A stretch of 64,000 nt of DNA, from assembly GCF_902859805.1 (NCBI RefSeq), contig NZ_CADIKC010000001.1:1798001-1862000 (forward strand). The letters run 5' to 3'. The stretch's first letter is position 1; every line of letters begins with the position of its first letter. This document shows positions 1-64,000 of the stretch, in pieces. The stretch comes from Paraburkholderia sediminicola. Its GTDB lineage: Bacteria; Pseudomonadota; Gammaproteobacteria; Burkholderiales; Burkholderiaceae. Both the position numbers and the translations under genes were made by a program. The notes beneath the pieces were generated by a model that had not been told where the DNA came from, ran no database searches, and worked only from the letters and a program-made list of their open reading frames with translations.

Positions 1-405
1 CGCCACGACGATCACGCGTTTGGCGCCGATCACACGCAGTGCATCGACAAGCGCACCGGCGCTCGTCAGGACAGGCGCCTGCCCGCCGTTTTCCGCCGTG
101 CGCTGTGTCAGGCGTGCCTGCGACACGCGGTGATAACCGTGGCCCATGGCCATGATCGCGACGAGGCAGGCATAGCCGAGCACGTCGACGCGCGCGTCGG
201 ACAACTCGAGGGCACAGCGGTCCGACTCGGCGTCCATTGCCGCCAGCTCTTCCTTGACGACCTTCTTCATGCGCATCCGGCTCGAATGGAAGGTGAAGCG
301 CTGCGGACGGATCGTCTCGCGCAGTCGCAGCATGGCCGGGATCTCCGTTTCCATTGTGGTGTTCGAGCTCGGCACGATCTGGCCGATCCGGTATGTCCTG
401 GTCAT
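1..405 (-). CDS. Maleate cis-trans isomerase, 3' end outside window
   Basis: The first 135 residues are present; the gene starts at the ATG at 403-405 and continues leftward off the window. The N-terminus carries the VPSSNTTMETE motif typical of the Asp/Glu racemase-fold maleate isomerases (NicE/MaiA), which turn maleate into fumarate in the last step of the maleamate branch of nicotinate breakdown. A catalytic Cys appears in the phrase DVLGYACLVAIM. It is divergent from nicC, the expected neighbour in nic clusters, so the remaining nicD/F/X genes may lie to the left. A purine-rich GGAGAG precedes the start. Arylmalonate decarboxylase-like relatives share the fold, but context favours maleate isomerase. 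Confidence 0.88.
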   Translation of the reverse strand, partial: MTRTYRIGQIVPSSNTTMETEIPAMLRLRETIRPQRFTFHSSRMRMKKVVKEELAAMDAESDRCALELSDARVDVLGYACLVAIMAMGHGYHRVSQARLTQRTAENGGQAPVLTSAGALVDALRVIGAKRVIVVA

Positions 406-1855
<1,450 letters not shown>

Positions 1856-1962
1856 GTGTGAGTGGCAAGCACGCGATACGGAAGCGCGTGGCGCCTGCGT
1901 CATAGCACGCCGCGTGCTTCCGCTGTAAGGTCATCCCTTTTCATGTGTGAACAGGCCCAGAT

Positions 1963-2478
1963 ATGGCGCATTCGAGTCCGCCCGCCGGTCCGCTGATATT
2001 CAGCGTCAACGGCGTTCGTCGCACCGTTCAGGGCGCCGCGCCGGATACGCCGTTGCTGTATATCCTGCGCAACGACTTCGAACTGAACGGGCCGAAGTAC
2101 GGGTGCGGCCTTGGGCAGTGTGGCGCGTGCACGGTGATCGTCGACGACCAGCCCACGCGTTCGTGCGTCGTACCCGCGAGCATTGCGATCGGGCGCGAAG
2201 TCACGACGCTTGAAGGACTAGGGACGGCCGATGCGCTGCACCCAGTGCAGCGTGCCTTCATCGACGAACAGGCGGCGCAGTGCGGTTACTGCCTGAACGG
2301 AATGATCATGAGCGCGAAGGCACTGCTCGAGCGCAACCCGGAGCCTGACGACGACGCGATCCGCGACGCGCTGCGCTTCAATCTGTGCCGATGCGGCACG
2401 CACTTCGAGATCGTCAACGCGGTGCATCGCGCAGCGCAGTATCTGCGGCATGAAGGTGCGCATGAATCAACACGGTGA
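1963..2478 (+). CDS. nicA: Nicotinate dehydrogenase small [2Fe-2S] subunit
   Basis: A 171-residue member of the xanthine dehydrogenase family small subunits. The plant-type [2Fe-2S] motif C-GLGQ-C-GA-C with a fourth Cys (TRSC) lies near residues 47-68, and the second cluster has CGYC (about 107-110) and CRC (about 143-145). It should pass electrons from nicotinate hydroxylation at C6 to the cytochrome c domains of NicB. A partner molybdopterin subunit is normally required; the downstream gene carries only part of one. Its last 29 bases overlap the annotated start of nicB. The ribosome-binding site is weak. Confidence 0.9.
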   Translation: MAHSSPPAGPLIFSVNGVRRTVQGAAPDTPLLYILRNDFELNGPKYGCGLGQCGACTVIVDDQPTRSCVVPASIAIGREVTTLEGLGTADALHPVQRAFIDEQAAQCGYCLNGMIMSAKALLERNPEPDDDAIRDALRFNLCRCGTHFEIVNAVHRAAQYLRHEGAHESTR

Positions 2479-4936
2479 CGACATCGTGGCGGTGCGTGAT
2501 GATGAACATGGGCTTGAGCCCATGCGTACGCAATCGGTCGATAACGGCGAAAAATCCGGCGCTGGGATGTACCGATCGGAACGGTATCAATGGCCCGTAC
2601 GAACGCAAACGGGCGACGCAGCCGCTATGGCCTATGCGGACCTGATGGTTGAGACCGGCCACGAGCGCGACGGCACGATGACAACGTGGCAATACCGTGT
2701 GCGGCTGGAGCACAACGAGGTTCCAGCGTGCGATGACCACGTCGAGCCTGGTGCGCCTTTGCTGGTGTACCGGCACGCTCAGACGTCCGTGGCCGTCGAA
2801 GCGTCGGCGGCCCGGACAATTCCTGTTCACGCGCATGCATTTGCTCGCGAATCGTTCATCGACGAACTCGCCCATGCGCTGCAACGCGACCCTGTCGCGT
2901 TGCGCCTGCAGCACCTCGACGCGCAGCGTGACGGCGGCGCGCGCGAAACGATCCGCATGGTAACTGAGCGTGCCGCGTGGGGCGGGGCGCTTGCGGCTCG
3001 GGTTGATCCGGCTTCGCCCTGGGTGCGCGGACGCGGCTTCGCGTTCGACGGCGAAGCGCTTGAACACAGCGCGCCGCTATCGTCGGATGAGAAGGGCAGC
3101 TTGCCTGTGCGCGTCACGACGGGAACGTCGAATCCGGGTGCCGATAGCTGGACAGCATGGGTCGTGGACGTCGACGTGAATCGTGAGACTGGCGATGTCG
3201 CGATCAGGCGCGTGGTTGCGGGCCGCGGTTCGGGCGATCCGGGTGCCGAGCACGTCTCGGGCTTGCCATCATGGCAGGTGGCCGATGCGATCGAGCGCTC
3301 CACCGGCGTGCGCTTTCTTGCCCGTTCATCCCACGATGAAACCGGCTCGGCGAACGGCGATGCCGCGGTGTCGCATGAACTGAGCGTGCCGGGAAGCGTG
3401 CTGAACGAGTCGACTGCCGGGACGGCGCGGACCTTGACGCGCGCGGAGGCCGACACGATGGAGCGTGCTGCCGCGCCCGCCGCGGCCGCGATTGCGAACG
3501 CCTTGTTCGACGCCACCGGCGTGCGTTTTCGTGCACCCCCGTTCGACGCGGAGCGCATCCGCCGCGCGTTGGCTGAAGCACCTCCCGCTACGTTGGCTGA
3601 GGCGCCTGCGCAAATGCGTCGTCCGTCGCGTTGGCGGCGCTGGTTGGCCGGGGGCGGTATTGGTGGCGTGATGGGCGGTTTGATCGGCCTCGCCTGCTCG
3701 GTCCTGCCGGGGCCGGCGCCAATCGCACCGATTGCCACCATCGACACGTCGCTGTGGTCGCCGGCCACGCTCGAACGCGGGCGTCAGATCGCCGCCGCGG
3801 GCGATTGCGCGGTCTGCCACACCGCGCCGGGCGGCAAGACCAATGCCGGCGGCTTCGCGCTCGACACGCCGTTCGGCACCGTCTACTCGACCAATCTCAC
3901 GCCCGATGTGCAGACCGGCATCGGCGCCTGGTCATATGAAGCGTTTGCGCGGGCGATGCGTGAAGGTGTGTCGCGCGACGGCTCGCATCTTTATCCGGCG
4001 TTTCCGTACACCGCGTTCGCCCGGATGAGCGAGTCCGACATGATGGCGCTCTACGCGTATCTGATGTCGCAAGCGCCGGTCAAAAACGCACCACCGAAAA
4101 CGAGCTTGCCGTTCCCGCTCAATCAAAGACGGCTGGTGGCCGGATGGAACTGGCTGTTTCATGACACACGTCCGTTCGTCCCTGACGAGACGCGCTCGGC
4201 GCAGTGGAATCGCGGCAAGTATCTGGTCGACGGCGCGGGGCATTGCGGCGCGTGTCATACACCGCGCAATGCGATCGGCGCGGAGAAGGGCGGTTTTGCG
4301 TATCTGTCGGGCGGGAGCGCGGAAGGCTGGGACGCGCCGTCACTGGTGGCCTCGCGTGCGTCGCCGGTGCCGTGGTCCGAGGCTGCGCTGTTCGACTATT
4401 TGCGCACCGGCTTTTCTGCGGAACACGGTGTAGCGGCGGGGCCGATGGCGCCGGTCGTTGCCGGGCTCGCTACGCTGCCGGAATCCGACGTACGTGCGAT
4501 GGCTCACTACGTCGCGTCGTTGTCGCCACCCGTTGACGCGGAGGTGTCTGCCCGTGCTGCGGCCGTGCGTGCGAATGCTACAGACGCGGGCTCGACGACG
4601 ACACTTGGTTTCGAAAACGGCCGCCGCATTTTCGAAGCATCGTGCGCTGTTTGTCATGCGGAATCGGGCGGCGTCGGCCATTTCGGCGTGCGCCCGTTGA
4701 TGGGGCTGAACACGAGCGTTGCCCAGGCCTCACCGGACAATCTTCTGCACGTGTTGCAACACGGAATCGATCAGCCCGCAACGGAATCGCTGGGCTACAT
4801 GCCCGGATTCGGTGATGTATTCGACGACAGGCAGATGGCCGAGCTCGCGTCGTATATCCGCGCGCGTTACGCGCCGGGGCAGCCGGCCTGGCGCGATCTC
4901 GAGTCAGCGTCGGCAAGATTGCGCGCGGGACACTAG
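2450..4936 (+). CDS. nicB: NicB-like triheme cytochrome c with truncated molybdopterin domain
   Basis: 828 residues. Residues about 60-390 resemble only the C-terminal half of the molybdopterin subunit of isoquinoline/nicotinate dehydrogenases: a FARESFIDELAHALQRDPV stretch, a VVDVDVNRETGDV strand and an IANALFDATGVRFR tail. A Glu (in DTMERAA) stands at the spacing expected for the catalytic GVGE Glu, but the GVGE context is gone. A hydrophobic segment follows near 400-425, then three heme c sites: CAVCH 453-457, CGACH 599-603, CAVCH 732-736. Full NicB proteins are near 1,190 residues, so roughly 350 N-terminal residues are absent. An ATG at 2462 has AAGG 5 bases upstream and may be the real start. 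The stop overlaps the convergent TetR gene. Confidence 0.75.
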   Translation: MKVRMNQHGDDIVAVRDDEHGLEPMRTQSVDNGEKSGAGMYRSERYQWPVRTQTGDAAAMAYADLMVETGHERDGTMTTWQYRVRLEHNEVPACDDHVEPGAPLLVYRHAQTSVAVEASAARTIPVHAHAFARESFIDELAHALQRDPVALRLQHLDAQRDGGARETIRMVTERAAWGGALAARVDPASPWVRGRGFAFDGEALEHSAPLSSDEKGSLPVRVTTGTSNPGADSWTAWVVDVDVNRETGDVAIRRVVAGRGSGDPGAEHVSGLPSWQVADAIERSTGVRFLARSSHDETGSANGDAAVSHELSVPGSVLNESTAGTARTLTRAEADTMERAAAPAAAAIANALFDATGVRFRAPPFDAERIRRALAEAPPATLAEAPAQMRRPSRWRRWLAGGGIGGVMGGLIGLACSVLPGPAPIAPIATIDTSLWSPATLERGRQIAAAGDCAVCHTAPGGKTNAGGFALDTPFGTVYSTNLTPDVQTGIGAWSYEAFARAMREGVSRDGSHLYPAFPYTAFARMSESDMMALYAYLMSQAPVKNAPPKTSLPFPLNQRRLVAGWNWLFHDTRPFVPDETRSAQWNRGKYLVDGAGHCGACHTPRNAIGAEKGGFAYLSGGSAEGWDAPSLVASRASPVPWSEAALFDYLRTGFSAEHGVAAGPMAPVVAGLATLPESDVRAMAHYVASLSPPVDAEVSARAAAVRANATDAGSTTTLGFENGRRIFEASCAVCHAESGGVGHFGVRPLMGLNTSVAQASPDNLLHVLQHGIDQPATESLGYMPGFGDVFDDRQMAELASYIRARYAPGQPAWRDLESASARLRAGH

Positions 4937-5556
4937 CGCCGTCCGAGCAAATACGCGGTAGTCATCTCCACCAGCTCCCGCTTAAGGACTGGCGTTCCCA
5001 ACGTGCCTCTGTGCGCGGCATCATGAATGACGCCCGAAACGGCAGAGGAAAGGACTTGCGCGGCCACTGCGACTGATTCCCGGCCGCGCCGGTTCCCCGC
5101 CGCCGCGACCATCGCGGTGTAGCGCCGGAGATACTCCGTTTCGAACTTGTCGTGAGCGGGCTTCAGGCCTTCAATGTAGGGCGCCTCCTCAAGCAGCACG
5201 CGATGCAGTGCGGGATTGATGTTATGGACTCCGATCATGCCGTGGACCAGTTGCTCGATGCGCCACGCAATTGGCATCGTGTCATCGTCGATCGCGCGTA
5301 GTACTGCAAGAACCTCGTCGAAGTGACGCGTGGTGATTGCCACCACCAACACGTTCTTGTTCGGAAAGTACTGATACAACGAGCCAATGCTCACACCGGC
5401 GACTTCGGCGACCTCGTTGGTCGTGAATCGAGCCCAGCCCCAGCGCCCCAAAACCTGAGCACCCGCCGTGAGAATAGCCTCGACCGTGGCGCGCGAACGC
5501 GCTTGCCGTGGGGCTTTGCGCATCGTTGCAGCGTGCGTGGGAATGCGAGTAGCCAA
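4933..5556 (-). CDS. TetR/AcrR family regulator
   Basis: 207 residues with an N-terminal TetR helix-turn-helix (about residues 20-65; TTNEVAEVAGVSIGSLYQYF) and a helical ligand-binding domain. It is convergent with nicB, the two stop codons overlapping, and divergent from the MDR reductase gene. P. putida uses the TetR protein NicS to control nicAB, so this could be its counterpart. The best palindrome nearby, however, is in front of the MDR gene, which makes that gene or autoregulation the better-supported target. Confidence 0.85.
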   Translation of the reverse strand: MATRIPTHAATMRKAPRQARSRATVEAILTAGAQVLGRWGWARFTTNEVAEVAGVSIGSLYQYFPNKNVLVVAITTRHFDEVLAVLRAIDDDTMPIAWRIEQLVHGMIGVHNINPALHRVLLEEAPYIEGLKPAHDKFETEYLRRYTAMVAAAGNRRGRESVAVAAQVLSSAVSGVIHDAAHRGTLGTPVLKRELVEMTTAYLLGRR

Positions 5557-5573
5557 ATCACCGCCCTCAAGGG

Positions 5574-5596
5574 AATATGAGCCCCATGCTCACATT
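5574..5596. promoter_or_regulatory. Candidate TetR operator
   Basis: A 23-base inverted repeat with half-sites AAT-n-TGAGC and GCTCA-n-ATT around a 5-base centre, in the 91-base gap between the divergent TetR and MDR genes. Size and position suit a TetR dimer site. Binding is inferred. Confidence 0.5.
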
Positions 5597-5647
5597 AATC
5601 GGCGAGCTTGACAACAGTGTGCTTGCCCGCCTTACGAGGACATCCTG

Positions 5648-6679
5648 ATGACTGCTATACCTGACACCTGCCGCGAAATTCGATTGAAAGTCAGACCTGA
5701 TGGCCTGCCCGGTGCCGAAAACTTCGAAATCGTTTCGATTCCGTTGCCGATTCCCGCAGACGACGAGGTGCTTGTCCGCAACTGTTATTTCCTCGTATCG
5801 GCCTCGTTGCGCATGATGATCAGCAAAGGGGCCGAAGACGTGGAAGGTGTGCCGTTTCCCGCGCTACGTGAGGGCGACGCACTCGCAGGGGAAGCGCTGG
5901 GCGAAATCGTCTCAGCGCCTGCAAACAGTGGTTTTTCTCCCGGCGACCTGGTTCTGCATTTCCAGGGTTGGCGCGAATACGCGACGGTGCCCATCGCACA
6001 ATGCCGGCCTGTCGAGCCTGGATTGCCTGACCCGGTCGGCTATCTTGGGCATGGATGGACGGCTTATGCGGCGCTCACGCGTGGTGTGCAGATCCGGCCT
6101 GGCGATACGGTATTCGTTTCCAGTGCTGCGGGCGCGATCGGTTCGATGGCCGGACAGATTGCGCGCTTGCTCGGTGCGAAGCGAGTTATCGGCAGCACCA
6201 GTTCCAAAGAAAAGGCAGCCCGCCTTGTGTCCGAGTTAGGGTATGACGCGGCGGTGTTCCGCGGGGCTGCACCGATCGTTGAGCAACTCGCGGCAGCCGC
6301 CCCTCAAGGCATCGACGTCATTATCGATAATGTCGGAGGCGAGCAGTTGCAAGCGGCCATCGCCAACGCACGCGTTGGTGCGCGTGTTGTGATTCTCGGC
6401 GCACTGTCGGGGCAATTGGTGGCTGAGGGCCCCGGCCGAATCGCACCGGTCGAACTGGATTCCATGCAGCTTCTTCTGAAGAAGATTACGTTGCGCGGCT
6501 ACAGCGCCGACGATGATCCGCACATGCACGCAGAGTGGATCAGCCGGTTTGCCGATTGGCTGGACGCAGGCAGCATTCGCTTTCCACGCGAAATCATTAC
6601 TGGACTCGAATGCGCGCCGCAGGCCTTGGCGCGCGTGATCAACGGGGAATGCTTTGGGACGGTAGTCGTGAGGCTATAA
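5648..6679 (+). CDS. Zinc-independent MDR oxidoreductase (NADPH-dependent)
   Basis: 343 residues of the leukotriene B4 12-hydroxydehydrogenase / alkenal reductase branch (COG2130) of the medium-chain dehydrogenases. The N-terminal GroES-like part lacks zinc ligands. The Rossmann part shows VFVSSAAGAIGSMAGQIA (about residues 155-175), AKRVIGSTSS after the second strand, and DVIIDNVGGE. Such enzymes reduce activated double bonds of enals, enones or quinones with NADPH. GAGGA about 6 bases before the ATG supports the start. It is divergent from the TetR gene and probably under its control. Physiological substrate not evident. Confidence 0.88.
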   Translation: MTAIPDTCREIRLKVRPDGLPGAENFEIVSIPLPIPADDEVLVRNCYFLVSASLRMMISKGAEDVEGVPFPALREGDALAGEALGEIVSAPANSGFSPGDLVLHFQGWREYATVPIAQCRPVEPGLPDPVGYLGHGWTAYAALTRGVQIRPGDTVFVSSAAGAIGSMAGQIARLLGAKRVIGSTSSKEKAARLVSELGYDAAVFRGAAPIVEQLAAAAPQGIDVIIDNVGGEQLQAAIANARVGARVVILGALSGQLVAEGPGRIAPVELDSMQLLLKKITLRGYSADDDPHMHAEWISRFADWLDAGSIRFPREIITGLECAPQALARVINGECFGTVVVRL

Positions 6680-6726
6680 GCGAACGTCCGCCGGATTGTC
6701 AGCAAAATTACGCCGGCAGACGTCCG

Positions 6727-7665
6727 TCAGGTCATTGTGCCTTCCGGCGGATCAGCCTGATGAAACATGGCGTAAATAGCGTCGACCAGCCAGGCGATTC
6801 CTGGATCCGCCGAGAACTGGGCGTGGCAATGGACCTGAATTTCAATGGGTGGCAGCGAGAAAGGCAACGGGATGATGCGGAAGGACTTGTTGCGGTTAAA
6901 GCGCTGCGCGATGCTTCTGGGGAAAATGACGGCGAGATCGGTGTTCTGAACGATCTCGGGCGCAACGACAAAATGAGGCAGACGCAGCACGATATCCCGC
7001 CGCAGGTTCAATTCCTCCAGCCATTGCTCGACCATCCGGTGTCCGGTTGCGTTTGTGCTTGCGTAGACATAGCGCAAGCCCGCGAGGTCTTCCTTGGTTG
7101 GTTTCAGCTTGCGCAGAGGGTGACCCGCCCGCACAACGCAAACGTGTTCGTCGAAGAATAGCGTCCTGCTCACACACCCTGAATCCAGACCTGGAACATA
7201 GCCGAGCGCGAGATCGATTTCGCCGCTGCGCATCGCGGCACTCACAGAGTCGACGGAGACATTGGCGATCTCGATCCGGATGCCGCGTGCAGTTCGGTCG
7301 AGCATCGAGAGCAGCGGCGGCAGGAAAAAGTACTCCGACATATCCGACATCGACACGCGGAATACGCGCGTCGTCGTAGCGGGGTCGAATTTCGCGAGCT
7401 GCTGCACGGCGCCGTTGATAATCTCGAACGCCTGTGTGAGCGGTGCGTGCAAACGCAATGCCGCATCCGTGGGCACCATGCCGCTGGGTGTACGCACGAA
7501 GAGCGGATCGTCGAATAATCCACGCAGCCGGCGGAGCGCGTGGCTCACCGCAGGTTGCGTGAGTCCGAGGCGTTCGCCCGCGGCGGTCAGGCTGCGTAGA
7601 TCCGAGATGGCCAGAAACACGCGCAGCAGATTCAAATCCGTAATGCCGGAGTTCGACTTTGTCAT
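6727..7665 (-). CDS. LysR family transcriptional regulator
   Basis: 312 residues, NodD/NahR/LinR-like in style. Winged helix at residues 8-67 (LTAAGERLGLTQPAVSHALRRL), then an effector domain with SMSDMSEYFFLPPL at its first strand. It lies last in a run of minus-strand genes, 154 bases after the EthD-like gene, so it could read with the flavin monooxygenase operon or have its own promoter. Target genes cannot be assigned from sequence. Confidence 0.9.
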   Translation of the reverse strand: MTKSNSGITDLNLLRVFLAISDLRSLTAAGERLGLTQPAVSHALRRLRGLFDDPLFVRTPSGMVPTDAALRLHAPLTQAFEIINGAVQQLAKFDPATTTRVFRVSMSDMSEYFFLPPLLSMLDRTARGIRIEIANVSVDSVSAAMRSGEIDLALGYVPGLDSGCVSRTLFFDEHVCVVRAGHPLRKLKPTKEDLAGLRYVYASTNATGHRMVEQWLEELNLRRDIVLRLPHFVVAPEIVQNTDLAVIFPRSIAQRFNRNKSFRIIPLPFSLPPIEIQVHCHAQFSADPGIAWLVDAIYAMFHQADPPEGTMT

Positions 7666-7818
7666 GACGTTCGGATCGCGGCAGTGAAGGAGTCTGGCGA
7701 TCGCGCTGCGTCAGACCCTGGCTGTTAAAACGGACGCGCAACTTTCGGTGCGACAGTATCCGGTTCGCAGAGCGGGACCTGACAGCCGCCCACTGCTTAG
7801 GGCTATCCGCGTCCGGCT

Positions 7819-8541
7819 TTACGTCCGCTGCAGGTTACCGTAAATGCTGTGCATAGGGAAATGCGAGGCCGGTCCGCTGTACGGCGGGAACGCGTCGAAA
7901 TCCTGCTTCATCTGCGCACGTACCGGCGAGGCCAACGCCGCAGCCAGCGCCGTGGGATCGTCGAAGACAACTTTGTTCCGCTGCATGGCGGTTGCTTGCG
8001 GAATATCCAGACCGGTTCGATAGTCGACCCGCGTATAGATTTCCAATTCACGAATGCCGGGCAACTGTGCCATGAGCGGGGGATGATGCTTCAGATAGTG
8101 CGTCAACCACGCATTGAAATTGTGGGCTTCTCCTTCATAGCCGACGAGATACGTGCATTTCTCAGACGGATCGCCAACGCCGGAGGCATTCGGCGTAGCA
8201 AATTTTCTCACCGCCATGAGTTGCTGTGCGAATGCAAGGCGGTCCTGGGTGGCGTCTATCGTTTGCTCCATGATCGTGTGTGCGCCACCGCCGCGTTGAA
8301 GCGCCGCTTCAGCAGGACCCAGATCGTCGAAATACCATTGCAGTACCCAGCGTGGCTTCAAAGCATGTTCGTTTGACTGAGGATCGCCATTCGCCGACTC
8401 GACAGAGCGATGGATCACGAAGCGCCGCAGTCCTTCAACGTTCCGGGACACCGCCTGAGTCAGCGATATATCGACGTCGCGCGGCTCCGGATGCATGCCA
8501 TTGCGGTAGCCGACAAGAAACAGACAGACTTCCACGTTCAC
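7819..8541 (-). CDS. EthD-like dimeric alpha/beta-barrel protein
   Basis: 240 residues from a GTG start at 8539-8541. That GTG overlaps the TGA of the flavin reductase in the sequence GTGA, and the reading frame upstream of it has no family-like content. Two halves each look like a ferredoxin-like dimeric alpha/beta barrel: VEVCLFLVGYRNG at the start and KCTYLVGYEGEAHNFNAWL near residue 130, followed by IRELEIYTRVDY and a VVFDDPTALAAALAS helix. Such domains occur as small accessory or isomerase proteins in aromatic catabolism. Function here is unassigned; strict translational coupling to the monooxygenase pair suggests it acts on the same product. Confidence 0.7.
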   Translation of the reverse strand: MNVEVCLFLVGYRNGMHPEPRDVDISLTQAVSRNVEGLRRFVIHRSVESANGDPQSNEHALKPRWVLQWYFDDLGPAEAALQRGGGAHTIMEQTIDATQDRLAFAQQLMAVRKFATPNASGVGDPSEKCTYLVGYEGEAHNFNAWLTHYLKHHPPLMAQLPGIRELEIYTRVDYRTGLDIPQATAMQRNKVVFDDPTALAAALASPVRAQMKQDFDAFPPYSGPASHFPMHSIYGNLQRT

Positions 8542-9074
8542 CTCGCAGCGCTGGCTACGACGGACTGCGCCGTTGTTTCCGGCCGCACGAGGCGGTGGAA
8601 CTGCCGGCCAAAGTAGATCAATCCGTCGCCCTCCGATCTGGTCGAGATACGCCCGATTTCTACAAACATGACCGAATGCGAGCCGACACTCTTGAGGTCG
8701 ACAATCTCGCCTTCGAGGCTTGCTATCGCATGCGAGAGGACCGGGGCCGACTGATGCCCGATCGTCCATGCATGACGTGCGAACCGCTCGTCCATCGAAC
8801 AGGCTGTCATGCCCGCGAAATCACGTGCGACGTCCTGACATTCCGCAGCCAGCACATTGATGCACACGTTCCGGTTGTGATGCAGAACATCGTGGACGTA
8901 ACTGGCCTGGTTGATACAAACCAGCATTGTCGGCGGCGCGTCCGTCACGGAGCAGACCGCGCTTGCGGTAATCCCGCACCGTCCGCTCGGGCCATCCGTG
9001 GTGATGATGTTCACGGCCGCGGGCAGGCACGCCATTGCATCGCGGAAACGCCGCTTGGTGTCGTCGATCGTCAT
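8538..9074 (-). CDS. Flavin reductase of a two-component monooxygenase
   Basis: 178 residues of the HpaC/FMN-binding split-barrel family. The family phrase ITTDGPSGRCGITASAVCSVTDAPPTMLVCIN is visible in pieces near residues 22-55, with the flavin-binding GITASAV element, and the C-terminal YFGRQFHRL strand. It would supply reduced FMN or FAD to the oxygenase encoded just upstream (13 bases away) and overlaps the EthD-like gene downstream by 4 bases. Confidence 0.9.
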   Translation of the reverse strand: MTIDDTKRRFRDAMACLPAAVNIITTDGPSGRCGITASAVCSVTDAPPTMLVCINQASYVHDVLHHNRNVCINVLAAECQDVARDFAGMTACSMDERFARHAWTIGHQSAPVLSHAIASLEGEIVDLKSVGSHSVMFVEIGRISTRSEGDGLIYFGRQFHRLVRPETTAQSVVASAAR

Positions 9075-9087
9075 GATTGTTCTCTCA

Positions 9088-10305
9088 TCACGGATACGGC
9101 GTTACCGGCGCGATGCCGGCAAACAGCGCGCCTGATGCGTCGTAGGTGCCTTCGCCAAGGAACGCGTGCTGTGTCACAACAATCGAGTCGCGCACCAATC
9201 GCTGCAGCCGATTCTCGCGATAGATCGCCGCGATGCCCGCCAATTGATACGCCTGCATCACGACCTCAGCGCACACTTGCGCGGCATGAGTCGCACTGAG
9301 GCGCATCAGATTGGCTTGATCCTGTGTCACAGGATCGCCGGTGATGATTGTCTGCCACGCCGACTCGGCGGACTCGTAGAAGAACGCGCGTGCACTGCGC
9401 CAGTTGGCCTCTGCTTTCGCGAGACCGGAGCGGTAATAGCCGCGGTCTGCAAGACGCGGGGCGCCGGTGGTGGTTTTAGTCGATCCGGACATGCCGGTCA
9501 GCAGATCGAGCGCGGCACGCGCGAGGCCGACGTTGACGGCGGCGTGCACTTGCGCCTGGTACGCAACGGCGGGATAGCGGTAGAGCGGTTCGTCGATCAA
9601 CGCCTGGCCGCCGCGAACGAATGTCCATTGTGCGTCGACGAATTTCTCGCGAAGCCGCAGATCGTGGCTGCCGGTGCCCTGCATGCCGACCACGTTCCAG
9701 TTCTCGACGATCTCGACTTCCTGCGCTGGGAATACGGCGGTGAACGGTTTCCCTGCACCCGTGTCACCCGAATTGGCGGGCGTGCCGCCGATCCCTACGC
9801 CAATCCAGTCCGCGCCCTTGCAGCCGCTTGCGAATCGCCATTGTCCGCTGACCATGAAGCCGCCCGGCACTTTGGCGGCCGGCTGCAACGGATAGAGTCC
9901 GCCGGAAAAAACCTGATCCGGGCCTTTTGCATAGATGTGCTGCTGCGTTTCGATTGGGAGCGACGCAAGATAGGTATTCGCCGACCCGAACGCGGCGACC
10001 CAGGCGGTCGACCCGTCAGCGATCGCGATACGCTCAAGCATGCGCAGAAACTGCGGCGGCGGCAGCGCGTCTCCACCGAAACGGCGCGGCGTACTTGCGC
10101 GAAAAATACCCGCGCGTTTCATCTTCGCGATCATGTCACGCGGAACATGCGACAACTGATCGAACTCGTCTCTTCGACGCTCTATTTCCTCGATCAGAAC
10201 ATCGAGCGAAAGGGGACCCGCGTACTCCGGATACGGGTCGGCTTGATCGACGACGAGAGGTTCATAGACGTGCGTCGAAAGGCTGGCACTTTGAAGGCTT
10301 TGCAT
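9088..10305 (-). CDS. Acyl-CoA dehydrogenase-fold flavin monooxygenase (group D)
   Basis: 405 residues with the acyl-CoA dehydrogenase fold: N-terminal helical part with RRFGGDALPPPQFLRMLERIA and DGSTAWVAAFG, middle beta part with SGQWRFASGCKGADWIGVG, and a C-terminal helical part. These match the oxygenase components of two-component aromatic monooxygenases (HsaA, HpaH C2 and indole-acetate IacA types) rather than true acyl-CoA dehydrogenases. The flavin reductase next door supports this. Substrate is probably an aromatic or heteroaromatic acid or phenol taken up by the MHS transporter encoded upstream; which one cannot be told. Confidence 0.85.
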   Translation of the reverse strand: MQSLQSASLSTHVYEPLVVDQADPYPEYAGPLSLDVLIEEIERRRDEFDQLSHVPRDMIAKMKRAGIFRASTPRRFGGDALPPPQFLRMLERIAIADGSTAWVAAFGSANTYLASLPIETQQHIYAKGPDQVFSGGLYPLQPAAKVPGGFMVSGQWRFASGCKGADWIGVGIGGTPANSGDTGAGKPFTAVFPAQEVEIVENWNVVGMQGTGSHDLRLREKFVDAQWTFVRGGQALIDEPLYRYPAVAYQAQVHAAVNVGLARAALDLLTGMSGSTKTTTGAPRLADRGYYRSGLAKAEANWRSARAFFYESAESAWQTIITGDPVTQDQANLMRLSATHAAQVCAEVVMQAYQLAGIAAIYRENRLQRLVRDSIVVTQHAFLGEGTYDASGALFAGIAPVTPYP

Positions 10306-10378
10306 GATGGCAGGGTGTCGGAATTGAATAGTCGATCCGTCTGGTACGGCAGCGCCGTGGCGCTGCCGCTTGACGGCG

Positions 10379-11716
10379 TTAGGCGCTTTCTTTCGCCTGA
10401 AGTCTCAGAGCCTTCGGGAAAGTTTCGGGCGCAAGACAGGTCGCCAGCACGGTGATCAGTCCGAGAACAACTAGATAAATGACGACTGGCGTGGCGCTGC
10501 GGTAGTGAGCGAGCAGTGCGGTCGCGATCATCGGCGACAGGCCGCCGCCGAGCACCGACGACATCTCGCGGCCAATGCCGAGACCCGAGAAACGTAGATG
10601 GACGGGCAACAATTCGCTGATGAAAGCGGGCTGAGCGCCTTCGAGGATGCCCAGTGTGATGCTGTTGGCGAGCACGAGCGCGAGGATGACTTTCCACAGC
10701 ACGCCCGAGCCGAGCAACACGAAGTAAGGGTAGGCGACCAGCACCATTGCAATCGCGCCGGCGAGATAAACCGGCTTGCGGCCGATTTTGTCCGTCACGT
10801 GACCCATCACGAGCGAAACGGGGATCATCAACAGCATCGACACCGTCAATCCACCCAGAATCCAGCTCGATGGGAGGCCGACAAACCGGCCGTAGGCAAT
10901 CGAGAAGGCGAAGAAGATGTACGACGCGGCGCCTTCGCCAAAGCGCAGGCCGAAAACAGTCAGCACCTGACGTGGACATTGGCGAAGCACTTCGATAATC
11001 GGCATGCGGCTGCCGCGGCGCGCGGCCTTGACCTCGGCGAACTCGGCACTCTCGTCCACGGAGCGGCGCATCCAAAGTCCAAGTGCGACTAACACGGCGC
11101 TGCACAGGAACGGCACGCGCCAGCCCCAACTCAGAAAGTCGGAAGACGACAGCGTCTGGACGAGCAGGAACGCAACGGTGGAGAGAACGAAGCCGAATGC
11201 CGCGCCGCAGGGACTCCATGCAGAGAGCGCACCGCGTTTCGACGCGGGCGCGTTTTCATGGATGAGCAGAATACTGCCGCTCCATTCCCCACCTGCAGCA
11301 AGACCCTGCACGATGCGCAGCAGGACCAGCAAGACGGGGGCCGCGATGCCGATTTGCTGATAGGTCGGCAAGAGACCCATGCAGACAGTCGCGGCGCCCA
11401 TCATCAACAGCGTGAGCATCATGACCGTCTTGCGGCCGTATCGGTCCCCGATGTGGCCGCAGAGCACGCCGCCAATCGGACGGGCGATAAAGCCGACCGT
11501 AAAGCCGCCGAACGCCGCAATCGTCCCAGTCAGCGGGTCGGTGCCAATGGGGAAGAACAGGTGGCCGAACACCAGCGCGGCGGCGGTCCCATACAGAAAA
11601 AAGTCGTACCACTCGAGAATCTGGCCGAGCACTGCAGTCGTCACCGCGCGGCGAACCTTGCTGGTCGGACGCAGATCGGATAGGGGAGCAAGCGTGGCTG
11701 TTGCGTCAGGATTCAT
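10379..11716 (-). CDS. MHS-family MFS transporter
   Basis: 445 residues from the ATG at 11714-11716; the open frame extends further but without family content. Twelve membrane segments are apparent. Signatures of the metabolite:H+ symporter group include LEWYDFFLYGTAAALVF near residue 40, the loop motif GDRYGRKTVMM, and RIVQGLAAGGEWSGSILLIHE. The family imports organic acids such as shikimate, proline betaine or aromatic acids. It precedes the flavin monooxygenase operon on the same strand (73-base gap), so it probably imports that substrate. Confidence 0.9.
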   Translation of the reverse strand: MNPDATATLAPLSDLRPTSKVRRAVTTAVLGQILEWYDFFLYGTAAALVFGHLFFPIGTDPLTGTIAAFGGFTVGFIARPIGGVLCGHIGDRYGRKTVMMLTLLMMGAATVCMGLLPTYQQIGIAAPVLLVLLRIVQGLAAGGEWSGSILLIHENAPASKRGALSAWSPCGAAFGFVLSTVAFLLVQTLSSSDFLSWGWRVPFLCSAVLVALGLWMRRSVDESAEFAEVKAARRGSRMPIIEVLRQCPRQVLTVFGLRFGEGAASYIFFAFSIAYGRFVGLPSSWILGGLTVSMLLMIPVSLVMGHVTDKIGRKPVYLAGAIAMVLVAYPYFVLLGSGVLWKVILALVLANSITLGILEGAQPAFISELLPVHLRFSGLGIGREMSSVLGGGLSPMIATALLAHYRSATPVVIYLVVLGLITVLATCLAPETFPKALRLQAKESA

Positions 11717-12039
11717 GGCATTTCGCAGATCACAGTGTTGGAGATCCCGCCTCTCGACAACACAGATCGGCAGGTACGACGATGCGAACGGGGCAGGCAT
11801 GTCCGCACAATATGGCCGAGGCAGGAGCCGGTCAAATTCAGGACAAAAATGAACGATATGAATGGCGTGCATGACGATTCATGCCGATGAACGAAGTCAT
11901 CCGGAGCGCGGCACGCCACATCTTGTTGCCTGCGTCGACGTCGACCAACGTGATGACTTTGTGGCAAGCTTGCTTCCACATCGAACCGGACGCCGCCCCG
12001 AGCGAGCCATTCGTTGCCACCCAACTACGTGATTGCCGT
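11717..12039. promoter_or_regulatory. Divergent region MHS transporter / TetR with partial palindrome
   Basis: A 323-base gap without a supported gene. At 11960-11980 TGTGG and CCACA flank a perfect 10-base palindrome, GCAAGCTTGC (11964-11973), set one base off centre. It lies 60 bases before the TetR start and could be its operator. Open frames through the region have no recognisable content. Confidence 0.35.
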
Positions 12040-12756
12040 ATGCCTCGACAGCCGACTCCATCGCCGCTCAAACCGCGCAGGGCGCCTAGCCAACCACGCT
12101 CCGAACGCATGGTTGCCACCTTGCTCGAAGCCGCTGCACAGGTGCTTGAAACGAAGGGGCTCGAAGGGTTCAATACGAACGCGGTTGCGGAACGCGCGGG
12201 CGTCAGCATTGGTTCGCTGTATCAGTACTTCCCCAGCAAGGATGCGTTGACGATCGCGCTGATGCAGCGTGAAAGTGAACGCTTCTATCGCGACGCGCTG
12301 ATTGCCCTCGATCAACCGGGCGGACCGATCGCGCTCACGCATCTGATCGGCGTCTCAGTGCGGCAGCAGTTCGCGAGACCTACGCTTGCACGGCTGCTTG
12401 ACGTGGAGGAGAGCAGGCCGCAACTGCGCGTGGCGCTGGCCAGCACCGGATCGGTGCGCAGCGTGCTGTTGGAGATCCTCATGCGTGACGGTTTGCCACC
12501 GCAAGACGACGTAGCTGTCGCTGCGAGCGATCTGATGGCGATCGTCCGTGGACTCGTCGACGCCGCCGGCGAGCGCGAGGAGTCAGACACGACTGGACTC
12601 ACCCGCCGTGTGACGGCCGCCGTGTTCGGTTATCTAACGATGATGTCGAGTGAGGGACGCAATGACGATTCGCCTGCCGAAGACACGCCGCAACCCGCGA
12701 GCAAACGCGAGCAGGCTGTACGCAAGGCAGGGGCGCGAGGGCTGAAACGCCCATAG
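12040..12756 (+). CDS. TetR family regulator
   Basis: 238 residues from the ATG at 12040; an open frame begins at 11881, but the 53 extra residues do not look like protein of this family. The helix-turn-helix reads FNTNAVAERAGVSIGSLYQYFPSKDAL near residues 40-70, preceded by a basic tail (PLKPRRAPSQPRSERM). The C-terminus ends in a basic, low-complexity tail. It is divergent from the MHS transporter and monooxygenase operon and is their likeliest regulator. No good ribosome-binding site is visible, so the start is uncertain. Confidence 0.8.
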   Translation: MPRQPTPSPLKPRRAPSQPRSERMVATLLEAAAQVLETKGLEGFNTNAVAERAGVSIGSLYQYFPSKDALTIALMQRESERFYRDALIALDQPGGPIALTHLIGVSVRQQFARPTLARLLDVEESRPQLRVALASTGSVRSVLLEILMRDGLPPQDDVAVAASDLMAIVRGLVDAAGEREESDTTGLTRRVTAAVFGYLTMMSSEGRNDDSPAEDTPQPASKREQAVRKAGARGLKRP

Positions 12757-12873
12757 GACGGGGCTGAGCGGCTGTCGATGCGAACGCGGCGACGCGAGTA
12801 TTGAACGCGAGCTTTTACTCGTAACATTCTCCGTACGGAACGCAACGAGCGATCCAACTCAACGGAGATCGAC

Positions 12874-13278
12874 ATGACCCATATCACCACCACCATGAAG
12901 CTCAATCACGTGAGCTTCCCCTCGTCCGATGTGAGCGCCACCGCCACTTTCTTCGAGGCTCATCTAGGCTGTACCGTCGCCGGGCGCGGCGCGAGCTGGC
13001 TTCTGAAACGTCCGGGATTCGATATCGTGATCGATGACGCCGCAGATCATCCAGTCGCGTGGCCGCATAATTTTCACATCGGCTTTGAACTGTCGACCCT
13101 CGACGATGTTCGCACGCTCTATGACGAGATGCTTGCAGCAGACGTCGTGATGAAAACCGGCGTGTTCAAGCATGAACGTGGCTCGCGATTTTTCTGTGAA
13201 GCACCGGGCGGTGTTCTCGTCGAAATCAATACCCGTTCGGATGCCGACGAGAAGTACCGAGGTACTTTCGATCTCTGA
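12874..13278 (+). CDS. VOC/glyoxalase family protein
   Basis: 134 residues with one vicinal-oxygen-chelate domain: MKLNHVSFPSSDVSATATFFEAHLG at the start (possible metal His in NHVSF), a FHIGFELS strand, and FFCEAPGGVLVEI at the end carrying the usual Glu ligand. A second Met at residue 8 is an alternative start. An AACGGAGA lies about 6 bases before the ATG at 12874. Substrate unknown; family members include ring-cleavage dioxygenases, glyoxalases and resistance proteins. Confidence 0.85.
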   Translation: MTHITTTMKLNHVSFPSSDVSATATFFEAHLGCTVAGRGASWLLKRPGFDIVIDDAADHPVAWPHNFHIGFELSTLDDVRTLYDEMLAADVVMKTGVFKHERGSRFFCEAPGGVLVEINTRSDADEKYRGTFDL

Positions 13279-13331
13279 CATCCTGGGCAACGCGACTGCA
13301 GACATTTTTTGTTAGCGACTTGCGCTTGCCA

Positions 13332-13490
13332 TCAGCGCCTGTCGCGCATCACTTCCCACCAATCGCGATGGTCCATCCGGCTGAGTTTGCGCCGTCGCGT
13401 CATTTCGCGCCAATAGTGAACGGCGACCAGCAGCGCGGCGGCGCTCAACGCACACAGCCCCACGACGATTCCTGTCCACGATTCGGCCAC
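13332..13490 (-). CDS. Small single-span membrane protein
   Basis: 52 residues from a GTG at 13488-13490, chosen because AAGGAG (13497-13502 on the complementary strand) stands 6 bases ahead; the longer frame starting further up would read through this ribosome-binding site. One hydrophobic helix (IVVGLCALSAAALLVAVHYW) is followed by a basic, Trp-rich tail ending DWWEVMRDRR. No function known to me. Confidence 0.6.
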   Translation of the reverse strand: MAESWTGIVVGLCALSAAALLVAVHYWREMTRRRKLSRMDHRDWWEVMRDRR

Positions 13491-13530
13491 GGAACACTCC
13501 TTGACTGTGAAACAGATCAAGCGATACGTG

Positions 13531-13737
13531 TCATTCGTCGTTCAGGATACGAGCGGCAGCCTTCAGAAACATCTGTCCGTCGTGCGTAATGAGAGGGCGT
13601 TGTTGCCCGGAAGGGAGGTTCTCCAGCGTGACGAGCTGACGGTCCAGAAGCGCTTCGAGATCTGCACCGTCCAGACTCAGCCAATCCGGTGCATCCTTGA
13701 GCAGCATGAGGGTCGCGAATTCATGCGGACTGAGCAT
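13531..13737 (-). CDS. Small hypothetical protein
   Basis: 68 residues, start ATG with GGAG a few bases upstream. It looks like a tiny winged-helix-like fold (EFATLMLLKDAPDWLSL, LLDRQLVTLE, LITHDGQMFLKAAARIL), of the kind annotated as hypothetical in Burkholderiales. It precedes the small membrane protein on the same strand with a 40-base gap, so the two may be cotranscribed. Confidence 0.6.
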   Translation of the reverse strand: MLSPHEFATLMLLKDAPDWLSLDGADLEALLDRQLVTLENLPSGQQRPLITHDGQMFLKAAARILNDE

Positions 13738-14153
13738 CTCCGTCTCCTGGCCATTCCTGCTTTGCTGGGAACCTGATCCGTTGGCCTCGCTACGCGAGCA
13801 GGATCGGTTCGGGGATGGCTGCTGCAGGCTGTCACGTTGCGTACGGGTGACATGTCGCGCGCCATGGCACTCATCTTAATGCTGAGTTGTCCAATAGATC
13901 AATATTTGGGAAAAACTTTTTCGCTATTTTTACGGCACCTTCGTGAAGTCGTCGCGGTGCAGCATGACTCGTTGAGCGGCAATCGCGTGCCGCTCCGCAC
14001 AACGTGTTCGTTAGCGCACAGACGTGATGCGTGTCACACTGATTCTGGTGAATATTCTGGCAGCGCTTCCATATGCTTTCGCATACCCGCCTGCATACTC
14101 GAGGTGAATTCCGGATACCGGGCGCTGCGATCGAAACCTGAAGGAGACAACCG
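13738..14153. promoter_or_regulatory. Intergenic region upstream of amidohydrolase, with inverted repeat
   Basis: A 416-base gap with no supported gene. It contains an AT-rich stretch in which CCAATA and TATTTGG flank a 6-base centre at 13891-13909, a LysR-like T-N11-A type symmetry. No LysR gene is adjacent. The amidohydrolase ribosome-binding site AAGGAG lies at the right end near 14141. Confidence 0.35.
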
Positions 14154-15404
14154 TTGACCACCTTCCTCCTACGTAACGGCGCACTGCTCGACCCTACCCA
14201 TCCTGACCTGCTGGAAGGCTTCGAAGTCCTCATCGAGGACGGTTTCGTCCGCGAGGTTTCGGACAAACCGATAAAAAGCAGCAGCGCGCGCGTGATTGAC
14301 GTCAAAGGCAAAACGATCATGCCGGGGCTGATCGATCTGCATGTGCACGTCGTCGCGATCGAATTCAACCTGCCGCGCGTTGCAACGCTACCCAACGTGC
14401 TGGTGACGCTGCGCGCCGTGCCGATCATGCGTGCAATGCTGCGTCGCGGCTTCACCACCGTGCGTGACGCAGGGGGGGCCGGGTATCCATTCAAGCAGGC
14501 GGTCGAGTCGGGCCTGATCGAAGGTCCGCGCCTTTTCGTATCCGGCCGTGCGTTGAGTCAGACAGGCGGTCACGCCGATCCGCGCGCCCGCTCCGACTAC
14601 ATGCCGCCCGATTCGCCTTGCGGATGCTGCGTGCGTGTGGGTGCGCTTGGCCGCGTGGCAGACGGCGTCGATGAAGTGCGCCGGGCCGTGCGCGAGGAAC
14701 TGCAGATGGGCGCCGACCAGATCAAGATCATGGCATCGGGCGGCGTTGCTTCACCCACCGATCCGGTGGGCGCATTCGGTTACTCCGAAGACGAGATCCG
14801 CGCGATCGTCGCGGAAGCCCAGGGGCGCGGCACCTACGTGCTCGCGCATGCCTATACGGCTGCGGCGATCGCGCGCGCGGTGCGTTGTGGTGTGCGCACG
14901 ATCGAGCACGGCAATCTGATTGACGACGAGACCGCCCGTCTCGTCGCGGAGCATGGCGCGTATGTTGTGCCAACCCTTGTTACTTACGACGCCCTTGCAA
15001 GTGAAGGCGAGAAATATGGCTTGCCGCCGGAAAGTATTGCCAAGGTCGCGGACGTGCACGGCGCGGGTATGCACTCGATCGAAATCATGAAGCGCGCCGG
15101 GGTCAAGATGGGTTTTGGAACGGACTTGCTTGGCGAGGCACAGCGTCTGCAAAGCGATGAATTCCGGATCCTGGCCGAGGTTCTGTCGCCGGCCGAGGTG
15201 ATCGCAAGCGCGACCCTCGTTGGCGCGGAAGTGCTGGGCATGCAGGACAAGCTCGGCAGAATCATGCCGGGTGCCCATGCCGATGTGCTGGTGGTTGACG
15301 GCAATCCTCTGAAGTCCGTCGATTGCCTGTTGGGTCAGGGCGAGCATATTCCACTCGTGATGAAGGATGGCAGGCTCTTCGTCAACGAACTCGAAAGATA
15401 TTGA
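14154..15404 (+). CDS. Amidohydrolase (Xaa-Pro dipeptidase / imidazolonepropionase-like)
   Basis: 416 residues from a TTG start, supported by AAGGAG 7 bases upstream. Metal-dependent amidohydrolase fold: DLHVHV near residue 63 (metal 1 His pair), TVRDAGG, a candidate carbamylated Lys in QIKIMASGG, His in VLAHAYT and in TIEHGN, and the final Asp in MGFGTDLLG. The closest known group hydrolyses peptides or amides such as Xaa-Pro dipeptides and ochratoxin-like amides. The MFS transporter gene follows by 50 bases, suggesting uptake and hydrolysis of a small amide or peptide-like compound. Confidence 0.88.
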   Translation: MTTFLLRNGALLDPTHPDLLEGFEVLIEDGFVREVSDKPIKSSSARVIDVKGKTIMPGLIDLHVHVVAIEFNLPRVATLPNVLVTLRAVPIMRAMLRRGFTTVRDAGGAGYPFKQAVESGLIEGPRLFVSGRALSQTGGHADPRARSDYMPPDSPCGCCVRVGALGRVADGVDEVRRAVREELQMGADQIKIMASGGVASPTDPVGAFGYSEDEIRAIVAEAQGRGTYVLAHAYTAAAIARAVRCGVRTIEHGNLIDDETARLVAEHGAYVVPTLVTYDALASEGEKYGLPPESIAKVADVHGAGMHSIEIMKRAGVKMGFGTDLLGEAQRLQSDEFRILAEVLSPAEVIASATLVGAEVLGMQDKLGRIMPGAHADVLVVDGNPLKSVDCLLGQGEHIPLVMKDGRLFVNELERY

Positions 15405-15454
15405 TCGTAGTACGCTCGTCCGCGGTGCCCCACAGTCCCTATCGGAGCGTGTTC

Positions 15455-16825
15455 ATGACGATGATTTCCGCCCGCATCGAGCGCCTGCCGTTTTCAGCTT
15501 TTCACCGCCGTCTGCTTTTGATGGGCGGCCTCGGCTACACCTTCGATGCGATGGACGCCGCCGTGCTCGCTTTCCTGCTGCCCGTGTTGCGCACGCAATG
15601 GGGGCTGACGAGCGTACAGACGGGCGTACTGGGAAGCGGCACGTTCATCGGCTATTTCGTCGGCGCGATGCTGGCGGGCATGCTGGGCGATATCATCGGC
15701 CGGCGCAAGGTCATGATGTATGCGCTCGTGATCTACTGTGTCGCGTCGCTTGCCAGTGCACTGGCGAACGACTGGGGATTTTTTCTCGCGACGCGGATTG
15801 TCGCCGGCTTGGGGACGGGCGCGGAAAGCGCCATCGTCGCGCCGTTTCTGTCGGAGTTCGTGGCGCGGCGGTATCGCGGGAGTTTCACGGGCAGCCTCGC
15901 CGGGTTTTTCTCCTTCGGCTTCGTGGCGGCTGCATTGCTCGGCTATCTGGTGATTCCGCTCGCGGCCAATGCATGGCGCGCCGTGATGGTCATCACCGCG
16001 CTGCCCATTCTGATGCTGCTGTGGTGGCGCCGCGCGTTGCCCGAGTCGCCACGCTGGCTCGAGGCGCGTGACCGGCACGCGGAAGCCGATGCGATCGTGT
16101 CGAGAATGGAAGCGGAGGTCACTCAAGCGGGCGTGCAATTGGAGCCGCTGTCTCCAGTACGTGACGGAACCGTTCCGCTCGCGGCCGGACGAGCCTCGAT
16201 CGTCGCGAACGTCAAGGCATTGTGGGCAACGAAGCTCGCGCGCATCACAGCCATGACGTGGCTGATGTGGCTATCCATCACGTTCAGCTACTACGCTTTT
16301 TTCACGTGGATTCCCGGCTTGCTGGTTCAGAACGGAATGACGATCACGCGGAGCTTTTCGTATTCGCTTGTGATTTACCTGGCGCAGATCCCGGGATACT
16401 TTTCAGGCGCGTGGCTCAACGAAAAGATCGGCCGGCAGGCGACGATCGCGTCATACATGATTTTGGGCGGCGTATCGGCGCTTGGGCTTGCATTGACGGG
16501 TACGGATGCCGGCATCATGGTGTCGGGAATCCTGTTGTCGTTCTTCATGAACGGCACCTATGCGGGCGTTTACGCCTATACGCCCGAGGTATTTCCCACT
16601 GACGTGCGCGCAACGGGCACCGGCCTCGCTTCGTCAGTTGGCCGGCTGGGCGCGATTGCTGCACCTATTCTCGTCGGATACGTCTATCCGAAGCTGGGCT
16701 TTGGCGGAGTGTTCGGCGCGACAACGCTTGTGCTGCTTATAGGTGCAATGGCCGTGCTACTCATGGGCGTGCCGACGCGCGGAAGATCGCTCGAGGACAT
16801 TGCAGCAGGGCAGATCGAACAGTAA
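15455..16825 (+). CDS. MFS transporter (sugar/aromatic acid porter type)
   Basis: 456 residues from the ATG at 15455 with CGGAG 7 bases upstream; an open frame starts earlier but overlaps the amidohydrolase. Twelve membrane segments. Motifs include GYTFDAMDAAVLAFLLPVL in helix 1, the loop GDIIGRRKVMM, and PESPRWLEARDRH after helix 6, as in the sugar-porter/SV2-like and aromatic acid symporter groups. It likely imports the substrate or exports the product of the amidohydrolase encoded upstream. Confidence 0.88.
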   Translation: MTMISARIERLPFSAFHRRLLLMGGLGYTFDAMDAAVLAFLLPVLRTQWGLTSVQTGVLGSGTFIGYFVGAMLAGMLGDIIGRRKVMMYALVIYCVASLASALANDWGFFLATRIVAGLGTGAESAIVAPFLSEFVARRYRGSFTGSLAGFFSFGFVAAALLGYLVIPLAANAWRAVMVITALPILMLLWWRRALPESPRWLEARDRHAEADAIVSRMEAEVTQAGVQLEPLSPVRDGTVPLAAGRASIVANVKALWATKLARITAMTWLMWLSITFSYYAFFTWIPGLLVQNGMTITRSFSYSLVIYLAQIPGYFSGAWLNEKIGRQATIASYMILGGVSALGLALTGTDAGIMVSGILLSFFMNGTYAGVYAYTPEVFPTDVRATGTGLASSVGRLGAIAAPILVGYVYPKLGFGGVFGATTLVLLIGAMAVLLMGVPTRGRSLEDIAAGQIEQ

Positions 16826-17093
16826 GAAAAGTAAGCTGCGGGCTTAACCGGGCTAGCGGCGTCAGGACACGCTCCGATGACGCCACTGTGTCGCGACTCG
16901 AATCCGTGAAGCCATGGCGCGCGGTTTTGGCGAACAGGCATTCTTATGACATTATCTGCCAGCGCAGACGTTGTGAGCGTTGATCAGCGAACTACGTCGC
17001 GTAGCTATGTAATCAACACGCAGCAGGCGTTTCGCGGCAGATACAGCGCTGAGCGCCACACTGTTATCGCGTCATTCTCTCAGAGGCAAAGCC

Positions 17094-17492
17094 ATGAAGT
17101 TGACCATCGTCGCACCACTTTTGATCATTTCGTTACTCGGCACGTCCACTGCCGTCTTTGCGCAGCAGCATGACGACAATCACGGCCACGGCCAGCCTTC
17201 TCACGACAGACAGAATCCGGGGCACGGGGACCAGCATGGACATGGCCGCGGGCCCGCGCCACGCGATGCTTCTTTAGGAGGGCCGGGCGGTCCCGTTCCT
17301 CACAACGACTGGCACAGGGGTGAGCGGCTTCCGACTGAGTACCGCGACCGCAATTACGTTGTCGACAACTGGCACGAGCACGGCCTGCAAGCGCCGCCGC
17401 GCGGCTATCAATGGGTGGGCGTGAACGGGGACTATGTACTCGCCGCCATCGCGACCGGTGTCATTGCCAATGTCCTGCTAGCCGGGCACTAG
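17094..17492 (+). CDS. RcnB-like periplasmic protein
   Basis: 132 residues: a signal peptide (cut near VFAQQ), a His/Gly-rich linker, and a C-terminal RcnB domain (PTEYRDRNYVVDNW, APPRGYQWVGVNGDYVLAAIATGVI). RcnB proteins act in the periplasm in nickel/cobalt homeostasis in enteric bacteria; in Burkholderiales the role is mostly untested. The His-rich stretch suggests metal binding. A GAGGCAAAG precedes the start. Confidence 0.8.
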   Translation: MKLTIVAPLLIISLLGTSTAVFAQQHDDNHGHGQPSHDRQNPGHGDQHGHGRGPAPRDASLGGPGGPVPHNDWHRGERLPTEYRDRNYVVDNWHEHGLQAPPRGYQWVGVNGDYVLAAIATGVIANVLLAGH

Positions 17493-17661
17493 CCAATCGA
17501 GCTGGAGTCGAATAGCGCTAAATGCCGCGTGCTATGCTTGGACCGGCAAGTATCTCCACGCTGCCCAGCTCTATCCGTGTCGACGACGAGGTAAGTGCCA
17601 TCCAGAACGCCGCACCGGTCGGCGTGCAAAACTGAGCCGGACACGACCGCGATCGTTGACC

Positions 17662-18396
17662 ATGGACTATCGTCATCTGCAGCAGCGTAAGAGCCTGCAC
17701 GGCCGCATCGTGCAGGAGCTCGGCATGGATATCGTCGGCGGCAAGCTGCAGCCGGGCCAGCGGTTGCCTGCCGAGGCCGACCTGTGCGAGCGCTATGGCG
17801 TCAGCCGCCCCGTGCTGCGCGAGGCCACCCGTGTGCTCGTGGCGAAAGGGCTGGTCGTGTCGAAAACGCGTGTAGGCAGTGTTGTGAAGCCTCGCGCGGA
17901 GTGGCACATGCTCGACCCCGATGTCCTGTTCTGGACGATCAACAGTGTTCCTGAAGGCGAGTTCTTCAGCTCGCTCCTGACCGTGCGCCGCGTTATCGAA
18001 CCCGCGGCGGCGGCACTCGCCGCCACGGCTGCAACAAGCGACGATCTTGCGCGCATTGCATCGGCTTACGATCAGATGGAGCGTGCGCAAACCGCAAGCG
18101 CGCTACTGGATCCTGACCTCGAGTTTCACCGCGCCATCATGGCAGCCACGCACAACGACCTGCTGGCCTATATCGGCAATATGCTGTCGCTTGCCTTGAC
18201 GGAATCGATCAAGCTGACGAGTCGTCATCCCGACACACATGCGCTTTCGTTGCCGCGGCACAAGGCGATTCTCACTGCGATCCAGAGTCGTGACCCGTTG
18301 GGCGCGCGGCATGCAAGTCTGGTCCAGCTCGACAATGCGCGCGCGGACGCCGAGCGCGTTCTGGAAACCGGTGGCCAGTTTCAGACACAACCCTGA
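17662..18396 (+). CDS. GntR family regulator, FadR/FCD subgroup
   Basis: 244 residues. Winged helix near residues 8-75 (LQPGQRLPAEADLCERYGVSRPVLREATRVLVAKGLV) and an FCD effector domain with the metal-binding pattern: Asp/His in DLEFHRAIMAATHN and a later His in LPRHKAIL. A TTG two codons upstream is possible, but the ATG at 17662 is preferred. It lies in front of the ribose-type ABC operon, and two TNGTNNNACNA sites of the FadR-subfamily type occur between them. The effector is probably a sugar acid or polyol related to the imported substrate. Confidence 0.88.
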   Translation: MDYRHLQQRKSLHGRIVQELGMDIVGGKLQPGQRLPAEADLCERYGVSRPVLREATRVLVAKGLVVSKTRVGSVVKPRAEWHMLDPDVLFWTINSVPEGEFFSSLLTVRRVIEPAAAALAATAATSDDLARIASAYDQMERAQTASALLDPDLEFHRAIMAATHNDLLAYIGNMLSLALTESIKLTSRHPDTHALSLPRHKAILTAIQSRDPLGARHASLVQLDNARADAERVLETGGQFQTQP

Positions 18397-18488
18397 AAAC
18401 GAACGGATCGGCTGAGCCGAACCATTGGGGAAAGCATAGCGCGCGTGCTTCGTTCTTCCTGTCTCTTTCCTTCCAGAGGCTAACTGGA

Positions 18489-18499
18489 TAGTAATACTA
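18489..18499. promoter_or_regulatory. Candidate GntR (FadR-type) operator 1
   Basis: TAGTAATACTA exactly fits TNGTNNNACNA, the pattern recognised by FadR-subfamily GntR proteins, and is embedded in a 13-base perfect inverted repeat (18488-18500). It lies 92 bases after the GntR gene and 345 bases before the ABC operon. Confidence 0.55.
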
Positions 18500-18636
18500 T
18501 TAAAGTGGCCCATTGTGCAGATCATTTCGACAGCGCACGACCTGCCGCCGACGAACGAGGCCTGTCCTGTCAGCGTGTTGCGCTGCACGGCGGAACGCGA
18601 ATACGGTGCAACCGCGCTGCACCGCAAAAGATTAAT

Positions 18637-18647
18637 TAGTCGGACTA
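18637..18647. promoter_or_regulatory. Candidate GntR (FadR-type) operator 2
   Basis: TAGTCGGACTA fits TNGTNNNACNA and sits in a longer near-perfect palindrome with TTAA ends (about 18632-18652). It is 197 bases before the ABC operon start. The rest of the 447-base gap (18397-18843) shows no supported gene. Confidence 0.6.
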
Positions 18648-18843
18648 GTTAAGGGTATACATCGATTAGTAGGCAAATGGGCGTGATATAGCATTTTCTG
18701 GTAGGTAGTCATGCGTACGCGCGTGCACGTGGGTTTCATGAAAGGAATGATTCCCGGCTCCGGTGCTGTTCTTGCCGGGGCTTTTCCTGCTTGCGCCGTC
18801 ATGGACATTGAAGTGTTCAACAACTGAGAGACGGGAGACTGAG

Positions 18844-19932
18844 ATGGCGCAAGCGAAGGAAGGCAAGGACCAAAAGGACGAAGTGCAAGGCATGCGTCGC
18901 GGATTGCTGCAGGGCGCGGGGCTGTCCGCCGCGTTGGCGCTAATGGGTGGAATGATCACGCCGGCGCAGGCGGCCGAAGCCGGATCGTTCCCGGCGCACA
19001 AACGGTGGAAGATCGTATTCGTCAACCACGTCACAACGAATCCGTTCTTCGTTCCCACGCAATACGGCATTCAGGACGCGACCGCGTTGCTCGGCATGGA
19101 CTATCAATGGACCGGCTCGGCCAATGCCGACATCGGCGAAATGGTGAATGCGGTCAACGCGGCGATTGCCGGGAAAGCTGATGCAATCGCCGTACCGATC
19201 GTCGATCCCAAGGCGTTCGACAAGCCCATCCAGGCTGCGCTCGACGCCGGTATTCCCGTGTTCGCCTATAACGCCGATGCGCCCTCGGGTTCGACGAACC
19301 CGCGCCTGGCCTATATCGGCCAGGATCTTTATCTGTCTGGCTACCAGATGGGCGAGCGGATCGTCAGCCTCATCGACAGCGGCCTCGTCGCGCTCTTTAT
19401 CGCCACGCCTGGTCAGCTCAACATTCAGCCCCGGCTTGACGGTGCTGCGGCTGCAATCAAGAAATCGGGCAAGAAGATCGACGTGCAGACCATTGCAACC
19501 GGTGCGACCGTCAACGAAGAACTATCGAAGATCAAGTCCTTCTTTCTCGGCCACCAGGATCTCAAAGGCATGTTTGCCGTGGATGCAGGCAGCACCCAGG
19601 GCGTTGCCGAGGTGATGAAAGAATCCAACCTGCCCGCCAAAGGTGTGCACGGCGGCGGCTTTGATCTGTTGCCGCGCACAGTCGATCTGATCCACGAAGG
19701 TTTCCTGGACTTCACGATCGACCAGCAACCCTATGTACAGGGTTTTTATACGGTGCTGGAGGCCTTCATCTTTCTTTCATCCGGTGGCCTCGTTGGGCCG
19801 GCCAACATCAACACGGGTCTGAAATTCGTCACCAAGGGCACGGTCGATCCTTACCTGAACACTTCGACGCGCTATGAAGGCAAAAGCACGAAAGCCCAGA
19901 TCGTGCCACGCACAGGCGCGATCAAAGGGTGA
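18844..19932 (+). CDS. Ribose-type ABC transporter substrate-binding protein
   Basis: 362 residues from the ATG at 18844 with GGGAG upstream; a longer frame exists but lacks family content. The N-terminus has a twin-arginine-like pattern, MRRGLLQGAGLSAALALMGG, cut near AQAAEA. The mature part has the periplasmic-binding-protein type 1 fold: IVFVNHVTTNPFFVPTQYG, then AIAVPIVDPKAF, VFAYNADAP and FDLLPRTVDLI. These resemble ribose/xylose/inositol binding proteins. First gene of a three-gene operon. Confidence 0.88.
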   Translation: MAQAKEGKDQKDEVQGMRRGLLQGAGLSAALALMGGMITPAQAAEAGSFPAHKRWKIVFVNHVTTNPFFVPTQYGIQDATALLGMDYQWTGSANADIGEMVNAVNAAIAGKADAIAVPIVDPKAFDKPIQAALDAGIPVFAYNADAPSGSTNPRLAYIGQDLYLSGYQMGERIVSLIDSGLVALFIATPGQLNIQPRLDGAAAAIKKSGKKIDVQTIATGATVNEELSKIKSFFLGHQDLKGMFAVDAGSTQGVAEVMKESNLPAKGVHGGGFDLLPRTVDLIHEGFLDFTIDQQPYVQGFYTVLEAFIFLSSGGLVGPANINTGLKFVTKGTVDPYLNTSTRYEGKSTKAQIVPRTGAIKG

Positions 19933-20927
19933 CCTCTGCCGTGCCGGATCAACCGTCCGCTAAACGCCCGAGGCGCTGGTCAAGCGCGCTCGGGCGTTCC
20001 AGTGAGATTCGCATCCTTGCTGTCGCCCTCATTCTTTGTATCTACTTCGAGACGGTCAACCATGACTTCCTGCTGACCGGCGCGAGTCTGCAGAATCTCT
20101 CGCAGTTCATCGCCCCGGTGGCGATCATTGCCTTTGGTGAAATCATGCTGATGATCGGGGGAGAGATCGATCTTTCCGCCGGGATGGTTTTCGCGTTTGC
20201 GCCTTTCATCATGCATTTTTCTCTCGAGGCAGGACTGCCGGCATGGCTTGCGATGCTCACCGGCGTTATTGCGGCGGGACTCGTCGGGCTCATTAACGGG
20301 GCGGTGACGGTCTACTTGCGCATCCCATCCTTTGTGACGACGCTCGGTACGTTGTTCTTCGTGAACGGTCTCACGCTGACGATCTCGCGGGGCACGCCGG
20401 TTTCGCCACCTGAGGATTCCGTATTTGCCGCGGTCATGGGGGGATGGGGATACAGCGAGATCATCTGGACGCTGGCCATTGCCGCGATCATGCACGTGCT
20501 GCTTCGTCATACGCGCTGGGGTTTGCATACGATCGCGTCGGGAGCGAATCCGCTGGGCGCGAGCGAAGCAGGGATACAGGTCAGGCGGCTGAAGCTCGGC
20601 AACTTTATTCTTGCCGCGCTACTGGCCGGTTTGACCGGAATTCTGGAAGGTTTTCGTATTACCTCGATCGATCCGCAAGCGGGCGGTAATCAAATCATGT
20701 TTCTTGCCGTTGCGGCAGCCGTAATTGGCGGCACGCCGCTCGCCGGTGGCTCGGGCACGATCATCGGTGGGCTGATCGGTGCGGCGGTGCTTGGCATTCT
20801 CAACGACGGCTTCACGCTGATCGGCATCAACGCCTTCACCTTCAACATGATTCTCGGCGCGGCAATCCTCGGGGCCATGATCTTCAACATCCACGTGGTT
20901 CGTCTCGCGCGTAAAGGGGACTTGTGA
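19929..20927 (+). CDS. Ribose-type ABC transporter permease
   Basis: 332 residues, GTG start overlapping the TGA of the binding-protein gene (GTGA). RbsC-like: GEIMLMIGGEIDLSAGMVFAF, VTTLGTLFFVNGLTLTISRG, and the EAA-like GASEAGIQVRRLKLGNF, with about ten membrane segments. It should form the membrane channel with the single ATPase that follows. Confidence 0.9.
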   Translation: MTSAVPDQPSAKRPRRWSSALGRSSEIRILAVALILCIYFETVNHDFLLTGASLQNLSQFIAPVAIIAFGEIMLMIGGEIDLSAGMVFAFAPFIMHFSLEAGLPAWLAMLTGVIAAGLVGLINGAVTVYLRIPSFVTTLGTLFFVNGLTLTISRGTPVSPPEDSVFAAVMGGWGYSEIIWTLAIAAIMHVLLRHTRWGLHTIASGANPLGASEAGIQVRRLKLGNFILAALLAGLTGILEGFRITSIDPQAGGNQIMFLAVAAAVIGGTPLAGGSGTIIGGLIGAAVLGILNDGFTLIGINAFTFNMILGAAILGAMIFNIHVVRLARKGDL

Positions 20928-21697
20928 TGTCCGAGGTGCTGGAAGCGTTGCGCGGCGAAGATATTGTCAAACGTTTCGGCGCGGTCACCGCGCTCGACGG
21001 CGTGTCATTGACGCTAAGACAAGGCGAGATCCTTGGTGTGCTTGGCGACAATGGCGCAGGCAAATCGACGTTGATCAAGATTTTGACCGGGTTTCATCAG
21101 CAGACCAGCGGCAAACTTTTTGTAGGTGGCGAGGAGACCATGCTTCGCTCGGTCGATCACGCCCGCTCACTCGGCATTGAATGCGTCTACCAGGATCTGG
21201 CGCTCGCCAATTCGCTGAGCATCTATCACAACATGTTTTTGAATCGGGAAATCATACGTCGAGGCCCGTTTCGCCTCTTGAACAATCGCGCGATGCGCGA
21301 GCGTGCCGCGGAGTGTCTTGAAGAGATCGGTGTGCACGTGCCTTCGGTCGACCTGCCGGTCGAGCAGCTTTCCGGCGGCCAGCGGCAGGCTATCGCAGTT
21401 GCGCGCGCGGTCAATTCGAATGCCAGGATATTGCTGCTTGACGAGCCGCTCGCCGCGATGGGCGCTCGAGAGGCTGGACTGATCATCGACCTGATCCTTC
21501 GACTCAAGAATAAAGGTGGCCTGTCCATCATCATGATCATGCACAACTACGCTCAGACGCTCGACATCGCGGACCGCGTGATGCTGATGCAGCGCGGACG
21601 TGTCACCTACCAGCGAGAAGCAGCCAGCACGTCCGTCGAGGAGCTGATGGATATCGTGCGACGCGAATATCGGGCAATGCGGGCAGCGGTTAATTGA
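20927..21697 (+). CDS. ABC transporter ATPase for sugar uptake
   Basis: 256 residues. The ATG at 20927 shares a base with the permease stop (TGATG), with AAGGGG upstream. Walker A GDNGAGKST, signature LSGGQRQ, Walker B ILLLDEP, switch His in IIMHN. It holds one nucleotide-binding domain, so it would act as a homodimer, unlike two-domain RbsA. An ATPase of this kind with a ribose-type permease is the FrcA/BfrA-like arrangement. Confidence 0.9.
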   Translation: MSEVLEALRGEDIVKRFGAVTALDGVSLTLRQGEILGVLGDNGAGKSTLIKILTGFHQQTSGKLFVGGEETMLRSVDHARSLGIECVYQDLALANSLSIYHNMFLNREIIRRGPFRLLNNRAMRERAAECLEEIGVHVPSVDLPVEQLSGGQRQAIAVARAVNSNARILLLDEPLAAMGAREAGLIIDLILRLKNKGGLSIIMIMHNYAQTLDIADRVMLMQRGRVTYQREAASTSVEELMDIVRREYRAMRAAVN

Positions 21698-22027
21698 CAC
21701 CGCGCGGTACGTTTCAGGTCGGTGTTTTCGCCTCCACTTGATAGTCACCGGCAACTGTCGCCCCTTTCTGGTGTGCGGCATTGAATCACTCCGCGTGCAC
21801 GAAGGCTCTTACCCAAGCGTGTCCCGCTTCGTAATATTCAGCAAGATTGTGCTGATCCCCTTCCAACGGAATATCGGCAGTCCGCCGTTTAAAAGTGGAC
21901 TGTACGAAATGATGTTTGATAACACTCTAGGTCGCACCGACACGTGATTCCAAAGGGCCTGTAGCGTTAATCCTGAAACGCTCTTCGTTCGGACGGCAAC
22001 ACTTTACGTTGGCTACAGGAGATGAGT
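21698..22027. other. Intergenic region, nothing recognised
   Basis: About 330 bases between the ABC operon and the serine hydrolase. A 69-codon open frame crosses it but shows no ribosome-binding site, signal or family resemblance. The only clear element is AGGAG at 22017-22021, which serves the next gene. Confidence 0.5.
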
Positions 22028-23107
22028 TTGAAAGTGACTCGCAGGGCCTTCCTCGCACTTGCCATAGCTGACCTGCTGGCGGGGAGTTCAATCTCTTCCG
22101 CGGGCCAGTCATCTGATGCGATGGATTGGCCGGGGGCAGAGTGGGACCGTATCGCGCCCGAGCAGGCAGGATGGTCGGCCGATGCGCTCACGCAGGCTCA
22201 TGCCTATGCCCAATCGATCGGTACGGCGACGCTCGTCATCGTGCATCGCGGCCGCATGCTCGACAGCCTGGGTGACATTGCTCGCAAGCTGCAGGTCAAT
22301 TCAGTACGTAAAAGCCTTCTCAGTGCGCTAATCGGCATCGCCGTGGCAGAGAAGAAAATCGATCTCGACGCAAGCCTGGCAAGCCTGAATATCGACGATA
22401 CGCCTCCCGGTCTGACCGATGCCGAGAAAGAGGCAACAGTTCGGCAGTTACTCCAGGCGCGTTCCGGCGTATATCATCCCGCGCTTTACGAAACAGTTGG
22501 CGAGAAGCGACTTCGGCCGGCTCGCGGGAGTCACCCTCCCGGCACGTTCTGGTATTACAACAACTGGGATTTCAATGTCCTCGGTGCGATTTATGAACGT
22601 GCGGTCGGGGCATCGATTTTCGAGAGCTTTCAGCAGCGCATTGCGAGTCCGATCGGGATGCAGGATTATCGTCCGCAGGATGGGCATTACGTCCGTGGAC
22701 CGGAGTCCATGTATCCGGCCTATCTGTTCCATCTGAGTGCGCGCGACCTGGCTCGTTTCGGCTTGCTATACCTTCGGTCCGGCCAATGGAAAAACGAGGC
22801 TATTGTTCCCGCAAGCTGGGTTACGGAAAGCACCAGGGCCTGGTCGGAAACTCACCTTCATTCCGGATATGGCTATCTCTGGTGGACAGGCTTGGCCGAT
22901 CGACGCGCTGCGGTGATGGATTTACCACCCGGTGGTTTCTGGGCCGATGGCCACGGTGGCCAGTTCGTAGTGGTCGATCCCGTGAACGACATTGTCGTCG
23001 TCCATCAGACCGATGGGCGGAAGGTCACCGAACGGCAAATGGGCCATCTCATGTGGTTGATTTATACGGCTGCCCACGTTAGCGACCCCAGGGCCGACCC
23101 GGTTTAG
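22028..23107 (+). CDS. Tat-exported serine hydrolase, beta-lactamase/class C fold
   Basis: 359 residues if translation begins at the TTG at 22028; an ATG at 22022 directly abuts the AGGAG (22017-22021), too close for normal initiation, while the TTG is 6 bases from it. The N-terminus TRRAFLALAIADLLAG is a twin-arginine signal. Catalytic motifs of the serine beta-lactamase-like/6-aminohexanoate hydrolase group: S-x-x-K in NSVRKSLL, Y-x-N in WYYNNWDFN, and HGG in DGHGGQFV. Probably a periplasmic esterase or amidase; resistance is not implied. Confidence 0.85.
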   Translation: MKVTRRAFLALAIADLLAGSSISSAGQSSDAMDWPGAEWDRIAPEQAGWSADALTQAHAYAQSIGTATLVIVHRGRMLDSLGDIARKLQVNSVRKSLLSALIGIAVAEKKIDLDASLASLNIDDTPPGLTDAEKEATVRQLLQARSGVYHPALYETVGEKRLRPARGSHPPGTFWYYNNWDFNVLGAIYERAVGASIFESFQQRIASPIGMQDYRPQDGHYVRGPESMYPAYLFHLSARDLARFGLLYLRSGQWKNEAIVPASWVTESTRAWSETHLHSGYGYLWWTGLADRRAAVMDLPPGGFWADGHGGQFVVVDPVNDIVVVHQTDGRKVTERQMGHLMWLIYTAAHVSDPRADPV

Positions 23108-23320
23108 GCGAGAGGTAACGACCGTACCGCCCCCATCCTGCACACCCGGCGATTCCCGCTGAAGCGTACGCGCGGTGTGCCCCTTTGCGCAAAAGTGATT
23201 TCGATTTCCGGCACTTCTGAGGCCAGCGGCTCGCACCTATAGTCAGGTCAGCTTTCGGACGCTAACCCCAACTTCATGAGGGGATGCGAGCGAAATCCGC
23301 CTAACCCAAAGGAGCAGACC

Positions 23321-24265
23321 ATGTTGACCAGGACGTCCCCGGCGCTTCTCGCCGAACCCGCTACTGCTACGATGGACGCGCAATACTTCGAGTACACGTC
23401 GTCCGCCAATCCGATCGGCGCGAAGCTCATCTCGCGCGTGCCTTTCCGCAATTTCCCGCCTTCGCTGTACGCGGATGGCGCAACGCGAGTCGTGCCGCTC
23501 GACCTCTCCGCGGAGTTGGGTTGCCCAGGCCCCGCGACCGGTCCCGGCTTGAGCGCCAATTTCCTGCGCATCAACGCAGGCGACGCATTGACGCTTGTCC
23601 CGAACGCGACCTCGCAGGTCTGCTACGTCATTAGCGGTACCGGCAGCGTGACGCAGGCCGAAACGAGCTTCCCGTTCGCACAGGGCGATTTCTTCACCCT
23701 GCCAGGCGGCGATGCCGCTGTGCTATCCGCCGACGCGACGGCCACGCTCTATTACGTCAACGACGCCCCGCTGCTCACGTATCTCGGCACGACCGGCGTC
23801 CGCGCGCGTTTTGCGCCGACGCTCTATCCGGCCGCCCAGGCGCAGGCGGAATTACGCAAGGTTTCGGAAGAGGCCAATGCAGGTCGCCGCAACCGCATCA
23901 GCGTGCTGATGGGCAACGCCAACTTCCCGCAGACGCGAACGGTCACGCATGTGTTGTGGGCCATGTTCGGCATTGTGCCGCCCCACTCGATCCAGAAGCC
24001 GCATCGTCACCAGTCGATTGCACTCGACTTCATCGCCGGGGGTAGTCCAGGCGTCTATACGCTGGTGGGTACCGAACTGGATGAGAGCGGCAACATTGCG
24101 AATCCGACACGCGTCGATTGGGAGGCCGGGATGGCTTTCGTTACGCCGCCGGGATACTGGCATGCGCATTTCAATGAAACGAACGAAAACGCTTATGTCA
24201 TTCCGATCCAGGATGCCGGTCTGCAAACCTGGCTGCGCACGCTCGACATCCGCTTCGCCCGTTAA
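23321..24265 (+). CDS. Bicupin protein, gentisate-dioxygenase-like
   Basis: 314 residues from the ATG at 23321 with AAGGAG six bases upstream. Two cupin domains: the first about residues 60-150 (VCYVISGTGSVTQAE, FAQGDFFTLPGGDAAVL), the second about 200-300 with metal ligands in PHSIQKPHRHQS and in PPGYWHAHFNE. The C-terminal QDAGLQTWLRTLDIRF resembles gentisate/salicylate dioxygenase relatives, but the first domain lacks clear metal ligands. Substrate not assigned. Its stop overlaps the convergent LysR gene. Confidence 0.75.
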   Translation: MLTRTSPALLAEPATATMDAQYFEYTSSANPIGAKLISRVPFRNFPPSLYADGATRVVPLDLSAELGCPGPATGPGLSANFLRINAGDALTLVPNATSQVCYVISGTGSVTQAETSFPFAQGDFFTLPGGDAAVLSADATATLYYVNDAPLLTYLGTTGVRARFAPTLYPAAQAQAELRKVSEEANAGRRNRISVLMGNANFPQTRTVTHVLWAMFGIVPPHSIQKPHRHQSIALDFIAGGSPGVYTLVGTELDESGNIANPTRVDWEAGMAFVTPPGYWHAHFNETNENAYVIPIQDAGLQTWLRTLDIRFAR

Positions 24266-25215
24266 GGCTTAAGCGCCAACGCGAGTCCGTCGTCCCAGTA
24301 CGGCGGCTCGCCAAACATCCCGGCGTAGAAGTCCACGAACGCGCGCACTTTCGACGAGACGATTTTCTTCGGCGGGTAGACCGCCCAGACCGCGGGTTCG
24401 GCTCGGCCCGTGCGCGCCTCCCATTCAGGCAGCACGTGCTGCAGGTGCCCTTCGCGCAGGGCTGTAGACGCGAGCCACGTCGGCAGAAGAGCCAGGCCGC
24501 AGCCGGCCACAGCGAGTTCCAATACGGCTTCGGAGTCGTCTGCGCGCAAGCGTCCTTGCAATTCCACCAGCACCTGTTCCGATGACGCCTGTGCATCCGC
24601 GACGCGGGTGAAAGACCATTTGTCGTCCGGCAGCAGGGACAGACGAAGCGTCTCGTGCGCGGCCAGATCTTCAGGAGCGCGCGGTATCCCGCTGCGCTTG
24701 AAATACGCCGGGCTGCCGCAGACGATACGGCGATGCGGCGCTATGCGTCTGGCCATTAACGAGGAGTCGGGCAGCACGCCGATGCGGATCGCCACATCAA
24801 TGCCGGCTTCGATCATGTTGAGCGTTTCATCGGTCGACACGATATCGAGGCCAATGTCGGGGTAGCGCGTCATGAATGCCGGCAGATGCGGCACGATATG
24901 CCTGCGCCCGAATGCCGAGGGCATCGTGACGCGCAGCACGCCTTGCGGTGTGAGATTCAGTGACGACGTAACCTGGCGTGCGTCATCGAGCGCCTGCAGG
25001 GCAATCATGGCGTGTTCGCGAAACAGTCTGCCGCCTTCGGTCAGGACGAGTCCTCGTGTCGAGCGGTTGAACAGGGCAATGCCCAGATCCTTTTCGAGCT
25101 CGCTGACGTAGCGCGAGACGGTCGAGGTTTTGACGGCCATTTCATGGGCTGTCTTGCTGAAGCTCTGCAGCTCCGCTGCGTTAATGAAGGCCCGTACCGC
25201 GGCAAAATAATCCAT
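24262..25215 (-). CDS. LysR family transcriptional regulator
   Basis: 317 residues from the ATG at 25213-25215; 28 extra codons upstream in the open frame overlap no known domain. Winged helix at residues 1-60 (FSKTAHEMAVKTSTVSRYVSELEKDLG) and an effector domain starting LRVTMPSAFGRRHI, of the CrgA/DmlR-like group. Convergent with the bicupin and downstream of a VOC gene on the same strand. Confidence 0.9.
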   Translation of the reverse strand: MDYFAAVRAFINAAELQSFSKTAHEMAVKTSTVSRYVSELEKDLGIALFNRSTRGLVLTEGGRLFREHAMIALQALDDARQVTSSLNLTPQGVLRVTMPSAFGRRHIVPHLPAFMTRYPDIGLDIVSTDETLNMIEAGIDVAIRIGVLPDSSLMARRIAPHRRIVCGSPAYFKRSGIPRAPEDLAAHETLRLSLLPDDKWSFTRVADAQASSEQVLVELQGRLRADDSEAVLELAVAGCGLALLPTWLASTALREGHLQHVLPEWEARTGRAEPAVWAVYPPKKIVSSKVRAFVDFYAGMFGEPPYWDDGLALALKP

Positions 25216-25243
25216 GGCTATATTTTCCGCGTGAAAGAACGGA

Positions 25244-25594
25244 CTAGTTGTGGCAAGTGCAAAGCTCAAATTCGTGGCCATCGGGGCTAACCAGGACAAT
25301 GCTCTTCATGGTCTCGTCATTTAACCCGTCAAGCACGACTGTTGCACCGAGAGCCTTGGCACGGTTCAGAAAGGTATGCAAGGCGGATGCATCGAATTCG
25401 AACACCGGTACACAGCCACTGCCGGCGAACTCATCGCCAAAATCATTCAGCAATAGCCCGAAGCGGACTTCGCCTAACGAAAACTCCGTCCACCTTTCCG
25501 ACTTACGGCTCGGCGAGCGTTCCAATAGGTTTTCCCAGAACGTCGCGGTTCGCTCCATGTCCTTCACTTTCAAATAAGTGGTTCTGATTCGCAT
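25244..25594 (-). CDS. VOC family protein
   Basis: 116 residues from the ATG at 25592-25594, with CGGAG 7 bases upstream; the longer frame is rejected on that basis. Single VOC domain: IRTTYLKVKDMERTATFWENLL, FSLGEVRFGLLLND, VPVFEFDASALHTFLNRAKALGA and a C-terminal VSPDGHEFELC. It precedes the LysR gene by 28 bases and may be cotranscribed. No substrate can be assigned. Confidence 0.82.
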   Translation of the reverse strand: MRIRTTYLKVKDMERTATFWENLLERSPSRKSERWTEFSLGEVRFGLLLNDFGDEFAGSGCVPVFEFDASALHTFLNRAKALGATVVLDGLNDETMKSIVLVSPDGHEFELCTCHN

Positions 25595-25715
25595 CGAATG
25601 CTCCGGGAATGAGTTTCGCAAGACGCAACAGATAGTAGACACTCAAAAAATGCCAGGCGAATAACTGTCGGCGATCAACGTGCGTGTGTCGCTGTGACTG
25701 TCGAAGGATAACCCT

Positions 25716-25916
25716 TTACGCTTCATTCTCTTTGGGAAGGTCCACGAAAACCGTATTGGTGCCAGCCGCATACAGGCGCTTGCCTATGTGTGGATAGTCG
25801 CAAACATCGTGCTCCAGCCTCTGACCGGCGACGATAAGAACGAGAGGTAGGTGACCGGTGTTCGACAAAGTATGGGCAGCACCTCCGCGTGCAAAACCCA
25901 TGAAGTCCCCTGGCCA
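25716..25916 (-). pseudogene. Truncated cupin gene, C-terminal fragment
   Basis: Only the last 66 codons survive: WPGDFMGFARGGAAHTLSNT, then LVLIVAGQRLEHDVCDYPHIGKRLY, the typical end of a cupin protein of about 160 residues. A stop codon (25917-25919) and unrelated sequence replace the N-terminal part, within 40 bases of the divergent dihydrofolate reductase start. No promoter or ribosome-binding site is evident, although an internal Met (25899-25901) exists. Read as a remnant left by a deletion or insertion whose breakpoint is at about 25917-25950. Confidence 0.7.
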
Positions 25917-25953
25917 TTAGAATATAGTCACGACCGAAAAAGCGAGACAGCAA

Positions 25954-26463
25954 ATGTTGAGCGGAAAGCGAATTTCAATGGTAGCGGCCATGGCCACGAA
26001 TCGGGTGATCGGCGCGGCTAACCACATTCCATGGAAAGTGCCCGGAGAGCAGCAGCGGTTTCGTCAATTGACCGAGGGGCACCTCGTCGTGATGGGACGA
26101 CGCACATACGAGTCGATAGGTCGACCGCTGCCAAATCGCGACGTGCTTGTGATTGGCAAGCATGCTGTCGCCGCCGAACGAGTGTCGACATGCAGTACGC
26201 TGCAGGACGCGATTGAAATCATCTCGAGCGATTCACGTGAAGAGATTTTTATCGCGGGCGGCGAACAGATCTATCGCCTGTTTCTGCCTTACGCGGATAC
26301 GGTCTACCTCACAGAAGTCGATTTGGCGCCGGCGGGTGATACGACGTTTCCGGATCTGCCTGCCGACTTTCATTGCACAGAAAGGATCGACGTCAATGGT
26401 CCCACTCGCTATACATTTTTTACCTATCGGCGCACATCCGGGCACGACGACAAGCCGTGTTGA
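25954..26463 (+). CDS. Dihydrofolate reductase, DfrA-like
   Basis: 169 residues (161 if the ATG at 25978, preceded by GGAAAG, is used). NADPH-dependent reduction of dihydrofolate. Motifs: NRVIGAANHIPW, VVMGRRTYESIGRPLPNR, IFIAGGEQIYRLF, and DTTFPDLP. The catalytic acid, Asp27 in E. coli FolA, is Glu here, within the sequence IPWKVPGEQQRF; the same GEQ arrangement occurs in the integron-borne trimethoprim-resistance DfrA1/A5 group. A housekeeping folA next to thyA is expected elsewhere in the genome, so this looks like a second copy. It abuts a broken cupin gene. Confidence 0.9.
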   Translation: MLSGKRISMVAAMATNRVIGAANHIPWKVPGEQQRFRQLTEGHLVVMGRRTYESIGRPLPNRDVLVIGKHAVAAERVSTCSTLQDAIEIISSDSREEIFIAGGEQIYRLFLPYADTVYLTEVDLAPAGDTTFPDLPADFHCTERIDVNGPTRYTFFTYRRTSGHDDKPC

Positions 26464-26552
26464 GAGGTCGCTGTCACGCATTTCGACCGTGTGCGGAAAA
26501 GCGGGTGTTGACCGATCCCGAACGCCTGCGGGCAGACCAAATCGTCAAATTA

Positions 26553-27149
26553 CTACGAAGCGTCGGGGCGATCCCGACTAACGAGATTTAGGTATTCGCT
26601 CAATCCGGCCTCACCCAGCGGCTTGATCATGACCCGGACAGTATGGGTGGCATTTCTCATCACGACGCCGTGCCGACGCCGCGTTTCAAAGTAGCCGTTT
26701 CGTTCCCAAAAGCGTTCCGCGCGCGTATTGCCGGCAATGACACCAAGGCGCAACCACTTCGCTCCCGACGCCTTAAGCCAACGCTCAAGTTCTCCGTACA
26801 AGTCACGGGCTACACCTTGACCGTGTTTGTCCGTTGACAGGATCAATAATCCTAAATGCCACACACCGCCGGTGAAGAGGTCTGAAACGATCGTCGCAAA
26901 CCCGGTCAACTCTTCGCTTGCGTCGATAAATCCGATCGTATGCTTGCTGGTGAATGCCCATCCCTCCGGCAGTTCGCTTTCGAACTCCTCCTTAGCTTGA
27001 CTATCTGTCGGTGGACAACCTTCTGCCGACAGGAAGTATTCGGGATTGTTCTCCAAAAAAGTTTGGATGGTCGGGATGTCATCATGACCAAGTTCGACGG
27101 CACGATAGCCCTCTATCTGGAACAGTATTGGCTTCTTTTCAGAAATCAT
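26553..27149 (-). CDS. GNAT family N-acetyltransferase
   Basis: 198 residues. The acetyl-CoA-binding motif A is in LGLLILSTDKHGQGVARDLYGELERWL and motif B in LRLGVIAGNTRAERFWERNGYFE, both near residues 95-150. The acyl acceptor is unknown. It converges on the dihydrofolate reductase gene with a 90-base gap, and its base composition looks lower in GC than the flanking operons. Confidence 0.85.
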   Translation of the reverse strand: MISEKKPILFQIEGYRAVELGHDDIPTIQTFLENNPEYFLSAEGCPPTDSQAKEEFESELPEGWAFTSKHTIGFIDASEELTGFATIVSDLFTGGVWHLGLLILSTDKHGQGVARDLYGELERWLKASGAKWLRLGVIAGNTRAERFWERNGYFETRRRHGVVMRNATHTVRVMIKPLGEAGLSEYLNLVSRDRPDAS

Positions 27150-27489
27150 CGGCTATCCCCGGATCCGTTTATAAAGTGGATCTCCTAGGATACCAATTGC
27201 GATGAACGTCAAGCCATGCTCAATGCGCACAGTTATACGGTTTTGTCGCCTTTGACCACACCCATTTGATGCCCATGACGCCCACCATGAGGGTCAACTA
27301 GGTCGTGACCCTCGTCATTTCCGAACGCGAAGCGAACATGACACCAATGTAATGTGCGCGTCAGCGTGCATCCATCTTCGCCGTACAGAATAAGGAACAC
27401 TCACTCACGTGTTACGAGTCGGTGAGATCGGAGGCTTCGGCCACAGTGGCGTGAAGCTGACCAAACTCAACTTCGAGAGATATTTCATC
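27150..27489. other. Intergenic region with one hairpin
   Basis: 340 bases without a supported gene. The only structure noticed is an 8-base perfect stem, GAGGGTCA (27289-27296) and TGACCCTC (27306-27313), with a 9-base loop and no T run. It may be a terminator-like or operator element. Confidence 0.4.
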
Positions 27490-27807
27490 ATGAAAACCCT
27501 TATCTATGCAGCGTTGATTGCCGGCATATTCGCCGCTCCAGTTGCTTCTTTCGCGCAGGACGCTACGGCTCCGTTGACGCGGGCCGACGTACGCGCGGAT
27601 CTGATTCGAGTAGAACAGGCCGGGTACCGGCCGGCCGCCAAAGATGTGCACTACCCAGACGATATTCAGGCAGCTGAGGCGCGTATTCAAACGCAGAATG
27701 TCGCGGCGCCGGGGAGCACGGATGTAGGCGGAACGTCGGATGGCTCATCGCAGGCGGGTGCGCCGATGGCAGCCGTGAATACTCATTCAATCTATTTCGG
27801 TCACTGA
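27490..27807 (+). CDS. DUF4148 small secreted protein
   Basis: 105 residues from the ATG at 27490 (earlier start codons in frame lack a ribosome-binding site). Signal peptide MKTLIYAALIAGIFAAPVASFA, then the DUF4148 core: LTRADVRADLIRVEQAGYRP followed by DVHYPDDIQAAEARI. The family is abundant in Burkholderia and relatives and has no defined function. The C-terminus is Gly/Ser-rich. Exported, probably periplasmic. Confidence 0.85.
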   Translation: MKTLIYAALIAGIFAAPVASFAQDATAPLTRADVRADLIRVEQAGYRPAAKDVHYPDDIQAAEARIQTQNVAAPGSTDVGGTSDGSSQAGAPMAAVNTHSIYFGH

Positions 27808-28053
27808 AACTCGCAGACCTCACAAGCCATCGTTGGTTACTTTTTTTCGGCGTGTTGTGTGAATCGCCGTCTGAAAACACAAACATCGGCGAGATGAGCG
27901 AATGCCACGGAATGTTTCAGATTCATTACAGGTATGGCGTTCACTGAATGCAGACCATAAATAAGTTTTACTTTCCGATTTTCCACTGCGCCGCCATTGT
28001 GTGAGCCATACAGCCGCACCGATGGGGAATGTTGCTATCTGTTCAGATGGACT

Positions 28054-28075
28054 TTTCTTAAGATTCCTTAAGAAA
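28054..28075. promoter_or_regulatory. Perfect inverted repeat upstream of lipoprotein gene
   Basis: TTTCTTAAG and CTTAAGAAA separated by ATTC, 93 bases before the lipoprotein start. This lies in the 360-base gap 27808-28167, which holds no supported gene. It could be an operator or an RNA hairpin; there is no T run on the coding strand. Confidence 0.45.
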
Positions 28076-28167
28076 TGGTTCGTCGATCGAAAGCGGTGGG
28101 AAGTTCAAATACTCAGGCCAATCCGTGGACCAGCGGTCAAGCCAATAAACGGAAAGGAGACGAATCA

Positions 28168-29289
28168 ATGGAAAAGCGCCTGATGGCCGTGATATTGCTC
28201 GCTGCGGCCGCGCTGACCGCCTGTGGAGGTGGAGATAACGTCAGCTCACCGACACCGCCAAAGTTGCTGACGAACATCGCCGTGCCCAACGCTTCGAGCC
28301 CACCATTCAGTTTCGACATCGGCTACGTCGAGGCCGGCAAGTACTTTCTTGCTGACCGCAATAACAAAGCAGTCGATGTCGTAGACACCAGATCGAACAC
28401 GTTGATTGCCCAGATTTCGGGGCCCTTCATCGGTGCGGGCGCCACAACGAACGAGTCCGGTCCCGACGGAATTGTAGGTATCACAGGCACGAACACGATC
28501 TATGCCGGCGATGTCGACTCAGTCAAGGTTATCGACACGGCTGCGCAAAAGACAGTTAACACCATCACCATCAGTAATTCAGGTTCGCGCGTCGATGAGG
28601 GCTGCTACGATCCTGACGACCATCTCGCGATGTATGCAAGCCCCGGAGACTCGCCGCCGTTCGTCACGTTCATTTCCACGCTGACGCAAACGGTGGTGGT
28701 AAAGCTTCCTTTCAACGGTTCGTCGGGACTGGAAGCATGCACATATGATTCTGCCTCGAAGAGCTTTTTGATTAACAACGACGGGACCGCTGCCAATCCC
28801 GATGGCGAGCTCGATGTCATCACGGCCAGCTCCGCGGTGGCGGGAAGTCCTGCTGTCAGCAAGTCGTTTCCGCTAGGGAAATGCGGGCCGGCGGGCATCG
28901 TGCTCGGCCCGAATAACGATGTGCTCATTGGATGCGATCCACCCGCCGGCGATCCGCTCATCACGCTGATCCTCGATCGTACAAGTGGCGCAATTCAAGC
29001 CAGCCTGCCATTTGGCGGGGTGGACCAGGTCGGTTACGACCCTGCGTCCAACCGCTATTTCTTGCCTGCCCGGCATTACGTGGCTAGTGGTATCGCTGCC
29101 GCGTCAGGGTTTAGCCCGCAGATGGGCGTGATCGATGGCGCGTCACGGCAGCTGCTCTTTAAGATTCCGGTGGGCACAGGCGCGCATTCTGTCGCCATCG
29201 ATAGCTCGCTTGGGCAGGTGTATGTGCCGTTCCAACCGGGCGCTGCAGGATTCCCCAACGGCGGCATCTCAGTGTTTTCGACTCGCTAG
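28168..29289 (+). CDS. Beta-propeller-like lipoprotein
   Basis: 373 residues from the ATG at 28168, with AAAGGAGA upstream. Lipoprotein signal peptide with lipobox LTAC (Cys near residue 19) followed by GGGDN. The mature part is repetitive in the manner of YVTN/SMP-30-type beta-propellers: FLADRNNKAVDVVDTRSNTLIAQ, then IYAGDVDSVKVIDTAAQKTV and MGVIDGASRQLLFKI. Probably an outer-membrane or periplasmic binding or scaffold protein; no enzymatic residues identified. Confidence 0.75.
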   Translation: MEKRLMAVILLAAAALTACGGGDNVSSPTPPKLLTNIAVPNASSPPFSFDIGYVEAGKYFLADRNNKAVDVVDTRSNTLIAQISGPFIGAGATTNESGPDGIVGITGTNTIYAGDVDSVKVIDTAAQKTVNTITISNSGSRVDEGCYDPDDHLAMYASPGDSPPFVTFISTLTQTVVVKLPFNGSSGLEACTYDSASKSFLINNDGTAANPDGELDVITASSAVAGSPAVSKSFPLGKCGPAGIVLGPNNDVLIGCDPPAGDPLITLILDRTSGAIQASLPFGGVDQVGYDPASNRYFLPARHYVASGIAAASGFSPQMGVIDGASRQLLFKIPVGTGAHSVAIDSSLGQVYVPFQPGAAGFPNGGISVFSTR

Positions 29290-29324
29290 GTTTATCACCA
29301 ACGCCCAGGCGATCGGGATGCTCC

Positions 29325-29582
29325 TCAGGCGAGGGGTGCCTCCCGGTCGCCAACGGAACACTGCGGGCTACGAAGGCTGCGGTCGCGGCTGAAGTACGGC
29401 AAAGCAAACAGGTAGAGCCCCGAGAGCAACAGAAGGGCCAGCGGCAGCAGCGGCGCGTAGGTGATCCAGGGCGGCGGAGCGCCATGTCCCTGGGCCATGG
29501 CGACAAAGTTGGCGACAACCGTCAGCGTGAAGGCGATGGATATCCACCGGTGAGACCGACGAATCCAGGCGCTGGTATTCAT
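29325..29582 (-). CDS. Small two-span membrane protein
   Basis: 85 residues with two hydrophobic helices (WISIAFTLTVVANFVAMA and YAPLLPLALLLLSGLYLFALP). The ATG overlaps the stop of the upstream VOC gene by 4 bases (ATGA), so it is translationally coupled to it. Function unknown. Confidence 0.75.
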   Translation of the reverse strand: MNTSAWIRRSHRWISIAFTLTVVANFVAMAQGHGAPPPWITYAPLLPLALLLLSGLYLFALPYFSRDRSLRSPQCSVGDREAPLA

Positions 29583-29995
29583 GTCGTGCTCCTCGGTGCC
29601 TGGATCATCTTCCAGCCGTTGCCGGCGGGGTCGCGGAAACCGGCATCGACACTGCCGAAGCGGTCGATCGGCTCCTGCGTGAATTCCACGCCGCGCGCTT
29701 TCAGCTGGGCGTAGCTGGCGCGACAGTCGTCCACAGAGAGAACCAGGGGCGGCATGGCCCCCTTGGCGACCATGGCGCGCAAGGTTTGCGCAGTGGCGTC
29801 GTCGTGGATGGGCGGGCCGGGCGTGAACAGGCCGAGCTGGAACGAGGGCTGATCCGGATGCTGGACCGTGAGCCAGCGGTAGGGACCGTTGCGCACGTCC
29901 GTGTGGACCCGGAATTCGAGCTTGTCGACGTAGAACGTGAGCGCTTCGTCCTGGTTATCGACGTACAAGCCAACAACATTTACACCTTGGTTCAT
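29579..29995 (-). CDS. VOC family protein
   Basis: 138 residues: NVVGLYVDNQDEALTFYVDKLEF at the start, RWLTVQHPDQPSFQLGLF in the middle, and FGSVDAGFRDPAGNGWKMI at the end, where the usual Glu ligand is replaced by Lys-Met, so metal binding may be lost. GGAG precedes the ATG. Second gene of an AraC-VOC-membrane protein operon. Confidence 0.85.
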   Translation of the reverse strand: MNQGVNVVGLYVDNQDEALTFYVDKLEFRVHTDVRNGPYRWLTVQHPDQPSFQLGLFTPGPPIHDDATAQTLRAMVAKGAMPPLVLSVDDCRASYAQLKARGVEFTQEPIDRFGSVDAGFRDPAGNGWKMIQAPRSTT

Positions 29996-30015
29996 GGCAC
30001 CTCCGTGGTTGATGG

Positions 30016-30534
30016 TCAGAATGTATCTTTGGCCATGCGGCGGCGCTTCTCCAAAACTGCGATGTTGAGGTCGGGGCGCTGCGCGGCCTTGAGGACGCAG
30101 GCGGGGACACGGTCGAGTGGCGGCATGTTCGCACGAGCCTCGAGGCGAAGGGCGCTGGGGCTTTGGCCGGTGATGTCGCGGAAGATTCGGCCGAAGGTGC
30201 CCAGACTCTCCCAGCCGGTGGCGAAGGCAATCTCCGTGATGCTGAGTTCGGTGTCGCGCAGGAGAGTGGTGGCCTGCTCGATGCGCCGTGTCAGCAGGTA
30301 GCGGTGCGGTGGGAGGCCGAAGGCCCGCTTGAAGGAGCGCGCGAAATGGGCTTCGGAGACGCCGCTAACCTCGGCGAGGCGCTTGACGGGCCAGGCTTCG
30401 TGCGACGCGGCGTCCATGCGGTCCTTGGCGCGTAGCAGGCGGCGCAGCAGGGCCGGGTCTTGCAACGCGTCGGCTCCGGCCGGTGTGGGGGACGAGGCAG
30501 GCGGCGGGGCGTGATGGTCTTCGCGACGGGGCAT
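30016..30534 (-). CDS. AraC-type regulator without ligand domain
   Basis: 172 residues. Two helix-turn-helix motifs occupy about residues 35-130: WPVKRLAEVSGVSEAHFARSFKRAFG and LSITEIAFATGWESLGTFGRIFRDITG. There is no N-terminal sensor domain, so activity may be set by expression level or by partner proteins. First gene of the operon with the VOC and membrane protein genes 20 bases downstream. Confidence 0.88.
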   Translation of the reverse strand: MPRREDHHAPPPASSPTPAGADALQDPALLRRLLRAKDRMDAASHEAWPVKRLAEVSGVSEAHFARSFKRAFGLPPHRYLLTRRIEQATTLLRDTELSITEIAFATGWESLGTFGRIFRDITGQSPSALRLEARANMPPLDRVPACVLKAAQRPDLNIAVLEKRRRMAKDTF

Positions 30535-30647
30535 GAGTTCCGGGAGGGCCGACGGTATCCCGGTAGTTTAGGCTCAACACGGGTACCCGCAAAGCGGCGC
30601 ACTGGCGCCCGCCGAGGCCGACACCTCGTGTCTCGGCGTATCGACTC

Positions 30648-31532
30648 TCAGACCTTGGACAACATCCATTCCCGGAACCGCTTCAACCCCGGCTGTGTTT
30701 CCATGCGCCCCGGGAAATAGCAGAGATAGTGTCCATGATCGACGTCGATCGGGGCCGTCAGCGGTTCGACAAGCGTGCCGGCGGCGAGGTTGTCGCGCAC
30801 GAGAAAAGCAGGGATGAGCGCCAGTCCCAGACCCGCCTGAGCGGCCTGGATCAGCACGGAGTACTGCTCGAAACGCGGGCCCGCAAGCACTTGCATGTCG
30901 CGCACATCGTAGAACTCGGCCCATTGACTCCATACCTGTTCAGCCTGGCTGTGCAACAACCGGGGCACGCGCGCCGCATCCTGCAACCGGCGTAACGCAC
31001 ACCTTTGCTGACATTCCGGCGCGCAGACCAGCAGAAACGTACGCCCGTCGATGTAATCGCATTGGACGCCCTCCCAACTTCCATCGCCATAGCGGATAGC
31101 CGCGTCCAGATCCAGCGGAAACGGATCGCCATGCGCCAGGTGCCGGCTGAAGCTGATCGTGAGTCCTGGGGTGCTTGAGAGGAATTCCGGTAGCCGCGGA
31201 ATCAGCCATTTGGTCGTAAATGTCGGCACGCTTGCGATCGTCAGCACGTCGCTCTGCCCGGCGGCGCTCATGAGTTCGAGCGACGCGTTGCCGAGATCCC
31301 GCAACGGAGTGGCCACGCGCGCGAGGTAAAGGCTGCCTGCCCGGGTGAGCGCGAGATTGCGGCCGTCCCGAATGAAAAGTTGCACACCGAATGAATCTTC
31401 CAGGCTGGCGATCTGCCGGCTGACTGCGCTGGGCGTCAGTCCCAGTTCACGCGCCGCTCTCGAGAAGTTCAGGTGCTTGGCGGAGCTTGTGAAAGCGAGT
31501 AATTCGGTGACGTTCGGGTAAAGGTGTTTCAT
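30648..31532 (-). CDS. LysR family regulator, GcvA-like
   Basis: 294 residues from the ATG at 31530-31532 (MKHLYPNVTELLAF). Winged helix FSRAARELGLTPSAVSRQIASLEDSFG, effector domain from LTIASVPTFTTKWLIPRLPEF, the signature of the GcvA/AmpR-like subgroup. Divergent from the phosphonate/iron-type ABC operon and thus its most likely regulator. Confidence 0.9.
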   Translation of the reverse strand: MKHLYPNVTELLAFTSSAKHLNFSRAARELGLTPSAVSRQIASLEDSFGVQLFIRDGRNLALTRAGSLYLARVATPLRDLGNASLELMSAAGQSDVLTIASVPTFTTKWLIPRLPEFLSSTPGLTISFSRHLAHGDPFPLDLDAAIRYGDGSWEGVQCDYIDGRTFLLVCAPECQQRCALRRLQDAARVPRLLHSQAEQVWSQWAEFYDVRDMQVLAGPRFEQYSVLIQAAQAGLGLALIPAFLVRDNLAAGTLVEPLTAPIDVDHGHYLCYFPGRMETQPGLKRFREWMLSKV

Positions 31533-31699
31533 CGGTCTGGCGTCGAGGTATTCCGGATGCGCACAGCGCAATGCGTGTTTTGTACGTTTTTTTCATGACG
31601 GCGCCATGTCGCATCCGCACACTTGCAAGCAAATCGAAATCTTGCGCCCCGTCCTGTCAGGGCGCGCGGGTTTCTGTCCGTATCACGAGGAAAGCTTGC

Positions 31700-32551
31700 A
31701 TGCAATCGCCCGCCGCACCGGTCATCCAACCCCATGTTCCCGCTCGTCACAGTAGCGGGCGCTTCGCGTCGATCCAGCGCGTTGTGCTTCAGGTCGTCGT
31801 GGTGCTCTTCGCGATCTACATGCTGCTGCCGATCGCTCTACTGCTGATTGGCGCATTCGGTGAAACGTGGACCAACACAGTGCTGCCGACCGGCGTCACC
31901 GCACACTGGTTCACCGACCTCGCCGCCAACACGAGTTTCCGGCGCGCTTTCGGCGTGAGCCTGATGGTCGCATTGGCCTGTTGCTGCGCGGCTGCCGTGA
32001 TCGGCTTGCCGCTCGCGTATGCGCTGCATTACCGCTCGCTCTTCGGGCGCGGCATGACCGCGCGGCTGGTCGCGTTGCTGCCGGTAGGCGTGCCCGCGCT
32101 CACGCTGGGCTTCGGCTACATCGCCATTTTTAGCGGCGACACGCTGCCATGGCTCGGATCGTTGCCGTTACTGATTGCCGCCCACACGGTGCTGACCTTG
32201 CCGTACCTCACGCAAACGCTGCTGAGCGACTTGCGCCACCTCGATATCGCGCGCCTCGAAGCGTGCGCTGCGACGCTCGGCGCTACGCCGCTGCGGCAGT
32301 TCTTCACAATCGTCTTGCCCAACCTCCGGCAGAGCCTGTTCTCGGGACTCGTCATGGTGGCCGCACTGTCGATCGGGGAATTTCAGGTGTCCAACCTGAT
32401 CGCCGGCTTTCGCTACCGGAACTATCCGGTGGTGCTCCTGCAGGCGTTTTACGGCGCGACCGGCATGGCGTGCGCCGCCACCGTGGTGCTGCTTTGCCTC
32501 GCGGTGATTGCGACCCTGGTATCGATCAACGCTGTTCAACGACTGAAGTAA
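31700..32551 (+). CDS. ABC transporter permease (phosphonate/iron type), first
   Basis: 283 residues from the ATG at 31700, with GAGGAAAG 7 bases upstream. Six membrane segments and the EAA loop EACAATLGATPLRQFFTIVLP. Fits the PotC/PhnV-like permease family. First gene of a five-gene operon: permease, ATPase, binding protein, second permease, LOG-family protein. Confidence 0.88.
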   Translation: MQSPAAPVIQPHVPARHSSGRFASIQRVVLQVVVVLFAIYMLLPIALLLIGAFGETWTNTVLPTGVTAHWFTDLAANTSFRRAFGVSLMVALACCCAAAVIGLPLAYALHYRSLFGRGMTARLVALLPVGVPALTLGFGYIAIFSGDTLPWLGSLPLLIAAHTVLTLPYLTQTLLSDLRHLDIARLEACAATLGATPLRQFFTIVLPNLRQSLFSGLVMVAALSIGEFQVSNLIAGFRYRNYPVVLLQAFYGATGMACAATVVLLCLAVIATLVSINAVQRLK

Positions 32552-32555
32552 AACG

Positions 32556-33602
32556 ATGAGCCTCCATTTCGACAACGTGAGCTTTACTTATCCCGGCGCG
32601 CAACACGGTATCGAAGCCGTCACGCTGTCGGTCACGCCTGGCGAACTGCTCGCCGTGATGGGCCGCAGCGGGTCCGGCAAGTCGACGATCCTGCGCTTGA
32701 CCGCGGGCCTGCTGGACGGCTATCGAGGACGGATTGCCATCGACGGGCGCGACGTGGCGGGCGTCCCGGTGTGGCGCCGCGAGGTCGGCATGGTGTTCCA
32801 GCAATACGCGCTTTTCCCGCATCTGAACGTGCTGGACAACGTGGCCTACGGGCTGCGGATGCGTGGCATCGATGCCGCAAAACGCCGGGCTCGCGCGCTC
32901 GACATGCTCGAGCGGGTCGGTCTTGCCGAACATGCCGGACGGCGTACGACCTTGCTGTCGGGCGGCCAACAGCAGCGCGTCGCGCTGGCTCGCGCGCTGG
33001 CTTTCGAACCGAAGGTGCTGCTGCTCGACGAACCGCTTGCCGCGCTCGACGCAGGCATTCGCCAGCAGTTGCGCGACGAGATTCGCACGCTGCAACGCGC
33101 ATGCGGCGCCACCACCTTGCTGGTCACACACGATCAGGACGAAGCGTTGAGCCTTGCGGACCGCGTGGCCGTGGTCGACGGCGGGCGTGTCTTGCAGGTG
33201 GATACGCCTGAGCGTCTCTACGAGCAGCCGGTATCGACCCAGGTTGCGCGTTTCGTCGGTCATTCGAGCGTGATGCCGGGGCGCGTGATAGCGAACGGCA
33301 CGGTCGACGTTTCCTTTGCGCTGCTGTCCGCCGATACCCATGTTTTCCGCCCCGGCGATCAGGTCGAGGTGCTGCTTCGTCCCGAGCACGTGCAACCCGA
33401 TCCGCCGGCGAACGCGGTCAACCGGCTCGCCGGCCGCCGCGCCGAGGTGCGCTACTTCGGGGCGACGTGCCGCTACGACTTCGTTCCGGATTCCTCACAG
33501 AAGCCGCTTCTGTGCGAAGGGCGTCGTCTTGCCGAGCACGCCATCGCGATCGACCCCGAACACTTGCGTGTGCTGCCCGCGTCGGCCAGTCAATTTTGCT
33601 AA
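32556..33602 (+). CDS. ABC transporter ATPase (PotA/PhnT type)
   Basis: 348 residues. Walker A GRSGSGKST, Q-loop VFQQYALFPHLNV, signature LSGGQQQR, Walker B VLLLDEPLAALD, switch His in LVTHDQDEA, and a C-terminal TOBE domain from about residue 240. Matches the ferric iron, spermidine or phosphonate ATPases. It lies 4 bases after the permease. Confidence 0.9.
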   Translation: MSLHFDNVSFTYPGAQHGIEAVTLSVTPGELLAVMGRSGSGKSTILRLTAGLLDGYRGRIAIDGRDVAGVPVWRREVGMVFQQYALFPHLNVLDNVAYGLRMRGIDAAKRRARALDMLERVGLAEHAGRRTTLLSGGQQQRVALARALAFEPKVLLLDEPLAALDAGIRQQLRDEIRTLQRACGATTLLVTHDQDEALSLADRVAVVDGGRVLQVDTPERLYEQPVSTQVARFVGHSSVMPGRVIANGTVDVSFALLSADTHVFRPGDQVEVLLRPEHVQPDPPANAVNRLAGRRAEVRYFGATCRYDFVPDSSQKPLLCEGRRLAEHAIAIDPEHLRVLPASASQFC

Positions 33603-33628
33603 TTCACCTTGTTTGACGGAGAACCAGA

Positions 33629-34729
33629 ATGTTTGCAGGGCTTAGTCTTTTGTCGCGAGTCCGCCGTGTCGCCGGAGTCGTTTGTGCGTTGTCGGTACTG
33701 ACTGTCACGTCTGGCGTTCATGCCGCGCCGGCCGCGCCGCTTTACCCCGGGGAAGAAGCGTTGTACGCGAAGGCGGCGGACGAGGGGCTCGTCGTGTCGT
33801 TCGACACCGGTCCCGAATGGGCCAACTGGAAGGCGCTATTCGCCGAGTTCAGAAAGCGCTATCCGAAGGTCGAGATTACGTACAACGACATCGGCTCGGC
33901 GGCGACGGTGGTGGCGCTGGATAAGTCGCGGCGTCGTCCGCAGGCCGACACGGCGTACTACTTCGCTGCGTCCGCACTTGATGCCGTCAACAAGGACGTG
34001 GTAGCGCCATTCAAGCCGCTCAATTTCGACAAACTGCCGCCGGTGTTTCGTGAGCGCGATGGCCGCTGGTTCACGGTTCATTCGCTGAACATCGCCTTGC
34101 TGGTCAACCGCAAGCTCGTCAAGGACGTCCCGCAAGGTTGGGCCGATCTGCTCAAGCCCGAGTACCGGAATTCAGTGGTCTATCTGGATCCGCGTTCGAC
34201 CGGGCAGGGACAGGTTGCGGTCTTCGCTGCGGCCTATGCATTCGGTGGCAGCGTCGACAATCCGAAGCCGGGTGCCGACTTTTTCGGCAAGTTGCGTGAG
34301 GCGGGCAACGTGATGCGCGTTGAAGGCACCACCCCGTACGCGAAATTCGTCAAGGGCGAGATTCCGATCCTGATCGGCTATGAAAACGACGGCCTCAAGG
34401 CGAAGTACGCCGATGGCATGGGCGACGCTGTCGAAGTGGTGATTCCGAAGGAAGCGACGGTTTCCGCGCCGTACGCCATGAGTCTCGTGAAGGACGGCCC
34501 GAATGCGAACGCGGCGCGTCTGTGGTTGAACCTGGTCATGAGCGATGTCGGCCAGGCGCTGTTCGCGCAAGGCTATGTGCGTCCCGCGGTGCCTGACGTG
34601 CAACTCTCGGCGGACATCCGCGCGAAGATGCCCGACGTACCGCAGATGCATCCGCTCGACGTGGTCAAGGCCGCGGCGAAGAAGGCGGAAGTCGATCAGT
34701 TGTGGGCGCAGGCCGCGCTTGCGAAATAA
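33629..34729 (+). CDS. Periplasmic substrate-binding protein (2-aminoethylphosphonate/Fe3+ type)
   Basis: 366 residues with a signal peptide cut near VHAAPA. Type 2 periplasmic-binding fold: VEITYNDIGSAATVVALDKSR, DLLKPEYRNSVVYLDPRSTGQGQ and PYAMSLVKDGPNANAARLWLNLVMS, as in the ferric-iron/AEP/putrescine family. The Tyr pair of true Fe-binding proteins is not clearly present, so iron is not assumed. Third gene of the operon. Confidence 0.86.
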   Translation: MFAGLSLLSRVRRVAGVVCALSVLTVTSGVHAAPAAPLYPGEEALYAKAADEGLVVSFDTGPEWANWKALFAEFRKRYPKVEITYNDIGSAATVVALDKSRRRPQADTAYYFAASALDAVNKDVVAPFKPLNFDKLPPVFRERDGRWFTVHSLNIALLVNRKLVKDVPQGWADLLKPEYRNSVVYLDPRSTGQGQVAVFAAAYAFGGSVDNPKPGADFFGKLREAGNVMRVEGTTPYAKFVKGEIPILIGYENDGLKAKYADGMGDAVEVVIPKEATVSAPYAMSLVKDGPNANAARLWLNLVMSDVGQALFAQGYVRPAVPDVQLSADIRAKMPDVPQMHPLDVVKAAAKKAEVDQLWAQAALAK

Positions 34730-34739
34730 GGTGCGGCAG

Positions 34740-35570
34740 ATGGGGACTTCCTCGATGAACGAAGGGCTCGCGCGACGCTTCGGCGCGGTTCCGGCGGGCC
34801 TCCTTCTCGCGCTGTTCTTTGCGCTGCCGCTCGGCGCATTGCTGGTTTCGGCGACCGAGGGGAATGGCGCGGCCTTCGTGCGCCTCGCCCATGATCCGCT
34901 GGTGGTCAGTGCGCTCGGTCACTCGCTCGCACTGGCGTTCGCTGCTGGCACCGTGTCGCTGCTGGTGGGGCTGCCGCTTGCGATGGTATTGGCGGGACAG
35001 CCGCCGCAGCGGCGCGGCTGGTTGCTCGCATTGCTCGGTGTGCCGTTGGCGTTTTCCGGTCTGGTGATTGCGTACGGCTTCATTCTCGCTTTCGGCCGCG
35101 CCGGCTTCGTGACGAGCATCGTCGCTCGACTCGGCGCCGACCCGGCTACGGTCGGGGCGTTGATCTATACGACTGCGGGTCTGGTCGCGGCTTACGCGTA
35201 CTACCTGATTCCACGCGTCGCGCTGATGCTTTATCCCGCGATTGCCAACCTGGACCGCCGTCCGATCGAAGCTGCTTTGACACTGGGCGCGTCGCCGCTG
35301 CGGGCGCTCTTCGACGTGGCGTTGCGGGAGCTGTGGCCTTCGATCGCTGCGGCCTGGTGTCTCGTCACATCGATTGCATTGGGAACTTACGGTACCGCAC
35401 TCGCGCTCGCCGGGACGCAGATCAATATCCTGCCGCTACTGATGTACCTGAAACTTTCGGACGGACAGACGGATTTCCCGCAGGCAGCCGCGCTTTCGCT
35501 GGTGTTGATGGCGGTCTGTACGTGCGTTCTGGCACTAGGAGAATGCCTTGCACGGCAACGACGACACTGA
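34740..35570 (+). CDS. ABC transporter permease, second
   Basis: 276 residues from the ATG at 34740 (AAGGTG upstream); a second ATG at 34755 is possible. Six membrane segments, EAA loop IEAALTLGASPLRALFDVALRELWPS. Pairs with the first permease as a heterodimer. Its last 23 bases overlap the LOG-family gene. Confidence 0.87.
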   Translation: MGTSSMNEGLARRFGAVPAGLLLALFFALPLGALLVSATEGNGAAFVRLAHDPLVVSALGHSLALAFAAGTVSLLVGLPLAMVLAGQPPQRRGWLLALLGVPLAFSGLVIAYGFILAFGRAGFVTSIVARLGADPATVGALIYTTAGLVAAYAYYLIPRVALMLYPAIANLDRRPIEAALTLGASPLRALFDVALRELWPSIAAAWCLVTSIALGTYGTALALAGTQINILPLLMYLKLSDGQTDFPQAAALSLVLMAVCTCVLALGECLARQRRH

Positions 35571-36117
35571 ATGGTCCAACGCAGCGTATCTGGCGCTGCA
35601 GAGACTGGCGGTTTACCAGACAGGGCCAATGCGTCATGCGATGCCGGTCGGATTGATCGGTCCAAGGGAAGCCACACCGGAACAACTGCAGGCGGCGAGA
35701 AGCCTGGGCTACGCGTTAGCGGGCACCGGCATGACGATTCTCTGCGGCGGCAAAGGCGGGGTGATGGAAGCGGCCGCATTCGGCGCGAAACGCGCGGGCG
35801 GCATCGTGGTCGGCCTGCTGCCCGAGGACGATGCGAACGAGGCTAACCCGTTTCTTACCGTGGCGCTGCCAACCGGACTGGGCATCACACGAAATGCGTT
35901 GATTGCGCGCGCTTCGCTCTGTCTCATCGCGATTGGAGGCGGGCTGGGCACGCTATCGGAGATGGCGCTTGGCCTGCAGTGGAACAAGCCCGTCTTCACC
36001 CTGCTAGGCGCACCTTTGGTACGGGGGGCCGAGGTGTTCGACGATGTTGATACGCTCGTCGCCAGTGTGGCGAACTGGCTTGTAACCGCGAGACAGACGC
36101 AAACAGCCAAAGAGTGA
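35548..36117 (+). CDS. LOG-family (TIGR00725-like) nucleotide-binding protein
   Basis: 189 residues from a TTG start with AGGAG (35537-35541) 6 bases before it, inside the preceding permease gene. Rossmann-like fold of the LOG/lysine-decarboxylase-like family: VGLIGPREATPEQ, ILCGGKGGVMEAAAFGAKRAGG, and IAIGGGLGTLSEMALGLQWNKPV, matching PGGxGTxxE in modified form (GGGLGTLSE). LOG enzymes release the base from cytokinin nucleotides; this subgroup is not characterised. Translational overlap ties it to the transporter. Confidence 0.8.
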   Translation: MHGNDDTEWSNAAYLALQRLAVYQTGPMRHAMPVGLIGPREATPEQLQAARSLGYALAGTGMTILCGGKGGVMEAAAFGAKRAGGIVVGLLPEDDANEANPFLTVALPTGLGITRNALIARASLCLIAIGGGLGTLSEMALGLQWNKPVFTLLGAPLVRGAEVFDDVDTLVASVANWLVTARQTQTAKE

Positions 36118-36220
36118 AACGGAATGCGGGCGCGAGTTACCGACTCGCGTCCGAAGCTCTGACGTAACAGGTATTCAAATCTATTTGATCACTTCTCTCT
36201 AATAAATAGGCATCCTTATC

Positions 36221-37422
36221 ATGATGAAAAAACTACCGTTACATTACTCGCGATGAGCAGCCTTTCGCTCACTGCACACGCACAGAGCAGTGTGACCCTG
36301 TACGGGATTGTCGACGCAGGTCTTGGCTATACGAGCGGCCAACGCGTCGTGCAGACCAAGGGGGCGGCAGGCAAGCCGGCCGTCTATAGCAATGGATCCA
36401 GTTATGGGTTTGCGAGCGGCACCTGGTCAGGCGATCGCTGGGGGCTGAAGGGCAACGAAGACCTGGGTGACGGGTTGTCGGCGGTGTTTCAGTTGGAGAA
36501 CGGCTTTAACATCGGTACGGGGCAGCTCGGCCAGGGCAGCCGCGAGTTCGGCCGTCAGGCATGGATGGGATTGTCGAGCACCAAACTCGGCAAGCTCACG
36601 CTGGGTCGCCAGTACGATCCGATCGTCGACTTCGTCGGCAGCATCAGCGCAGGTACCTTCCTGACGGGCATGGGCGCGCACCCGGGCGATCTGGATAACA
36701 TCGATAATCAGGCGCGTGAGAGCAATTCGATCAAGTACACGAGCCCGGTATTTTCGGGGCTTCAGTTCGGCGCACTGTACGGTTTCGGCGGTCAGGCGGG
36801 CAGCGTCAAGAACCAGAATACGTGGAGCCTGGGCGGCCAATACACCCATGGTCCGTTCGCTATCGGCGCGGCCTACATGCAGGCAACCAACGCTTACGGG
36901 GCCAATGGCGGCGCCTGGACCAGCGCGTACGACGGCACATTCGCTTCGTCGATCAACGAAGGCTTTGCATCGGCAAAGAGCCAGCAGATCATCGCGGCTG
37001 CAAGCACGTACCAGATCGGCCAGGTGACGCTCGGCGTGTCGTACAGCAATACGCAATACCAGGCCGGCAGCTTCTCGTTGTTCTCCGGAAAAGAGACGTT
37101 CAACTCGGCTGGCGCGACGGTGTCCTGGCAGGCGACGCCGGCGCTGCGACTCGCCGCGGGTTACGACTACACGCAGGGCAGTTCTATCAAGGGCGAGTCG
37201 GCGCCGAAGTACAACCAGTTCAACCTCGCTTCGTATTACTTCCTGTCCAAGCGCACGGCACTTTACGGACTCGTCGGCTATCAGAAGGCTAGCGGCAAGA
37301 CGCTCGACGCATTCGGCAATACGGTCAGCGCGACCGCTTCGGTTGGCGACGTGGGGAACGGAATTTCGTCGGCAAGCAACGTGCAAACACTCGTTCGAGT
37401 GGGTATCCGGCAAACGTTCTAA
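36221..37422 (+). CDS. Gram-negative general porin with one-base frameshift in the signal peptide
   Basis: The mature part is a complete 16-strand porin of the Burkholderia type: SSVTLYGIVDAGLGYTSGQ at the start and QTLVRVGIRQTF at the end. The expected start, ATGATGAAAAAA at 36221, is followed by a run of six A; with seven A it reads MMKKTTVTLLAMSSLSLTAHAQ, a normal signal peptide, but with six it runs into TGA within 12 codons. Starting instead at the ATG at 36253 leaves a 10-residue leader too short for export. So either it is inactive or phase-variable, or the tract is a sequencing error. Confidence 0.85.
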
Positions 37423-37428
37423 GTGTTC

Positions 37429-37447
37429 GGCGGCGCACGTCGCCGCC
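37429..37447 (+). terminator. Stem-loop after porin
   Basis: Perfect 7-base stem GGCGGCG / CGCCGCC with a 5-base loop beginning 6 bases after the porin stop. No T run follows, so termination would be Rho-independent only weakly, if at all. Confidence 0.4.
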
Positions 37448-37703
37448 TCACTAACCGGCGTCACCTGAACCGGCTGCCCGGCACGCGTTTCACGCTGGGT
37501 CGCGGCGCTGCCGCGACTCGCTGTGCCGGCCGCAACCGGACCCCAGGATTAGCACTCCCTGTAATTTCCCCCGCCTCTCCGCTATAAATCATCGTAGGGG
37601 AGGGCTGCGTATTGTCGTACCGTCGCGGTCGATGCATTCATGTATCGACCGGCCTGTGATCGCGCGCCTATTCCTGGCATCACGACCGCCATGGAGGTGC
37701 ATT

Positions 37704-39164
37704 GTGTTTGCCCCGACTCTCGCGCGCACGTTGCTCAACGCTGCTCTGATAGCGGCGTTTTTCTCCGGTTATCTGTGTCTGCCTCCGGCGGCGAATGCCG
37801 CGGCCGTCGCTCCACCGCCTGTGAAGGAGAAGCGGGTTTCGCCAGCCAGTGCGCCAGCATCGGTCGACTTCCCTACCATCGTGGAGCGATACGGGCCCGC
37901 CGTGGTGAATATCAGCGCGACGGCTTCTGAGCAGTCATCGTCGGTACCCGTTCCCGCAGTGATCGATGCTGACGATCCCATTCTTGCTCTCGTCAAGCAT
38001 GTGGCGCCGAAATCGCAGGCGTCTCAGGACGGGGCGGCACGCGCCGTCACCGGCACGGGCTCCGGTTTTATCGTGAGTCCCGACGGCCTCATTCTGACCA
38101 CCGCCCACGTGGTGGATCAGGCCGACGAAGTGACGGTCAAACTCACCGATCGACGCGAGTTCAAGGCGAAGGTTCTGGCGGTCGACGCCCAGAGCGATGT
38201 CGCATTGATTCAGATCGACGCCACGAAGCTGCCGACCGTCAAACTTGGCGACTCGTCGCGGGTGCGTATCGGTGAATCGGTCCTCGCGATCGGCTCGCCC
38301 GACAGCTTCGCCAATACCGTTGCCGCCGGCATTGTCAGTGCCACGTCTCGCACGCTCCAGGACGGGAGCAGTTTTCCCTTCTTTCAAACCGATATCGTGG
38401 CCAATCCGGACAATTCGGGCGGCCCGCTGTTCAACCGTGCGGGTGAGGTGGTCGGCATCGACGTGCAGATTTACGCGGACTCGGACAGGTCCCCCAGCCT
38501 GGCCTTTGCCATTCCGATCAACATGGCGGCCAAGGTGCGATCGCAGGTGCAAGCCGCGCAAGCAACCTCTCCTGGCGGTCTTGGCGTGGAGGTGCAGGAC
38601 GTCGGCCCCGGTCTCGCCGTGGCCTTTGGCCTGCCGCGACCGGCAGGCGCACTGGTCAATTCCGTTGCACCCGGCACAACGGCCGCCGCGAGCGGCCTCA
38701 AACCAGGCGACGTGATCGTCCGGATCGGCGACAAGCCGATCGATCGCTCGACCGAACTTGGCGAGGATGCGGCCGCCTTGCCGCCTGGGACGAAGACCAC
38801 CCTCAAGCTGATCCGCAATCGAAGGCCGATAACACTCACGGTCATGGTCGGCGTGTCCGCGGAAAGCGCTAAAGCTCGGCCGGCCGAAGGCGGTTCAGGG
38901 GATCGCCTGGGCTTGAGCATGCATCCGCTGAATGAGGACGAACGGCGCGCGAACGATCTGGCGGTGGGTCTGATGGTGGACGGCGTTGATGGGGCGGCGG
39001 CAAGCGCGGGCATCCAGCCCGGCGATATCGTCCTGTCGCTCAATGACACGCTGGTTGAAACGCAGGCGGACGTGAGCGCGCTGGAAGCAAAAGCTGGGAA
39101 ACAGGTCGCCGTGTTGATCCAGCGAGGTCACGCGCGCAGTTTTGTTTCGGTCGCGGTTAGATGA
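37704..39164 (+). CDS. DegP/DO-like periplasmic serine protease
   Basis: 486 residues from the GTG at 37704, chosen because GGAGG stands 6 bases ahead; the longer frame from 37632 adds residues without sense. Signal peptide cut near ANAAAVA. Trypsin-like domain with catalytic His135 (TTAHVV), Asp165 (DVALIQID) and Ser238 (NSGGPLF). Two PDZ domains follow: about residues 285-385 (APGTTAAASGLKPGDVIVRI) and 395-486 (GDIVLSLNDTLVETQADV). Acts on misfolded envelope proteins. The usual TDAAINPGNSGG reads TDIVANPDNSGG, a small departure. Confidence 0.88.
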   Translation: MFAPTLARTLLNAALIAAFFSGYLCLPPAANAAAVAPPPVKEKRVSPASAPASVDFPTIVERYGPAVVNISATASEQSSSVPVPAVIDADDPILALVKHVAPKSQASQDGAARAVTGTGSGFIVSPDGLILTTAHVVDQADEVTVKLTDRREFKAKVLAVDAQSDVALIQIDATKLPTVKLGDSSRVRIGESVLAIGSPDSFANTVAAGIVSATSRTLQDGSSFPFFQTDIVANPDNSGGPLFNRAGEVVGIDVQIYADSDRSPSLAFAIPINMAAKVRSQVQAAQATSPGGLGVEVQDVGPGLAVAFGLPRPAGALVNSVAPGTTAAASGLKPGDVIVRIGDKPIDRSTELGEDAAALPPGTKTTLKLIRNRRPITLTVMVGVSAESAKARPAEGGSGDRLGLSMHPLNEDERRANDLAVGLMVDGVDGAAASAGIQPGDIVLSLNDTLVETQADVSALEAKAGKQVAVLIQRGHARSFVSVAVR

Positions 39165-39275
39165 CCAGCATGCGTGCACCAGTACGCATTCCGACCAGGG
39201 TTAACCCATTCGAAACGAGGCGGCAAAGCACATACAGTTCTGACATACCAGCTGGCTTCAGACGCGGGTAGATCT

Positions 39276-39296
39276 CCGCCGGGTTGTGTCCGGCGG
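39276..39296 (+). terminator. Stem-loop between protease and permease
   Basis: CCGCCGG and CCGGCGG, 7-base stem, 7-base loop, followed by TGTTTCCTT. Placed 110 bases after the protease stop and 38 before the permease; a terminator or leader structure. Confidence 0.4.
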
Positions 39297-39333
39297 TGTT
39301 TCCTTGGTTCCACAAGATCAAAGGAGATGACAG

Positions 39334-40791
39334 ATGGAAATCCGCGATCCTTCCCCCGGCCTCTACAACGAAGATCTCGCGCCCGCCAGACAGCGCAACT
39401 GGGGTGCTTTCAGCATCTTCAACGTCTGGACCTCGGACGTGCACAGCCTCTGGGGCTACTACCTCGCCGCCAGCCTGTTCCTGCTGTGCGGCAGCTTTAT
39501 CAACTTCGTGCTGGCGATCGGGCTCGGCTCGCTGGTGATCTTCGCGCTCATGAACCTGATTGGCTACGCCGGCGAGAAGACTGGCGTGCCTTATCCGGTG
39601 CTGGCGCGCGCCTCTTTTGGCGTGTGGGGCGCCAATCTGGCGGCCATGGTGCGCGCCGTGGTGGCCTGCTTCTGGTACGGCGCGCAGACGGCCGCCGCGT
39701 CGGGCGCGATGGTCGCGTTGCTGATCCGCAGCGACAGCCTGATGGCGTTCCACAAGGGCACGCAGGTACTCGGCCATTCAGGGCTGGAGGTGATCTGCTA
39801 CGTGGTCATCTGGGCGCTGCAGTTGCTCATCATCCAGAAGGGCATGGAAACGGTGCGCAAGTTCCAGGACTGGGCCGGCCCGGCGGTGTGGGTCGCGATG
39901 CTGATTCTGGCGATCGGCCTATGTGTGAAAGCCGGCGGCTTCTCGTTCACCCATGGCATTCCGATGAACGTGCTGCTTCAGAAAACCGGCGACGCCGGCG
40001 TCAGCGGTGAGCCGGGCTCGTTCTGGGCGCTGATGGCCGTGGGCGCGACCTGGATCACTTATTTCGCGGCGCTCTACCTGAATTTTTGCGACTTCTCGCG
40101 CTACGCGAAAAATCGCGACGCGGTGAAGAAAGGAAATTTGTGGGGCCTGCCGGTCAACCTGATCGCGTTCTCGCTGGTCGCGGGCGTGACCACCATCGCC
40201 GCCTTCAAGGTGTACGGCGAAGTGCTGCTTCACCCCGAACAGATTTCCGCCAAGTTCGACAGCTGGGTGCTAGCGCTCATCGCGGCCCTGACCTTCGCGG
40301 TCGCCACGCTGGGCATTAACGTGGTGGCCAATTTCGTCTCAGCCGCGTTCGACATCTCCAACACGTTCCCTAAGCAGATCAGTTTCAAGAAGGGCGGCTA
40401 CATCGCCGCGGCCATCGCGCTGGTGCTCTATCCGTTCGCGCCGTGGGAAGGCAACGCCGCGCATTTCGTCAACGCCATCGGCGCCACGATGGGCCCGCTG
40501 CTGGGGATCATTCTGGTGGACTACTACCTGGTGGCCAAAGGCAATATCAATGTTGCAGCGCTCTATCAGGAGCACGGCGAGTACCGTTACGAAGGCGGCT
40601 GGAATGTCAACGCGCTGGTCTCCGCTGCGGTCGGCAGCGTGTTTTCAACTTTCCTGCCTAACTTCACCAATCTGCTGCCCGTCTGGTGGAATACCTATGG
40701 GTGGTTTTTCGGCGTGGTGATCGGCGGCGGCATGTACCTGATCATGGCTACGCTGCGGCCGCGTACGGCGATCGCGCCGACCCGTGCCTGA
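39334..40791 (+). CDS. NCS1 nucleobase/hydantoin:cation symporter
   Basis: 485 residues with about twelve membrane segments. The Mhp1/PucI/cytosine permease family signature appears at RQRNWGAFSIFNVWTSDVHSLWGYYLAASLFL near residue 20, seen here in pieces, with NLIGYAGEKTGVPYPVLARASFG after it and SRYAKNRDAVKKGNLWGLPVN in the middle. Substrates of the family are allantoin, hydantoins, uracil, cytosine or thiamine; no adjacent catabolic gene narrows it. AAAGGAGA precedes the start. Confidence 0.88.
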   Translation: MEIRDPSPGLYNEDLAPARQRNWGAFSIFNVWTSDVHSLWGYYLAASLFLLCGSFINFVLAIGLGSLVIFALMNLIGYAGEKTGVPYPVLARASFGVWGANLAAMVRAVVACFWYGAQTAAASGAMVALLIRSDSLMAFHKGTQVLGHSGLEVICYVVIWALQLLIIQKGMETVRKFQDWAGPAVWVAMLILAIGLCVKAGGFSFTHGIPMNVLLQKTGDAGVSGEPGSFWALMAVGATWITYFAALYLNFCDFSRYAKNRDAVKKGNLWGLPVNLIAFSLVAGVTTIAAFKVYGEVLLHPEQISAKFDSWVLALIAALTFAVATLGINVVANFVSAAFDISNTFPKQISFKKGGYIAAAIALVLYPFAPWEGNAAHFVNAIGATMGPLLGIILVDYYLVAKGNINVAALYQEHGEYRYEGGWNVNALVSAAVGSVFSTFLPNFTNLLPVWWNTYGWFFGVVIGGGMYLIMATLRPRTAIAPTRA

Positions 40792-40852
40792 AGGTTTTCC
40801 TGACGCGCCGGCAGGGGCGGCTCCCGGCCTCCGGCGCGCGGAACAGGCACGG
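40782..40852 (+). terminator. Nested hairpin at end of NCS1 gene
   Basis: Outer stem CCGTGCCTG (40782-40790) pairs with CAGGCACGG (40844-40852); inside it, CGCGCCGG (40804-40811) pairs with CCGGCGCG (40831-40838). The outer left arm is inside the last codons of the NCS1 gene. No T run, so it may protect the transcript 3' end rather than terminate. Confidence 0.5.
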
Positions 40853-40918
40853 CAACAATGCTTATGGTTGGCCGCCGCCCGTCATGCTAGGATTTCCCAA
40901 ACAACTCCGGAGACTGCT

Positions 40919-41302
40919 ATGCCGTTCATCTGCGAAAACGTTGAATGTCGCGCCGTGCTGGCCCGCGGGCAGGTTAGATCCATTCACGAGGACGCGGGGT
41001 GGTGCTTCTACTGCCCAGACTGCAAAGCGAGGAACGCGTTAAAGGATATCGGTGAGCCGGGTGGTCACGTTGAGTTGGTTCAACCGGAGAGATCCAGTCT
41101 GCCGCACAAGGTGATTGCAACGGCTCGACCTCTGGAGGACGGCAAATACGCGGCGCAATTGCGCGTACAAAGGGCGCTCGGTATGAAAGGGACTTACGCG
41201 GTCGAAGAACACTGGGAACAGCTCGGTGTATTCCCGGACCCGAACCAGGCTGTCGCGCATGCGAAGTCTATTGCGGCAGACTTGCTGGACCGAAAGGCCT
41301 AG
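40919..41302 (+). CDS. Small hypothetical with CxxC zinc-like motif
   Basis: 127 residues from the ATG at 40919, with CCGGAG upstream. N-terminal part has Cys at CENVEC and CFYCPDC, suggestive of a zinc ribbon; the remainder (HKVIATARPLEDGKYAAQLRVQRALGM and AEDLL-like helix) is unassigned. Hypothetical proteins of this size occur in Burkholderia. Confidence 0.6.
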   Translation: MPFICENVECRAVLARGQVRSIHEDAGWCFYCPDCKARNALKDIGEPGGHVELVQPERSSLPHKVIATARPLEDGKYAAQLRVQRALGMKGTYAVEEHWEQLGVFPDPNQAVAHAKSIAADLLDRKA

Positions 41303-41456
41303 TCCCAAGCGCAACGTTGGATTCAGCCGCGCACGCCGTGCGCGGCTCCCGACGGCTGACCTATGACCGTAGATCGGCGCGGTGCGACAACCGGGTGCTG
41401 GTCAGCGTCAGCGTCGGTGCCGGCGCCGGCGCCGTTAAGGCCGATATCACTCTCAC

Positions 41457-41915
41457 TCACGGCGCATCGGCGGGAGCGAGCTTGATAAATAGTTTCGCTG
41501 CTTCGTTACCGTGCGACAACGCGCGCAGTGCAAGGGCGAGCGCTAGCTGCGCGTCATGAGCGACCGCACTCCGGTCCTGATCGAAGAGCTTGACGGCGTG
41601 GCGCATATGCTGCGCCGCCTGATCGTGAAGGTCAGCCGCCATTGCGTGCTGTTTTGCTGCGTTTGCGTTGTCTGCGCCAGAGCCGGTCGATGCAGACGCG
41701 ACCGGCGGCGCGTTCGCGCTGTGTGCGCCGGCGTCGTGTGCCTGATCGATCGCGTGCAAGGTGTGACCATGAGCCATCATTGCCTGATGCGCGGCGTGGG
41801 CATAGTCTTTACCCGCCTCGAAATGCCGTGACGCCCCGCGGTGAAATCGCGAGGCCTGCTCATGATGTGATGCCGCGGCTTCAAGATGTTCTTTTTTGTT
41901 GTGCTTCGTGCTCAT
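41457..41915 (-). CDS. His/Ala-rich helical protein
   Basis: 152 residues from the ATG at 41913-41915 with GGAGGAG upstream. About 16 percent His and very rich in Ala, with repeating heptad-like HxxAxxxH segments (HHEQASRFHRGASRHFEAGKD, then HQAMMAHGHTLHAIDQAHDAG in pieces) consistent with an amphipathic helix bundle. No signal peptide. Function unknown; metal binding is conceivable. Confidence 0.65.
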   Translation of the reverse strand: MSTKHNKKEHLEAAASHHEQASRFHRGASRHFEAGKDYAHAAHQAMMAHGHTLHAIDQAHDAGAHSANAPPVASASTGSGADNANAAKQHAMAADLHDQAAQHMRHAVKLFDQDRSAVAHDAQLALALALRALSHGNEAAKLFIKLAPADAP

Positions 41916-42149
41916 ACCGGCTCCTCCAAGGTCTATAAGACCAACGCCGATGGCGACCGATTCGAAGACCAGTAGCGGGTCGAAAACCACTGGATTCGAA
42001 TTTACACGCACTTGCACGCCCGGTGACGTTTTCGTCGCGCGGAATACTTCGACAATCGACCGCGTTCAGCCGGATCTGGCCAGGTGAGGGTCGAATACGA
42101 ATGACCACGGCCAACGTGGCAGTGGTCATTCGCTACCTTTCCCGGGCCC

Positions 42150-44312
42150 TCAGAACGAGAACGTTGTATTGAGCATCACCAGACGCGCCTCGCCGACCGC
42201 AATGATCAGATTGCTGTTGCTTGACGGGTAATACGTCTTGTCGAAGACGTTCTTCACGTTGAGTTGCACGCGCGTTGGAATCTTGCCGATCTTCGTTTCG
42301 TAGGCGGCGAATAGATCGGCGACGACATAGCCCGGCAGCGTAAAGCTGTTTGCCGTATCACCCGGGCGCTTTCCGACCAGTCGCGCACCGCCGCCGAAAC
42401 GCCATTGCCCCGGCAGATAGGGCAGCATCGTGTCGTACACGGCAAACACGCTGCCGCTATGGCGCGGGGCATTCACGAGACGCGTGTTGTCTTCGCGGTC
42501 GACGGCGTCCGTGTAGGCATAACTCGCAATCACGCTGACATGCCGTGTCAGCTGACCGGCGACATCGAGTTCGATCCCGCGTGAACGTGCGCTGCCGATT
42601 GTCGACGTCGTATCGCCGACGGTGACCGCGACATTCTGCTTGTCGATCTGATAGACCGCGAGCGTGCCTGTAATGCCGGGCTTCGCTTCGAATTTCAAAC
42701 CGGCTTCGTAGACCCGGCCGCGCTCGGGTGCGAGGGGCTCGCTGACCTCCGTGGCGACGTTCGGCACGAACGACTTGCTGAAGTTCGCATAGGCAGACAA
42801 CGCGGGCGTGAGCTTGTACACCAACCCGAACTGCGGCAGCCACACTTGCCCGTGCGAGTGATCGGCGATGACGAATGGGCGCCCCACGCCGGAAAGTTGC
42901 TGCCAGTTTTCCCAGCGCACACCGCCGACGGCAATCAGACGGTCGGTCAGGTGGACCGTGTCCTGCGTAAGCAGCGAGTACGTATGGACCTTCGAGAGGC
43001 TGTCGCTTTGCGACGCGCTCGCTGTGCCGCCCGTCGAGAGCGTTCCATAGACCGGGTCGAAGAGGTCGAATCCGGACACTGCCTTGCCGCGGATGGTGTC
43101 GCCGCGGAAGGAGCGCTGGCGTTCGTATTCGCCGCCTACGTAGACTTCGTGACGCATGCCCGCGAAGTTCAGGTCGCCGACCGCGCCGATCGTGGCGATT
43201 TCATCGGAATCGTTGCGGCCAAGGTTCGCATCCGATGAGCGGCTCATGATGCCGGTCTTGCTGTTGAACGCGGTTGCACGGGTCAGGTACTGATCGTAGC
43301 GATCGCGGCTCCAACCGTAGGTGGCGCGCATGCGCCACTGATCGGAGAACCGGTGTTCGATCTTGGCCCGCAGCGTTTCCTGCTTGCCGGTACTTTGCGC
43401 CCATGCTTCTTCGTAACGGGTGTAGCGCAACGCGTCGTCCAGATGACCGTTCACGAGAACTGTCCCACGGTCGAAGGGCGTCGTGTAATCGACGTACTGG
43501 TAACTCAGATCGATCGAGGTGTTGGCATCGTGCCACGACAGTGACGGCGCGATTAGCGCGTCGCGCTGCCGTCCGAAGCTGCGCCAGTAACGCGCGGTGT
43601 TGTATTCACCGGTCAGCCGGAAGGCCAGTGTTCCTCCCGCCACCTGACCCGGTTGTCCGATCGGGCCGGTGAGGTCGAAGCTGGTTCCGCTGCCACGGTG
43701 GCTGGTGTACGTCGCCGATACCGAGCCGTGCAGTTCGTCCTCCGGTTTGCGCGTGATCATGTTGATCACACCGCCCGGTTGCTGAATGCCGTACAGCAGC
43801 GAAGCCGGCCCCTTCAATACTTCGACACGATCGATCGTGGCCAGATAGCTGTGCAGGATCGGCGATCGAATGCCGTCGACAAGGATCGAGCCGTCGTTGT
43901 TCGAGCCGAAGCCACGCTTGATGAACGCATCGCGTGTTCCGCCGAGCGTGTTGGTCTGGGTGACGCCGCTGACGTTGCCAAGCACATCGTCGAGACTCCG
44001 CGCCTGCTGATCCTGCATCACGCTCGAACTGACTACCGCGACAGACTGCGGAATCTCGCTGATTTTCCGTTCGCCACCGCCGGATATCTGGCTGGTGAGC
44101 GGGCGATAGCCGATCGTCGGTTCGAGGTCCGGTGCGGCGTGCACCGAAACCGCCGGCAACTCTTTCTCTGCGGGCGTTTGATCGCTGGTGACGTCGGCCG
44201 AGGCGCCGATGGCGGGATGCGTCGAAGCTGCGTACATCAGGAAAGCTATGTGCAGACCGAAGCCGAAACGGCGGTGACGCCCCGGGAGCCCGGAAATTCG
44301 CAGAAGACGCAT
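42150..44312 (-). CDS. TonB-dependent siderophore receptor
   Basis: 720 residues: signal peptide, plug domain with EIPQSVAVVSSSVMQDQ and RVEVLKGPASLLYGIQQPGGVINMITRKP, and a 22-strand barrel ending in LVMLNTTFSF with terminal Phe. It belongs to the ferrichrome/hydroxamate-type receptor family (FhuE/FpvA-like) but has no N-terminal STN domain, so no transmembrane signalling is expected. A Fur-box-like site lies about 95 bases upstream. It imports a ferric siderophore, possibly xenosiderophore, since no synthesis genes are nearby. Confidence 0.92.
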   Translation of the reverse strand: MRLLRISGLPGRHRRFGFGLHIAFLMYAASTHPAIGASADVTSDQTPAEKELPAVSVHAAPDLEPTIGYRPLTSQISGGGERKISEIPQSVAVVSSSVMQDQQARSLDDVLGNVSGVTQTNTLGGTRDAFIKRGFGSNNDGSILVDGIRSPILHSYLATIDRVEVLKGPASLLYGIQQPGGVINMITRKPEDELHGSVSATYTSHRGSGTSFDLTGPIGQPGQVAGGTLAFRLTGEYNTARYWRSFGRQRDALIAPSLSWHDANTSIDLSYQYVDYTTPFDRGTVLVNGHLDDALRYTRYEEAWAQSTGKQETLRAKIEHRFSDQWRMRATYGWSRDRYDQYLTRATAFNSKTGIMSRSSDANLGRNDSDEIATIGAVGDLNFAGMRHEVYVGGEYERQRSFRGDTIRGKAVSGFDLFDPVYGTLSTGGTASASQSDSLSKVHTYSLLTQDTVHLTDRLIAVGGVRWENWQQLSGVGRPFVIADHSHGQVWLPQFGLVYKLTPALSAYANFSKSFVPNVATEVSEPLAPERGRVYEAGLKFEAKPGITGTLAVYQIDKQNVAVTVGDTTSTIGSARSRGIELDVAGQLTRHVSVIASYAYTDAVDREDNTRLVNAPRHSGSVFAVYDTMLPYLPGQWRFGGGARLVGKRPGDTANSFTLPGYVVADLFAAYETKIGKIPTRVQLNVKNVFDKTYYPSSNSNLIIAVGEARLVMLNTTFSF

Positions 44313-44404
44313 GTGTCAGGAGACCGCCTGCCGACCCACGCGAGAACGCGGAAAGGTAGTTGTAGCGGTGGGTCAAGGGTTATGAAAGAGATCGGATGTT
44401 AATG

Positions 44405-44428
44405 CAAATGGGAATCGTTATCAATAAC
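44405..44428 (-). promoter_or_regulatory. Candidate Fur box
   Basis: Reading on the minus strand, TTATTGATAACGATTCCCAT resembles the GATAATGATAATCATTATC Fur consensus. It lies 93 bases upstream of the siderophore receptor start. A Fur repressor would silence the gene when iron is plentiful. Confidence 0.55.
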
Positions 44429-44500
44429 GACCAAAAAAATAAGGCGGTGAGCAGGCGTTGCCAGTCCGATCGGGTTGTCGATCGACGTCTTCGAGGAGGT

Positions 44501-44935
44501 TCAGTCGAGGTGTTCGTTACGTGATGGGTCTGGCTTTAGGGTGCACGTTTCGTCTGCACATGTAGAGCCGGTTCCTAGTCCGATCCATCTGGAAACGCTC
44601 ATGCGATTGCGGGCGAACATGCGGTATAGAAGCCGGAAGGTGGGGCGCATGACCGGTACGCGCAACGGTGCAACCATCCATCCTCTGCCGGCCAGCGTAT
44701 AGGCGGCGACTATGCTGTCTATCCCCACGAGGCACCGTCCCTCAGCCGTCCGGGCGTGCAACTGCCGATTGAGCGCAGCCAGGTCGACGCCGAGCGGCGC
44801 CGGATCGAAGCCCGGCTGCGCGATATCGATGAACGCAAGCTTGCTATGCCGATCCCACGCGCGCAGTCGCTTCATTTCGGCAACGCATAGCGGGCACTTT
44901 ACGTCGATGTACAACGTCAGTGAAGCGATCTTCAT
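44501..44935 (-). CDS. DCC-family thiol-disulfide protein (DUF393)
   Basis: 144 residues. Opens with TLYIDVKCPLCVAEMKRLRAWDR, a thioredoxin-like strand with C-P-L-C and the DCC-type layout; later GRCLVGIDSIVAAYTL and a C-terminal helical part. Such proteins are presumed redox partners but lack known substrates. AAGGAG precedes the start. It is divergent from the GbsR gene and its promoter contains operator 1 of that regulator. Confidence 0.85.
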   Translation of the reverse strand: MKIASLTLYIDVKCPLCVAEMKRLRAWDRHSKLAFIDIAQPGFDPAPLGVDLAALNRQLHARTAEGRCLVGIDSIVAAYTLAGRGWMVAPLRVPVMRPTFRLLYRMFARNRMSVSRWIGLGTGSTCADETCTLKPDPSRNEHLD

Positions 44936-44961
44936 GGCAAATTCTCCTTGCTGTTCGTTCA

Positions 44962-44987
44962 GTTGTTTCTGTCAAGAGAGAAATTAA
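44962..44987. promoter_or_regulatory. GbsR/MarR operator 1, upstream of DCC gene
   Basis: GTTGTTTCT, 8 bases, AGAAATTAA. Same layout as the two other sites, with two mismatches. On the minus strand it contains TTGACA, a good -35 box for the DCC gene, 27 bases upstream of the DCC start. Confidence 0.65.
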
Positions 44988-45011
44988 GTCGACCTGAGCC
45001 CACCGTCAAGC

Positions 45012-45037
45012 GTTATTTCTCTCTTGACAGAAATAAC
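45012..45037. promoter_or_regulatory. GbsR/MarR operator 2, upstream of regulator gene
   Basis: GTTATTTCT, 8 bases, AGAAATAAC, perfect half-sites. TTGACA (45024-45029) inside it suits a -35 element, and TAAAGT at 45047-45052 (17-base spacer) a -10, leaving a very short leader before the ATG at 45060. Confidence 0.7.
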
Positions 45038-45059
45038 TGAAAAAAATAAAGTCACTGAC

Positions 45060-45590
45060 ATGGAACTCACACCAATTACCGAACGATTCATTCTCCACTG
45101 GGGCGAAATGGGCTCGCGCTGGGGCGTCAACCGCACCGTCGCGCAGATTCATGCGTTGCTGTATCTGCTCGGCCGCCCTATCGCGGCGGACGAGATCGCG
45201 GACACGCTCGGTGTTGCCCGCTCCAATGTGAGCACGAGTCTGAAGGAGCTCCAATCGTGGCGCCTCGCGAAGGTGGTGCATGTGATGGGAGATCGTCGCG
45301 ACCACTTTGAAACGTCCACGGATATCTGGGAACTGTTCAAGCTGATCGTGGAAGGGCGCCGGCAACGCGAGATCGATCCGACGCTGACCATGTTGCGGGA
45401 TAGCCTGACCAGTCCGGAGATGGGGCAAGAGAGTCACGACACGGAACAACGCATTCGCGACACGTTGAAGTTTCTCGAAACGCTCACGACCTGGTCCGAT
45501 GAGATGCTGCGTATGAAGCCCGAAACGCTGATGAAGACGCTTGGCGTAGGCGCGAAGATCAGTCGTACGGTACGGCGCACCAAGAGCTAG
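45060..45590 (+). CDS. GbsR/MarR family transcriptional regulator
   Basis: 176 residues from the ATG at 45060; a TTG 36 bases upstream lies inside the -35 element of the operator and is rejected. Winged helix: VNRTVAQIHALLYLLGRPIAADEIADTLGVARSNVSTSLKELQSW, then a wing and a helical C-terminal dimer part. COG1510-like. It is flanked by DCC and SDR genes, each with the same operator, and carries its own, so autorepression plus control of both neighbours is inferred. No ribosome-binding site is visible. Confidence 0.88.
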   Translation: MELTPITERFILHWGEMGSRWGVNRTVAQIHALLYLLGRPIAADEIADTLGVARSNVSTSLKELQSWRLAKVVHVMGDRRDHFETSTDIWELFKLIVEGRRQREIDPTLTMLRDSLTSPEMGQESHDTEQRIRDTLKFLETLTTWSDEMLRMKPETLMKTLGVGAKISRTVRRTKS

Positions 45591-45600
45591 CAGAATGAGA

Positions 45601-45626
45601 TGGACGACAGGATCGTCCATTTTTTT
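45601..45626 (+). terminator. Rho-independent terminator of the regulator gene
   Basis: Perfect 7-base stem TGGACGA / TCGTCCA, 5-base loop, followed by seven T. It ends 6 bases before operator 3, cleanly insulating the regulator gene from the next operon. Confidence 0.9.
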
Positions 45627-45631
45627 GACCT

Positions 45632-45657
45632 GTTATTTCTGTTTATACAGAAATAAC
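45632..45657. promoter_or_regulatory. GbsR/MarR operator 3, upstream of leader/SDR operon
   Basis: GTTATTTCT, 8 bases, AGAAATAAC, identical half-sites to operator 2; the centre GTTTATAC extends the symmetry to 11-base arms. It is 19 bases before a 19-codon leader frame and 75 before the SDR gene. Confidence 0.75.
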
Positions 45658-45676
45658 AGTAACTAAGGGAATTGAA

Positions 45677-45736
45677 ATGAGACTGTGTTCAGCGAGTGTG
45701 CCCTGTGCTGCATCTGTCGTGGAGTCCACGGTATGA
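45677..45736 (+). CDS. Possible leader peptide upstream of SDR gene
   Basis: 19 codons from ATG with AAGGGA 6 bases upstream, a better ribosome-binding site than the one of the SDR gene. Its TGA overlaps the SDR ATG (ATGA), giving translational coupling. Too short for the usual reading-frame threshold. It may be a real coupling leader or a decayed start of an earlier form of the SDR gene. Confidence 0.45.
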   Translation: MRLCSASVPCAASVVESTV

Positions 45737-46989
45737 ACATCCTGGTCTGCGGTGCGGAAGGTTTCATCGGCCGGGCGCTGTGCGACGCACTCGCACGGGA
45801 AGGGCACCGGGTGTGCAGAGGCGTGAGACACGCCACGCGCGAAGATGAAGTCGGAATCGACTACACAAGCGATGTTGCGCCGACCGATTGGCTGTCGAGA
45901 TTGCACGCTATCGATGTCGTGATCAACGCGGTCGGCATCCTGATCGAGCGGGGCGATCAGACGTTCGACCTGATCCACCGCCGTGCGCCGATCGCGCTGT
46001 TCGAGGCGGCGTCTCGTGCGGGCGTTCGGCGCATCGTTCAGGTATCTGCGCTCGGCGCGCAGACCGGCGATACGGACTACTTCGCCAGCAAGCGGGCCGC
46101 CGACGAATATCTGCAATCCTTGCCCGTCACCCACTACATCCTCCGGCCCGCTCTGGTCTATGGGACGACAGGTTCTTCGTCACGTTTCTTTCGTGCCATA
46201 GCGAGCCTGCCGGTTCATCCGTTGCCTGCCGGCGGTCATCAACTGGTGCGGCCGATTCACATCGATGAACTCGCCGAAATCGTCGCGCGACTCGTGAAGA
46301 CCGACACCGCCGATCAGCCGGTTCTTGATCTGGTAGGCGGCACGCAACTCGAGTATGGGCAAATGCTGGCGGCCTATCGCGCATCTATGGCGCTGCCTCC
46401 TGCATGGCGCGTTGGCATTCCGGCTTTCCTGGTCGATGCAGGCGCAGCGCTATTCGACCGCGTCCCCAATTCAATGCTGACACGTGACACCTGGCGAATG
46501 CTCCAGATGGGAAGCACCGGGAACGTCGCGTCGACAACGAAGCTGTTGGGGCGTCCGCCAGCAGGTCTCGAATCGTTTGTCGCGCCAGTCGACGCGATTC
46601 CGTTACGTCATGCCGCGCTGGCAGTATGGCGACCCGCCTTGCTGCGTGCCGCACTGGCGATCATGTGGATCTGGACGGCGGTCTGCAGCGCCTTTATCTA
46701 TCCGCAGGCGGCGAGTCTGGCACTGCTCGCGCGCGTGCATCTGCAGGGCGGCGCGGCGCTTGCCGTCCTCTATCTGGCGGCGGCTTTGGATTTCGCCTTT
46801 GGCATTGCCACACTCGTTCGTCCGGGACGGCGTCTCTGGGCGATGCAGATAGGGCTCGTCACTGCGTATTCGATCGTAATAGCTGTGGCGTTGCCCGAAT
46901 TCCTGTGGCATCCGTTCGGTCCGATCCTGAAGAACGTGCCGATCCTGGCTTTGCTGCTCGTTCTCTTTAGTGAAGAAACACGGTCATGA
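45733..46989 (+). CDS. SDR/NAD(P)-epimerase fused to membrane domain
   Basis: 418 residues from the ATG at 45733. The N-terminal 290 residues form an extended SDR domain: NILVCGAEGFIGRALCDAL (a GAxGFIG nucleotide motif), VNAVGILIERGD-like strand, and RIVQVSALGAQTGDTDYFASKRAAD. The last 120 residues hold four hydrophobic helices (DoxX-like), starting near LRAALAIMWIWTAVCSAFI. Such fusions recur in proteobacteria, often next to DUF2269 genes. Substrate unknown. Overlaps the DUF2269 gene by 4 bases. Confidence 0.85.
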   Translation: MNILVCGAEGFIGRALCDALAREGHRVCRGVRHATREDEVGIDYTSDVAPTDWLSRLHAIDVVINAVGILIERGDQTFDLIHRRAPIALFEAASRAGVRRIVQVSALGAQTGDTDYFASKRAADEYLQSLPVTHYILRPALVYGTTGSSSRFFRAIASLPVHPLPAGGHQLVRPIHIDELAEIVARLVKTDTADQPVLDLVGGTQLEYGQMLAAYRASMALPPAWRVGIPAFLVDAGAALFDRVPNSMLTRDTWRMLQMGSTGNVASTTKLLGRPPAGLESFVAPVDAIPLRHAALAVWRPALLRAALAIMWIWTAVCSAFIYPQAASLALLARVHLQGGAALAVLYLAAALDFAFGIATLVRPGRRLWAMQIGLVTAYSIVIAVALPEFLWHPFGPILKNVPILALLLVLFSEETRS

Positions 46990-47459
46990 ATCTCTATCTC
47001 GCGATCAAGACTCTGCACATCATTTCGTCGATGCTGCTGGTGGGAACCGGATTTGGCACGGCGTTCTATCTCTACTTTGCAAACCGCACGCGTTGCGTAC
47101 CCGCGATTGCAACCGTTTCGCAACTGGTGGTGCGGGCCGATCTCTGGTTCACTACGCCAGCCGTCATTTTTCAACCGCTGTCCGGTTTGTGGCTCGCGCA
47201 CGCCGCAGGCTGGTCGTGGAGTACGCCGTGGATTGTCGCGGCGATCGGGCTCTATCTGGTTGCGGGCGCATGTTGGTTGCCGGTCGTCTGGCTCCAGTTG
47301 GGCATGGCGAGAATGGCCGCGACCGCGAATGCAAGTGGCATGGCTGCACTACCGCCGCAGTATTGGCGATATGCCATGCACTGGGAATGGTTGGGGTATC
47401 CGGCATTCGCGGCGATGCTGGCAGTGTATTACCTGATGGTGTTCAAGCCGGCTCTGTAG
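46986..47459 (+). CDS. DUF2269 integral membrane protein
   Basis: 157 residues with four hydrophobic helices, opening MNLYLAIKTLHIISSMLLVGTGFGTAF and continuing with RADLWFTTPAVIFQPLSGLWLA. The ATG overlaps the SDR stop codon (ATGA), so the two are coupled. Conserved His11 in KTLHIISS is suggestive of heme or quinone-type ligand, but this is not established. Confidence 0.85.
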   Translation: MNLYLAIKTLHIISSMLLVGTGFGTAFYLYFANRTRCVPAIATVSQLVVRADLWFTTPAVIFQPLSGLWLAHAAGWSWSTPWIVAAIGLYLVAGACWLPVVWLQLGMARMAATANASGMAALPPQYWRYAMHWEWLGYPAFAAMLAVYYLMVFKPAL

Positions 47460-47527
47460 CTGATCTTAGATGCACTTCTGTTTGCGGCTGGTCTGTCTCT
47501 CCTCTTGCTGGACGGCCGCAAGTCGCA

Positions 47528-48565
47528 TTACTTCGCGATACGACGCTGTTGTTTTTCCAGGTCCAACCTGACTATGCGTGCCGCTGACGCCAGGTAAAGC
47601 GGCGATGGATTGCGACGCTCTTCGCAAAGACACGTGTACGTCAGCTTGATCACGTGATCGTCGTTTGACGCCAAGGCCATCCGGCACACGTCGTCCCAGT
47701 CAACGACGGCGTCAGGCGAATCTGTTTCAACCTTCGCGGGACTGCGGACCGTTGCATACGCCGCGCACAGCGCAATCCACAAGCCGGGCAGCAATTGTTC
47801 CGCCAACGCGTCAGGCAACTCTGCCAGGAGGATCCGAGCCGCGTGCGTCGCCGTAACCGTGTGAAGCACCGTGAAGTCTGGCGAGCGCCAGTAGGCACTA
47901 ATCGTCGCCCGCGCCAGATCGTCGAGTAAGGACACAGTGGCCGGAGGCGCAAGGACGGCCTGCCTGAATCGCACATCGCTTGCAACGGCGCGCAAGCGTG
48001 AGGTGATTGAGTTGCCCTGTACGACACTGTCGTCTATTGCACGCACGACCTTGTCAAACCCGGCTTCGACATTGTCTGCCGTGCGGGCCTTGTCGAAACG
48101 GGCTTCGATCGGCAGATGCGACGAGATTAACGCGGCCAGGCCGGAGGCGATCTCGCCGGCATGCGCCGCCTCGATGCCGTATGCCAAGCGGATAAGCGCG
48201 TGAAAGGCCTGCGTTGCTGGTGCGAACGGCACCTCTTTCAGCACTGCCGCGATGACCGGGACGGCGCCCGCTTCGGCGATCCAGTCCAGAAAACACAGGC
48301 GCAACGCGCCGAACGCGGCGGCATTGCCGAGTTGCCGCGACCATTCGTGACGGCTGACGATTGTGTCGACAGGCGGCGCGCTCAATGCATATTCGCGCTC
48401 CCACATATCGAAGAATTCCTGCAGTCGAGCGGGCGATGCTCCCATCCCGGCCAACGCGACAAGCGCCATCGGACAATGGTTGGTCGTGCCTCTGGCCATC
48501 AGGTCGAAGCGAGCGTTTGCATCCAGGAGCTCGTTCAATTTGAGCTTAACGGGGTCCTTGCGCAT
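47528..48565 (-). CDS. Questin oxidase-like protein (DUF4243)
   Basis: 345 residues matching the questin oxidase/AflY-like family: NHCPMALVALAGMGASPARLQEFFDMWE near residue 28 in pieces, and HALIRLAYGIEAAHAGEIASGLA near 122. Fungal members cleave anthraquinones by a Baeyer-Villiger-type reaction; bacterial ones are uncharacterised. It is divergent from soxR, and its promoter carries a SoxR box between -35 and -10 elements with a 19-base spacer. A short leader with AGAGACGG precedes the start. Confidence 0.82.
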   Translation of the reverse strand: MRKDPVKLKLNELLDANARFDLMARGTTNHCPMALVALAGMGASPARLQEFFDMWEREYALSAPPVDTIVSRHEWSRQLGNAAAFGALRLCFLDWIAEAGAVPVIAAVLKEVPFAPATQAFHALIRLAYGIEAAHAGEIASGLAALISSHLPIEARFDKARTADNVEAGFDKVVRAIDDSVVQGNSITSRLRAVASDVRFRQAVLAPPATVSLLDDLARATISAYWRSPDFTVLHTVTATHAARILLAELPDALAEQLLPGLWIALCAAYATVRSPAKVETDSPDAVVDWDDVCRMALASNDDHVIKLTYTCLCEERRNPSPLYLASAARIVRLDLEKQQRRIAK

Positions 48566-48596
48566 AGTGCCGTCTCTCGATCAAAGGAACGAATCC

Positions 48597-48627
48597 ATTG
48601 TGAAAGTTCAAGTAGACTTGAAGTCAA
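48597..48627 (-). promoter_or_regulatory. SoxR-type promoter of the questin oxidase-like gene
   Basis: On the minus strand, -35 TTGACT (48622-48627) and -10 CACAAT (48597-48602) are 19 bases apart, the overlong spacer typical of MerR-family targets. Centred in the spacer is TTCAAGTAGACTTGAA (48607-48622), closely matching the SoxR box CTCAAGTTAACTTGAG. It is 32 bases from the gene start. Confidence 0.85.
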
Positions 48628-48648
48628 GAGAGAATTCGTGGAAACGTG

Positions 48649-49137
48649 ATGAACGAGACGACGATTACAATTGGTGAACTGGCCAGGCGCTCGGGCGTCG
48701 CGGCGAGTGCGATTCGTTTTTATGAGGAACAGGGGCTGATCAACAGTACCCGAACAGAAGGTGGTCATCGGCAGTATCGAAGGGAAGTCCTTCGCCGCGT
48801 CGGGTTTATCCGCGCCGCGCAGGCTGTCGGCCTGAACCTTTCGGAGATTCGTTCTGCCCTTGAGACGTTGCCCGGGCAACGCACGCCGACCAGGCAGGAT
48901 TGGCAACGTCTCTCGCGCGCCTGGCAGCCTTTGCTGCAGGAGCGTATAGACGGTCTTATTGCATTGCGCGATCAGCTCGCGTCCTGTGTCGGCTGCGGAT
49001 GCCTTTCGCTGAAGTCCTGTTCTCTCTACAATCCCGGCGATGTTGCCCGGCGACGGGGAAGCGGTGCGCGATATCTGCTGGGCGACACCTCGCGCGCGGT
49101 GTTGGCGGACGATATCGCGGATAAGCAGAAGACGTGA
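48649..49137 (+). CDS. soxR: Redox-sensitive regulator SoxR
   Basis: 162 residues from the ATG at 48649 (a GTG just before is possible). MerR winged helix: TIGELARRSGVAASAIRFYEEQGLI, RTEGGHRQYRREVLRRV, then a dimer helix and a Cys cluster CVGCGCLSLKSC in the C-x2-C-x-C-x5-C layout of the SoxR [2Fe-2S] site. Redox-active compounds oxidise the cluster and turn on target promoters. The box upstream sits in the promoter of the divergent questin-oxidase-like gene. Confidence 0.95.
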   Translation: MNETTITIGELARRSGVAASAIRFYEEQGLINSTRTEGGHRQYRREVLRRVGFIRAAQAVGLNLSEIRSALETLPGQRTPTRQDWQRLSRAWQPLLQERIDGLIALRDQLASCVGCGCLSLKSCSLYNPGDVARRRGSGARYLLGDTSRAVLADDIADKQKT

Positions 49138-49217
49138 TGCGGCGAAGTGATAACTCGCCAATGAAGCGCTTACGCTTGCCTCCTTTGTCGCAGACGTCGC
49201 TGAACCTGAAAGGAAGC

Positions 49218-49649
49218 ATGAAACGACTATTCCTCGCTGCGCTCGCAGCCACCTCTTTCGCGACTTGTGTTCATGCGCAAAGCAACGAATCCGGACCGCT
49301 CGTCACGCCCGCGGGCAAGCTGCAGTTCGAACGCGGCGACCGCGATTTCGTGGGGACGCTCGACAACGAAGTTTTCGATCGTTTCGGTGCGAACACACTT
49401 GCGCACTTCGACGACATCGACAACGCAAATGACACCGTCACGCGCATGCTCGTGCAAACGGATTCCGGCCCGGTGCTGTACGACTTTCGCCACCGTCCGC
49501 CACTTGTGCAACGCCTGGGTGAGCGCATGACGGTCAAGCGCGTGTTCTGGCAAAGCGATGAAGTCGTGATGCAAAGCGCGCAAGGCTGGTTCCGGTTCAA
49601 ACGCGGCGTGCTGACGAAGCTGCAGTCGTCTACGACGACGTACCATTGA
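49218..49649 (+). CDS. Small secreted hypothetical protein
   Basis: 143 residues from the ATG at 49218, with AAAGGAAG upstream. Signal peptide KRLFLAALAATSFATCVHAQS. The mature part (LQFERGDRDFVGTLDNEVFD, then TMTVKRVFW-like strands and QSAQGWFRFKRGVL) is unassigned; no Cys remains in it. Probably periplasmic. Confidence 0.7.
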   Translation: MKRLFLAALAATSFATCVHAQSNESGPLVTPAGKLQFERGDRDFVGTLDNEVFDRFGANTLAHFDDIDNANDTVTRMLVQTDSGPVLYDFRHRPPLVQRLGERMTVKRVFWQSDEVVMQSAQGWFRFKRGVLTKLQSSTTTYH

Positions 49650-49855
49650 TTACGCGCGCACTTCGAACATTCGAACGGAAGCCCGCCAGCGACGATATAC
49701 ATCGCCTTGCTCGCGCCTGAACTACTGAACGACTTCCGAACGCGCCTCAGTACTACGTGAATTCGGAGGTCGATTTCGGCTGGTCATTACGTCGAGAACA
49801 TCGAAATGCGATGGTACGATTAATCGCCTTCATCTCTGCGTCTCGTCCAGAATCC

Positions 49856-50158
49856 ATGCGCAACCTCGCCTATCTGCTTCTCTCGATCACGCTCGCTTCG
49901 CCGCTCCCGGCCCAGGCGTTCGGCATGAACAATCCAGACTACGATCAATGCATCTTGCAATCGCTGAGGAACAGCCAGAGCAGCGTGGCGGCAGACGCGA
50001 TCAGACGCTCGTGCGACGCGCTTTACAGAAACGGCGAGTTGCTCTTACCTCGCGAAAAATCGTATCACGTGTGTGTCCTGCAGAATTTGCAGAACGTGAG
50101 GGACGAATTCGCGGTTCAACAGATTCTGAGAGCATGCCAACGCCAGAATCAGATGTGA
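49856..50158 (+). CDS. Small secreted protein with duplicated Cys motif
   Basis: 100 residues from the ATG at 49856; ATGs at 49757 and 49811 are less likely. Signal peptide (YLLLSITLASPLPAQAFG). The mature part is a tandem duplication: DQCILQSLRNSQ... and HVCVLQNLQNVRD..., each with two Cys spaced exactly C-x20-C, so two disulfides forming helical hairpins are likely. Function unknown. Confidence 0.7.
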   Translation: MRNLAYLLLSITLASPLPAQAFGMNNPDYDQCILQSLRNSQSSVAADAIRRSCDALYRNGELLLPREKSYHVCVLQNLQNVRDEFAVQQILRACQRQNQM

Positions 50159-50184
50159 ACTATTTCGGGTTGCTGATGCTGTTG

Positions 50185-50796
50185 CTACCCAACATTGTCC
50201 GCGACCGAGATCAGCGCAAGCGCCGCCGGCACGAGCGGTTGCGCGGCCTCCTTGTTCGCCAACTGCCCGTAGACGTAGGCACCGTCGATAAGAAGTGCGA
50301 TCTGGTTAGCCAGATTGTCCGGCCGCGCAACGCCGATTTGCTTCGCTAGCGTACCGAGACGGCGGCGCAACTCGACCTTATGCCTGAGGGCCACCACCCG
50401 CGCGGGATGATCCGGCGCCGGAAACTCCGTTGCCACGTTGAGAAAAGGGCAGCCGCGGTATTTCGGTGCGGCGATGTCGCGAGCGATCCAGTTGAGGTGA
50501 GCCGTGAGTTCATCTTTCGGGGCGTTCCGGTGGCGCGTCGCGGTCTTGTCCCAGTCGGCCCAATAATTCGCATCGTCCCGTTCGAGCACCGCAGCGACAA
50601 GATCGTCCTTGGTCGTGAAGTGCCGATAGAGACTGGTCTTCGCAACCCCTGAGCGTTCGACGACGAGATCGACGCCGACGGCTCGGACACCCTCCTGGTA
50701 AAACAACTCCGCCGCCGTATCGAGTATGCGTTCCCGGACGCTGGTGGAACTGGCGGTTACGGCTTCTTTTGCTGTGGTAGCTGTGCCTCTGCTCAT
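50185..50796 (-). CDS. TetR family regulator
   Basis: 203 residues. Helix-turn-helix near residues 20-65 (AVGVDLVVERSGVAKTSLYRHFTTKDDL), C-terminal TetR_C domain. Divergent from the saccharopine-dehydrogenase-like gene; the gap holds two copies of a palindromic site, so autoregulation and control of that gene are likely. Confidence 0.9.
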   Translation of the reverse strand: MSRGTATTAKEAVTASSTSVRERILDTAAELFYQEGVRAVGVDLVVERSGVAKTSLYRHFTTKDDLVAAVLERDDANYWADWDKTATRHRNAPKDELTAHLNWIARDIAAPKYRGCPFLNVATEFPAPDHPARVVALRHKVELRRRLGTLAKQIGVARPDNLANQIALLIDGAYVYGQLANKEAAQPLVPAALALISVADNVG

Positions 50797-50862
50797 GGCA
50801 AGTCCTCTTGAGAGACGGAAACTTTATGCATGCCGGTTACTGTACAAGGATATCTCTTGACA

Positions 50863-50914
50863 CGCTACAGATCTGTACTCTACTCTCTGTCAAACGCTAC
50901 AGATCTGTAGCGTT
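50863..50914. promoter_or_regulatory. Two TetR operator candidates
   Basis: A perfect 22-base palindrome at 50893-50914 with arms AACGCTACAGA and its complement, plus a shorter copy, CGCTACAGATCTGTA, at 50863-50877. TTGACA at 50857-50862 immediately precedes the first copy and is a likely -35 of the rightward gene. The 16 bases between copies give about 30-base centre-to-centre spacing, three helical turns. Confidence 0.75.
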
Positions 50915-50976
50915 ACTGGTTCACCGATCTGCTATCCCGCCATTCGAAGAAACACCATAACAACTGGAGGTCTGCA

Positions 50977-52011
50977 ATGACGTCGAATCAAACCGTGGCC
51001 GTCTTTGGCGCCTATGGCCATACCGGCCGCTTCGTGGTGTCTGAACTGGTCAGGCGTGGCTGGAGACCCATCATTTCCGGACGCGATGCCAGCAAGCTGA
51101 ACGCCCTCGGCGCCGCTTACCCCGGGCTGGACATTCGGCCCGCGTCGGTAGACGACCCGGATTCTCTCGACCGGGCGCTTGCGGGTGCGGCCGCTGTGAT
51201 CAATTGCGCCGGCCCCTTCGCCAGTACGTCCGCGCCGGTGATCGAAGCCGCGTTGCGCGCACGGATTCCGTATCTGGACGTCGCCGCGGAGTTAGAGGCC
51301 AATCTGGATACGTTCAAGCATTACGCTGAGCGGGCGCGCGAGGCGGGCGTCGTGATCGTGCCGGGGATGGCATTCTTCGGCGGCTTGGGCGATCTTCTTG
51401 CCACGGCGGCAATGGGCGATTGGACGGCAGCGGACGAAATCAGCATCGCCTATGGGCTCAGCAGCTGGAAGCCGACGCTCGGCACAAGGGCGGCGGGTCA
51501 GGTTTCGCGGCAGCGTAGAGAGGGGCGGCGCCTTGTCTTTACGAAAGGGCAGATGGTGTTCCGCACGGACGCAGCGCCGGTTGGCGAATGGCAGTTTCCT
51601 GCACCGCTCGGCACGCAACCGGTCATTGGAGAGTTCACGATGGCGGATACGGTGACGATCGCGCGCCATCTGAAGACACCCGAGATTCGCTCGTATATGA
51701 CGGCGGTGGCGGTTAAAGATCTGCTGGAGCCGGATGCGTCGCCGCCTGTCGCGGTCGACGAAAACGGACGCTCCGCGCAAACCTTCCTGGTCGACGTTGT
51801 CGTGCGGTCGGGAGGCAATGAACGCCGCGTATCGGCAAGCGGTCAGGATATCTACGCAATCAGCGCGCCTCTGGTGGTAGAAGCGGTCAGTCGTGTCGTC
51901 AATGGGCTGGTCCACGGGACAGGCGTCTTCACCGCCGGCGAAGCTTTCGACGCGCGTGATTTTCTCGAGTCGCTGCGTCATCAGGAGCATCTGGCATTGG
52001 AGACGCCGTGA
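50977..52011 (+). CDS. Saccharopine dehydrogenase-like NAD(P)-binding protein
   Basis: 344 residues. N-terminal Rossmann motif VAVFGAYGHTGRFVVSEL, then VINCAGPFASTSAPVIEAAL and IPYLDVAAELEANLD; similar to trans-acting enoyl reductase / saccharopine dehydrogenase-like oxidoreductases. ACTGGAGGTC before the ATG is a good ribosome-binding site. Probable substrate-specific reductase; regulated by the divergent TetR gene. Confidence 0.85.
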   Translation: MTSNQTVAVFGAYGHTGRFVVSELVRRGWRPIISGRDASKLNALGAAYPGLDIRPASVDDPDSLDRALAGAAAVINCAGPFASTSAPVIEAALRARIPYLDVAAELEANLDTFKHYAERAREAGVVIVPGMAFFGGLGDLLATAAMGDWTAADEISIAYGLSSWKPTLGTRAAGQVSRQRREGRRLVFTKGQMVFRTDAAPVGEWQFPAPLGTQPVIGEFTMADTVTIARHLKTPEIRSYMTAVAVKDLLEPDASPPVAVDENGRSAQTFLVDVVVRSGGNERRVSASGQDIYAISAPLVVEAVSRVVNGLVHGTGVFTAGEAFDARDFLESLRHQEHLALETP

Positions 52012-52034
52012 ATAGTGGTCCTGTTTTCAGGCGC

Positions 52035-53516
52035 TCACTGCGACGCGGCCCGACTGTCCGGATGCCGCGGATCATGCAGCTGGTCTACCGACCAGCCGCC
52101 GCCCAGATCGCCAAATAGCGAGGCCGAGTCCAGCAGGCGCGTCTCCTGAACATTCAGCGCGGTCTGCTGAGTGCTCAGTTGTGTGGCCTGCGCGGTCGCC
52201 ACGGTCGTGTAGTCCACCGTACCGGCCTGGTACTCGTTGAAAGCGATCTCGGCGCCACGCGTTGCATCCTGTACAGCGGTATCCAGAACGACCGATTGCT
52301 CGGCGAGGATTCGCAACCCGCTCAAGTCGTCTTCAACGTTCTGGAACGCCGTCAACACTGTGCCCCGGTAGTTGGCGACGGCCGAGTCGTAGGCCGCCTT
52401 CGCCGCGTCGACATCGGCGCTGCGCAGGCCGCCGTCAAAAAGCGTTTCGGTGGCGCTGCCGCCCAGCGACCAGACGTAGTTGGCCACGTTGAACAGACCG
52501 GACAACGGCGACTGCGTGAGACCGGCCAGCCCGGAAAGGGAAATATCCGGGTAGTAAGCCGACACAGCCACGCCGATTGCCGCGTTTTGCGCCGCCATCT
52601 TGCGTTCGGCGGCGGCGATATCGGGCCGGCGTTCGAGCAGCGTCGACGGCACGCCGACGGGCACACCCGGCAGCGTCGGCATCGTGGTGCTGTGCGTAAT
52701 CGAGAGCTCTTCCGGATTCTTGCCCACCAGCACGGCGATTGCGTGTGCGTCTTGAGCGCGCGCCACGCCGAGCGCAATCAGGTTGGACTGCGCCGTCTCG
52801 AGCTGGGTGCGGGCGGAGATCAAGTCGGACGGCGGGATGGTGCCCGCGTGATCCTGGTCGGACACCACGTCCAGAAAGTGCTGGTAGGCCACGACCGTCT
52901 TCTGCAGAAGGTCGATATTGGCGTCGCTGGTGCGCAGCTGGATGATCGCCGTGGCCAGCGCCACCTGCTCGGAGAGCGTCGCATTGGCGAACGTCGCTTC
53001 GCTCGATTGCGCCGTCGCGGCGTTTTCTTCGATCGTGCGCCGCACCTGGCCCCACAGGTCAGGCGCCCAGCTGACATTGCCTTCCAGTGAGGCCGAGTTG
53101 ACCACTCGGGCGGCATTGCCGACCGAGCTGCGCGCCTTGGTGCCCGAACCGGTTACGCCGATGGTCGGAAACAGGCCGGCACGCGCCACCCGCACCTCTG
53201 CCAGCGCTTCCTGATAGTTTGCGTAGTCCGCGCGCACGGTCTGGTTCGACACCGACACCAGCGGTTCGAGCTGGTCCATCAGCGGATCGTTGAAGGCCGT
53301 CCACCAGTCGCCCTTCGGCTTGTCCGCCGCGGGCTCGGCTTGCGTCCAGCCCGGCAACTCGGAGTAGGTGGCGGCCACGTTGACTTGCGGCCGGTGGTAG
53401 TCCGGGCCGACCATGCAGCCGCTGACCAGCAGGGCCAGCGTCGCGACGGCCAGCGGCCGAAGGTGGCCAAAGCGGCCAGGGCGGCCAAAGCGGTTACGGG
53501 AAATCTTCATCGTCAT
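52035..53516 (-). CDS. NodT/OprM-type outer-membrane efflux lipoprotein
   Basis: 493 residues from the ATG at 53514-53516, which overlaps the upstream RND stop by ATGA; another ATG 6 bases on is possible. Lipobox LLVSGC near residue 32. Two OEP repeats, each with a long coiled hairpin (VSVSNQTVRADYANYQEALAEVRVARA near 95; PDIAAAERKMAAQNAAIGVAVSAYYPD near 315). It would form the outer-membrane tunnel for the pump encoded upstream. Confidence 0.9.
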   Translation of the reverse strand: MTMKISRNRFGRPGRFGHLRPLAVATLALLVSGCMVGPDYHRPQVNVAATYSELPGWTQAEPAADKPKGDWWTAFNDPLMDQLEPLVSVSNQTVRADYANYQEALAEVRVARAGLFPTIGVTGSGTKARSSVGNAARVVNSASLEGNVSWAPDLWGQVRRTIEENAATAQSSEATFANATLSEQVALATAIIQLRTSDANIDLLQKTVVAYQHFLDVVSDQDHAGTIPPSDLISARTQLETAQSNLIALGVARAQDAHAIAVLVGKNPEELSITHSTTMPTLPGVPVGVPSTLLERRPDIAAAERKMAAQNAAIGVAVSAYYPDISLSGLAGLTQSPLSGLFNVANYVWSLGGSATETLFDGGLRSADVDAAKAAYDSAVANYRGTVLTAFQNVEDDLSGLRILAEQSVVLDTAVQDATRGAEIAFNEYQAGTVDYTTVATAQATQLSTQQTALNVQETRLLDSASLFGDLGGGWSVDQLHDPRHPDSRAASQ

Positions 53517-56500
53517 GCCCTCGTATCCGGTTGTCCGGGTTGCTGCGCGTCGCGATTCCATGGCAGGTTGGCGGACCATCTGACCAGCTTGAAACGCAAG
53601 CGGTCGAGATAGAGGTAGATCACCGGCGTCGTGTACAAGGTAAAGACCTGACTCAGGATCAGGCCACCCATCACCGTGATACCGAGCGGTTGCCGCAGCG
53701 ACGCGCCCTGGCCAATGCCGATGGCGAGCGGCACCGCGCCGAGCACGGCCGCGAAGGTGGTCATCATGATCGGCCGCAGACGCACCACGGCGGCCGAGTG
53801 AATCGCGTCCCTTGCCGGCATGCCTTCGGTACGCTGCAAATGGATCGCGACGTCGACCATCATGATGCCGTTCTTCTTGACGATACCGATCAGCAGGATG
53901 ATGCCGATCAACGCGATCACCGAGAACGGTGTGCCGAAAATCAGCAAGGCCAGCGTCGCACCAATACCCGCGGACGGCAGTGTCGACAGGATGGTCAGCG
54001 GGTGGATCGAGCTTTCGTACAGCACGCCGAGCACGATATACACCACGCCGAGCGCCGCCAGGATCAGCAGCGGCACCGTCCCCATAGACTGCGAGTAGGC
54101 CGCCGCCGCGCCGGCGAACGAGCCGTGGATGCTGGCGGGCATGCCGATCTCGCGGATCGTGTTGTTGATCGCCACGCCCGCCTTGCTCAACGAACCGCCC
54201 GCCGGCAGGTTGAACGAAATCGTCGCGGCCACGAGGCCGCTTTGGTGGTTCACCTGCGTTGACGTATGACTGTTCGAGAACGAAGCCAGCGCCGCCAGCG
54301 GCACCATGGTTTCCGCCGACGTGCTGTCCGCGCTGCCGGTCGAACTGCCGCCCTTGCTGTTGGCAATGCTGTTGGTGGTCGCGTTGGCTTGTGCGTTCGA
54401 GTTGAGTGCGTTCGTGGTCGTGGTCGTACCGGCTTCGGTTGCCACGGTCACGCCCGACACCGTGGCGCCCGGCATCTGCGTGGCCGCCGTGCCGGTGGCG
54501 TTGCCCGACGCCCTGCTCAGGTAAATCTGGTTGAGCGCTTGCGGGTATTGCCAGTAATCCGGCGCCACCTCCATCACCACGAAATACTGGTTGAGCGGGT
54601 TGTAGATGGTCGACACCGTGCGCTGGCCGAACGCGTCATACAGCACGTTGTCGACCTGGTTCGGCGCGAAGCCGTAACGCGCTGCCGTCGAACGATTGAT
54701 GGTGACGTAGGTTTGCAGGCCGTTTTGCTGCAAGTCCGAATTCACGTCGAGCAACTGCGCGTGCTCCTTGGCGAGCGCGGCGACGAGCAGCGGTGTCCAC
54801 TTGAATAGCGCGGCGGAATCGTCGCTGGTGAGCGTGTACTGATACTCGGCGGCGGATTGCCGTCCGCCGATTCGCAGATCCTGCTGCGCCTGGATAAAGA
54901 GCCGGGCGCCTGAGACCGCATTGAGCTTGGGCCGCAGGCGGTTCACGACCTCGGTGGCCGAGGCGTGGCGTTGCGCCAGCGGCTTGAGTTCGATGAACAC
55001 GTTCGCGGTATTGAGCGCGCGGCCACCCGTAAAGCCCGCGACCGAGGCCACCGCCGGATCCTTCTGCACGATCTCCTGCAATTGCGTGAGCTTCTTTTGC
55101 ATTGCCGGAAAGGAGATGCTCTGGTCGGCGATGATCTGTCCGATCAGGATGCCCGTGTCCTGTTCGGGAAAGAAGGTGGCCGGCACCAGTTTGAACAGGA
55201 ACACGTTGCCCACGAGCAGACCAATCAACAGCAGGATGACCAGCAGTGCATGGTCCAGCACCGCCGTAAGCGAGCGCGCGTAGGCATTCTTGAAGCGATC
55301 GAACTGCTTTTCGACCCATATCGCCCAACGCGCTTTCGAATGCCCGGCGTTGTCGCGGCTCAGCACGTAGGCGCACATGGCCGGCGTGACCGTCAGCGAA
55401 ATCACCAGCGAGATCAGGATGGCGATGGACAGCGTGACCGCGAACTCATGGAACAGCAGGCCGACCACGCCCGGCATCAGCATGATCGGGAGGAACACCG
55501 CGATCAGCGAGAGGCTCATCGAGATAACCGTGAAACCCACTTCGCCGCTGCCTTTCAAGGCCGCCTCTTTCGGACTGAGCCCCAACTCCATGTGACGCAC
55601 GATGTTTTCCAGCACCACCACCGCATCGTCCACCACGAAGCCGGTACCGATGGTCAGCGCCATCAGCGAGAGATTGTCGATGCTATAGCCGAGCAGATAC
55701 ATCGGCCCGAAGGTGCCCACGATCGACAGCGGCAGCGCGACGGCGGGCACCAGCGTGGCGCGCGGCGACTGCAGGAAAATGAACACAACACCCACTACCA
55801 GCAGCACGGCGATGAACAACGTGCGCTCGGTGTCGCCCACCGACGCTCTGACCGATTCCGAGCGGTCGATCGCGATGCCCACGTGCACACTGCTCGGCAG
55901 CGTCGCTTCGATTGAAGGCAGGACTTTGCGAATCTGCGCGACGGTGCTCACGACATTGCTGCCCGGCATCGGATACACGATCACGAGGATGGCCGACTTG
56001 CCGTTGAAGAGCCCGGCGTTGCGGATATTTTCGTTCGAATCCCTGACCTGGGCCACGTCGCGCAACTGGACCGGCGCGCCGTTGCGGTAGGCGACCACCA
56101 GGTCGCGATACGGCGCGGCATGCGTGATCTGGTCGTTGGACGTGACCACGTAGCGCTGGTCGCCCTCATCGAGATGGCCCTTCGCGCTGTCGGCATTGGC
56201 GGCGCTGATCGCCGCGCGCACATCTTCCAGACCGATGCCGTAGCTGTTCAGTTTGCCCGGCTGCAATTCCACGCGTACCGAGGGCAACGCGCCGCCGCCA
56301 AGCGTGATCTGGCCCACCCCCTGGACTTGCGAGAGTTGTTGCTGGATCACCGAATCCGCGGAGTCGTAGAGCTGTGCCTTGGTGAGCGTGTCCGACGTCA
56401 GCGAGAGCACCATGATCGGCGCATCCGCCGGGTTGTACTGACGATAGCTCGGGTTGCTGCGCAGCGTGGTCGGCAGGTCGGCGCGCGCCGCCTGGATGGC

Positions 56501-56830
56501 TGCTTCGACGTCGCGCGCGGCGCCGTTGATGTCGCGCTTCAGGCCGAACTCGACCACGATCAGCGACGAGCCGACGGAGCTGATCGAAGTCAGTTCTTCA
56601 ACGTCGGCAATCGTGGCGAGCCGCCGCTCGAGCGGCTCGGCCACCGTGGTCCCCATGATGTCCGGGCTCGCGCCCGCCATGTTCGCCTGCACCACGATGA
56701 CCGGAAAGGCAATGTTCGGCAACGGCGCAACCGGCAGCCGGAAGTAGGCGAGCGCCCCGGAGATCAGGATCGCGACGGCCAGAAGCGTGGTCGCGACAGG
56801 CCGCCGGATAAATAACGCCGAGATGTTCAC
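53513..56830 (-). CDS. RND efflux permease, MdtC/MuxC type
   Basis: 1105 residues, opening MNISALFIRRPVATTLLAVAILISG. RND motifs include GFVVDDAVVVLENIVRHME (TM4 Asp pair) and IMLMPGVVGLLFHEFAVTL. Family members are about 1030-1040 long; the surplus is an insert at about residues 772-840, rich in Thr, Asn, Ser and Ala, between periplasmic strands. It overlaps the next RND gene upstream by 4 bases. Pairs with the MdtB-type subunit as a heterotrimer. Confidence 0.92.
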   Translation of the reverse strand: MNISALFIRRPVATTLLAVAILISGALAYFRLPVAPLPNIAFPVIVVQANMAGASPDIMGTTVAEPLERRLATIADVEELTSISSVGSSLIVVEFGLKRDINGAARDVEAAIQAARADLPTTLRSNPSYRQYNPADAPIMVLSLTSDTLTKAQLYDSADSVIQQQLSQVQGVGQITLGGGALPSVRVELQPGKLNSYGIGLEDVRAAISAANADSAKGHLDEGDQRYVVTSNDQITHAAPYRDLVVAYRNGAPVQLRDVAQVRDSNENIRNAGLFNGKSAILVIVYPMPGSNVVSTVAQIRKVLPSIEATLPSSVHVGIAIDRSESVRASVGDTERTLFIAVLLVVGVVFIFLQSPRATLVPAVALPLSIVGTFGPMYLLGYSIDNLSLMALTIGTGFVVDDAVVVLENIVRHMELGLSPKEAALKGSGEVGFTVISMSLSLIAVFLPIMLMPGVVGLLFHEFAVTLSIAILISLVISLTVTPAMCAYVLSRDNAGHSKARWAIWVEKQFDRFKNAYARSLTAVLDHALLVILLLIGLLVGNVFLFKLVPATFFPEQDTGILIGQIIADQSISFPAMQKKLTQLQEIVQKDPAVASVAGFTGGRALNTANVFIELKPLAQRHASATEVVNRLRPKLNAVSGARLFIQAQQDLRIGGRQSAAEYQYTLTSDDSAALFKWTPLLVAALAKEHAQLLDVNSDLQQNGLQTYVTINRSTAARYGFAPNQVDNVLYDAFGQRTVSTIYNPLNQYFVVMEVAPDYWQYPQALNQIYLSRASGNATGTAATQMPGATVSGVTVATEAGTTTTTNALNSNAQANATTNSIANSKGGSSTGSADSTSAETMVPLAALASFSNSHTSTQVNHQSGLVAATISFNLPAGGSLSKAGVAINNTIREIGMPASIHGSFAGAAAAYSQSMGTVPLLILAALGVVYIVLGVLYESSIHPLTILSTLPSAGIGATLALLIFGTPFSVIALIGIILLIGIVKKNGIMMVDVAIHLQRTEGMPARDAIHSAAVVRLRPIMMTTFAAVLGAVPLAIGIGQGASLRQPLGITVMGGLILSQVFTLYTTPVIYLYLDRLRFKLVRWSANLPWNRDAQQPGQPDTRA

Positions 56831-59800
56831 GGCGTTTCCTCCGCGCCGCCAGGCGGCGAACTCTCCGGCTTATTGCGGTTGCGCCAGCGCCGCGTACGCT
56901 CGGCCATTCTGTCGAAGAACAGATAGATCACAGGCGTGGTGAAGAGCGTCAGTACCTGGCTCAGCGTCAGACCGCCGATGATCGCGAGACCCAGCGGCCG
57001 GCGCAGCTCCGAACCCGTGCCGCTGCCGAGCAGCATCGGCAGCGCGCCGAGCATGGCGGCGAGCGTGGTCATCAGGATCGGGCGGAAACGCAGCAGCGAA
57101 GCCTCGAAGATCGCCTCGCGCGGCGGCTTGCCGTGATTGCGTTCAGCGTCCAGCGCGAAGTCCACCATCATGATGGCGTTCTTCTTGACGATACCAATGA
57201 GCAGCACGATGCCGATGATGCCGATCACATCCAGGTCGCTGCCGGCGATCATCAGTGCGAGCAGCGCGCCGATACCCGCCGAGGGCAGCGTGGACAGAAT
57301 CGTGACCGGATGGATGAAGCTCTCATAGAGCACGCCGAGCACGATATACACCGCCACCAGCGCCGCGATCAGCAGATAGACTTCGCTCGATAGCGAATCC
57401 TCGAAGGCCTGCGCCGCGCCCTGCAGCGACGAGGTGATCGACGGCGGCAGATTCACCGACTGCTCGGCCTGATGGATAGCCTTGACGGCGGTGCTCAACG
57501 AGGCATCTTTCGCAAGGTTGAACGAGATGGTGACCGATGGGAACTGCGCCAGATGGCTGATCACGAGCGGCGACTTCGTGATCTGGATCTTCGCGATGCC
57601 CGACAGCGGCACCTGGCCCGTGCTGCTGGTCTGACTCGGCAGATACAGGTTGCCGATCGACTGCACGTTCGGCAACGACTCCGGTTTGGCGACAAGAATC
57701 ACGCGGTACTGGTTCGACTGCTCGAAGATGGTCGAGACGATCCGCTGGCCGAGCGCGTCGTAGAGCGCGTTGTCGATCGTCGCGGGCGTAATGCCGAAGC
57801 GCGCCGCCAACTGCCGGTTGACTTCGACGTTCACGCTGAGGCCGTCGGTATTCATGTCGCTTTGCACGTCGGCAAGCGACGGGATCTGCTTCATGCGCGC
57901 GATGAGTTCCGGCACGTACTTCTGGAACGCCTGCTGGCTCGGTCCGCGCAGCACGAAGCTGTACTGGTTCGGCGAGACGGTGGTATCGAGCGTCAGATCC
58001 TGCTCGGGCTGCATGTAGAGCTTGACGCCCGGCACATTGGCGACTTCCTGCTGCAGGCGCCGGGCCACTTCCTGCGCCGTGTCGGAACGCTTGTCTCGCT
58101 CGCGAAGATTGATCAGGAAGCGGCCATTGTTCAGCGTGGAGTTCGTGCCGTCGATACCTACGTAGGAGGTCAGCGAGACGACATCCGGGTCTTTCAGGAT
58201 CGCATCGGCGAGCGCGCCCTGGCGGTTCACCATCGCCGCGTACGACACCGAGTTGTCGGCCACGCTAATACCCTCGATCACGCCGACGTCCTGCACCGGA
58301 AAGAGACCCTTCGGAATCACCACGTACAGGATGCCGGTCAGCACGACCGTGCCGACGGCCACCACGAGCGTCAGCACCTGGTGATCCAGCACCCAGCGCA
58401 GCCCGCGCTCATAGGCGCCGAGCGTCTTGTCGAACAGGCCCTCGCTAACGCGCTCAAAGCGGCTCGGATGACGGTCGGCCTGCGCGCGCAACATGCGCGC
58501 GCAGAGCATCGGCACCACGGTCAGCGACACGATCGCGGAGATCACGATGGTGACGGCCAGCGTCACTGCGAATTCGCTGAACAGACGCCCGATCACGCCG
58601 CCCATGAAGAGCAGCGGAATCAGCACGGCAATCAGCGAGATGGTCAGCGACAGAATCGTGAAGCCGATCTGGCCCGCGCCTTCCAGCGCGGCCTCGAGCG
58701 GCGTCTTGCCTTCCTCCAGATAACGCACGATGTTCTCGATCATCACGATCGAGTCGTCGACCACGAAGCCGGTGGCGATAATGAGCGCCATCAGCGAGAG
58801 GTTGTCGATCGAGTAATTCAACTGGTACATCACAGCCAGCGTGCCGATCAGCGACACCGGCACCGATATGCTCGGAATGAGCGTGGCGGGCACGTTGCGC
58901 AGGAATACGAAGATCACCGCGACCACCAGCACGATGGCGAGAATCAGTTCGAACGCCGCGTCGGAGACCGACGAGCGGATCACGCCCGTGGTGTCCGACA
59001 CCACGGTCACCTTCATGCCGGCCGGCAGCGTGGACTCGAGCTGCGGCAACTGCTTCATGATCTGGTTGACGGTCGCGATCACGTTCGCGCCCGGTTGCCG
59101 CTGCACGTTGAGCACGATGGCCGGCGAGCCGTTGTACCAGGCGCCGCGCTCGACGTCCTGAGCAGCCTGACTGACCCGCGCGACGTCGCGCATGAACACC
59201 GGGGCGCCGTTCTGGTAGGCGATTACCGTGTCCAGATAGTCCTTCGGATCGGTGATCTGATCGTTGCCGTTGATCGTGTAATCGAGTTCCGGGCCGTCGA
59301 AATTACCCTTCGGCTGGCTGACGTTGACATAGCTGAGCAGCGTGCGCAGATCGTCGATGTTCAGGCCGTAGGCGGCCAGCTTGTGCGGGTCCGCTTCCAC
59401 GCGGATCGCGGGTACGTTGCCGCCGCTCGTTGTGACCACACCCACGCCGGACACTTCGGAAATCTTGGTGCCGAGACGGTTGTTGGCGACGTCTTCGAGC
59501 TGGGTCAGCGACATCGATTTCGACGTGACCGCGAGCGTCAGGATCGGCTGGTCGGCCGGATTGACCTTGGCATACGTCGGCGGCGCGGGCAGGCCGGAGG
59601 GCAGGTAGCTGTTGGAGGCGTTGATGGCCTGCTGGACGTTCTGCTCGGCGATGTCGAGGTTCAGCGACAGATCGAACTGCAGCGTGATGACCGACGCGCC
59701 GTCCGAACTATACGACGTCATCTGTTGCAGGCCGGGGATCTCGCCCAACTGCACTTCGAGCGGCGCCGTGACGGTGGTGGCCATCACGTCCGGGCTCGCG

Positions 59801-59958
59801 CCCGGATAGAACGTCTGCACCTGGATGGTCGGATAGTCGACGTTGGGCAGCGACGAAACCGGCAGCACGCGCATTGCGACGAGGCCCACCAGCACGAGGG
59901 CGATCATCAGCAGTAGCGTGGCTACCGGTCGAAGAATAAACAGGCGGGAGATGTTCAT
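56827..59958 (-). CDS. RND efflux permease, MdtB/MuxB type
   Basis: 1043 residues, opening MNISRLFILRPVATLLLMIALVLVG. RND signature GFVVDDSIVMIENIVRYLEEGKTPLEAALEG and LIPLLFMGGVIGRLFSEFAVTLAVTI, seen here in pieces. Typical length. It follows the adaptor gene by 15 bases and precedes the MdtC-type gene with a 4-base overlap. Proton-driven export of drugs, bile salts or metabolites. Confidence 0.93.
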   Translation of the reverse strand: MNISRLFILRPVATLLLMIALVLVGLVAMRVLPVSSLPNVDYPTIQVQTFYPGASPDVMATTVTAPLEVQLGEIPGLQQMTSYSSDGASVITLQFDLSLNLDIAEQNVQQAINASNSYLPSGLPAPPTYAKVNPADQPILTLAVTSKSMSLTQLEDVANNRLGTKISEVSGVGVVTTSGGNVPAIRVEADPHKLAAYGLNIDDLRTLLSYVNVSQPKGNFDGPELDYTINGNDQITDPKDYLDTVIAYQNGAPVFMRDVARVSQAAQDVERGAWYNGSPAIVLNVQRQPGANVIATVNQIMKQLPQLESTLPAGMKVTVVSDTTGVIRSSVSDAAFELILAIVLVVAVIFVFLRNVPATLIPSISVPVSLIGTLAVMYQLNYSIDNLSLMALIIATGFVVDDSIVMIENIVRYLEEGKTPLEAALEGAGQIGFTILSLTISLIAVLIPLLFMGGVIGRLFSEFAVTLAVTIVISAIVSLTVVPMLCARMLRAQADRHPSRFERVSEGLFDKTLGAYERGLRWVLDHQVLTLVVAVGTVVLTGILYVVIPKGLFPVQDVGVIEGISVADNSVSYAAMVNRQGALADAILKDPDVVSLTSYVGIDGTNSTLNNGRFLINLRERDKRSDTAQEVARRLQQEVANVPGVKLYMQPEQDLTLDTTVSPNQYSFVLRGPSQQAFQKYVPELIARMKQIPSLADVQSDMNTDGLSVNVEVNRQLAARFGITPATIDNALYDALGQRIVSTIFEQSNQYRVILVAKPESLPNVQSIGNLYLPSQTSSTGQVPLSGIAKIQITKSPLVISHLAQFPSVTISFNLAKDASLSTAVKAIHQAEQSVNLPPSITSSLQGAAQAFEDSLSSEVYLLIAALVAVYIVLGVLYESFIHPVTILSTLPSAGIGALLALMIAGSDLDVIGIIGIVLLIGIVKKNAIMMVDFALDAERNHGKPPREAIFEASLLRFRPILMTTLAAMLGALPMLLGSGTGSELRRPLGLAIIGGLTLSQVLTLFTTPVIYLFFDRMAERTRRWRNRNKPESSPPGGAEETP

Positions 59959-59973
59959 CGGCGCGTGAGCCTG

Positions 59974-61257
59974 CTACGACGAAGCAGCATTGGCCGACGC
60001 CGGTGCTGGCGCGGACCCGGCAGCGGGTTCGGAGGCGGCAGGTTCGGCGGCGCCACTTGCTGCGCCGCTGTCCGGCGCGCCGGCGGCGGTAGTGCCGGAG
60101 GTGCCCGCCGCGGGTTTCGGCTTGGCCGGCTGGATCTTGGCGCCGTCGTTCAGGCGGTCCGTGCCGTCCGTGACCACCTGGTTGCCCTGGGATAGGCCAG
60201 ACAGGATGACCGTGTTCTTGCCGTCGCTCGGGCCGAGCTTGACCTTGTGTACGGAGACGGTGTTGTTCGCATTCACCAGATAGACGAAGTCGCCAGGTGC
60301 GCCGGTTTGCACGGCGGGCGTCGGCACCAGCACGGCATTCTGCATCGTATCGACCAGCAACTTGACGTTGACGAACTCGTTGGGGAACAGCGCTTCGTCC
60401 TCGTTGGCGAAAGTGGCGCGTAAGGTGACAGTGCCGGTCGACGTGGCCATCTGGTTGCTGACGGCGTAGAGCGCGCCCGTGGCAACCTCGCGCGCGTTGT
60501 CGCTGGAATAGGCGGTGACCGGCAACCTGGCGCCGCTATTCAGGCGCTGCACGACGGAGGCCAGCGCGTCTTGCGGCACCGTGAACTGCACGGTGGTCGG
60601 CTTGATGGTGGTGATGACGACAATCCCCGTCGACGATGACGCGGTCACATAGTTGCCCGGGTCGACGAGGCGCAGGCCGACCTTACCGGCGACCGGCGCG
60701 GTGATACGGCAATAGGTCAGGTCGAGGTCGAACTGGGCGATGTTGGCGAGATCGGCCTTGACTGCGGCCTCGTCCTGCTGCACGAGGAATTGCTGATCCT
60801 CGAAGGTCTGCTGGGCGATCGACTTGCGCTCGTTCAACTGCGTGAAACGGGCAAGATCGGCACGCGCCTGGGCCAGCGACGCGCGGTCTTTGGCGAGTGT
60901 CGCCTGAGCCTGCTGCTTGCTGATCTGATACTGGCGCGGATCGATCTGGGCAAGGAACTGGCCTTTCTGGACTTCCTGGCCTTCGTGATAACCGACTTCC
61001 GTGAGGTAGCCGCTTAACTGCGGCAGCACGGTCACGGTCGCGGTCGGCGTGACAGTGCCGAGTTCGCTCAACGTGACCGGCATCGAACCGAGTGTGGCGC
61101 TCGCCACGGTGACGACGATCGGTGCGACGTCGCGCGTGGGTTTCTTCTGGGTCAACAGATGGACAACGACAAGCGCGACTAGCGCCAGCACGACAACCGC
61201 AAACAGAATGAGCCCGCGTCGGGAGCGCTTGGGTTGCCTGGACACGGCTTCACTCAT
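59974..61257 (-). CDS. RND periplasmic adaptor (MdtA/MuxA type)
   Basis: 427 residues from the ATG at 61255-61257, with GGAG 6 bases upstream; the earlier frame is unlikely. N-terminal membrane anchor (GLILFAVVVLALVALVVVHLL), lipoyl and coiled hairpin (VGYHEGQEVQKGQFLAQIDPR; QAQATLAKDRASLAQARADL), beta-barrel and a membrane-proximal domain. The C-terminal 50 residues are a Pro/Ala/Gly tail of low complexity. First gene of the four-gene pump operon, with no dedicated regulator next to it. Confidence 0.92.
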   Translation of the reverse strand: MSEAVSRQPKRSRRGLILFAVVVLALVALVVVHLLTQKKPTRDVAPIVVTVASATLGSMPVTLSELGTVTPTATVTVLPQLSGYLTEVGYHEGQEVQKGQFLAQIDPRQYQISKQQAQATLAKDRASLAQARADLARFTQLNERKSIAQQTFEDQQFLVQQDEAAVKADLANIAQFDLDLTYCRITAPVAGKVGLRLVDPGNYVTASSSTGIVVITTIKPTTVQFTVPQDALASVVQRLNSGARLPVTAYSSDNAREVATGALYAVSNQMATSTGTVTLRATFANEDEALFPNEFVNVKLLVDTMQNAVLVPTPAVQTGAPGDFVYLVNANNTVSVHKVKLGPSDGKNTVILSGLSQGNQVVTDGTDRLNDGAKIQPAKPKPAAGTSGTTAAGAPDSGAASGAAEPAASEPAAGSAPAPASANAASS

Positions 61258-61814
61258 AGATATCTCCGAAAACAGATGCTGCCGTTGATAGTCGGACGGG
61301 GAGTCATTCTCTGCCGGGATGTTGGGAACATGCCATGGTTCTCGTGCGTTGTCACAACCCAACGACTGTTTGGACTACTGTTAGCTAATTGCAAGCAAGG
61401 CGGACTGCGCAAAAGGCATACGGTCGTGACCGGCGCAGGGCGATGTTATGGCCTGGTGACTGGATCCGTGACGATGAACGCGCTTCGTAACTGGCGGTAA
61501 CGTTTTATCAAGTTGGCCTCGCGAAATAGCGCGTGCGGCGAAACGCCGACGGCCGCGAGGGCCTTGCTGACAGACCGTTTAGTGCTCATGTTCGCCTTGG
61601 TGGAAGCGGGTGGATAACCAGTGAGACCAAGCATGGCATCAATGTACCCGGGGCGCGCAAGGCTTGAGTTACCGCGGTGATACATGTTGGGGTCTGAAAG
61701 AGTCCGGCGCGTGTCTTTCGGCCCGCAGCTGGTGCTAACGGACGGTTGATCGTGGCGGTTTTCTTTGGGCGATGATCGCGGTGAGTGGGAATACGTGCTG
61801 AAAGCCTGGTGAAA
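61258..61814. other. Intergenic region, nothing recognised
   Basis: 557 bases between the RND adaptor and the Mug gene, with several short open frames on both strands but no convincing gene. A minus-strand frame at 61446-61685 ends in basic residues and has no clear start signal. The promoter of the pump operon should lie at its left end. No recognised repeat or terminator. Confidence 0.45.
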
Positions 61815-62408
61815 TTATTCGAGTCGCGATGAGGGAACCGTTTCGCGCATTGAAGAAGGAAGCGCGCCGCCGGCCGGTGCGACGGCAAGACGAAGTTCCC
61901 GGTAGGCGGTCACTAGCGCGTCGAGGCTGAATGTCCGGTTCAGTCCGCTAGGATTGGGCAACACCCATGCGCGGGCGCCGCCGAACGTTGCCGGTTGTAA
62001 GCCCCAGTGGATGTCGCGCGTGCCCGACATGGCGGAGAGCGCCATCTTCCCGAGGAAGGCAACACATTGCGGCGCATAGCGTTCAATCTTCTGCTCGAAT
62101 TCCGTCGCCGCCGCTTTGAATTCCCCGGGAGATAGTTCGTCCGCTCGCGCGGTTGGACGCGAGACCACGGTTGTCAGGCCACAACCATGCTGCAGGAATG
62201 TGTGATCGTCGTCAGGAGAAATCTGTTCTGGAGTGAAGCCCGCCAGATGAACGACGCGCCAGAACCGATTGCCTCTGCCGGCAAAATGGCGGCCGGTCGA
62301 TGCTGCAAGGACGCCTGGATTGATTCCGCAAAACACCACCGACAAACCGGGTTCAAGAATGTCAGGAAGACTTTGAAGTGGATCGGAGTGAGTCACGGAC
62401 GGCGTCAT
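61815..62408 (-). CDS. mug: G/U mismatch-specific uracil-DNA glycosylase
   Basis: 197 residues, uracil-DNA glycosylase fold. FCGINPGVLAASTGRHFAGRGNRFWRVVHLAGF near residue 27 in pieces; the catalytic Asn in GINPG and the intercalation loop LPNPSGLNRTF near 150. It removes U or ethenocytosine opposite G. Length near the E. coli protein (168) plus a short tail. The ribosome-binding site is poor. Not obviously in an operon. Confidence 0.92.
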   Translation of the reverse strand: MTPSVTHSDPLQSLPDILEPGLSVVFCGINPGVLAASTGRHFAGRGNRFWRVVHLAGFTPEQISPDDDHTFLQHGCGLTTVVSRPTARADELSPGEFKAAATEFEQKIERYAPQCVAFLGKMALSAMSGTRDIHWGLQPATFGGARAWVLPNPSGLNRTFSLDALVTAYRELRLAVAPAGGALPSSMRETVPSSRLE

Positions 62409-62690
62409 CCTTCATTGCGTGGAAGCTTCCACGAGAGCAGCAGTTTGGGCCACACCGTGACGGCGGACAAGCTACAAGAGGGTCGATTTGAGGCCAAACG
62501 CGGGCCCCTGGGTTAGACGTCGGGTGCACGGACTTGAGCTGGGATGGGTAGCGCTATACTTTGCCGACGTCCGCCAGCACGTGCCATTCTGAATTTTTCT
62601 CCATCACCTGTCCGTTAGCATGCCGCCCGAGCGTCATTGTCATGGCGGCCCGATATGTTCACCCGCCTTAACCCCATGACGGAGGCTCAT

Positions 62691-63062
62691 ATGCAATACC
62701 TATTGATGATCTACTCGGAAGAAAACGGCTGGAACAAGATGACCGACAGCGAGCGGCAGCAAGGCGTCGCCGCGTATCACGCGTACACCGAGTCGCTGAA
62801 GAAAGCGGAGGTGCTGGTGGGCGCCAACCGGCTGCAGAACACGAACTCGGCCACCACGGTGCGGCTCGTCGACGGCAAGCCGCAGGTGCTCGACGGACCG
62901 TATTCCGATTCGAAAGAGCAGCTCGCCGGCTACTACCTGATCGACGTGCCCAACCTGGACGCGGCGATCGCGTGGGCGTCGCGTTGTCCCGGCGCGGCGC
63001 ACGGCCTCATGGAAGTGCGGCCGGTCTGGACTGCCCCCTACGACGCACCATCTGCTGTATGA
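62691..63062 (+). CDS. YCII-related (DGPF) protein
   Basis: 123 residues from the ATG at 62691, with GGAGG 5 bases upstream. YCII fold: MQYLLMIYSEENGW, VRLVDGKPQVLDGPYSDSKEQLAGYYLIDV, with DGPY in place of DGPF. Such proteins are standard partners of ECF42 sigma factors; this gene overlaps the sigma gene by ATGA. Confidence 0.9.
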   Translation: MQYLLMIYSEENGWNKMTDSERQQGVAAYHAYTESLKKAEVLVGANRLQNTNSATTVRLVDGKPQVLDGPYSDSKEQLAGYYLIDVPNLDAAIAWASRCPGAAHGLMEVRPVWTAPYDAPSAV

Positions 63063-64000
63063 GTCCGCGCGGCGGCGGCCGTGAAGCTGACGGCGCCGCG
63101 CGTTCGATTGCCGAGGCCGTCGCCCGCCGTAGTTACGGCAAGCTCGTCGCGCTGCTGGCGATGCGCACGCGTGACGTCGCCGCCGCCGAGGACGCGCTCG
63201 CCGACGCGTTTGCGGCCGCGCTCGCGGACTGGCCCGAGCGCGGCTGCCCCGCGAATCCCGAAGCGTGGCTGATGACGGTTGCGCGCCGCCGGGCAATCGA
63301 TGGCGCACGCCATCGGCATGTCGGCGACGAAGTGGTGAACCAGCTCACAATTCTCGCCGACGAAATCGACGAACATGAAGCAGGCGTGTTGCCCGACCGG
63401 CGGCTTGCGCTGCTGTTCGCGTGCACGCACCCTGCGCTCGAGGCCGCGATTCGCACGCCGCTAATGCTGCAGGTGGTGCTGGGGCTCGAAGCGAAGACGA
63501 TTGCGTCTGCGTTCCTGATGTCGCCCGCCGCGATGAGCAAGCGCCTCGCGCGAGCGAAGAACAAGATTCGCGAAGCGGGCATTCCGTTCAGCGTGCCCGA
63601 GCGCGAGGAGTTGCCCGGCCGGCTTGCTGCCGTGCTGGAAGCGGTCTATGCGGCGTACGCGGAAGGGTGGACCGATCCGGTTGGCGGCGACACCGAGCGG
63701 CGCGATCTCGTCGGCGAGGCGCTGTTTCTTGCACAACTGCTCATTGAGCTGCTGCCCGAGGAGCCAGAGGCGCTGGGTCTGCTCGCGCTCATGCTGTATG
63801 CGCAGGCGCGGCGCGATGCGCGACGCGATGCAGCCGGCGACTACGTGCCGCTGTCGGCGCAGGATCCGGCGACATGGAACACGCCGATGATCGACGCAGC
63901 CAACGCACTGCTGCGACGCGCGAGTACCTTCAACGCAATCGGACGCTTTCAGCTCGAAGCCGCGCTGCAGTCGGCGCACATTTACCGCTGTCAGACGCAT
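63059..64000 (+). CDS. ECF sigma factor (ECF42-like), 3' end outside window
   Basis: 314 residues present, open to the right edge. Region 2 near residues 20-90 (LVALLAMRTRDVAAAEDALADAF, WPERGCPANPEAWLMTVARRRAID), region 4 near 130-180 (LMLQVVLGLEAKTIASAFLMSPAAMSKRLARAK), then a long C-terminal extension (DUF6596/SnoaL-like), which sets ECF42 apart from simple RpoE-type factors. No anti-sigma gene is seen; the extension may replace it. Overlaps the YCII gene. Confidence 0.9.
   Translation, partial: MSPRGGGREADGAARSIAEAVARRSYGKLVALLAMRTRDVAAAEDALADAFAAALADWPERGCPANPEAWLMTVARRRAIDGARHRHVGDEVVNQLTILADEIDEHEAGVLPDRRLALLFACTHPALEAAIRTPLMLQVVLGLEAKTIASAFLMSPAAMSKRLARAKNKIREAGIPFSVPEREELPGRLAAVLEAVYAAYAEGWTDPVGGDTERRDLVGEALFLAQLLIELLPEEPEALGLLALMLYAQARRDARRDAAGDYVPLSAQDPATWNTPMIDAANALLRRASTFNAIGRFQLEAALQSAHIYRCQTH

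What the first reader, a model, noticed from the sequence alone, without database searches (positions are those of the whole stretch)
44962..45657. Three-operator GbsR/MarR regulon: DCC thiol protein, regulator, SDR-membrane fusion
One 26-base motif, GTTATTTCT-N8-AGAAATAAC, occurs in front of all three transcription units of a compact locus (44962, 45012, 45632), twice with identical half-sites. The regulator gene has its own strong terminator immediately before operator 3. Together DCC thiol protein, SDR-DoxX-like fusion and DUF2269 suggest a membrane redox or small-molecule system whose function is not described.
Basis: partly seen in the sequence, partly recalled or inferred. Interest (0 to 1): 0.7.

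Follow-up and report, generated by a model that had tools for sequence, protein, structure and literature searches.

The report
Cytochrome-bd-type repressor controlling redox membrane genes
This bacterial locus carries three copies of one DNA palindrome, one in front of each predicted transcription unit, where a regulator of the family that includes cytochrome bd repressors is predicted to bind and to hold back a likely membrane redox gene set that our paper searches did not turn up.

Summary
In detail: three palindromes, none expected by chance, no others at <=2 mismatches in the 8.64-Mb genome. Relatives make it a real regulon. A site precedes the regulator in 124 of 127 rows beside the gene set, against 1 of 1275 control windows. 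Operator 1 occurs in 8 of 8 loci with a divergent DCC gene, 0 of 72 without. Four sites lie just upstream of set genes in genomes whose regulator is elsewhere. The regulator's clade is sister to regulators encoded before cydA, the kind of CydE and CioR; CydE's published footprint has the same layout. The clades differ by one symmetric base: mostly TTTCTG-N6-CAGAAA here, TTTCAG-N6-CTGAAA before cydA (42 of 42 scored). The SDR domain is closest to complex I NDUFA9; DUF2269 resembles HemJ. Best reading: an autoregulated repressor of a quinone-linked, NAD(P)H-dependent membrane redox module. The regulatory half is well supported by comparison; binding, enzyme function and inducer are inferred.

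The parts
44962..44987 (.).
   Evidence: a site there (>=16 of 22) in 8 of 8 loci with a divergent DCC gene, 0 of 72 without
45012..45037 (.). Operator 2, upstream of the regulator; holds the -35 TTGACA of the regulator's predicted promoter
   Evidence: 124 of 127 module-labelled rows have an upstream site scoring 11-12 of 12
45632..45657 (.). Operator 3, upstream of the SDR-DoxX gene; with its flanks a perfect inverted repeat (13-nt arms, 4-nt centre)
   Evidence: a site scoring >=11 lies just after the regulator gene in 53 of 78 representative module loci
44958..45041 (.). Inverted repeat made by operators 1 and 2 (27-nt arms, 96% complementary, 30 nt between)
45024..45052 (+). Predicted sigma-70 promoter of the regulator, TTGACA-17-TAAAGT
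   Evidence: consensus match only; number of such hits is at chance level
45597..45627 (+). Hairpin with T-run after the regulator gene, predicted intrinsic terminator
   Evidence: z -3.7; not listed by the scan
44501..44935 (-). DCC1-like thiol-disulfide oxidoreductase (PF04134), CPLC motif; C14, C17 and C131 conserved
45060..45590 (+). GbsR/MarR-type regulator (PF12802); its clade is sister to regulators encoded before cydA
45733..46989 (+). NDUFA9-like SDR fused to a DoxX-like membrane domain (PF01370/PF13460 + PF13781); GxxGxxG and YxxxK kept
   Evidence: model pLDDT 92
46986..47459 (+). DUF2269 four-helix membrane protein (PF10027), HemJ-like profile, H11 98% conserved; overlaps the SDR gene by 4 bases
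   Evidence: model pLDDT 91

Best explanation
Three palindromes stand before the three predicted transcription units of a conserved locus, and the regulator encoded between them, whose clade is sister to regulators encoded directly before cytochrome bd genes, is predicted to bind all three and so would repress itself, the DCC gene and the SDR-DoxX/DUF2269 operon. Step by step: (1) the palindrome, its place and its link to regulator and module are shown by the sequences. (2) That this regulator reads it is inferred from co-occurrence, from the footprinted CydE site of the same layout, and from the match between regulator clade and operator letter. (3) Repression by blocking the promoter is inferred: operator 2 contains the predicted -35 box, and both studied relatives, CydE and CioR, are autorepressors. 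(4) The two clades likely avoid cross-talk by a symmetric T/A swap at position 5 of each half-site; residues of the recognition-helix region that separate the clades (A53, T/N59, S60 here; S53, M/I59, G60 in the cyd clade) are the candidate readers. (5) The products would form or serve a quinone-linked membrane redox unit: an NDUFA9-like SDR domain that would bind NAD(P)H, tied to a DoxX-like membrane domain; a HemJ-like DUF2269 protein that may carry heme; and a DCC thiol protein. (6) The inducer is unknown; by analogy it would appear when the normal oxidase chain is hindered. Steps 5 and 6 are the weak ones.
For: Motif not by chance. Moves with genes: operator 1 in 8 of 8 loci with divergent DCC and 0 of 72 without; upstream sites scoring >=11 of 12 in 124 of 127 module rows and 42 of 51 cyd rows (75 of 78 and 32 of 36 after thinning at 88% identity). 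Genome scale: 49 exact TTTCTGT-N4-ACAGAAA sites in 33 of 300 genomes of the order, 39 within 1 kb of a regulator homolog, of which 34 module-labelled, 5 unlabelled, 0 cyd-labelled; four more lie 38 to about 160 bp upstream of SDR-, SDR-like or DoxX-type genes in genomes whose regulator is elsewhere. Sister clade: deepest split of the midpoint-rooted tree, SH-aLRT 99, one change of partner; W14, H31, A53 in 127 of 127 module rows against F14, Y31, S53 in 51 of 51 cyd rows. CydE footprint TATTTCAGAAATTTCTGAAAGTTCA = TTTCAG-N6-CTGAAA (PMC6096048, passages). Letter switch: T/A 108 of 124 here, A/T 42 of 42 before cydA; of 24 genomes with both clades, 21 have A/T at the cyd site and not at the module site, 17 the strict T/A against A/T. 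SDR: best profile hit 9g83_P E 7.7e-34; the 15 sequences at E<=1e-20 are all subunits of complex I or respiratory supercomplexes; same by fold. DUF2269 versus HemJ: hhalign probability 86%, score 40 over 129 columns; 60 column shuffles at most 7% and 23.
Against: No binding, expression or enzyme data. CydE and CioR themselves were not placed in the tree; their names did not appear in the 120 proteins listed for a cyd-type query, so 'sister of CydE/CioR' rests on gene neighbourhood and the CydE footprint. 16 of 124 module operators are not T/A (10 A/A, 3 A/T, 3 T/T), so the code leaks on the module side; 9 of 51 cyd rows had no site scoring 11. Five of 49 exact sites lie at neither regulator nor module, and the reversed control pattern hits 3 of 300 genomes. 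The converse scan TTTCAGT-N4-ACTGAAA is weaker: 13 sites, 8 at a regulator (7 cyd-type, 1 module-type), reversed control in 7 genomes. This genome has three CydA homologs but one regulator homolog, so shared control with cytochrome bd is not seen here. The DUF2269/SDR set occurs without regulator or motif in other genomes. NDUFA9 itself has no shown activity; its NADPH is thought structural (PMC8762328, passages). DUF2269 finds no confident fold match in the PDB and no PDB sequence match at E<=1.
Confidence: 0.6

Rival explanations
1. The regulator reading is right, but the module is a small-molecule or lipid reductase, not a respiratory side branch: the SDR reduces a membrane-dissolved carbonyl, with DUF2269 and DoxX as membrane partners.
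For: SDR keeps GxxGxxG in 34 of 34 rows and Y and K of YxxxK in 33 and 34 of 34. In L284, L287 and L294, loci without the motif, DUF2269 sits beside other dehydrogenase-like ORFs (read from the ORF letters, not scanned). Variants carry another SDR with an N-terminal membrane part, DUF1731 type in the one scanned (L137).
Against: The closest solved relatives of the SDR are complex I subunits, not small-molecule reductases; the studied relatives of the regulator serve terminal oxidases and its sister clade stands before cydA.
Confidence: 0.3
2. SDR-DoxX with DUF2269 is an assembly or stabilising factor for a membrane oxidase or complex I under stress, with NAD(P)H bound only structurally and DCC handling thiols.
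For: NDUFA9 acts in complex I assembly with a structural NADPH (PMC8762328 passages); the SDR domain is NDUFA9-like.
Against: The YxxxK motif is nearly invariant, which a purely structural domain would not need, though the aligned part of 9g83_P also has it; the neighbour clustering showed no family fixed beside the module (its members were not named there).
Confidence: 0.12
3. The palindromes are the sites of another, unlinked regulator, or act as RNA hairpins.
For: Only comparative evidence links regulator and site; operator 3 lies after a terminator and could lie in a leader RNA.
Against: The operator letter follows the regulator clade; the exact core is absent from 20 of 20 DUF2269 loci, 18 of them from genomes without a regulator hit; CydE is footprinted on the same layout.
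Confidence: 0.04

Closest known systems
CydE of Alishewanella sp. WH16-1 (PMC6096048; passages seen, among them parts of the abstract)
   Same: GbsR-type regulator, autoregulated, footprinted palindrome TTTCAG-N6-CTGAAA with the same spacing
   Different: Target is cydEAB; operator letter 5 is A/T. Sulfate reported as derepressor there; nothing known here. Protein not compared directly
CioR of Chromobacterium violaceum (PMC11837568; passages and section 8 seen)
   Same: GbsR-type repressor of its own operon, which serves a membrane redox system
   Different: Target is cytochrome bd cioAB; cyanide induces through CioR though not directly, Zn and Fe stop DNA binding. Protein not compared directly
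GbsR/OpuAR osmostress regulators (PMC6207618; section 16 part 1 of 2 and passages seen)
   Same: Same broad family
   Different: Choline/betaine targets; NCBIfam CudC model scores 47 bits against a cut-off of 218. The words epimerase, short-chain and burkholder do not occur in that text
NDUFA9 (39-kDa) subunit of complex I
   Same: SDR fold and sequence of roughly the first 260 residues
   Different: Here fused to a DoxX-like membrane domain, with no complex I gene among the Pfam-named neighbours in the window
HemJ / UPF0093 protoporphyrinogen oxidase
   Same: Profile similarity over the full length, TM1 K-x-x-HI, C-terminal KP
   Different: Not hit by PF03653; the genome has its own HemJ elsewhere

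Membership tests
GbsR/CydE-type regulators | MarR-type winged helix (PF12802 over its cut-off) | tested here: met
   35.3 bits, cut-off 27
GbsR/CydE-type regulators | Upstream palindrome with the layout of the CydE footprint, TTTCWG-N6-CWGAAA | tested here: met
   operator 2 of the window fits 11 of 12; binding itself not tested
CydE/CioR proper | Lies directly before cydAB/cioAB | tested here: not met
   neighbours are DCC and SDR-DoxX; the three CydA homologs lie on contigs C4, C5 and C20, the locus on C1
CydE/CioR proper | Falls in the clade of regulators before cydA, with its class residues and A/T operator letter | tested here: not met
   CydE and CioR themselves not in the tree
Osmostress GbsR (CudC/GbsR) | Over the NCBIfam CudC cut-off | tested here: not met
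   47.1 of 218 bits
Osmostress GbsR (CudC/GbsR) | Aromatic cage for choline/betaine | not tested
   feature named in PMC6207618; residues not mapped here
NDUFA9-like SDR | Best match to NDUFA9 chains by sequence and fold | tested here: met
NDUFA9-like SDR | Part of complex I | not testable with these tools
   needs biochemistry
HemJ (UPF0093) | Profile similarity above shuffled controls | tested here: met
   hhalign 86%, score 40.3; 60 shuffles at most 7.3% and 23.1
HemJ (UPF0093) | Match to PF03653 over its cut-off | tested here: not met
   only PF10027 listed
HemJ (UPF0093) | TM1 histidine | tested here: met
   H11 in 98% of 92 rows, aligned with the HemJ His; that it binds heme is recalled, not shown
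DCC1-like (DUF393) | PF04134 over cut-off and CxxC motif | tested here: met
   74.5 of 27.8 bits; C14 and C17 in 97% and 95% of 65 rows

The most novel reading that the evidence does not exclude
A repressor of cytochrome bd was duplicated and re-aimed at a second respiratory device: a quinone-linked NAD(P)H module built from an NDUFA9-like SDR-DoxX protein, a HemJ-like heme protein and a DCC thiol protein. The two paralogous regulons were insulated by a single symmetric base swap in the operator, and both now run side by side in many genomes of the order.
Probability: 0.3. Interest if true: 0.75.

Novelty: new variant of a known kind. Interest (0 to 1): 0.58.

Why it matters
It gives a function-bearing context to DUF2269 and SDR-DoxX proteins; DUF2269 occurs in 45 of 229 sampled genomes of the class yet only two held papers name it. 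It offers an easily tested case of how paralogous repressors keep their operators apart: one base pair per half-site against two or three residues near the recognition helix. And it points to an unstudied membrane redox system tied by descent of its regulator to cytochrome bd.

Tried and rejected

Counting notes: the 194 regulator rows include four genes fetched twice (L145=L086, L146=L104, L147=L122, L148=L124) and the window's own gene (L084); and the tree thin at 88% identity. Labels module/cyd rest on tblastn hits within 3.5 kb; 16 rows, partly on short loci, stay 'none', and ten of these were put on a side by the tree. Of the matches, five (G438, G509, G479, G255, G327) were not fetched, so 68 of 73 genomes were tallied. 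HemJ profile: 29 of 30 fetched loci (L215 left out for an in-frame stop). DUF989 profile: 17 of 18 long hits (L252 left out).

Full report
What is there. The motif is exact at 45012 and 45632 and has three mismatches at 44962; 100 shuffles of the window give none, and the whole 8.64-Mb genome has no other site at up to two mismatches. Site 3 lies in a perfect inverted repeat with 13-nt arms, and sites 1 and 2 together form a 27-nt inverted repeat. Site 2 contains the -35 TTGACA of the regulator's predicted promoter (TTGACA-17-TAAAGT; the number of such hits in the region is at chance level). A hairpin with a T-run separates the regulator gene from site 3 (-15 kcal/mol, z -3.7; not listed by the scan). 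Pfam names the genes as DCC1-like, MarR_2, Epimerase/NAD_binding_10 plus DoxX_3, and DUF2269. The nearest named regulators in the protein search are from Paraburkholderia (about 95% identity), so the window is probably from that genus or near it (inference).

The sites move with the genes. In 72 of the 80, regulator, SDR and DUF2269 hits stand in the locus, with DCC either divergent, or between regulator and SDR, or at the end. A site matching at least 15 of 22 bases stands 36-56 bp before the regulator in 76 of 80 and just after it in 73 of 80. The strongest internal test is operator 1: all 8 loci with a divergent DCC gene have a site (16 of 22 or better) near -98, and none of the other 72 has one. 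So each transcription unit has its own operator, and the operator comes and goes with the unit.

Whole genomes. Of 300 genomes of the order, 73 hold a regulator homolog at E <= 1e-20. The exact core TTTCTGT-N4-ACAGAAA has 49 sites in 33 of the 300; the reversed control pattern hits 3 genomes. Of the 49, 39 lie within 1 kb of a regulator homolog. Of the ten others, five lie in four loci with module genes (L135 twice, L136, L137, L139). Four of these sites are 38 to about 160 bp upstream of a gene: a separate DoxX part (L135), an SDR without DoxX (L136), a membrane-SDR of another type (L137) and an SDR-DoxX gene (L139), in genomes whose regulator lies elsewhere; the fifth is 0.7 kb away. Five lie at neither (L138, L141-L144). 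Among 20 DUF2269 loci taken, 18 of them from genomes without a regulator hit, none carries the exact core.

The sister clade. One search showed that more distant regulator homologs stand directly before a cytochrome bd subunit I gene (Cyt_bd_oxida_I in the two scanned). Two such regulators have been studied: CydE, which represses cydEAB and was footprinted on TATTTCAGAAATTTCTGAAAGTTCA (PMC6096048, passages), and CioR, which represses cioRAB (PMC11837568, passages and section 8). The CydE site reads TTTCAG-N6-CTGAAA, the same layout as ours. I could not place these two proteins themselves: a search from a cyd-type regulator did not list them among its 120 shown rows. I labelled 194 regulator rows by neighbours: 127 module, 51 cyd, 16 neither. 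In a tree of 127 representatives and the window, the branch at the midpoint root (length 0.41, SH-aLRT 99) splits 36 cyd and 3 unlabelled rows from 79 module and 10 unlabelled rows, and one change of partner explains the module and cyd labels. The root is drawn for display only, so which partner came first is open.

The operator code. An upstream site matching at least 11 of 12 core positions (A or T allowed at the fifth) is found in 124 of 127 module rows and 42 of 51 cyd rows; control windows of the named loci give 1 of 1275 and shuffled upstream stretches 3 of 3860. At the fifth position of the half-sites, module operators read T/A in 108 of 124, A/A in 10, A/T in 3 and T/T in 3; cyd operators read A/T in 42 of 42. 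After thinning: T/A 61 of 75 (A/A 9, A/T 3, T/T 2), A/T 32 of 32. Four protein positions separate the classes completely (W14/F14, H31/Y31, A53/S53, I or V96/L96), and the recognition-helix region adds mostly T/N59 against M/I59 and S60 against G60. Twenty-four of 68 tallied genomes hold both classes; in 21 of the 24 the cyd site reads A/T and the module site does not, in 17 the strict T/A against A/T holds. The reverse scan, TTTCAGT-N4-ACTGAAA, found 13 sites in 13 of 300 genomes, 7 beside cyd-type regulators, 1 beside a module-side regulator (L117) and 5 elsewhere, with a control of 7 genomes (read); it agrees but is weak alone.

The products. The SDR profile hits chain 9g83_P of an alphaproteobacterial respiratory supercomplex best (E 7.7e-34), and the 15 sequences at E <= 1e-20 are all subunits of complex I or such supercomplexes; Foldseek with the model (pLDDT 92) ranks the same kind first. 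The alignment keeps GxxGxxG in 34 of 34, S105 and K120 in 34 of 34 and Y116 in 33 of 34 rows. NDUFA9 binds NADPH over the mouth of the quinone tunnel but has no shown activity (PMC8762328, passages). DUF2269 is predicted as four long helices (pLDDT 91) with K8, H11, R34, D52, C96 and K154 nearly invariant. Its profile aligns end to end with HemJ (hhalign 86%, E 5e-6 for one comparison, score 40.3); 60 column shuffles reach at most 7.3% and 23.1, the reversed profile 0.1%, DoxX 0.1%, DUF989 18%. The genome has a HemJ elsewhere. That HemJ carries b-type heme is taken from a title in a reference list and from recall.

How it most likely works. In the resting state the regulator dimer would sit on all three operators; at operator 2 it would cover the -35 box, giving autorepression as in CydE and CioR. 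When its unknown signal appears, it would let go, and DCC, regulator and the SDR-DoxX/DUF2269 operon would rise together. The signal is likely of the kind that hinders normal respiration, by analogy with cyanide for CioR and sulfate for CydE; nothing here tests it. The proteins would then move electrons between NAD(P)H and the quinone pool or a membrane substrate. I put the regulatory part at about 0.85 and the respiratory reading of the enzymes at 0.3 to 0.45; the 0.6 filed for the explanation is weighted to its regulatory core.

Against it. There is no experiment. The genome has three CydA homologs but one regulator homolog, so in this organism cytochrome bd is not under a close paralog. DUF2269 and SDR-DoxX genes exist without this regulator in other genomes, so the link to respiration comes from the regulator's ancestry and from remote homology, not from fixed neighbours. 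NDUFA9-like SDRs may be structural. The letter code leaks in 16 of 124 module operators.

Novelty. The family (GbsR-type repressors with this palindrome) is known; this clade, its target set and the letter switch did not come up in paper searches, whose listings are capped. The GbsR survey of 2018 counts 34 of 179 regulators beside cydAB and 73 without an interpretable context (PMC6207618, section 16 part 1). I file it as a new variant of a known kind.

Noticed in passing
window 42150-44312 and 44400-44430: TonB-dependent siderophore receptor gene (TIGR01783, 353 bits) on the minus strand; the stretch before it (GGGAATCGTTATCAATAAC) looks like a Fur box (recalled motif).
   Followed up: no
window 47528-48565 and 48646-49137: A Questin oxidase-like gene and a SoxR-type regulator (TIGR01950, 207 bits) follow the locus; no tblastn hit to either is among those printed for the 80 named loci.
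   Followed up: partly
window 45677-45736: A 19-codon ORF (two Cys) between operator 3 and SDR overlaps the SDR start as ATGA; relatives have short overlapping ORFs of different sequence, possibly translational coupling.
   Followed up: partly
L087, L091, L092, L137: Module variants with an SDR that has an N-terminal membrane part; the one scanned (L137) also has DUF1731.
   Followed up: partly
L085, L088, L094, L100, L159: A recurring ~125-aa membrane-like protein lies between regulator and SDR; the one scanned (L088) has no Pfam match.
   Followed up: partly
L114, L116, L135, L136: In this group of genomes the DoxX part and the SDR part are separate genes instead of a fusion.
   Followed up: partly
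L148 (G394), 4610-5899: The regulator gene lies just downstream of what reads like a cbb3 oxidase CcoP gene (ORF letters only), while an SDR gene with its palindrome lies on another contig (L136).
   Followed up: no
L284, L287, L294: DUF2269 without the motif sits beside saccharopine-dehydrogenase-like ORFs (and, in L287, a DCC-like ORF); read from letters, not scanned.
   Followed up: no
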